Below, one piece after another: positions 1 through 21,666 of a stretch of 21,666 nucleotides of DNA; the stretch's first letter is position 1; each line of letters opens with the position of its first letter. This DNA comes from a virus. The position numbers were made by a program, and so were the translations under genes. The notes under the pieces are model-generated. The model was not told the origin of the DNA. It was given only the letters and a program-made list of their open reading frames with translations, and made no database searches. The stretch spans positions 1 through 21,666 of IMG/VR virus record IMGVR_UViG_3300038701_002780. One strand, given 5' to 3'.

Positions 1-2
1 AA

Positions 3-149
3 GTTAAGGCACACTTTATGCTTATAGTCCCCGGCATGACCAACGCCCGCATTCTAACAGGGATTAACGAACCGCACGCGGGTAATATCTTGGAGGCTGT
101 AGCATCATCTACGCGTACGCACGTTCCGCCTCCGCAGAATTATTCGTGA
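3..149 (+). CDS. Possible C-terminal end of an unknown protein, cut by the left edge
   Basis: An open frame enters from the left edge and runs 48 codons to a TGA at 147-149. The visible residues include 'IVPGMTNARILTGINEP' and the end 'THVPPPQNYS'. I do not recognise a family. Its codon choice is ordinary for the window, but a 48-codon open stretch can occur by chance and the start is not visible. Its TGA overlaps a GTG at 146, a coupling pattern (GTGA) also seen at 3770. It could instead be non-coding. Confidence 0.33.
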   Translation, partial: VKAHFMLIVPGMTNARILTGINEPHAGNILEAVASSTRTHVPPPQNYS

Positions 150-310
150 CGCGAAATTGGCGCAATGCGGAAGGCGAGATACGATTGCGCTGTACCCGCA
201 TAACTACCACTCGGAACAAGAGCGAAATATCGCGCGAAGGGGGCCAACGCAGTGCGCCGCATCCATTGGACCCAGCCTTAGAAAGCACACGCTGTCTGCA
301 AGCGTGTTAA
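146..310 (+). CDS. Weakly supported small ORF, unknown
   Basis: A GTG-started frame of 54 codons ends in TAA at 308-310. It overlaps the TGA of the preceding frame by four bases (GTGA). The product would be Arg/Thr-rich with no recognised motif. No Shine-Dalgarno sequence is visible before the GTG. A second frame (103-330) is also open here and would end in an ATGA overlap with the gene at 327, but it lacks a good start codon. I cannot tell which of the two, if either, is translated. Confidence 0.22.
   Translation: MTRNWRNAEGEIRLRCTRITTTRNKSEISREGGQRSAPHPLDPALESTRCLQAC
287..307 (+). other. Small hairpin upstream of the gene at 327
   Basis: ACACGCT (287-293) and AGCGTGT (301-307) are perfect reverse complements around a 7-nt loop. 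No T-tract follows, so it is not a classical terminator. It lies just before the Shine-Dalgarno sequence (AAAAGGA, about 315-321) of the gene at 327 and could influence its translation or mark an RNA end. Confidence 0.3.
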
Positions 311-326
311 CACAAAAGGACACGAC

Positions 327-692
327 ATGAGCGACGCGCCAGACAGGCTATCAATCAAGTTCGAAACGCACGTAGGTTTTTTCACGCAAAAGTCTGATGG
401 CGTTGAATACATCCGCGCCGACATAGCAGAGGCCCGCATTGCCGAACTGGAAGCGCGCCCGGTGAAGGTCAAGCCGCTGGAGTGGGAGAAAACTGGCAAT
501 GCCGCATCTGAGATACAGGCGCAAAATTATACTGGTATTTGGGTTATATACGAGAACTGCTGCGATGGCTGGACTTTGGACACCGGTGAGCACGTCTGCC
601 CTTACGATGAAGTTGACAAAGCCAAAGCCGCAGCCCAAGCCGATTACGAGCGCCGCATCAAAGACGCACTGGAGACACCCGATGACCAATGA
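327..692 (+). CDS. Small phage protein with a 'VKPLEW' motif, unknown function
   Basis: The product has 121 residues. It carries 'VKVKPLEWE' near residues 46-54, then a tryptophan-containing central part ('GIWVIY', 'DGWTLDTGE'), and ends in 'AAAQADYERRIKDAL'. This combination (an IAELEAR helix, then VKPLEW, then AAAQADYERRI) is a recurrent hypothetical protein of phages and prophages of Alphaproteobacteria. Its role is unknown to me. The ATG at 327 has a good Shine-Dalgarno sequence (AAAAGGA) six bases upstream. Codons are somewhat richer in CTG, CCG and GCG than in neighbours, which favour CTA, CTT and GTA, so it may have been acquired separately. A very small ORF overlaps its end by 11 bases. 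Confidence 0.85.
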   Translation: MSDAPDRLSIKFETHVGFFTQKSDGVEYIRADIAEARIAELEARPVKVKPLEWEKTGNAASEIQAQNYTGIWVIYENCCDGWTLDTGEHVCPYDEVDKAKAAAQADYERRIKDALETPDDQ

Positions 693-771
693 CGCGGCGC
701 AATCCCGCATCGCGGCAGAGGAACCAACACAGTACGGTGCGCCCCCTGCAATCAGATTAGAAAGAGACTGA
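682..771 (+). CDS. Very small ORF (29 aa), possibly translated
   Basis: ATG at 682 opens 29 codons ending in TGA at 769-771. It overlaps the previous gene by 11 bases and stops one base before the ATG at 773. The fit between two genes matches the tight packing elsewhere in the window, and without it this would be an 80-base gap. No motif is visible. Support is positional only. Confidence 0.4.
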   Translation: MTNDAAQSRIAAEEPTQYGAPPAIRLERD

Positions 772-772
772 A

Positions 773-1066
773 ATGACTGAGCAACCGATTAGAATAATCA
801 TTTCCACACAACCCAAAAGCAAGCCTTGGTGGCGTCTGTTTGTGGTATCTGCTTTGCAAATCGTAGTTATCGGTGTGGGCGTCTTTGCCGATAGCGCGGC
901 CATGCAATGGGCGGGTTTTGTCGGGCTTATATTCCTCTTTTTTTGCGGCGTGATTATTTCTACGACTCTTGGCGCAAACAAAGCCCTGTCGGTAGACGAA
1001 GCGCGCGTCAGACTGGATCAATTGCAGGCGCTAGAGCGCGCTTCGCAGGTACGGCGTCGTTGGTGA
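773..1066 (+). CDS. Small two-helix membrane protein
   Basis: The product has 97 residues and two clear hydrophobic segments: about residues 20-40 ('WWRLFVVSALQIVVIGVGVF') and about 46-66 ('WAGFVGLIFLFFCGVIIS'). A charged C-terminal helix follows ('DEARVRLDQLQALERASQVRRRW'). The N-terminus is short and polar. Two transmembrane helices with a basic, helical, cytoplasmic-looking tail fit an inner-membrane accessory protein. A holin is possible by topology, but the gene is about 4.5 kb from the endolysin and no holin motif is recognisable. The ATG at 773 follows a purine-rich stretch (AGAAAGAGAC) that can act as a ribosome binding site. Confidence 0.75.
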   Translation: MTEQPIRIIISTQPKSKPWWRLFVVSALQIVVIGVGVFADSAAMQWAGFVGLIFLFFCGVIISTTLGANKALSVDEARVRLDQLQALERASQVRRRW

Positions 1067-1166
1067 TAAGATAGCTTAAACATAAGTACCAGTAAGATGC
1101 AAAACACTACAATCGATTGTACGACTGCGTTAAACTACTTCTACAGCCCACAGCAAAGGACGTAAC
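1067..1166. other. 100-bp intergenic region holding a palindromic element
   Basis: This gap separates the small membrane protein from the zinc-ribbon gene. It contains a perfect 14-bp palindrome (1108-1121) and, near its end, the Shine-Dalgarno sequence AAAGGA of the next gene. I see no convincing -35/-10 pair and no terminator. Confidence 0.5.
1108..1121. repeat. Palindromic element, copy 1 (intergenic)
   Basis: TACAATCGATTGTA, a perfect 14-bp palindrome and an exact match to the window-wide consensus TRCAATCGATTRYA. It is intergenic and 45 bases upstream of the ATG at 1167, so no coding constraint explains it. Confidence 0.85.
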
Positions 1167-1472
1167 ATGATAAGCACTAAACTAGAGGTTCAATACGCGA
1201 TGGAGTGTTCACACTGCGATAACCGCATCGATGTTGTAGCTCCAATGAATAAAAGCAAGACAGCGCTTACCGACTTGCGTAAGAAGGTCGAAGCATCGGC
1301 TTGGGAAGAACTCAAATTGGGTAAACGTTCGGTAGGGTTGATATGCCCCGTATGCGTAAAAACTATGTACGAGGAAGACGAGGACGACAATGCGGAAACT
1401 TCCGAAACCGAAGAAACTCAGAAAGAGCCGGAGCAGGTCGGTAAAGTCGTGTCGCTCACAGCTAAGGGCTAA
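1167..1472 (+). CDS. Zinc-ribbon protein with acidic C-terminus
   Basis: The product has 101 residues. Cys14-x2-Cys17 ('CSHC') and Cys60-x2-Cys63 ('CPVC') form a CxxC...CxxC pair typical of a zinc ribbon. The spacer is long and contains a Lys-rich helix. From about residue 69 the chain becomes strongly acidic ('EEDEDDNAETSETEE'). Zinc ribbons often mediate nucleic-acid or protein contacts; the exact role is unknown. AAAGGA lies a few bases upstream of the ATG. The acidic tail is encoded by the same DNA that encodes, one frame over, the basic N-terminus of the next gene (83-bp overlap). Confidence 0.8.
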   Translation: MISTKLEVQYAMECSHCDNRIDVVAPMNKSKTALTDLRKKVEASAWEELKLGKRSVGLICPVCVKTMYEEDEDDNAETSETEETQKEPEQVGKVVSLTAKG

Positions 1473-2070
1473 CGACTTCCTATGTACGGTACCTGCGGCC
1501 TTCCCGCCAGAGGTTGCCCGTACTATCTACGACATTGACTTCAAACCTGTACTAGACGTAACAGAGGGTAAATTTGTCCGTTACGGAGAGCCTTGTTTTG
1601 GCAAGGGCGCTCTGTCTCTACTTTTGGCCGAAGCTTACCGAGGGTGCGGGTATCTTTCCCACGCGTCAGATATTAACCCTGAACGCGCGCCAGAAGGGGT
1701 GCGCGTTAGGGCGCTAGACGCCCGTACGTTGACAGTGGGCGACCTCGAAGAAGGCGTTGACGTATGGGTAACGAATACGCCGTGGCACCGCACCCATTTG
1801 TTCCCTATTATAGATAATCTCACAAAAATAGCACCACTTTGGTGCGTGCTCCCTGCCGAGTTCTCACAACGTCGTAAGAGTTATGAGTATATGTGCCGTT
1901 GTACTCACATACTGCCCATAGGTCCTGTGCAGTTTAGAGCGACAAAAACGAGTAATGGTTATTTCTGCTATTCGTGGTACCGTTTCACAGGTCACGCGAA
2001 TAACTCGCCCCCTATGTTTATTCCAAGACTGCCGCAGTCAGTGAAAAAAGGAACACTAGATGCCTATTAA
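1390..2070 (+). CDS. Methyltransferase-like protein (class I SAM fold, NPPW-type family)
   Basis: The product has 226 residues and resembles phage and proteobacterial adenine-methyltransferase-like proteins. 'EPCFGKGALSLLL' (residues 67-79) fits motif I of the SAM pocket, 'SDIN' (93-96) the acidic loop after strand 2, and 'NTPWH' (129-133) the catalytic (N/D)PPW motif. 'SWYRF' (195-199) is a typical C-terminal signature of this family. The catalytic motif reads NTPW instead of NPPW, so activity is uncertain. ATG 1390 is the only in-frame start before motif I. It forces an 83-bp overlap with the zinc-ribbon gene and gives a very basic N-terminus (MRKLPKPKKLRKSRSRS). GAGGAC lies just upstream. 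The substrate (DNA or other) is not visible. Confidence 0.75.
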   Translation: MRKLPKPKKLRKSRSRSVKSCRSQLRANDFLCTVPAAFPPEVARTIYDIDFKPVLDVTEGKFVRYGEPCFGKGALSLLLAEAYRGCGYLSHASDINPERAPEGVRVRALDARTLTVGDLEEGVDVWVTNTPWHRTHLFPIIDNLTKIAPLWCVLPAEFSQRRKSYEYMCRCTHILPIGPVQFRATKTSNGYFCYSWYRFTGHANNSPPMFIPRLPQSVKKGTLDAY

Positions 2071-2281
2071 AAAGAGAGACGGAACAACTCATTTTTGTAT
2101 AATTAAAAATTACTATGTTGACAGTAAGGGTTATAAAATTACTACGTTCATAGGAACTGGTATGCTTCGGGTGCGCGAAGGTTTAGCGCTTATAGAAGGG
2201 CGGTGGGTTCCCGCCGAAAAAGTAAACCCAGAGCATCGCGGGGGTGCGGAGTATGAGATATGGTTAGAAGGCGACAGATAA
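2060..2281 (+). CDS. Small protein with N-terminal MPIKKR tag, unknown
   Basis: The product has 73 residues and starts MPIKKRDGTT. The rest looks like a small beta-rich domain ('CIIKNYYVDSKGYKITTFIG', 'GLALIEGRWVPAEKV'). No family is recognised. The ATG lies inside the end of the methyltransferase-like gene: ATGCCTATTAA supplies both the tag's first codons and the upstream TAA, an 11-bp overlap. AAAAAGGA about eight bases upstream supports the start. It is the first of five exact MPIKKR proteins in the window. Confidence 0.8.
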   Translation: MPIKKRDGTTHFCIIKNYYVDSKGYKITTFIGTGMLRVREGLALIEGRWVPAEKVNPEHRGGAEYEIWLEGDR

Positions 2282-2649
2282 ACACACCTAGGCGTAAGGC
2301 TTTAAATCTTAAAACGAAGCAGAAGTTATGTCTTAATCTTTGGACTATAACTCAAGATGACCTACTTTCCATGTCTAGGAAACAGCTATTGGCTTTAGCT
2401 TGTACTTTAGAGCTTACGGTGCCGCGCAAGAAACGCGACGGTAGGGTCGTTTACGTTAGCGCCCATTGTGTTAAATCGAACGATCTACGTTATCATATTA
2501 TGAATAAGCTTGTGGAACTGAGAGAAGCCGATAGTAAGCTACTTACGCCCGAAGAAAAACGTAAAATAACACTAGCTGTAACAGCTAACCAGTCGGGCCA
2601 CAACGCCCATATCGGCCCCGGCGAGCCTTTTGGCCGTAAGCGTCAATAG
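2260..2649 (+). CDS. Basic small protein, unknown
   Basis: The product has 129 residues with a basic start (MVRRRQINTPRRK). Mostly helical-looking segments follow, then a basic C-terminus ('GEPFGRKRQ'). 'TVPRKKRDGRVVYVS' around residues 53-67 and 'EEKRKITLAVTANQSGHNAH' near the end are its distinctive parts. No known family is recognised. GGAG about eight bases upstream supports the ATG at 2260, which overlaps the previous gene by 22 bases. It is the last gene before the intergenic region at 2650. Confidence 0.75.
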   Translation: MVRRRQINTPRRKALNLKTKQKLCLNLWTITQDDLLSMSRKQLLALACTLELTVPRKKRDGRVVYVSAHCVKSNDLRYHIMNKLVELREADSKLLTPEEKRKITLAVTANQSGHNAHIGPGEPFGRKRQ

Positions 2650-2658
2650 GTAGTGCGT

Positions 2659-2672
2659 TACAATCGATTACA
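2659..2672 (+). repeat. Palindromic element, copy 2 (intergenic)
   Basis: TACAATCGATTACA, an exact match to TRCAATCGATTRYA with the right outer arm broken (ACA instead of GTA). It lies 18 bases upstream of the -35-like element at 2690, a position where a bound protein could affect transcription. Confidence 0.8.
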
Positions 2673-2689
2673 CTCGTATTGAGCTAAAA

Positions 2690-2718
2690 TCGTATGGACG
2701 AAAAGTCCCCAATATGCT
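2690..2718 (+). promoter_or_regulatory. Promoter-like pair TCGTAT-N17-TATGCT
   Basis: TCGTAT (2690-2695) and TATGCT (2713-2718) are separated by 17 bases. The same pair with the same spacing occurs at 4078 and 15042, each in an intergenic region shortly upstream of a gene start. The -35 is poor against the sigma70 consensus, so support comes mainly from the three-way match. The downstream gene starts at 2760. Confidence 0.5.
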
Positions 2719-2759
2719 AAGCATAACCTACTCAAACCTTTAACATAAACGGACTACAC

Positions 2760-3017
2760 ATGAACATACCTGACACTCACCCTGACGAAAATTTCTACTG
2801 CAAAAAGGGAAAACTCGGCTGGGTGTTTTACGACAGCAGTGATGCGATACACACAGAGCCGACTCTGGCAGAAGCCAGAGTGTGGTTAAAAACTTACTTT
2901 GAGCGATGCCAGCAATACTTAAAAGAAGGGGAAACCGTTGAACTATCTTGCGCCTTTCGCACAGATAATCACGCACTGATAGACGTAATCACTAGCACGG
3001 AGTTACTTTCAACATGA
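2760..3017 (+). CDS. Small unknown protein, first gene after an intergenic promoter
   Basis: The product has 85 residues, slightly acidic. It has one short aromatic-rich strand region ('GKLGWVFYDSSD') followed by a helix ('TLAEARVWLKTYFERCQQYL'), and no motif I recognise. It is preceded by the 110-bp gap with the palindrome and promoter-like pair, and overlaps the next gene by four bases (ATGA at 3014-3017), so the two are probably co-translated. The Shine-Dalgarno sequence is weak (ACGGA). Confidence 0.72.
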   Translation: MNIPDTHPDENFYCKKGKLGWVFYDSSDAIHTEPTLAEARVWLKTYFERCQQYLKEGETVELSCAFRTDNHALIDVITSTELLST

Positions 3018-3349
3018 GACGCACGCACACCCTCGCCACTTTGGGCGTAACAGAGTCGGCTTGGCGCTCAGTAGCTACTGCGCTTAAAGAGGCTGGTGCG
3101 CACAACCGACTCGAACCCGGAGAACTCGACTTGAACGGCGTTATGCTCGTCATCGATGATCCCGCGATGTGTTTAGCTAGAGTGCGCGAACGCCTAGTGA
3201 ATGCTAAGGAAAATGGCTACGAAGATCATCTTACGCAAACCCCTTTAGAGTTAGCCGTCGATCTTCGGGACCGTTGTGATGATCTTGAAAACTACTCTCT
3301 TGAGTCTATTGTTTCCGCTGTAGAAAGGGCGCTCGGTAATGTCACGTAG
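3014..3349 (+). CDS. Small unknown protein, mostly helical
   Basis: The product has 111 residues and begins MRRTHTLATLGVTESAW. The middle has 'LDLNGVMLVIDD', resembling a short beta hairpin, and the C-terminal half is helical and acidic ('LAVDLRDRCDDLENYSLES'). No family is recognised. Start and stop overlap both neighbours (four bases upstream, 11 bases downstream), marking it as part of a coupled run 2760-3773. Confidence 0.72.
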   Translation: MRRTHTLATLGVTESAWRSVATALKEAGAHNRLEPGELDLNGVMLVIDDPAMCLARVRERLVNAKENGYEDHLTQTPLELAVDLRDRCDDLENYSLESIVSAVERALGNVT

Positions 3350-3773
3350 AATAAAATTGCCGGGAGACAGCTACCCCAATAATAAAAAACTTAAACAGAT
3401 TAAGGACTTTTTTTACGTCCCAGAACACCACGGCGACACGCCCAACCTGTACCGCATATACCGATGGCGTAAGGTAATCATCACCATAGAAGAAAATTTC
3501 GATGAATGCTTAACGCCTAAGCTTGTAGCCGTAGCAGATGTACCTCTTTACCTATTAAACCTAAACCGCGTTAGCCACTTCTCCTACCGTGGACTGCTGT
3601 GGTATATACGCGATGTATTCGAACAGAACCCTACAGACCTGTCTCTGCTGTTACCCCGTGATCCGTTCGGCAACTTTGCAGGCGGCGGCGAAGTACCCCG
3701 CGAGACGTGTTTAATCGCTAAAGCCAACCTAGGTAACCCTCGCACTTTCTACGAAATAGTTAAAAAGGGGTGA
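3339..3773 (+). CDS. Unknown protein with basic N-terminus
   Basis: The product has 144 residues, starting MSRRIKLPGDSYPNNKK. The basic tip resembles, but does not match, the MPIKKR tag. Aromatic-rich segments follow ('DFFYVPEHHGD', 'NLYRIYRWRKV', 'SYRGLLWYIRDVF'), then a Gly-rich loop ('GNFAGGGEVPRE'). No known family is recognised. ATG at 3339 lies in the end of the previous gene; ATGTCACGTAG gives the upstream TAG, the same 11-bp overlap geometry seen for the tagged genes. Confidence 0.75.
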   Translation: MSRRIKLPGDSYPNNKKLKQIKDFFYVPEHHGDTPNLYRIYRWRKVIITIEENFDECLTPKLVAVADVPLYLLNLNRVSHFSYRGLLWYIRDVFEQNPTDLSLLLPRDPFGNFAGGGEVPRETCLIAKANLGNPRTFYEIVKKG

Positions 3774-3805
3774 CTAATTCCCTTTCTTCTAAGAAGGCAA
3801 GCCCT

Positions 3806-3819
3806 TACAATCGACTACA
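3806..3819 (+). repeat. Palindromic element variant, one mismatch
   Basis: TACAATCGACTACA differs from TRCAATCGATTRYA by one base (T to C in the right arm). Depending on the start chosen for the next gene, it lies in a 77-bp gap or codes 'YNRL'. It has the same orientation as the asymmetric exact copies. Confidence 0.55.
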
Positions 3820-3850
3820 TAGCAACCCACCAAATAAAAAGAGCGTACAC

Positions 3851-4069
3851 ATGGAAGATCGTATAATTCGGCAAACATTCGGAAGCATGGTAAAAGTTCC
3901 TAGCGACTTCCTGCGTGGTCGGCGTGTGCTTAAGGTGAGACCTGTCTACCGTGACGAGTTATTAAAAATAGGAACCGATGAAAGAATAATGTACTACGTT
4001 ATGCGTGATGGCCAAACGAGGATCGTAGGAACGTGGCGCAACTCCGTGGTCACTGTACTCGCTGCCTAA
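3851..4069 (+). CDS. Small unknown basic protein
   Basis: From ATG 3851 the product has 72 residues, beginning MEDRIIRQTFGSMVKVP and ending 'RIVGTWRNSVVTVLAA'. It looks like a compact beta-rich fold with many basic residues; no family is recognised. I prefer ATG 3851 because AAAGAG sits seven bases upstream. The frame also extends to a GTG at 3770 that overlaps the previous stop (GTGA). That would add 27 low-complexity residues ('NSLSSKKASPYNRLHS') over the palindrome variant. Both starts are possible. A 66-bp intergenic stretch with a promoter-like pair follows. Confidence 0.68.
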   Translation: MEDRIIRQTFGSMVKVPSDFLRGRRVLKVRPVYRDELLKIGTDERIMYYVMRDGQTRIVGTWRNSVVTVLAA

Positions 4070-4077
4070 ATTTTTTA

Positions 4078-4106
4078 TTGTATGGTGCAATAATCTGTGA
4101 TATGCC
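4078..4106 (+). promoter_or_regulatory. Promoter-like pair TTGTAT-N17-TATGCC
   Basis: TTGTAT (4078-4083) and TATGCC (4101-4106) are 17 bases apart in the 66-bp gap before the tagged gene at 4136. The pair matches those at 2690 and 15042 in sequence and spacing. An AT-rich run (TTTTTTATTG) precedes it. The predicted RNA start would be about 20 bases before the Shine-Dalgarno AGGA. Confidence 0.55.
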
Positions 4107-4135
4107 TAATGTCCTCATCGCCATCAGGATTTCCC

Positions 4136-4372
4136 ATGCCCATCAAGAAACGAACTAACGTACCGAAGGTGCCCTCACAGCCGCACCCGTCACATGGCAA
4201 ACCAAATCATGACAACCTCATCCCTCTTGAGTACGTACTAAAAGAGCACAACCGAAAAGCGTCGGACGCCGCATGGGACGGCGACGAAGACATGGCCGTT
4301 TTTCACGAGGAACAAGCTGCGGAAATTCGTCAACGTATCGCAGAGGGGGAAGTATGGGAGATACTAAACTAA
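4136..4372 (+). CDS. Small MPIKKR-tagged protein, unknown
   Basis: The product has 78 residues starting MPIKKRTNVPKVPSQP, followed by a Pro/His-rich stretch ('QPHPSHGKPNHDN') and an acidic helical C-terminus ('DEDMAVFHEEQAAEIRQRI'). No family is recognised. ATG 4136 is chosen over an upstream in-frame start at 4097 because it begins the shared tag and has AGGA six bases upstream. This tagged gene has its own promoter-like sequence and does not overlap a previous gene, so the tag is not simply a by-product of stop-codon overlap. Its TAA overlaps the next ATG by one base (TAATG). Confidence 0.8.
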   Translation: MPIKKRTNVPKVPSQPHPSHGKPNHDNLIPLEYVLKEHNRKASDAAWDGDEDMAVFHEEQAAEIRQRIAEGEVWEILN

Positions 4373-4614
4373 TGCCAATAAAAAAACGTCAAAAACCTAT
4401 AATACCTCTAACCGATGATGCTTTACTATCCATCATGAATGACTGTATCGAACGACTTAAAGAATGCGGCGGCGAAGACCTCGTAGCTGCGGTTACTATA
4501 CGCAGGGGCGACCAAGCGTACACGGTGGCGCAGTGCGGAGACTACGATGCCGCCATTGCGGCCATGCAATCGATTACAGCTAAAGCTAAGCACGTGAGGC
4601 CCGGCACGCTATGA
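4372..4614 (+). CDS. Small MPIKKR-tagged protein, unknown
   Basis: The product has 80 residues starting MPIKKRQKPIIPLTDD, followed by a helix with 'IMNDCIERLKECGGEDL' and a short strand-rich part ('AAVTIRRGDQAYTVAQCGDY'). No family is recognised. The start is fixed by the TAATG junction with the previous tagged gene and by the tag itself; an earlier in-frame start at 4273 would read through that gene. The palindromic element at 4565 codes 'MQSIT' near its C-terminus. It overlaps the next gene by ATGA. Confidence 0.8.
   Translation: MPIKKRQKPIIPLTDDALLSIMNDCIERLKECGGEDLVAAVTIRRGDQAYTVAQCGDYDAAIAAMQSITAKAKHVRPGTL
4565..4578 (+). repeat. Palindromic element, copy 3 (in gene, frame Q-S-I)
   Basis: TGCAATCGATTACA, an exact match to the consensus. 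It is read as Met-Gln-Ser-Ile-Thr in the gene at 4372, 36 bases before its stop codon. Confidence 0.8.
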
Positions 4615-5015
4615 GGTATACCCTACCGCAAGAAGCTGTTTCTTTGCTTTTCCGCGATCTGCGCTCCATTTTATCTAGCGGTTTGCCAGAAGCCCCGCAG
4701 CGGGCAATGAGGCGTCTTACTCTTTTCGAACAGATGCATGTGGAGGACTCGCTCATGTCAAATCCCGGTAAAAAGATTGTGATGCTTGCGGACGGCGATG
4801 TCCCTTACGTAGCAGACGAGCTACAGGAGGACGGTCGCCTGCACGTTATGCAAGAACACCGATACGCAAAACTTGACCGCGCCGCCATGACCCTTGAGTA
4901 TAATAAAGTAACAATCGATCTATCTGAGATTGTTTATGAAGGCGAAAGTTGGCCCGACGGTATTGGGGACGTTACCTACGACAACATCTGTAACTACTTT
5001 TTTGGAGAGACATAA
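4611..5015 (+). CDS. Unknown protein upstream of HU
   Basis: The product has 134 residues. The N-terminal third is helical and basic ('LFRDLRSILSSGLPEAPQRA', 'AMRRLTLFEQMHVE'); the rest is acidic and strand-like ('KKIVMLADGDVPYVADEL', 'LSEIVYEGESWPDG'). No family is recognised. ATGA overlap upstream and TAATG overlap with the HU gene downstream indicate translational coupling with both. A degenerate partial copy of the palindrome core (ACAATCGATC, 4911-4920) lies within it. Confidence 0.75.
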   Translation: MRYTLPQEAVSLLFRDLRSILSSGLPEAPQRAMRRLTLFEQMHVEDSLMSNPGKKIVMLADGDVPYVADELQEDGRLHVMQEHRYAKLDRAAMTLEYNKVTIDLSEIVYEGESWPDGIGDVTYDNICNYFFGET

Positions 5016-5302
5016 TGTCTAAACTATCACTGGATCAATTCGCGCTTGAGGTTTCCGACAGCCTTGGCATGAACAAGAAAGATGCCAAGGCGCACATCGC
5101 CGCAATCTTTGAAATTCTTGCCGAGAACGTGGCCGAAGGTCATGAAGTTAACATACCCGGCTTCGCAAAGTTCCGCCGAAAAGACCGCCCAGCACGGCAG
5201 GGTCGTAACCCTAAAACAGGCGAAACTATGGAAATCGCTGCAAAGCAAGTGCCGCACGTCTTGTTTGCTAAAGCGCTCAAGGAAGCTTGTAACGATGCTT
5301 GA
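5015..5302 (+). CDS. HU/IHF-family DNA-binding protein
   Basis: The product has 95 residues, the usual HU length. The N-terminal helical part (1-40) dimerises in this family. 'VNIPGFAKF' (45-53) and the signature 'GRNPKTGETMEIAA' (63-76) form the start of the DNA-gripping arm, with Pro66 at the position of the intercalating proline of HU. 'VPHVLFAKALKEA' is the C-terminal helix. Such proteins bend and compact DNA without strong sequence preference, so it is unlikely to be the specific reader of the palindromes but could assist looping between them. GGAGAG lies six bases before the ATG. Confidence 0.92.
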   Translation: MSKLSLDQFALEVSDSLGMNKKDAKAHIAAIFEILAENVAEGHEVNIPGFAKFRRKDRPARQGRNPKTGETMEIAAKQVPHVLFAKALKEACNDA

Positions 5303-5534
5303 GCGCTGCATTCCGGTACAAGGTACGTGCGAGGCAGAGACCGCTAAGGCGTTTCTGCTTAAGCCCTGCGTCTTCGACTTAGACGGCGTGGAACACTCCC
5401 TTAACGAACTTTGGATACCTAAGTCTCGTATCGCAGACGTTGACCTTGACGACGAAAACAACGTCATTGACGCGGTTAAGGGCGATGACATCGAAATTAA
5501 CGTAGCCGACTGGTGGTTACGTCAGGAAATGTGA
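5295..5534 (+). CDS. Small acidic protein, unknown
   Basis: The product has 79 residues and is strongly acidic ('DVDLDDENNVIDAVKGDDIEI'), ending 'NVADWWLRQEM'. 'FLLKPCVFDLDGVEHSL' suggests a beta-rich core. I chose ATG 5295, which overlaps the HU stop by eight bases (ATGCTTGA); the frame extends further upstream, but only as a shadow of the HU gene. No family is recognised. It sits immediately before the endolysin. Confidence 0.75.
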   Translation: MLERCIPVQGTCEAETAKAFLLKPCVFDLDGVEHSLNELWIPKSRIADVDLDDENNVIDAVKGDDIEINVADWWLRQEM

Positions 5535-5541
5535 GAGAGCC

Positions 5542-6342
5542 ATGAAACCTCTAATTGGTGCAAAACAGCTACAGAAATTCCTACAAATTCGCGGCTTTTA
5601 TAAAGGGCGTATTGACGGCATATTTGGGCGCAAGTCTCAGCACGCAACAAAGCTTGCTGTTACGGATTACATCGAAACCAACAGAATGACGTTACGTACT
5701 GACGGCTGGAAAGCTGCACGCTGGCAAAACGCAGCGGTACAAATTCTGTTCAAAGACCTTGGGCTTTACAGCGGCAACGTCGATGGGCTAGACGGACCTA
5801 ATACGCAATACGCTTTGGAGCAGTACCAAAACTTGATGCGTGACACTGACGACGATGACGATGGCGGCACCGTCCCTACACGCTGGCCTCTTTATTCTCA
5901 GATGGAGCAATTCTACGGACCCGTCGGTACGTCTCAGAAACGCTTCGACCTCCCCTACCCGATGGTGCTTGCGTGGGATACCGACACGGAAGTTAGCCGT
6001 ATCACCATGCACGAGAAATGCGGACCATCCGCTATCGGTGTGCTAGAGGAAGTGCGCGACCATTACGGCCTGCCAGCTATCAAGGAACTATATCTTGATA
6101 TGTTCGGCGGCTCACTCAATGTTCGCAAGATGCGCGGAGGTAATCGCTACTCTACTCACTCGTGGGGCTGTTCCATTGACTTCGATCCAGAGCGCAACCA
6201 ATTCCGCTGGACAGACAGCCGCGCAAGTCTTGCTGCCAGAGAGTACGAATTCTTTTGGAAGGCTTGGGAACGTCAGGGGTGGGTATCCCTTGGCCGTGAA
6301 CGTAATTTCGACTGGATGCACGTACAGGCCGTACGTCTTTAG
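5542..6342 (+). CDS. Endolysin: two peptidoglycan-binding repeats plus M15 peptidase
   Basis: The product has 266 residues. Two PG_binding_1-like repeats (about 5-42 and 61-98) share the pattern L-x-L-G-x-Y-x-G-x-x-D-G ('RGFYKGRIDGIFG', 'LGLYSGNVDGLDG'). An Asp-rich linker (101-107) leads to a peptidase M15/VanY-like domain. Its zinc motif is visible as 'STHSWGCSIDFD' with His206 and Asp213 (SxHxxGxAxD), and the third ligand as His260 in 'DWMHVQ'. The family cleaves peptide stems of peptidoglycan, fitting host lysis. There is no signal peptide, so release would need a holin, which I do not see next to it. TAG at 6340-6342 is followed directly by a TTGACA promoter element. Confidence 0.9.
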   Translation: MKPLIGAKQLQKFLQIRGFYKGRIDGIFGRKSQHATKLAVTDYIETNRMTLRTDGWKAARWQNAAVQILFKDLGLYSGNVDGLDGPNTQYALEQYQNLMRDTDDDDDGGTVPTRWPLYSQMEQFYGPVGTSQKRFDLPYPMVLAWDTDTEVSRITMHEKCGPSAIGVLEEVRDHYGLPAIKELYLDMFGGSLNVRKMRGGNRYSTHSWGCSIDFDPERNQFRWTDSRASLAAREYEFFWKAWERQGWVSLGRERNFDWMHVQAVRL

Positions 6343-6371
6343 TTGACACACCTCGCACGGGCGAGTAACCT
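6343..6371 (+). promoter_or_regulatory. sigma70-type promoter TTGACA-N17-TAACCT
   Basis: A perfect -35 TTGACA (6343-6348) starts directly after the endolysin stop. TAACCT (6366-6371) follows 17 bases later and is a weaker -10. The predicted RNA start is near 6378, exactly at the foot of the first hairpin of the small RNA candidate. Confidence 0.6.
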
Positions 6372-6377
6372 GCAATA

Positions 6378-6436
6378 GGTATCCTCCCAGATACTTGCGT
6401 CGAAAGCGAGGCAGTGTGAAAGCTGTCTCGCTTTTT
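6378..6436 (+). ncRNA. Candidate phage small RNA with CU-rich loop and its own terminator
   Basis: Between a TTGACA promoter and an intrinsic terminator lies a predicted RNA of about 59 nt. Its 5' end forms a hairpin with GGTATC (6378-6383) and GATACT (6390-6395) around the loop CTCCCA. A single-stranded linker follows, then the terminator stem. A C/U-rich loop containing CUCC can pair with Shine-Dalgarno sequences; Alphaproteobacteria have known small RNAs with CCUCC-type loops. The region is otherwise gene-free. It could alternatively be a leader or attenuator for the gene at 6456, or only the endolysin's terminator. Confidence 0.5.
6405..6436 (+). terminator. Strong intrinsic (rho-independent) terminator
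   Basis: AGCGAGGCAG (6405-6414) and CTGTCTCGCT (6423-6432) form a 10-bp stem with a single G-U wobble and an 8-nt loop, followed by a T run (6432-6436). It would end transcripts coming from the endolysin and from the promoter at 6343. It is the clearest terminator in the window. Confidence 0.85.
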
Positions 6437-6455
6437 CCATTTCAGAGGATTATAC

Positions 6456-6866
6456 ATGTCCATAAAAAAACGCACCCTGCCCAAAAAACCAAAGCGCAAA
6501 AAACGGGTACTTAGCCCCCACCAGAAACGATGCAAACGTCTTTACAATCGATTGCAAGAGGACGATAGCAACGACGGCGTACGTTACGTACTGAACCAAC
6601 TAACGCCTTTCGAAATGAACACACACCTAGCCTTGCAGTACCTTATAACGCGGGCCGACACGACGGTTAGCACTTTACAGGTAAACGGACCTTACGGCAA
6701 AGGTGCTACCTTTCGCGTACATATGGCCTACACAGACAGGACAAAGAAACCTCACTTGGGTTATCTATATCCTCAAAAGGCAGTCGTAAAAACCTCGCCC
6801 ATATTGCTAATATCGGTTATGCTCAGCTATATCGAACTAAGCAAAAACGTAGGACGTTTTATATGA
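6456..6866 (+). CDS. MSIKKR-tagged basic protein, unknown
   Basis: The product has 136 residues, starting with a tag variant (MSIKKR) followed by more basic residues ('TLPKKPKRKKRVLSPHQKR'), so residues 1-32 are nearly all polar and basic. The remainder appears mixed alpha/beta ('FEMNTHLALQYLITRADTT', 'GATFRVHMAYTDRTKKPHLG'). No family is recognised. Its Shine-Dalgarno (AGAGGA) lies just after the terminator at 6405-6436, so its expression depends on read-through or on a start I cannot see. It overlaps the next gene by ATGA. The palindrome at 6543 codes 'YNRLQ'. Confidence 0.8.
   Translation: MSIKKRTLPKKPKRKKRVLSPHQKRCKRLYNRLQEDDSNDGVRYVLNQLTPFEMNTHLALQYLITRADTTVSTLQVNGPYGKGATFRVHMAYTDRTKKPHLGYLYPQKAVVKTSPILLISVMLSYIELSKNVGRFI
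6543..6556 (+). repeat. Palindromic element, copy 4 (in gene, frame N-R-L)
   Basis: TACAATCGATTGCA, an exact match to the consensus, read as Tyr-Asn-Arg-Leu-Gln about 30 codons into the gene at 6456. Confidence 0.8.
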
Positions 6867-7891
6867 AACGACGGATAATCAGATCGGGCGGTAAGGTTCT
6901 GAACCCATCGGCTTTACCAAAGCAGCCAAGTGTAGGTTTAGTACGTCCCACGTCCACAACATCGGCCCACCCCGTAGTACCTACGCCCACCGACTACATG
7001 GGCCGCGCTCTCTCGTCTCAAGTATTCACTCTACATAACGAGCATGTATTAGATCAGGTTTTATTGCAGCAAGGAACGTACACTAATTTCCGGGACACGA
7101 CCGACGATCCTAACCCCGCTGTTCGCGCCCCCGGTGACATGGAATTACTGATGCGGCGGGTCACGGTTGGCGACAACCTACTAATGACCGCCATGCACGA
7201 TGCAAACCTGCGCGATAACGCAGTGAGGCAACCTTCCGACACTGTATCGTCGTACTGGGAGCGTATATGGATTGCGTTGCTTACAAACATGTGGAATTCG
7301 CCGCCAGCAGCATTGCTAGAAAACCCAAGACTTGCGGCAGCTACCGCTTACCACTTTGTGTCAAACCTTCGCGGCTCCGAGTTTTTAACTCAAGGTCAGT
7401 TATCGCAGGTCTTTATGACACAAGGCAGTCGCTTCTATACTGGCGTAGTGATGCGCCTTGAACGTTTACGCGAACGAGACACCCTCAACTACGTGCAAGC
7501 GTGGGTTCTGCATTTCAGTGAAAGCAGGGATCACCTGTTCATGACTGCTACTATTGTTACGTTGTATGCCTTGGACAACTACGCCCGTGATACCCTTAAT
7601 AACCCAGAGCGTAGCAGCGGATTGCCGATACGGCAGATTATGGAAGATTTTTACAGAACGAGAGACCTTCCCGTAACGGACGACGACCCCCGCTACCAAG
7701 AGACCGACCCGGAGTGGGACATTGGCGTGGCAGAGCGTAGGCAGGATCGGCAAGGGGTCACTTTCACCGCAGTTAGCGCGGCACAATCCAATCTAATTGA
7801 CGAACACATAGCGAGGCGAAGCCATGACAATCAAGAGACGGACGACGATACCGAACCCAGAGGCATCCCCACAAACCGCCTCTTACCCTGA
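6863..7891 (+). CDS. Large unknown phage protein
   Basis: The product has 342 residues. The N-terminus is basic (MKRRIIRSGGK) and is followed by a Pro/Ser/Thr-rich, probably unstructured stretch to about residue 45. The middle (about 50-260) is rich in predicted helices with many aromatic and Arg residues ('SSYWERIWIALLTNMW', 'TGVVMRLERLRERDTLNYV'). The C-terminus is hydrophilic and acidic ('SHDNQETDDDTEPRG'). I recognise no family. AGGA seven bases upstream and an ATGA overlap support the start. Its last 68 bases also encode the basic N-terminus of the next gene. Confidence 0.78.
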   Translation: MKRRIIRSGGKVLNPSALPKQPSVGLVRPTSTTSAHPVVPTPTDYMGRALSSQVFTLHNEHVLDQVLLQQGTYTNFRDTTDDPNPAVRAPGDMELLMRRVTVGDNLLMTAMHDANLRDNAVRQPSDTVSSYWERIWIALLTNMWNSPPAALLENPRLAAATAYHFVSNLRGSEFLTQGQLSQVFMTQGSRFYTGVVMRLERLRERDTLNYVQAWVLHFSESRDHLFMTATIVTLYALDNYARDTLNNPERSSGLPIRQIMEDFYRTRDLPVTDDDPRYQETDPEWDIGVAERRQDRQGVTFTAVSAAQSNLIDEHIARRSHDNQETDDDTEPRGIPTNRLLP

Positions 7892-8441
7892 CGAAGACTT
7901 CAAGGTACAGGGCCGCGCGGCGGCACTTCAAGGTTTGCGTTTTGACGTATATATGTTCATAGGTAACAATCCTAACTGCACACGCCGGGACGTAGCTAAA
8001 GGTCTAGCCCTTCCTAACAACGTAGCCACCGCGCGAATAAAGGAACTTATTGATGAGGGTTACATACACGAACCGTTAGGTGTTCGTAAACGCAACCCGT
8101 CCGGTGTGAACGCTAAAGTATTGCTGGTAACGGATCAAAAGGCGGGCGCTAAACCTCTCGACAAGGTGCGCGTAGAGGTGGAGCTTGCAATCGATTGCAA
8201 CGGCAATTACTACGTGTCGGAAGCCCACGTATTAAATAGCGGGTATATCGCTACCCCTAGCGGCGCACAACCTAACGGTTATCGCAAAGTAAAGGTTCAG
8301 CGCTTCACCATAACTGCCCCTCGCGTAACGCCTCCCAGTAGGCCAATGTACGACCTTGATAGTAAACCTGTAGTTAGTCGCGTAACTCGTGCGGACCTTA
8401 TAGACACTCAAGGCGAAATTATAGATATTGAAGCGGACTAA
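7824..8441 (+). CDS. Winged-helix DNA-binding protein with MTIKRR tag
   Basis: The product has 205 residues. After a tag variant (MTIKRRTTIPNP) and a loop, residues about 36-90 form a MarR-like winged helix: 'DVYMFIGNNPNCTRRDVAKGL' (first helices), 'NNVATARIKELIDEGYI' (recognition helix) and a basic wing ('VRKRNPSGVNAKVLLVT'). The C-terminal half is strand-rich with basic patches and ends 'DLIDTQGEIIDIEAD'. It is probably a transcription regulator or DNA-binding accessory, and one of two candidate readers of the dispersed palindrome. Start: GAGG seven bases before ATG 7824, inside the previous gene (68-bp overlap). A palindrome copy (8186) lies in its own gene. Confidence 0.75.
   Translation: MTIKRRTTIPNPEASPQTASYPDEDFKVQGRAAALQGLRFDVYMFIGNNPNCTRRDVAKGLALPNNVATARIKELIDEGYIHEPLGVRKRNPSGVNAKVLLVTDQKAGAKPLDKVRVEVELAIDCNGNYYVSEAHVLNSGYIATPSGAQPNGYRKVKVQRFTITAPRVTPPSRPMYDLDSKPVVSRVTRADLIDTQGEIIDIEAD
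8186..8199. repeat. Palindromic element, copy 5 (in gene, frame A-I-D)
   Basis: TGCAATCGATTGCA, a perfect palindrome; symmetry extends to 16 bp (8185-8200). It is read as Ala-Ile-Asp-Cys in the winged-helix gene. Confidence 0.85.
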
Positions 8442-8447
8442 CTGATC

Positions 8448-8496
8448 GTTGATATATTGCAAAAAGTTGATATATTCGCCTATGAACACTCCATAG
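8448..8496 (+). promoter_or_regulatory. Promoter with direct and inverted repeats upstream of the SLOG gene
   Basis: TTGATA (8449-8454) and TATATT (8471-8476) are 16 bases apart and make a plausible sigma70 promoter. Each sits within a copy of the direct repeat GTTGATATATT (8448-8458, 8466-8476), offset by 18 bp. Downstream, CTATG (8480-8484) and CATAG (8492-8496) form an inverted repeat over the likely RNA start. This looks like a regulated promoter for the operon starting at 8510. An alternative pair, TTGCAA-N18-TATGAA (8457-8486), is also possible. Confidence 0.55.
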
Positions 8497-8509
8497 TTAG
8501 CGGGCGAAC

Positions 8510-8908
8510 ATGTCAAACAAAGCACCTCACACATTAGGCGTCCTAGGCGTAAGAGACTTTAAGGGCGATCTGTACGAAAACAGCCATTACATATACGCTC
8601 AGATAGAGTTGTACCTAAAGCGAAACGAACTCTCTTTAGCTGACATTGCTGTCGTCACAGGCGGCGGTAAGGGGGTAGAAAGTATCGTAGTAGCTTGGTG
8701 CCGAGCACGCAATGTTTCAGTGCGAAAAATACCTCCAAACATACAAGAGTACGGCCCTAAGGAAGCCTTTGTTGTCCGTAATAACCACGTAGTGTCCGAA
8801 GCCACCGAAGTGTTGGTGTTCTGGGACGGGCAAGTAGACATCATAGGTAAGGCTATAATATCCGCAATGAACCAAAGTAAGACGGTTCAAGTAACCCCAC
8901 TCCAATAA
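8510..8908 (+). CDS. SLOG-superfamily protein (DUF2493/YpsA-related)
   Basis: The product has 132 residues with the SLOG/DUF2493 pattern. 'TLGVLGVRDFKGD' opens the Rossmann-like fold. 'VVTGGGKGVESIVVAWCRARN' (about 48-68) is the Gly-rich nucleotide/ligand loop followed by its helix. 'FVVRNNHVVSEATEVLVFWDG' (about 86-106) is the conserved RN...(A/T)xxVLxFWDG segment. Members bind nucleotide-derived ligands; some act in signalling or defence, others are uncharacterised phage proteins. The substrate cannot be read here. It is the first gene after the promoter at 8448 and precedes the epimerase by nine bases. The Shine-Dalgarno sequence is weak. Confidence 0.8.
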   Translation: MSNKAPHTLGVLGVRDFKGDLYENSHYIYAQIELYLKRNELSLADIAVVTGGGKGVESIVVAWCRARNVSVRKIPPNIQEYGPKEAFVVRNNHVVSEATEVLVFWDGQVDIIGKAIISAMNQSKTVQVTPLQ

Positions 8909-8917
8909 GGTACCATC

Positions 8918-9835
8918 ATGACGACATCCTACATTACAGGCATCGGCGGCTGTATAGGCTCCGCTATTTTTAACCAACTGCAAAATCTTGGCGTCATGGC
9001 GCGTGGTTGTGACCTTCGACCGCATTCGCATAGCCGACAGCTTGACATTCTTAATACAGAAGCTTTGGCTATCGATATGGAAGGTTGCGCTACAGTATTC
9101 CACTGCGCGGCTATGCTCGGGGTAGAGCACACCGAAAATTTCCCAGAACGTTGTGCAGCCTACAACATCGAAGGTACACAATCTGTTATTGAAGCTGCGA
9201 AGCGCGCAGGCGTTGAGCATTTCGTTATGCTGTCATCGTCTGAGGTTTACGGAAAACAAGAACCTAAAAGCGACGGGCTTTCCGAAACAGACAGGCTGTT
9301 AGGGTCCAACGTATACGCTAAATCCAAGATACGAAATGAACTAGACGTTCTTGCAATCGATTGCATGCGTACCACAGTGCTGCGGATGTTCAACACGTTC
9401 GGCCCCAGACAGGTGCGTCAATTTGTTATACCTCGTTTTATGTATGCCGCGTTGTTCGACCAGCCAATATACCTGTTCGGCGCGCACAAGCATGCGCGCG
9501 CTTACCTTTACAGCCAAGATGCTGCTGCGCACATACTAAACGTAATCTCTACGGCCCCCAATCGCTCTGTTGTTAACATAGCGGGCGACGAACCTTACAC
9601 ACTACGAGAACTTGCAAACGAAATAATAGGTATTTGCGGCTCCCGCTCCGAGGTAATTGTGCAGCAAGGGTCCTACAATGACCGCGAAGTGTCGAGAGAT
9701 ATACCTTGGAGGGCAGCAGACCTGTCACTTTTGCGCAAGTACAGTAGCCACGAAACTCTGCCATTCGCAGTTACGCTTGAGTTACTCAAAAGCCAGTTCG
9801 GTTCCACGTACGATACATGGGTATTTCAAAAATGA
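8918..9835 (+). CDS. NAD-dependent nucleotide-sugar epimerase/dehydratase (extended SDR)
   Basis: The product has 305 residues, the usual size. The NAD(P)-binding motif GxxGxxG is Gly8/Gly11/Gly14 ('TGIGGCIG'). The catalytic triad region is visible as Ser106-108 ('LSSSEVYG') and Tyr133-x3-Lys137 ('YAKSK'). 'RMFNTFGPRQ' (156-165) is the typical substrate-side motif of UDP/GDP-sugar epimerases and dehydratases. It acts in the cytoplasm on nucleotide sugars. The specific sugar cannot be told. It is followed by, and overlaps (ATGA), a glycosyltransferase, so the pair probably makes and transfers one sugar. AAGG precedes ATG 8918. A palindrome copy (9352) codes Ala-Ile-Asp-Cys at 146-149. Confidence 0.9.
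   Translation: MTTSYITGIGGCIGSAIFNQLQNLGVMARGCDLRPHSHSRQLDILNTEALAIDMEGCATVFHCAAMLGVEHTENFPERCAAYNIEGTQSVIEAAKRAGVEHFVMLSSSEVYGKQEPKSDGLSETDRLLGSNVYAKSKIRNELDVLAIDCMRTTVLRMFNTFGPRQVRQFVIPRFMYAALFDQPIYLFGAHKHARAYLYSQDAAAHILNVISTAPNRSVVNIAGDEPYTLRELANEIIGICGSRSEVIVQQGSYNDREVSRDIPWRAADLSLLRKYSSHETLPFAVTLELLKSQFGSTYDTWVFQK
9352..9365. repeat. Palindromic element, copy 6 (in gene, frame A-I-D)
   Basis: TGCAATCGATTGCA, a perfect palindrome within the epimerase gene. It reads Ala-Ile-Asp-Cys, between the catalytic Tyr/Lys and the RMFNTFGP motif. Confidence 0.85.
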
Positions 9836-11397
9836 CATGGAAACATCGAGACGTTGAAGCTCCGAGGCTACGTATTTTGCTTGATCCCGTTTATATTCAA
9901 GTTGCAAATCTCGCTTCATCCTCCACCTACGCCAAGTACAAATACGTAGTCCGGGAGTTGGTAAAGCGGGGCCATTTTGTTTATTGGATGTTACCCGATG
10001 TAGATTACACACCTGACGAAATAGAGGACCATCCGCATGTTGGCGTGATACGTACTCAGTACATCCAAGATCAGTTCATAGTTGACGGCCTAGTTACCGA
10101 CGACTTCTTCGACATGTTCAACCGTATTGCGGGAAAGTACCATCTGGATATTATCGTTACAGGCCGAACAGGCGCAGCATCTATGATGAAGCGGACGCTC
10201 GAAAGTCCACGGTTTCACGACTACGGTAAGAATTTCACCGACAAGCACTACGGGTTGCCTATGATGGTAATTGAGGAGTTCCCTCAAAGCCCATCACAGC
10301 AATTCGTTGGGGATGCCTATTGGCTAAACCAGTGTCAAGGTTACCTTACAAGCGATTGCACGGTATTTATCTCAGACCACAACCGTGAGGACGTGACGGA
10401 GCATATGTTGCCGATTTACTCCGGTTCGACCGTACGAAAGTTCGTAGAAAAAGCGGAAGTCATACCATCAGGTATCAATATCGCTTGGTTGGACACTTTA
10501 TACGAACCGGATCGCTGGAAACTCGAAAAGCAGTTCAAGGTTATTTCGGTAGGCCGGATAATGGGCGTCAGCTACCGCGAACACCTCGCATGGTTTGACT
10601 ATCTATATAAGTCGGGCATGGACGCGAAACTTATTGTCTCGCTTGCGGGACGCCTTGGCGGTCCTATGCGTAAAGCGCTAGGGAAGGTGGGGGTAAACTT
10701 CGATCCCGATAATCCGCAGTTTCAATTGATCGAAAACAATCCCCGTGAAAGCTTCTTAAAACTGCTTCGAACATGTCATGCGGGGCTTTCGCCTATGTCG
10801 CACCTAGACTGTCCGGTAGGTATAGCAGAGGCAATTTATATGGGCGTGCCTCTTGTGTTACCCGTGTCAGACTATCAGAAAACGTTCTTTGCGGATTACC
10901 CTTGGGTAGCGAGACCCGGTAAGAAAGAGGAAATACTCGCGCAGCTTGAGGTGATAAAAGACGACCCACAAGCGGCAAGGGATCAGCTTGAGCCGTGGCG
11001 AGACTACGTACGAGAGACTTTCGATAACCCAACCAACGTGGCGCTGTTGTGTAATAAAATGGAGGGACTTGCACGTGAGCCGCTTCCACGTTTCAAAACA
11101 TCAGGAGCTATTCTGGGCTTCCTCGCGGAACTTAAAGGTGAGCGATACACTTTTGGCGATGTCGTTGAGTACCTTCGGGAATGCGGCACTACGGGTATTA
11201 GCATTGGCGACCTAGGTATCCGCGCTACTTGGACTTATGGCCGTGGCACTATTCACCACGCTATGCGTTATTCTGGGTATGTCGATCTATGCGACGGCCC
11301 TGATGAGATATTCGTCCGAAGGGATGTCTTTGAAGCTACAGCGAAAGCTAGTAAACGCCGAAAAGCGCGGCGCAAAAAGAAGGTAGTACGGAAATGA
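9832..11397 (+). CDS. GT-B glycosyltransferase with C-terminal HTH-like extension and basic tail
   Basis: From ATG 9832 the product has 521 residues. The N-terminal Rossmann half holds 'LRILLDPVYIQ' and 'YVVRELVKRGHFVYW'. The C-terminal half holds 'FKVISVGRIMGVSYREH' (start of the donor domain) and 'GIAEAIYMGVPLVLPVSD', the GT4-like donor-binding segment with its conserved Glu. After the enzyme core, residues about 424-500 look like a helix-turn-helix or winged helix ('YTFGDVVEYLRECG', 'SIGDLGIRATWTYGRGTIHH'), followed by a Lys/Arg tail ('KASKRRKARRKKKVVRK'). The target could be DNA, a virion protein or a host surface glycan. Start: ATG 9832 makes an ATGA overlap; an in-frame ATG at 9817 is the alternative. 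No good Shine-Dalgarno sequence is present for either. Confidence 0.8.
   Translation: MTWKHRDVEAPRLRILLDPVYIQVANLASSSTYAKYKYVVRELVKRGHFVYWMLPDVDYTPDEIEDHPHVGVIRTQYIQDQFIVDGLVTDDFFDMFNRIAGKYHLDIIVTGRTGAASMMKRTLESPRFHDYGKNFTDKHYGLPMMVIEEFPQSPSQQFVGDAYWLNQCQGYLTSDCTVFISDHNREDVTEHMLPIYSGSTVRKFVEKAEVIPSGINIAWLDTLYEPDRWKLEKQFKVISVGRIMGVSYREHLAWFDYLYKSGMDAKLIVSLAGRLGGPMRKALGKVGVNFDPDNPQFQLIENNPRESFLKLLRTCHAGLSPMSHLDCPVGIAEAIYMGVPLVLPVSDYQKTFFADYPWVARPGKKEEILAQLEVIKDDPQAARDQLEPWRDYVRETFDNPTNVALLCNKMEGLAREPLPRFKTSGAILGFLAELKGERYTFGDVVEYLRECGTTGISIGDLGIRATWTYGRGTIHHAMRYSGYVDLCDGPDEIFVRRDVFEATAKASKRRKARRKKKVVRK
10347..10360 (+). repeat. Palindromic element variant, one mismatch
   Basis: TACAAGCGATTGCA differs from the consensus by one base (T to G in the core). 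It is in the glycosyltransferase gene (read Leu-Thr-Ser-Asp-Cys) and partly fills the largest gap between exact copies (9365-12181). Confidence 0.45.
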
Positions 11398-12266
11398 TTA
11401 AAGGCGGCAAAACCAACAAAGCAGTACGAACCAAGAAGCGGGCAGGGAAGTCAAAACCCGCCAAACCTACTAGGCGGAACCACCGCACAGTGTGGGGCGA
11501 CCACTCGAACCTTTTGCTCGTACCTGTAGAGGACCTTATTCCCGACGAAGAAAACCCTAACGAAATGGACGAGGCGACCTTCGACCTTCTCATTGAAGAA
11601 ATTCGTGAGCAAGGGTTTGACGAACCTTTACTTGTACGCCCGCACCCAACTATTGCGGGCAAGTACCAGATAGGGTCGGGGCATCACCGAACCAAGGCTG
11701 CTACCATTGCCGGGTTGAAAGAATTACCTGTTATCGTCAAAGAGTGGTCGGACCTTGAACAGAGAGCCGCCCTCGCTAAACGCAACGCGCTGCGCGGCGA
11801 CCTTAACAAGGAAAAAATGGTACGTCTTTACGAGGAAGTGGTTAAAGACGTAGGCGATGCGAAATTGGCGCAACGCGCGCTTGGTTTCTCAGACAGCAAA
11901 GCATTTGAAAAAATGTACGACCAAGCCCACGCCAGTTTGCCGCCTAAAGCACAGAAAAAACTCGCAGCAGCTAAAGAAAAGATTAAGTCAGTTGACGACC
12001 TATCTTCGGTGCTCAATAAAATTTTCAAAGAAAGCGGTAGTGAGCTTGACGAAGGTTACATGGTGTTCTCGTTTGGCGGTAAAAACCACCACTACTTCCA
12101 AATCGGGCAAGATACAGAATTGAAGCTACAGTTGATCCTTAAGCACTGCGAACAAGAGGGAGTTGCTTACACTGATTACGTACAATCGATTGTAAGAGAG
12201 CACAGCTTGCCAGCGGGCGTCAAACCCGCTAAAAAGAGAGAACCACGAAAAAAGGTTAAAAACTGA
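11394..12266 (+). CDS. ParB-like protein (ParB/Srx N-terminal domain)
   Basis: The product has 290 residues. A basic leader (1-32, 'KKRAGKSKPAKPTRR') precedes a ParB/sulfiredoxin domain. 'VPVEDLIPDEENPN' (43-56) is box I. 'GHHRTKAA' (96-103) is the GxxRxxA nucleotide motif. 'LPVIVKEW' and 'AKRNALRGD' (128-136) complete it. A helix-turn-helix candidate follows ('GDAKLAQRALGFSDSKAFEKM', 154-174). Bona fide ParB proteins bind palindromic parS sites of 14-16 bp and slide using CTP; phage versions next to terminase are common but little studied. The basic C-terminus ends 'KKREPRKKVKN'. It overlaps both neighbours (ATGA, TGATG) and carries a palindrome copy (12181). It is the best candidate reader of the dispersed palindrome. 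Confidence 0.82.
   Translation: MIKGGKTNKAVRTKKRAGKSKPAKPTRRNHRTVWGDHSNLLLVPVEDLIPDEENPNEMDEATFDLLIEEIREQGFDEPLLVRPHPTIAGKYQIGSGHHRTKAATIAGLKELPVIVKEWSDLEQRAALAKRNALRGDLNKEKMVRLYEEVVKDVGDAKLAQRALGFSDSKAFEKMYDQAHASLPPKAQKKLAAAKEKIKSVDDLSSVLNKIFKESGSELDEGYMVFSFGGKNHHYFQIGQDTELKLQLILKHCEQEGVAYTDYVQSIVREHSLPAGVKPAKKREPRKKVKN
12181..12194. repeat. Palindromic element, copy 7 (in gene, frame Q-S-I)
   Basis: TACAATCGATTGTA, a perfect palindrome, identical to the intergenic copy at 1108. It is read as Val-Gln-Ser-Ile-Val near the end of the ParB-like gene, 72 bases before its stop. Confidence 0.88.
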
Positions 12267-12895
12267 TGCCGCCTCGCCGTAAGTCAAAGCGTAAAATTTC
12301 TGTAGTTGGACGTGAAACTCCTGCGCAGCGGCAAGCGCGTACGGCCACGCAATTTATCATGAAAAATCCGTACTACCCTATGATCCTTAAGGCTATTAGA
12401 GCAGGTACGCCTAACAGTAAAATTGCAGAGTGGTGTATCAGCCGGGGTCTTATGGATGTTAACCAGAAAACGGCGGTAGGTTATCTGCAATACTTCCGTA
12501 AGACGCAGCCGGGGTTGTGTAAACCGCAAGAGGACGCTGAGTTACCCGGATACGATCATTTGTTTGACGGCAACTCAGTAATGATCGATGAAGAAGTCGA
12601 GTTGCTGAAACTGATTTCTCTGCAAAAGGCCCGTATCGGTTTAGCGTTCTCTAATGAACGTAGCCTTAACATGGTAATGACTAGTAACCGGCGAGAGGTA
12701 GAGGAGCTTCGCGAACTGCTAATGGCTCTAGCAAAAATGCGAGGTCTTGTAGGTAACCGGATGGACGTAAACCTGCATGGGTACAGCGACACGGTTAAAG
12801 ACGACCTAAAGGGTATTCAGCAAGACGAAGGGCACAGAAACGTCATAGCCACGCTCGTGTCCGACCTAGCCCAAATGGAGGTACCAGATGGTTAA
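12266..12895 (+). CDS. terS: Probable small terminase subunit (TerS-like)
   Basis: The product has 209 residues. Basic start (MPPRRKSKRKISV), then a helix-turn-helix region ('MILKAIRAGTPNSKIAEWCISR', 'DVNQKTAVGYLQYFRKT', about 38-78) and a long helical, coiled-coil-like part ('VELLKLISLQKARIG', 'RREVEELRELLMALAKMRG'). DNA-binding HTH plus central helical oligomerisation region, directly upstream of TerL, is the standard arrangement of small terminase subunits, which recognise the packaging site and stimulate TerL. The call rests on architecture and position rather than a signature motif. It overlaps the ParB-like gene by one base and TerL by eight. Confidence 0.65.
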   Translation: MPPRRKSKRKISVVGRETPAQRQARTATQFIMKNPYYPMILKAIRAGTPNSKIAEWCISRGLMDVNQKTAVGYLQYFRKTQPGLCKPQEDAELPGYDHLFDGNSVMIDEEVELLKLISLQKARIGLAFSNERSLNMVMTSNRREVEELRELLMALAKMRGLVGNRMDVNLHGYSDTVKDDLKGIQQDEGHRNVIATLVSDLAQMEVPDG

Positions 12896-15023
12896 GCGCC
12901 TAAAACCACAGTACCGAGACTTTTCGAAACGCAAAAAACCCTTACGCAGAACGCGGGGGGTTTTAGTCCGTCATGCTAAGTCAAAACCTAAGAACGTACA
13001 ATCGATTGCAACGGAAGACATGCAGCGCGAACTGGAAATTCGCGACACCGTTGAAGCCTTAAAAGCAGAAATACATCACCTGCCCGACAGGTTACTTAAA
13101 GAGCAATACGCGTACGCCATGGATGAGGTCGCTAAGGATGGCGACATAGAGCATCTACTAGAACTCACGCGGTATGTTCGCGGGGTAGTACCTCTAGACG
13201 AATTTCTGCACTCGCCAACATATATGGGTATTGAGGAAAACGAACTCTACCCCGGCGTGCTTGAAACTCTAGAAGCTCTAGAGAGCGAGAAATACGTGGA
13301 ATGCGTATTGAAGGGCGCAATCGGTGGCGGTAAAACGACCGCCTCGCACCTAGGTATGGCGCGAGACATCTACAAGATTTCTTGTATGCGTAACCCTCAA
13401 CAGACGTTCGGTGTGCAACAGCACTCGTCTATTGTGTTCACAATTCAGTCTGTCCGCCTATCTACGGCTAAGCAGGCGGTATTCGAAGAAATGGGTAAGT
13501 TCTTCAACAACTCGCCCTATTTCCGCGAAATCTTTCCGTACGATAGGCGTATTAATTCTCAGATGAAGTTTTTGCAGCACAGTGTGCAAGTGTTGCCCGT
13601 ATCGTCTTCCGCGTCCGGTGCTATATCTATGAACGTAATCGGCGGGTTGCTTGACGAAGTTAACTTCATGCAGAAGATTGCTCAATCTAAGTCAGGTAGT
13701 GCGGACGACAAAGGCGCGTACGACCAAGCGAAAGAGCTTTACTTAACGCTGTCCAAGCGCCGCCGCTCTCGCTTCATGCATAAAGGTAAGCTACCCGGCA
13801 CCTTGTTCCTCGTATCATCCTCTCGTTACCCAGATGACTTTACCGAAATAAAAGCAGCCGAAGCAGAGATGTGCGGCGGCGATGATCCTGAGATATTCGT
13901 ATTTAGTAAATCCCTTTGGGAGAGTAAGGGACGGGATCGCTACAAAGATGAAGAATTTCGCGTACTAGTCGGCAATGAACGCACGCGTAGTCGCATACTT
14001 ACTGACGAGGAGCAAATTGTCGGGGACGACGTAGACATTATTAACGTGCCTATGGATTTCCACAAGGACTTCACCAAAGACATCGATGGCTCTATCCGCG
14101 ACTTCGCTGGGCATACTACACTCGCTAGTCGTCCGTTTATCCACAATCGTGAGGCTGTGTTCGATTGCATGGACCTAGCGGACCAGTACGCCTACAGTTC
14201 TGTCATCCCAGTAGAAGACATCGATCTTGAGGTTTCTCTACCCACAGTACTTGAAAGCCGTTTGCGGACTGACGTTAATACTATGCGTGTTTGTCATGTT
14301 GACCTTGCCGTGTCTCGTGACGCTGCGGGGGTAGCTGTAGGGCACGTTGCAGGTGTTCGCACAATGGAACGCACCAACCACGAGACCGGGGAGCGCGTCA
14401 CTGAGGTACTGCCCGTTATAGCCTACGATTTATTGTTGCGAGTACTACCACCAAGGGACGGAGAAATCGACTTCTCTAAGATACGTCAAATTATCTACGA
14501 CCTGCGAGATAATCACGGCCTCCCTATCAAAGTAGTGACTACTGATGGTTTCCAGTCTACTGATTTCCGCCAAATTCTTGCACGCAAAGGCTTCGCTACC
14601 GAATACCTTTCAATGGATAGGAACAACCAACCGTATAACACGTTCAGATCAGCCTTGTACGACAAGCGTATTATTCTGCCGCGCCACCAGACGCTCGTTA
14701 AGGAGTTGACCGAACTCGAATACGTACAAATGAAAAACAAAGAAAAGATTGACCACAAACCGCGAGGTTCTAAAGATGTTGCCGATGCAGTTTGCGGTGT
14801 CGCCGCTTATTTGCTCACCCGCCGCCGCACATGGACCCAACAGCCCACATTTCGCGGCGAGAGTGGGTTGCTACTGCACGGGCACCGTACGGGTATGGGT
14901 AGCGTAGAGTTGGAGGAATTATCCGAAGAAGAAATGGAACTACGCCATCCAAGCGGTCGGAGGTCTGTTTCTAAGCGTCGTTCTCTTGATCGGGTAACTC
15001 CCAGACGGCGCAAATCAGCCTAG
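12888..15023 (+). CDS. terL: Terminase large subunit (ATPase and nuclease)
   Basis: The product has 711 residues and is the motor and headful/site nuclease of DNA packaging. Walker A is 'GAIGGGKTTAS' (about 142-152). Walker B is 'VIGGLLDEVNF' (about 248-258). The RNase H-like nuclease has 'VDLAVSRDAAGVAVG' (first Asp about 471), 'TTDGFQSTDF' (second, about 552) and 'SKDVADAVCG' (about 628-637). It is longer than many TerL (450-600 aa) because of a basic leader (1-40) and a helical N-terminal region, and ends in a basic tail ('SKRRSLDRVTPRRRKSA'). A strong Shine-Dalgarno GGAGGT (12877-12882) fixes the ATG at 12888. A palindrome copy lies 109 bases after the start. Confidence 0.93.
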   Translation: MVKRLKPQYRDFSKRKKPLRRTRGVLVRHAKSKPKNVQSIATEDMQRELEIRDTVEALKAEIHHLPDRLLKEQYAYAMDEVAKDGDIEHLLELTRYVRGVVPLDEFLHSPTYMGIEENELYPGVLETLEALESEKYVECVLKGAIGGGKTTASHLGMARDIYKISCMRNPQQTFGVQQHSSIVFTIQSVRLSTAKQAVFEEMGKFFNNSPYFREIFPYDRRINSQMKFLQHSVQVLPVSSSASGAISMNVIGGLLDEVNFMQKIAQSKSGSADDKGAYDQAKELYLTLSKRRRSRFMHKGKLPGTLFLVSSSRYPDDFTEIKAAEAEMCGGDDPEIFVFSKSLWESKGRDRYKDEEFRVLVGNERTRSRILTDEEQIVGDDVDIINVPMDFHKDFTKDIDGSIRDFAGHTTLASRPFIHNREAVFDCMDLADQYAYSSVIPVEDIDLEVSLPTVLESRLRTDVNTMRVCHVDLAVSRDAAGVAVGHVAGVRTMERTNHETGERVTEVLPVIAYDLLLRVLPPRDGEIDFSKIRQIIYDLRDNHGLPIKVVTTDGFQSTDFRQILARKGFATEYLSMDRNNQPYNTFRSALYDKRIILPRHQTLVKELTELEYVQMKNKEKIDHKPRGSKDVADAVCGVAAYLLTRRRTWTQQPTFRGESGLLLHGHRTGMGSVELEELSEEEMELRHPSGRRSVSKRRSLDRVTPRRRKSA
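12997..13010 (+). repeat. Palindromic element, copy 8 (in gene, frame Q-S-I)
   Basis: TACAATCGATTGCA, read as Val-Gln-Ser-Ile-Ala in the non-catalytic basic leader of TerL, where little protein-level constraint is expected. Confidence 0.82.
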
Positions 15024-15041
15024 CTGTTCTGTATACTTAGC

Positions 15042-15070
15042 TTGCATGCATTAAGAATTCGTTATATGCT
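15042..15070 (+). promoter_or_regulatory. Promoter-like pair TTGCAT-N17-TATGCT
   Basis: TTGCAT (15042-15047) and TATGCT (15065-15070) are 17 bases apart in the 74-bp gap between TerL and the gene at 15098. The pair matches those at 2690 and 4078. It would start the transcript for the run of small genes and probably the portal region. No terminator is visible after TerL, so read-through from the upstream operon is also expected. Confidence 0.6.
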
Positions 15071-15097
15071 AAAAGCTAACTAACTCGGAGCATACCC

Positions 15098-15454
15098 ATG
15101 CCAGACGCACCTACATTTGAGGCCATCCAAACGAAAGTAAGATCGGAACTTCGCAAGCAAGCCCGCAAGGGCAAGCTCGTTGATACAGCTTTCAAAGAAG
15201 TTATAAAAAATATGTTCCCCAACGCCACGAGCGAAGAAGTTTACAACTACCGTCGCATGTTCTTTATGGGCGCTGGGGAGCTATTGGCCCTTCAAATGAA
15301 CGCAACTGACGCTGGGGATTTCATGGAGGTATCGGAAGATGAGTTGAACTTCTTCGATAACGTAATGACCGAAGTTTACACGAAGCATTCTACCATGATT
15401 ACCCAGCTTCGCGAGTTGCAAGCATTACGTGCGGGTAAGAGCGGTGCCAATTAA
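15098..15454 (+). CDS. Small helical protein, unknown
   Basis: The product has 118 residues, predicted almost entirely helical ('FEAIQTKVRSELRKQARKGK', 'YRRMFFMGAGELLALQMN', 'QLRELQALRAGKSGAN'). The N-terminal half is basic and the middle acidic. No family is recognised. A position between TerL and portal is usual for small head or packaging accessories in phages, but the sequence does not prove this. CGGAG seven bases upstream supports ATG 15098. Its TAA lies inside the start of the next gene (11-bp overlap). Confidence 0.75.
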   Translation: MPDAPTFEAIQTKVRSELRKQARKGKLVDTAFKEVIKNMFPNATSEEVYNYRRMFFMGAGELLALQMNATDAGDFMEVSEDELNFFDNVMTEVYTKHSTMITQLRELQALRAGKSGAN

Positions 15455-16082
15455 ACGCCGAATTAAAACACCCAAGAGAAAGCCTACGCATGCGGAGCTT
15501 TTAAAGCGCATGGGGGAAATCCTCGCTGCGGGCTATGGTACTGAGGAAGACGCAGCCCGTTATATGGAAGTCCAAGCTAGAGACACCTTAATCCGCCTGC
15601 AATCGATTGTAGCAAAAGCAGAAAAAATCCGATCTTGGAAATTCATGGAAGGGTGTTACAGCCAAGCCATGACGCTCTACGTGGTAGCTTCTATTATTTA
15701 CGAAAAACATCCAGAATACGTTCTAATGTCGGACATAGCCTTCGACAGGCTTGCCCGCTTTCTACTAAAACACTGGGATGAGTTGAGCGAAGACTTTCGC
15801 AACTGGTACACGATCAGCGCCATAGACCTAGAGGCGTCCACGGGGTACAACGTAACTGACGACATGCACGTGCGTTGGGTGGTGGCTATACATACAAATA
15901 CGGAGGTAAATAATGACGGAAGACGTGGAGCACCGGAGACACCACTCGACGGACCCAGAGTACTACGAAGGAAAGCTAAGCGAGGAAGCAAGTTACGTAC
16001 GAGCAAAGTTAGAAAGAGAGTTGGACAATCTGTACTCAAGGCAAAGAGAATCAAGAGGGGTAGACCGTCTTCGACTGACTAA
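15444..16082 (+). CDS. (M)PIKRR-tagged protein with basic C-terminal tail, unknown
   Basis: Starting at GTG 15444 the product has 212 residues beginning with a tag variant (PIKRRIKTPKRKPTH). A helical domain (to about 150) contains 'YSQAMTLYVVASIIYEKH', 'FDRLARFLLKHW' and 'EDFRNWYTISAIDL'. It aligns with the gene at 17495 (shared EK...VL...(F/Y)(D/N)RL...FRxW), so they are likely paralogues. The C-terminal ~56 residues are Arg/Lys-rich and overlap the next gene for 170 bases. I chose GTG 15444 over GTG 15429 because it begins the tag and produces the same ATG/GTG-CCNATTAA stop overlap found at 2060, 16427 and 17495. Function unknown. Confidence 0.75.
   Translation: MPIKRRIKTPKRKPTHAELLKRMGEILAAGYGTEEDAARYMEVQARDTLIRLQSIVAKAEKIRSWKFMEGCYSQAMTLYVVASIIYEKHPEYVLMSDIAFDRLARFLLKHWDELSEDFRNWYTISAIDLEASTGYNVTDDMHVRWVVAIHTNTEVNNDGRRGAPETPLDGPRVLRRKAKRGSKLRTSKVRKRVGQSVLKAKRIKRGRPSSTD
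15598..15611 (+). repeat. Palindromic element, copy 9 (in gene, frame Q-S-I)
   Basis: TGCAATCGATTGTA, an exact match, read as Leu-Gln-Ser-Ile-Val in the gene at 15444. The paralogue at 17495 also has a copy, but at a different position and in another frame. Confidence 0.82.
15902..15907 (+). promoter_or_regulatory. Strong Shine-Dalgarno sequence inside the upstream gene
   Basis: GGAGGT ends five bases before ATG 15913. It is one of the two strongest ribosome binding sites in the window and shows that the 15913 frame is translated, even though this start lies 170 bases before the end of the upstream gene. Confidence 0.75.
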
Positions 16083-16437
16083 GCGAATTGATACCTTAGA
16101 GGAAACCTTAGCATGGCAGGGGGCTAACCCTAAATCCTTACCTATCGCTGAGTTGCGCGCGCATATACGAGCCGCCCACGGCGAAGACGGGCAAATTGCC
16201 GCAGCACGCTCTAGGATAAAAAACAGGGCAACAGGTATCCGCGCTTTTTGCGTTACTTGTATGGGTGGCGACGTGCCGGGGGTTCGTCAATGTCCTTCAA
16301 TCACTTGCCCCCTGCATCCTTTTCGCATGGGAAAAGACCCGTTACGTGGGTACGCCATACCCAAAATGGAAATGCCCGAACTTGAAATCGAAGACGATGA
16401 CGTGGGCGAGTACGAGGATACCGACGATGCCGATTAA
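15913..16437 (+). CDS. Cys4 zinc-binding phage protein with coiled coil and acidic tail
   Basis: The product has 174 residues. A charged coiled coil ('EEASYVRAKLERELDNL', 'RLTKRIDTLEETLAWQG', about 23-70) leads to 'NRATGIRAFCVTCMGG' and 'CPSITCPLHPFRMGKDP' with Cys113, Cys116, Cys127 and Cys132. This C-x2-C...C-x4-CPLxPFR pattern is a common phage zinc-binding family of unknown function, possibly nucleic-acid binding. The tail is acidic ('EIEDDDVGEYEDTDDAD'). It is followed by a paralogue of the Cys4 module at 16427 and overlaps it by 11 bases. Confidence 0.82.
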   Translation: MTEDVEHRRHHSTDPEYYEGKLSEEASYVRAKLERELDNLYSRQRESRGVDRLRLTKRIDTLEETLAWQGANPKSLPIAELRAHIRAAHGEDGQIAAARSRIKNRATGIRAFCVTCMGGDVPGVRQCPSITCPLHPFRMGKDPLRGYAIPKMEMPELEIEDDDVGEYEDTDDAD

Positions 16438-16852
16438 GAAGCGTTCGACCGTCCCTACGGCGGAGCAAGCCGAGGCCATCAAGCCGTTGAACATCCAGCC
16501 GGGGGTTAAGAAACCTATCCCACGGGAAGGCCGTATAAACGACTTACTAGGCGATCAGCTATCGGGGTCTGCGGTTCGGGCTATTGGCTCTCTAGCGGCG
16601 TCTATACACGATCCCACGGACGAAACGATGACGGCACACGACCGGGTAACCGCTCTGCGGACGGTTTACGACGAAAATAACCCGCAAGAACTGCGCTATA
16701 GAGCGCGGGTGCGCAACAGGGCCACGGCAATCACTGCCTTCTGTATTACTTGCACTGGCGGTCGCAAAGCAGTAACAGAGTGCGCGGCAACGCAGTGCCC
16801 TCTATGGGCATTTCGGTTTGGCGGCGACCCTTTTTATGGAAAGCGAAAATAA
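16427..16852 (+). CDS. MPIKKR-tagged Cys4 zinc-binding protein, paralogue of the previous gene
   Basis: The product has 141 residues. The tag (MPIKKRSTVPTAEQ) is followed by a helical linker and the same C-terminal module as its neighbour: 'NRATAITAFCITCTGG' and 'CAATQCPLWAFRFGGDP' with Cys106, Cys109, Cys119 and Cys124. The N-terminal halves of the two proteins are unrelated: this one has the basic tag, the other a coiled coil and an acidic tail. That suggests tandem duplication of the module followed by exchange of the flanks. ATG 16427 lies in ATGCCGATTAA, which supplies the upstream TAA. It overlaps the next gene by TAATG. Confidence 0.82.
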   Translation: MPIKKRSTVPTAEQAEAIKPLNIQPGVKKPIPREGRINDLLGDQLSGSAVRAIGSLAASIHDPTDETMTAHDRVTALRTVYDENNPQELRYRARVRNRATAITAFCITCTGGRKAVTECAATQCPLWAFRFGGDPFYGKRK

Positions 16853-17280
16853 TGGAACGACAAGTTTTTAGCGCAAGCTGGTGCACCCACGCACCTTGGG
16901 CACATCCGATTTGGCAATGGTACGCTTTATTGCTCGTAGACCTTACTACGCCAATTTCGGGCAAAGCAGAGCCTATAATATTTCATCCTGACGGAACGCA
17001 CGAACTCACAGTGTGGGCCATCAACCCCGACATTAATAGCAAATGCAAAGAAGGTAAGTTGCTAATCGGAAGTCAAACGTACATGGCGGTGGTTAGTAAC
17101 CTTCTACAAGGACCTAACCAAGTCTTTCAATGGAGGGCGGAAAGCAACAATGACGCAGAGCGCCGGGTTCAAGATATTTACAACTCAATCGTTGCCAAAG
17201 GGTTAAGCCCCGACACCGACTTCAACCAAGCGTGGGTTGACCTCTACCCCGACTGGACATCTGCGAGGAACGTACAGTAA
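16852..17280 (+). CDS. Unknown protein, Trp-rich N-terminus
   Basis: The product has 142 residues and begins MERQVFSASWCTHAPWAHP, with several Trp residues near the start. The middle looks beta-rich ('HELTVWAINPDINSK', 'GSQTYMAVVSNLLQG') and the end helical ('AERRVQDIYNSIVAKG'). No family is recognised. ATG 16852 is chosen from the TAATG junction; the frame extends upstream to 16750, but only across the coding region of the Cys4 gene. It ends directly before the next ATG with no gap. Confidence 0.75.
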   Translation: MERQVFSASWCTHAPWAHPIWQWYALLLVDLTTPISGKAEPIIFHPDGTHELTVWAINPDINSKCKEGKLLIGSQTYMAVVSNLLQGPNQVFQWRAESNNDAERRVQDIYNSIVAKGLSPDTDFNQAWVDLYPDWTSARNVQ

Positions 17281-17505
17281 ATGAGTAACAATCCACCAGA
17301 CATCGAGTTACCGTTAACTCACGAGGAAGCCTCTCTGTTACTACGTCACTGCGAAAGCAACGTAGGGCAGGGTCTCGCCATTTTACAGGAAATGAAAGAC
17401 ACCATGCCCGAAGACGGCTTACGTAAAATCGCAGACATGATAGACGGTTACTCTACGATCATGAAAAAGCTGCGCAAAGCGGGGGCCAAGTCCGATGCCC
17501 ATTAA
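17281..17505 (+). CDS. Small helical protein, unknown
   Basis: The product has 74 residues, mostly helical and amphipathic ('LTHEEASLLLRHCESNVG', 'GLRKIADMIDGYSTIMKKL'). No family is recognised. The ATG follows the previous TAA directly; GAGGA lies further upstream than usual. Its last codons (Asp-Ala-His-stop) are read from the same bases as the start of the tagged gene at 17495. Confidence 0.72.
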   Translation: MSNNPPDIELPLTHEEASLLLRHCESNVGQGLAILQEMKDTMPEDGLRKIADMIDGYSTIMKKLRKAGAKSDAH

Positions 17506-17968
17506 GAAGCGACTTAGCGAAGACCAGCGCATAAAGAAACAACTCCCTAAGCACTGGCGCGCTGCTTTTCGCCACCCATTGCTTAAAAAGTTTACATACG
17601 GCAATGGATGGACCCTTACCCCTAAGTCATTGGCACATGCCATCGAAAAAACTGCCAAGTGGAAGGGTGCAAGCTATACTGAGAAGTGCCTAGTGCTTGC
17701 GCTAGACACCATTTTGGAAAAGTCGCACGGCATCTCGGTACTTGAGCCTGAAACTTACAATCGATTGCAAGCGCACCTAGAGAGTAGCCAGACCAAAATT
17801 GAGGCCGAAAACTTTCGAGCGTGGCATATATGGTGCTGGGATATATACCACGATCACTACAGACTGCACGATATGGAAGTAGGCGACCTGCGCCTGCCCG
17901 AACCACCCAAATCAACCCGAAAAGCTTTGCGTAAGAAAATCAAACGTAGGAAGTTGCTAAAAAAGTAG
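17495..17968 (+). CDS. MPIKKR-tagged protein with basic C-terminal tail, unknown
   Basis: The product has 157 residues: MPIKKRLSEDQRIKKQ, a helical core ('EKCLVLALDTILEKSHG', 'YNRLQAHLESSQ', 'ENFRAWHIWCWDIYHDHY') and a very basic tail ('RKALRKKIKRRKLLKK'). The core aligns with the protein at 15444, and both have tag and basic tail, so they probably share a role. No outside family is recognised. ATG 17495 sits in ATGCCCATTAA, overlapping the previous stop. It is the last small gene before the portal. Confidence 0.8.
   Translation: MPIKKRLSEDQRIKKQLPKHWRAAFRHPLLKKFTYGNGWTLTPKSLAHAIEKTAKWKGASYTEKCLVLALDTILEKSHGISVLEPETYNRLQAHLESSQTKIEAENFRAWHIWCWDIYHDHYRLHDMEVGDLRLPEPPKSTRKALRKKIKRRKLLKK
17756..17769 (+). 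repeat. Palindromic element, copy 10 (in gene, frame N-R-L)
   Basis: TACAATCGATTGCA, an exact match, read as Tyr-Asn-Arg-Leu-Gln. At the aligned site the paralogue (15444) has Phe-Asp-Arg-Leu-Ala without the DNA motif. Confidence 0.82.
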
Positions 17969-18011
17969 GCTTCTGCTATTGTCTACGAAACTTTCCACGG
18001 AGTTTCGAACA

Positions 18012-19796
18012 ATGGCGAAAACACGTCGCAGAATTAAAGTAAAAAAGTCAGCCCAAAAGCCCCAACGTAATGAAGCGCCGTTATTCGCAGGCGGCGTACG
18101 TCAAGACGTTATAGGGCACACAAAAGACGTGGCGGGCCTCACCGAACTTGAGCAAATGAACAAAGGGGTCTACGGGCTTTTTGATAGCACGAACCCTCAT
18201 TACTCCGTGGTTCACGGCAACATCATGGACAAGAACAGCCTGCGGTTGATCGAACCCGTCTACCCTTACCGCGACTTGTTAAAGGTCTACCACTCATCTA
18301 CGATCCTGCGTCAATGCGTTGACAGCTATGTGACTAACATCGAAAGCTATGGTACGGAACTCGAATACGTAGGACCGGAGGGTCAAGAGGATGGCCGCGC
18401 TGCGCAGAACGAGAAAGCGCGGGTTGAACGCCTACTTGCTACGATCACGACTGATGGTCGCCCACTCAAGCGCCACCGCGAAGATAGCCGCGTAGACAAA
18501 GAGGTGCTTGGCGCACGTTGCTTCGAGATAATTCAGGATGCCATGGGTCGCGTTGTCCATATGGACCACGTGGAAACGTCTACCATCCGTATGACCTCGA
18601 AAGAGAAAGATTACACCGAAGTCTTTGCAATCGATTACAAGACAGGTGCACGCAAAATGGTTCGCCGCCGTTTCCGTCGTTTCTTGCAGGTACTAGAAGA
18701 CGGTCGCAAAATCTGGTTCAAGGAATACGGCGATCCTCGCAAAATCAGCCCCACAACAGGGGAAGTGGACAATTCCTTACCTATCGAAGACGAAGCAACC
18801 GCCCTTTACCACGACAGTCTGTACGCGCCGGGAACCCCCTGTGGTATCCCACGCTGGGCGGGCGTCATTCCTACGTTACTTGGTGCGCGGGAGGCTGAAA
18901 TGGTTAACCTTAACTTCTTCCGCGACAACGCAATACCCGCAATGGCCGTTCTGGTTAGCGGTGGCGCTCTCACGGAGGAAAGCTTCAACAAAATTGACAG
19001 CTACATTCAAGGCGTGCGTGGTGCGGCCTCTATGAACCGTATTGTCGTTATGGAAGCCACAGCCGAAGGTGCCGATGCCGCCGCCGTGGATGGTTCGTTA
19101 CCCGCACCCAAGGTTGACCTCAAGCCGATGCTTTCCGAGCGTCAGCATGAGGGGCTTTTCAAAAACTACATAGAAGAAGCCGAACGCAAGTCGCGGTCCA
19201 GCTTTCGCTTACCCCCGCTCTACATAGGTTCAGCATCCGAATATAACCGCGCCAGCGCCTTTGCGTCTGTACTCACAGCGGATCAGCAAATTTTCGTACC
19301 CGAACGCCTCGCATGGGACACCATGTTTGATAACGTGGTACTAAGCACGCACAACATCCGTTTCTGGCGCGTACGATCCACTGGTCCCGGCCTGCAAGAC
19401 CCGCAAGAGGTTGCAAGGGTGGTCAACAGTCTTGGCCGCGAAGGCGCACTCACGCCAAATATTGCAGTGAAAATCGCTAACCGTTATCTCGACGCAGATA
19501 TTCGCCCTGTCACAGATGAGTGGGGCGATCTGCCCTTCAACGTCATCATGGAGTACATCAAGGACGGTAAGACTATTAAAGGTCTCGACATTTTTGAGGA
19601 GGAACTTGAGACAGTCGTACCAGAGGCACCCGACAGTACCTCCGAGCAAGACGAAGGGGCGCTCAACGATCAGCAAATCGAACAAGCTTCTACCGTCAAA
19701 GTTGTCCGTAGACTTTTGGATGAAGTTTCTGATACATTACAGAAACGGCTCGAAGATGCCATTGACGAACGCTTACAATCGATTGCAGCGGAATAA
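18012..19796 (+). CDS. Portal protein (PBSX/HK97-like)
   Basis: From ATG 18012 the product has 594 residues and forms the ring through which DNA enters the head. The basic leader is MAKTRRRIKVKKSAQK. 'YRDLLKVYHSSTILRQCVDS' and 'NIESYGTELEYVG' are the usual N-terminal portal segments. 'YAPGTPCGIPRWAGVIPTLLG' followed by 'EAEMVNLNFFRDNAIPAMAVLV' is the core signature of PBSX-family portals. 'LYIGSASEYNRASAFAS' belongs to the wing/stem region. The C-terminus is acidic, then helical, and ends at the palindrome (19774). GGAG nine bases upstream supports ATG 18012; the frame extends to a TTG at 17979 without support. Confidence 0.9.
   Translation: MAKTRRRIKVKKSAQKPQRNEAPLFAGGVRQDVIGHTKDVAGLTELEQMNKGVYGLFDSTNPHYSVVHGNIMDKNSLRLIEPVYPYRDLLKVYHSSTILRQCVDSYVTNIESYGTELEYVGPEGQEDGRAAQNEKARVERLLATITTDGRPLKRHREDSRVDKEVLGARCFEIIQDAMGRVVHMDHVETSTIRMTSKEKDYTEVFAIDYKTGARKMVRRRFRRFLQVLEDGRKIWFKEYGDPRKISPTTGEVDNSLPIEDEATALYHDSLYAPGTPCGIPRWAGVIPTLLGAREAEMVNLNFFRDNAIPAMAVLVSGGALTEESFNKIDSYIQGVRGAASMNRIVVMEATAEGADAAAVDGSLPAPKVDLKPMLSERQHEGLFKNYIEEAERKSRSSFRLPPLYIGSASEYNRASAFASVLTADQQIFVPERLAWDTMFDNVVLSTHNIRFWRVRSTGPGLQDPQEVARVVNSLGREGALTPNIAVKIANRYLDADIRPVTDEWGDLPFNVIMEYIKDGKTIKGLDIFEEELETVVPEAPDSTSEQDEGALNDQQIEQASTVKVVRRLLDEVSDTLQKRLEDAIDERLQSIAAE
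18626..18639 (+). repeat. Palindromic element, copy 11 (in gene, frame A-I-D)
   Basis: TGCAATCGATTACA, an exact match with asymmetric right arm, read as Ala-Ile-Asp-Tyr in the portal gene. Confidence 0.82.
19774..19787 (+). repeat. Palindromic element, copy 12 (in gene, frame Q-S-I)
   Basis: TACAATCGATTGCA, an exact match, read as Leu-Gln-Ser-Ile-Ala in the last codons of the portal gene, nine bases before the stop codon. It is close to the protease start at 19800. Confidence 0.82.
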
Positions 19797-19799
19797 CAT

Positions 19800-20489
19800 A
19801 TGACAACTCGCGTTAAAGACCTACTCGCTAAGCATCGATTGCCGATGCATAACGTAACTAAGGTTAAGGATATATTGCGTAAACAGCGCAACGGGCCAGA
19901 ACTCATACAGGCAAACTACCGCATCGACAAAGTGTCGTCGGATGACGAGCAACTCGTAATGGGGCAGGTTTATGCCCCCGATAGCCTAGACGCACACGGC
20001 CATTTCATGACGGCACGAGAACTCAAGAACGTCGCACACAATTTTCTTGCCGACGGTTTGCTAACATCAATTGACGTACAGCACGATAACATTCCGGTAG
20101 ATGCTGTTATCGTGGAAAGCTTTATTGCCCGCAAAGATGACCCCGACTTCGAAGAAGGATCATGGGTAGCGGTCACAAAAATCAACGATCCCGCCGTTTG
20201 GAAAATGGTCAAAGACGGCCAGATTAACGGCTATAGTTTCGAAATCCTGACATACCGTTCCGATCTTGTCGTGGAAATCGAATTCAAATCATGGTATTTT
20301 GGGTTTACGGACCCTGATCCGCATGATAAACATACTCATCCTTTCATTGTCCGCATGGACGCAAACGGGGAAATCGTACCTACCGAGACTGGTATAGGTT
20401 CTAACGGAAGCCCTGCCCATCCCATCACAAAATCCAACCTGACCGGAACTATAAGCGGACATTCACACCGCATTCACTTGAGGGACTGA
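19800..20489 (+). CDS. Prohead protease, XkdF/Peptidase S78-type, with His-rich C-terminus
   Basis: The product has 229 residues. After an N-terminal helical region, 'GQVYAPDSLDAHGHFMTARE' (55-74) is the hallmark of XkdF-like phage serine proteases. His95 ('VQHDN') and Ser146 ('NGYSFEI') are the likely catalytic His and Ser. 'GSWVAVTKINDPAVWKMVKDG' (120-140) is a conserved middle. Such enzymes mature the prohead. The C-terminal 55 residues add a His cluster ('DPHDKHTHPF', 'SGHSHRIHL') that may bind metal and is not part of the core fold. The family's usual N-terminal 'VSxVDxxAN' stretch is missing here and is found in the next gene. It starts three bases after the portal. Confidence 0.82.
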   Translation: MTTRVKDLLAKHRLPMHNVTKVKDILRKQRNGPELIQANYRIDKVSSDDEQLVMGQVYAPDSLDAHGHFMTARELKNVAHNFLADGLLTSIDVQHDNIPVDAVIVESFIARKDDPDFEEGSWVAVTKINDPAVWKMVKDGQINGYSFEILTYRSDLVVEIEFKSWYFGFTDPDPHDKHTHPFIVRMDANGEIVPTETGIGSNGSPAHPITKSNLTGTISGHSHRIHLRD

Positions 20490-20492
20490 ACA

Positions 20493-21666
20493 ATGAAAGC
20501 CAAGGTAAAGCGTACGATTAAAGAGGCGTCAAAGCTTCATGGCTCGACCGCTGGTTTCGTCTCCCTCGTAGACGCGGGGGCCAATGAAACCCCGTTCACC
20601 CTCATCAAATCAAAGAATGGAGCACGCGCTATGGGTATCAAAAAGCGTAAAACCCCGGTGGCAAAGTCGCATAAGGCGGTCAACCGGAAAAACAAGTCCA
20701 AGACGGAAACTAAAACGGTTACCGAAATGGCTAAAATGATCTTTGACGGCGACACGTTCGAAGACGAAGCCGCAGTCGAGGCGCACATCAAAGCCGCTGA
20801 ATGGGATGTTGAAGATGGTATCGCCATTACAGAAAACGACGACGGCGACTTTGAAGCCCGCCCGGAAGGTGTGTCCGACGAAGACTACACAAAACTCGGC
20901 AAGGTCGAAAGCGACGAAGAAGGCGTTACGTATTTCGTTGGCGAACGTGAAGTAGAGGTCAAGGACGAAGACGCATCCGACGACGCTTCCGAAGAAGACG
21001 AGGACGAGGATGGTGATGAGGCCACGACTGAAAGCAAAAACGACGACGCTTCCGAGGATGACGAGGAGGACGACGCCGAAGGCGCTGATGCAGTCTCAGA
21101 AGATAAGGGAGCAGGTAAGAAGAAGCCTTATTCCAAATCTACCACCAAACCCGCCCCCAAGAAGCTTTCGAAGCGTGCACTGTTCCTCGCCAAAAGATCA
21201 GAAGCCCGCGCGTCTGAGAAGAAATTCGATGCATGGGACGCTATGTTCTCTAAGGGCAACACTTTGGCAAAGACACTCTCTGACGGCATGGGTTGGGACG
21301 GTGTTCCTCCCGGCGTTGCGGAGGTTCAACTGGCGTTCACCACGACTATTGGAAACATTCTTGCAGCCGATGATGACGACAAGCAAGAGACGCTGAACAA
21401 GGCCGCAGCAGACTTTGCAGAGATTGTCGGAGGTCTTGACACATTCTTTAGTAACTACGTCGAAGGTGATGAAGAAGAAATCGCCAAAGCGTTCGAAGAC
21501 GAAGCCGAACGTGAAGCCTTGTCTAAGTGGGCCGACGATTACGCAGATTTCGTTGCAGAGGGTGAAACCCCTGCAACGAAGACGGTTGCAAAAGCCGCCA
21601 AGTCAGAGAACGACGATGGCACTGCAATCGATTACAAGCAAGTGACTGACACGGTTGCGGACCTTG
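20493..21666 (+). CDS. Scaffold-like protein with XkdF-type N-terminus, cut by the right edge
   Basis: ATG 20493 opens a frame with no stop to the end (391 complete codons). Residues about 17-35 read 'GSTAGFVSLVDAGANETPF', the N-terminal signature usually fused to XkdF-type proteases. A basic stretch follows (47-70, MGIKKRKTPVAKSHKA), then a very acidic, low-complexity region (about 155-195, 'DEDASDDASEEDEDEDGDE'), and a helical part ('KKFDAWDAMFSKGNTLAK' onward). Acidic, helical, low-complexity proteins between protease and major capsid genes are often scaffolds, so this is an inference from position and composition. An internal start at 20631 is possible. GAGGG lies upstream of ATG 20493. 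Confidence 0.72.
   Translation, partial: MKAKVKRTIKEASKLHGSTAGFVSLVDAGANETPFTLIKSKNGARAMGIKKRKTPVAKSHKAVNRKNKSKTETKTVTEMAKMIFDGDTFEDEAAVEAHIKAAEWDVEDGIAITENDDGDFEARPEGVSDEDYTKLGKVESDEEGVTYFVGEREVEVKDEDASDDASEEDEDEDGDEATTESKNDDASEDDEEDDAEGADAVSEDKGAGKKKPYSKSTTKPAPKKLSKRALFLAKRSEARASEKKFDAWDAMFSKGNTLAKTLSDGMGWDGVPPGVAEVQLAFTTTIGNILAADDDDKQETLNKAAADFAEIVGGLDTFFSNYVEGDEEEIAKAFEDEAEREALSKWADDYADFVAEGETPATKTVAKAAKSENDDGTAIDYKQVTDTVADL
20631..20648 (+). promoter_or_regulatory. Possible internal translation start with MGIKKR tag
   Basis: ATGGGTATCAAAAAGCGT codes Met-Gly-Ile-Lys-Lys-Arg in frame within the scaffold-like gene. GGAG lies about nine bases upstream. It matches the tag found at the true N-termini of eight other genes. 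A shorter product lacking the first 46 residues could begin here; alternatively this marks an old gene fusion. Confidence 0.4.
21623..21636 (+). repeat. Palindromic element, copy 13 (in gene, frame A-I-D)
   Basis: TGCAATCGATTACA, an exact match with asymmetric right arm, read as Ala-Ile-Asp-Tyr in the scaffold-like gene, 30 bases from the right edge. Confidence 0.82.

Follow-up and report, generated by a model that had tools for sequence, protein, structure and literature searches.

A candidate attenuated leader RNA with a C/U-rich patch between the lysin gene and the virion operon in relatives of Rhodobacter phage RcDurkin

INTRODUCTION

The late genes of lambdoid phages are preceded by the promoter pR′, a short leader and the terminator tR′ (PMC4604602). 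In Stx phages the pR′-tR′ transcript, a by-product of antitermination, gives rise to the stable 74-nt small RNA StxS, which silences translation at a ribosome-binding site (PMC7873438; PMC12197685). Another phage RNA, the c4 antisense RNA of P1 and P7, has loops that are thought to block a ribosome-binding site (PMC12197685). On the bacterial side, the alphaproteobacterial alpha-r14/cuckoo RNAs carry the anti-Shine-Dalgarno motif CCUCCUCCC, and the stems of small RNAs with such loops are divergent (PMC10746234; PMC3927594). RNAs with anti-Shine-Dalgarno loops are well known from alphaproteobacterial chromosomes; StxS, the known case of a terminated late leader acting as a regulatory RNA, comes from coliphages. 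Here we describe a phage locus with likenesses to both.

RESULTS

The phage and its gene order

The window, i.e. the whole stretch of DNA analysed, corresponds to one complete IMG/VR record (21,666 bases), and its + strand carries all recognisable genes. The terminase is ~70% identical to those of the RcF phages RcDurkin, RcTiptonus, RcKickapoo and RcMenchie (Rhodobacter capsulatus; 94 kb) and 48% identical to that of Agrobacterium phage JP1. Portal and glycosyltransferase similarities agree with the terminase on the relatives of the phage. On these similarities, an alphaproteobacterial host is likely.

In RcDurkin the genes follow the order HU, small gene, lysin A, the gap studied here, two hypotheticals, HTH protein, DprA-like protein, glycosyltransferase, ParB-like protein, terminase, portal and capsid. 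The window has the same order plus an extra epimerase-like gene, and the genes 3′ of the gap (HTH, glycosyltransferase, ParB, terminase, portal, capsid) all lie on one strand. Upstream of the gap is the endolysin gene (5542..6342, + strand; Pfam PG_binding_1 and Peptidase_M15_4), which encodes a peptidoglycan-binding domain and an M15 peptidase, and whose RcDurkin homologue is annotated as lysin A L-Ala-D-Glu peptidase. The first gene past the gap (6456..6866, + strand) encodes 136 amino acids of no known Pfam family and heads the gene run toward terminase and portal; its Shine-Dalgarno sequence, AGAGGA, is at 6444..6449 (+). Homologues of this gene were found in L003, L004, L007, L010 (RcDurkin), L022, L024 and L114, and a weak one in L021.

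Three features of these genomes lie outside the gap. The terminase large-subunit genes at L010 11620-14760 and L118 7987-11031 are ~1 kb longer than that of the window, and the RcDurkin terminase match splits in two pieces, which suggests an insertion such as an intein. Many unrelated window proteins share a basic N-terminal tag, M(P/S/T/G)IK(K/R)R, found at the ORF starts 2060, 4136, 4372, 6456, 7824, ~15444, 16427, 17495 and ~20630; similar tags occur in L022 (MPIKKRS, MPIKQRP), L028 (MPIRKRL) and L027 (MSIRKRA). Finally, a palindrome, TTGCAATCGATTGCA with the 10-bp core CAATCGATTG, recurs through the window and the genomes of relatives, mostly within genes. Its positions in the window are 1108, 2659, 3806, 4565, 6543, 8186, 9352, 10347, 12181, 12997, 15598, 17756, 18626, 19774 and 21623. 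Exact cores number nine in the window (0.02 expected) and 40 in RcDurkin (0.06 expected). With at most one mismatch RcDurkin (L010, L189 and L190) has 57 sites, which are spaced more evenly than random sites (coefficient of variation 0.53 versus 0.97; 0/2000). The palindrome also occurs in L003, L004, L007 and L022, and is absent from L021, L024, the searched stretch of JP1 (L011) and the other distant relatives searched; the RcF phage paper does not contain the string 'palindrom' in its text. A phage DNA-binding protein such as the ParB-like one might use the palindrome as a site throughout the genome.

Elements of the unit

Direct reading of the letters confirmed the elements listed by a first-pass annotation of this DNA: a −35 hexamer, a 17-nt spacer, a −10 hexamer, a hairpin, a linker and a terminator. 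The putative sigma70-type promoter (6343..6371, + strand) consists of TTGACA (6343-6348), which begins on the base right after the lysin stop codon, and TAACCT (6366-6371), which matches the −10 consensus at just three of six positions. A generic promoter scanner did not report it; in our scoring it was unusual within the window (P = 0.013), and similar promoters were found in the seven relatives. Transcription is expected to start near 6378 and to yield an RNA of ~59 nt.

The first hairpin (6377..6396, + strand) has the arms AGGUAUC and GAUACUU around the loop CUCCCA and a minimum free energy of −5.5 kcal/mol. The loop is as annotated before; the stem, previously given six pairs, has seven, one of them G-U. 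A five-base linker (6397-6401, + strand) leads to the predicted intrinsic terminator (6402..6436, + strand), a 14-pair stem (6402-6415/6422-6435) with the loop GUGAAA and a T-run at 6432-6436, a few bases 5′ of the Shine-Dalgarno sequence of the next gene. The whole predicted RNA folds far better than its shuffles (z = −4.9; 0/200 as good). This excess is due to the terminator and not to the first hairpin, which alone folds no better than chance (z = −1.15; 23/200 shuffles fold equally well). The locus had also been called the only well-defined gene-free spot of its region, which is too strong, as there are gaps of 68-110 nt at 1067-1166, 2650-2759, 8442-8509 and 15024-15097; a terminator comparable to that at 6402..6436 is absent from these four.

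Two further motifs were seen in the unit. An inverted repeat, CTCGC-ACGG-GCGAG (6352-6365), lies within the 17-bp promoter spacer and could be an operator; 35/200 shuffles of the stretch fold as well. TATCCT (6380-6385) is a possible −10-like pause element, which by eye is not conserved.

Homologous gaps keep the layout and not the letters

Relatives were found with alignments of the lysin, glycosyltransferase, terminase and ParB as queries; single-protein queries (p3, lysin) against viral contigs gave no matches, and the glycosyltransferase family found no relative in bacterial genomes. Most of the 80 lysin matches from the alignment search were other phages, and none of the 20 inspected downstream had an evident counterpart of the unit. 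The gap between the lysin and the next gene was located in eight lineages: the window, L003, L004, the RcDurkin group (RcDurkin, RcTiptonus, RcKickapoo and RcMenchie counted as one), L007, L022, L024/L025 and L021. In L022 and L007 other presumed lysis enzymes are upstream of the gap, and in L021 the family link of the next gene is weak. L114 has the next gene without a corresponding gap, and L028 has the lysin without one.

In all eight lineages a promoter is followed by the short RNA, a GC-rich hairpin and the next gene, in this order. The gaps themselves do not align (37% mean column identity), so that the likeness across lineages is one of layout and not of letters. As the stems do not align, covariation gives them no support, and a conserved first stem is lacking in the eight lineages. 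Since the relatives keep the layout, these comparisons make it probable that the promoter-to-terminator unit is genuine, as a leader or a small regulatory RNA.

Promoters were scored as TTGACA-16/18-TATAAT-like pairs in the range from 40 nt before the lysin stop to the terminator; an extended TGn −10 earned a bonus, and a 17-bp spacer a small one. The mean score over the eight lineages was 9.06, compared with 6.03 in dinucleotide shuffles (0/300 as good). In the relatives the first base of the −35 lies between positions −26 and +9 relative to the lysin stop, and the spacer is 17 bp in 8/8 lineages, a length that earned the small bonus. The weakest case was L024, with a promoter no better than chance (P = 0.39). 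TGCTA, the extended −10, is the commonest shared 5-mer before the terminator (5/8 lineages), the other top 5-mer being CCTCC.

A GC-rich hairpin is present in 8/8 lineages. In L004, L007 and RcDurkin (L010) it is followed by a weak U-run or none, so that termination in these three may be uncertain, inefficient or factor-dependent. From the end of the hairpin to the next start codon there are 9-20 nt in every lineage (19 nt in the window). A second promoter does not fit into this distance; unless there is a promoter inside the next gene, the virion operon should be transcribed through the terminator. The unit would then be the leader of the next operon as well, because the terminator adjoins the next gene in all eight lineages, and this makes the 'free-standing' status given to the RNA by the first-pass annotation doubtful.

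A second promoter-terminator-gene layout was seen elsewhere in RcDurkin (L010 3124-3215): TTGCGT-17-TAATAT, a hairpin at 3175-3197 with TTTCCTTT, and a gene at 3215.

A C/U-rich patch is enriched in the gaps

In the window the putative anti-Shine-Dalgarno patch CCUCCC (6383..6388, + strand) lies mostly in the loop of the first hairpin, with unpaired probabilities of 1.0 for CUCC and 0.8 for CCUCC. CCTCC, the motif stated beforehand in the first-pass annotation, occurs between the lysin stop and the terminator in 4/8 lineages (window, L004, RcDurkin, L022), where dinucleotide shuffles give an expectation of 0.75 (p = 0.0016, a value that rests on few lineages, n = 8; p = 0.016 for the whole gap). 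As the window was chosen for having the motif, the independent count is 3/7. The reverse complement GGAGG was found in 0/8. Folding predicts the motif to be unpaired (probability 0.8-1.0) in three of these, the window, L004 and RcDurkin, as is the patch of RcKickapoo; in L022 the motif is roughly half paired. L007 has CUCC and L021 has CCCCUC in a hairpin loop, L024 has CCUC only, and L003 is without a CUCC/CCUC patch. Within the RcDurkin group, the gaps of RcKickapoo and RcMenchie carry CCTCCTCCC, which includes an exact CCUCCUCCC; this occurs once, in the unpaired 5′ tail, and in these two phages only.

Matches to a blind descriptor (hairpin with CCTCC/CTCCC in the loop, followed by a terminator) were rare: 2.6 Mb of loci, redundant in part, contained 19 distinct elements, of which two, in the window and L004, fall in homologous gaps. 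The earlier proposal that the C/U-rich loop could target Shine-Dalgarno sequences is strengthened by the enrichment of the unpaired patch at this site and by the exact CCUCCUCCC in two Rhodobacter phages. Conservation of the terminator stem alone, which the first-pass annotation had set against its own reading, was not what the relatives showed: the promoter position is conserved too and the C/U-rich patch is enriched.

Against the ribosome-binding sites of its own phage the window RNA showed a weak preference over background, which 16/200 shuffled RNAs equalled. The best pair consisted of 9 bp between GGUAUCCUC and GAGGAUACC at the ribosome-binding site of the gene at 16427, and could be due to chance given the number of comparisons. 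GGUAUCCUC (6378-6386) is perfectly complementary to GAGGATACC (16412-16420) in the ribosome-binding region of that gene.

Searches with Rfam at the gathering threshold gave no match in the window or the seven related loci, and a permissive search (E < 5) gave chance-level antisense matches only. One of these, to the serC leader in antisense (20 bits, threshold 35), was rejected as a chance effect of the hairpin.

DISCUSSION

Proposed function and alternatives

The reading that we favour, tentatively and at a little less than an even chance, is that 6343-6436 is an attenuated leader of the virion operon, whose terminated by-product is a small RNA able to block ribosome-binding sites. RNA polymerase would start near 6378, make ~59 nt and mostly halt at the terminator (6402-6436). 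The virion operon would be expressed on read-through, either from the promoter at 6343 or from upstream. The terminated RNA would expose CCUCCC, which could pair with Shine-Dalgarno sequences, and the by-product could act in trans by blocking ribosome-binding sites, as StxS does. Conservation of promoter position, order and terminator-to-gene spacing, together with enrichment of the patch, supports the layout part of this proposal; what we infer is a stable RNA that is actually made and released, regulated read-through, and binding of the patch to mRNAs in trans. We favour an attenuated leader with an anti-Shine-Dalgarno seed because the StxS precedent unites the leader and the small-RNA readings.

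A bolder version, which we regard as doubtful, is that the leader RNAs of this family of alphaproteobacterial phages imitate the cuckoo/AbcR small RNAs of their hosts. At the time when late expression is being set, they would alter translation of the host or of early phage genes, with the stems free to evolve and selection acting on the exposed CCUCC alone. If these proposals are true, phages have independently made a translation regulator out of an otherwise 'wasted' attenuated late transcript and, in the bolder version, imitate a host RNA class. The unit is directly testable, since RcDurkin, RcTiptonus, RcKickapoo and RcMenchie are cultured phages and their host Rhodobacter capsulatus is a laboratory organism.

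The strongest alternative, although we consider it rather unlikely, is a leader or attenuator of the lambda pR′-6S-tR′ type and nothing more: late genes would be controlled through antitermination or a leaky terminator, with an inert short RNA as by-product, and CCUCC would be incidental or would serve RNA polymerase or an antiterminator. In its favour, 8/8 lineages conserve the order and the spacing and leave no room for a second promoter, neither the first stem nor the patch is strictly conserved, and lambdoid late promoters share exactly this plan (PMC4604602; PMC7873438). Against it stand the enrichment of CCTCC and its exposure in most lineages that have it, and no Q-like antiterminator was identified.

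We see a small chance that the unit encodes a dedicated free-standing anti-Shine-Dalgarno RNA, as the first-pass annotation proposed, which would regulate mRNAs of host or phage in trans in the manner of cuckoo, alpha-r14 and AbcR and have no leader role. That annotation also suggested that the RNA could dampen translation around lysis; the genes that follow the unit are for virion and packaging proteins. The compact arrangement of promoter, hairpin and (in the window) strong terminator, the exact CCUCCUCCC of the two Rhodobacter phages and the rarity of the blind-descriptor elements would suit such an RNA, but a terminator that always adjoins the next gene makes the unit inseparable from expression of the operon, the first stem is not conserved, and there is no Rfam match.

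Ordinary punctuation, i.e. a terminator of the lysin operon plus a promoter of the next operon with nothing regulatory, has a slim chance of being correct. Terminators and promoters are common between operons, and in other intergenic parts of RcDurkin CCTCC is found sparsely, at what looks like chance level. The usual order of such elements, however, is terminator and then promoter, as at several other RcDurkin gaps, whereas in each lineage here the promoter comes first and its own transcripts run into the terminator.

A translational switch in cis, in which the patch would pair with the Shine-Dalgarno sequence of the next gene across the terminator hairpin in the read-through mRNA and shut translation, is very improbable: ensemble folds do pair the two in RcDurkin (probability 0.74) and L022 (0.90), but the window, L007 and L021 show almost no such pairing, and when leaders and Shine-Dalgarno sequences were swapped between lineages own pairs showed no preference (0.26 versus 0.34 for swapped pairs; permutation p = 0.78), for which we rejected it as a general rule.

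Comparison with known systems

The layout of promoter, short leader and intrinsic terminator directly before late genes is that of lambda pR′-tR′, with a weak U-run in three lineages. The lambda 6S RNA is ~194 nt long, compared with ~59 nt here, and the likeness is one of layout; the lambda leader also works with a Q-type antiterminator and a −10-like pause element. StxS is closer in that a promoter and a terminator at the head of a late operon enclose a short RNA (50-100 nt range), and the by-product is proposed to block a ribosome-binding site. The present unit differs in its host class and in its place, following the lysin and preceding packaging and virion genes; sequence similarity to StxS was neither looked for nor is claimed. 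StxS also features Q-type antitermination and Hfq binding, whereas the unit described here is known from sequence alone.

With the cuckoo/CcsR/alpha-r14 RNAs (NfeR1, SmelA075) and with AbcR (alpha-r15) the unit may share an unpaired C/U-rich anti-Shine-Dalgarno motif and stems that diverge freely: the stems of the eight lineages cannot be aligned, while CCTCC is found in half of them, CUCC/CCUC is unpaired in more, and the motif is absent from L003 and partial in L024. In the cuckoo/CcsR/alpha-r14 RNAs CCUCCUCCC is repeated in the loops of two to four hairpins; in the window a single hairpin of the unit has CUCCCA. The window motif is CCUCCC in place of CCUCCUCCC, the motif is in the 5′ tail or linker in some phages, and the unit is a phage-borne leader. 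A DUF1127 gene, a feature of the CIN1 locus, was not found adjoining the unit, which is flanked by the lysin and the protein without a Pfam match (part of the window genes were scanned). We do not class the unit as a cuckoo/alpha-r14 RNA: its motif is single, and shorter in the window, it gave no match in Rfam, and a DUF1127 neighbour was not found.

Like c4, the RNA proposed here is a phage RNA that would block ribosome-binding sites with a loop; the target of c4 is specific, the ant mRNA, whereas the RNA here has a putative anti-Shine-Dalgarno patch. In its working, the unit would resemble both an anti-Shine-Dalgarno small RNA and a lambdoid late leader.
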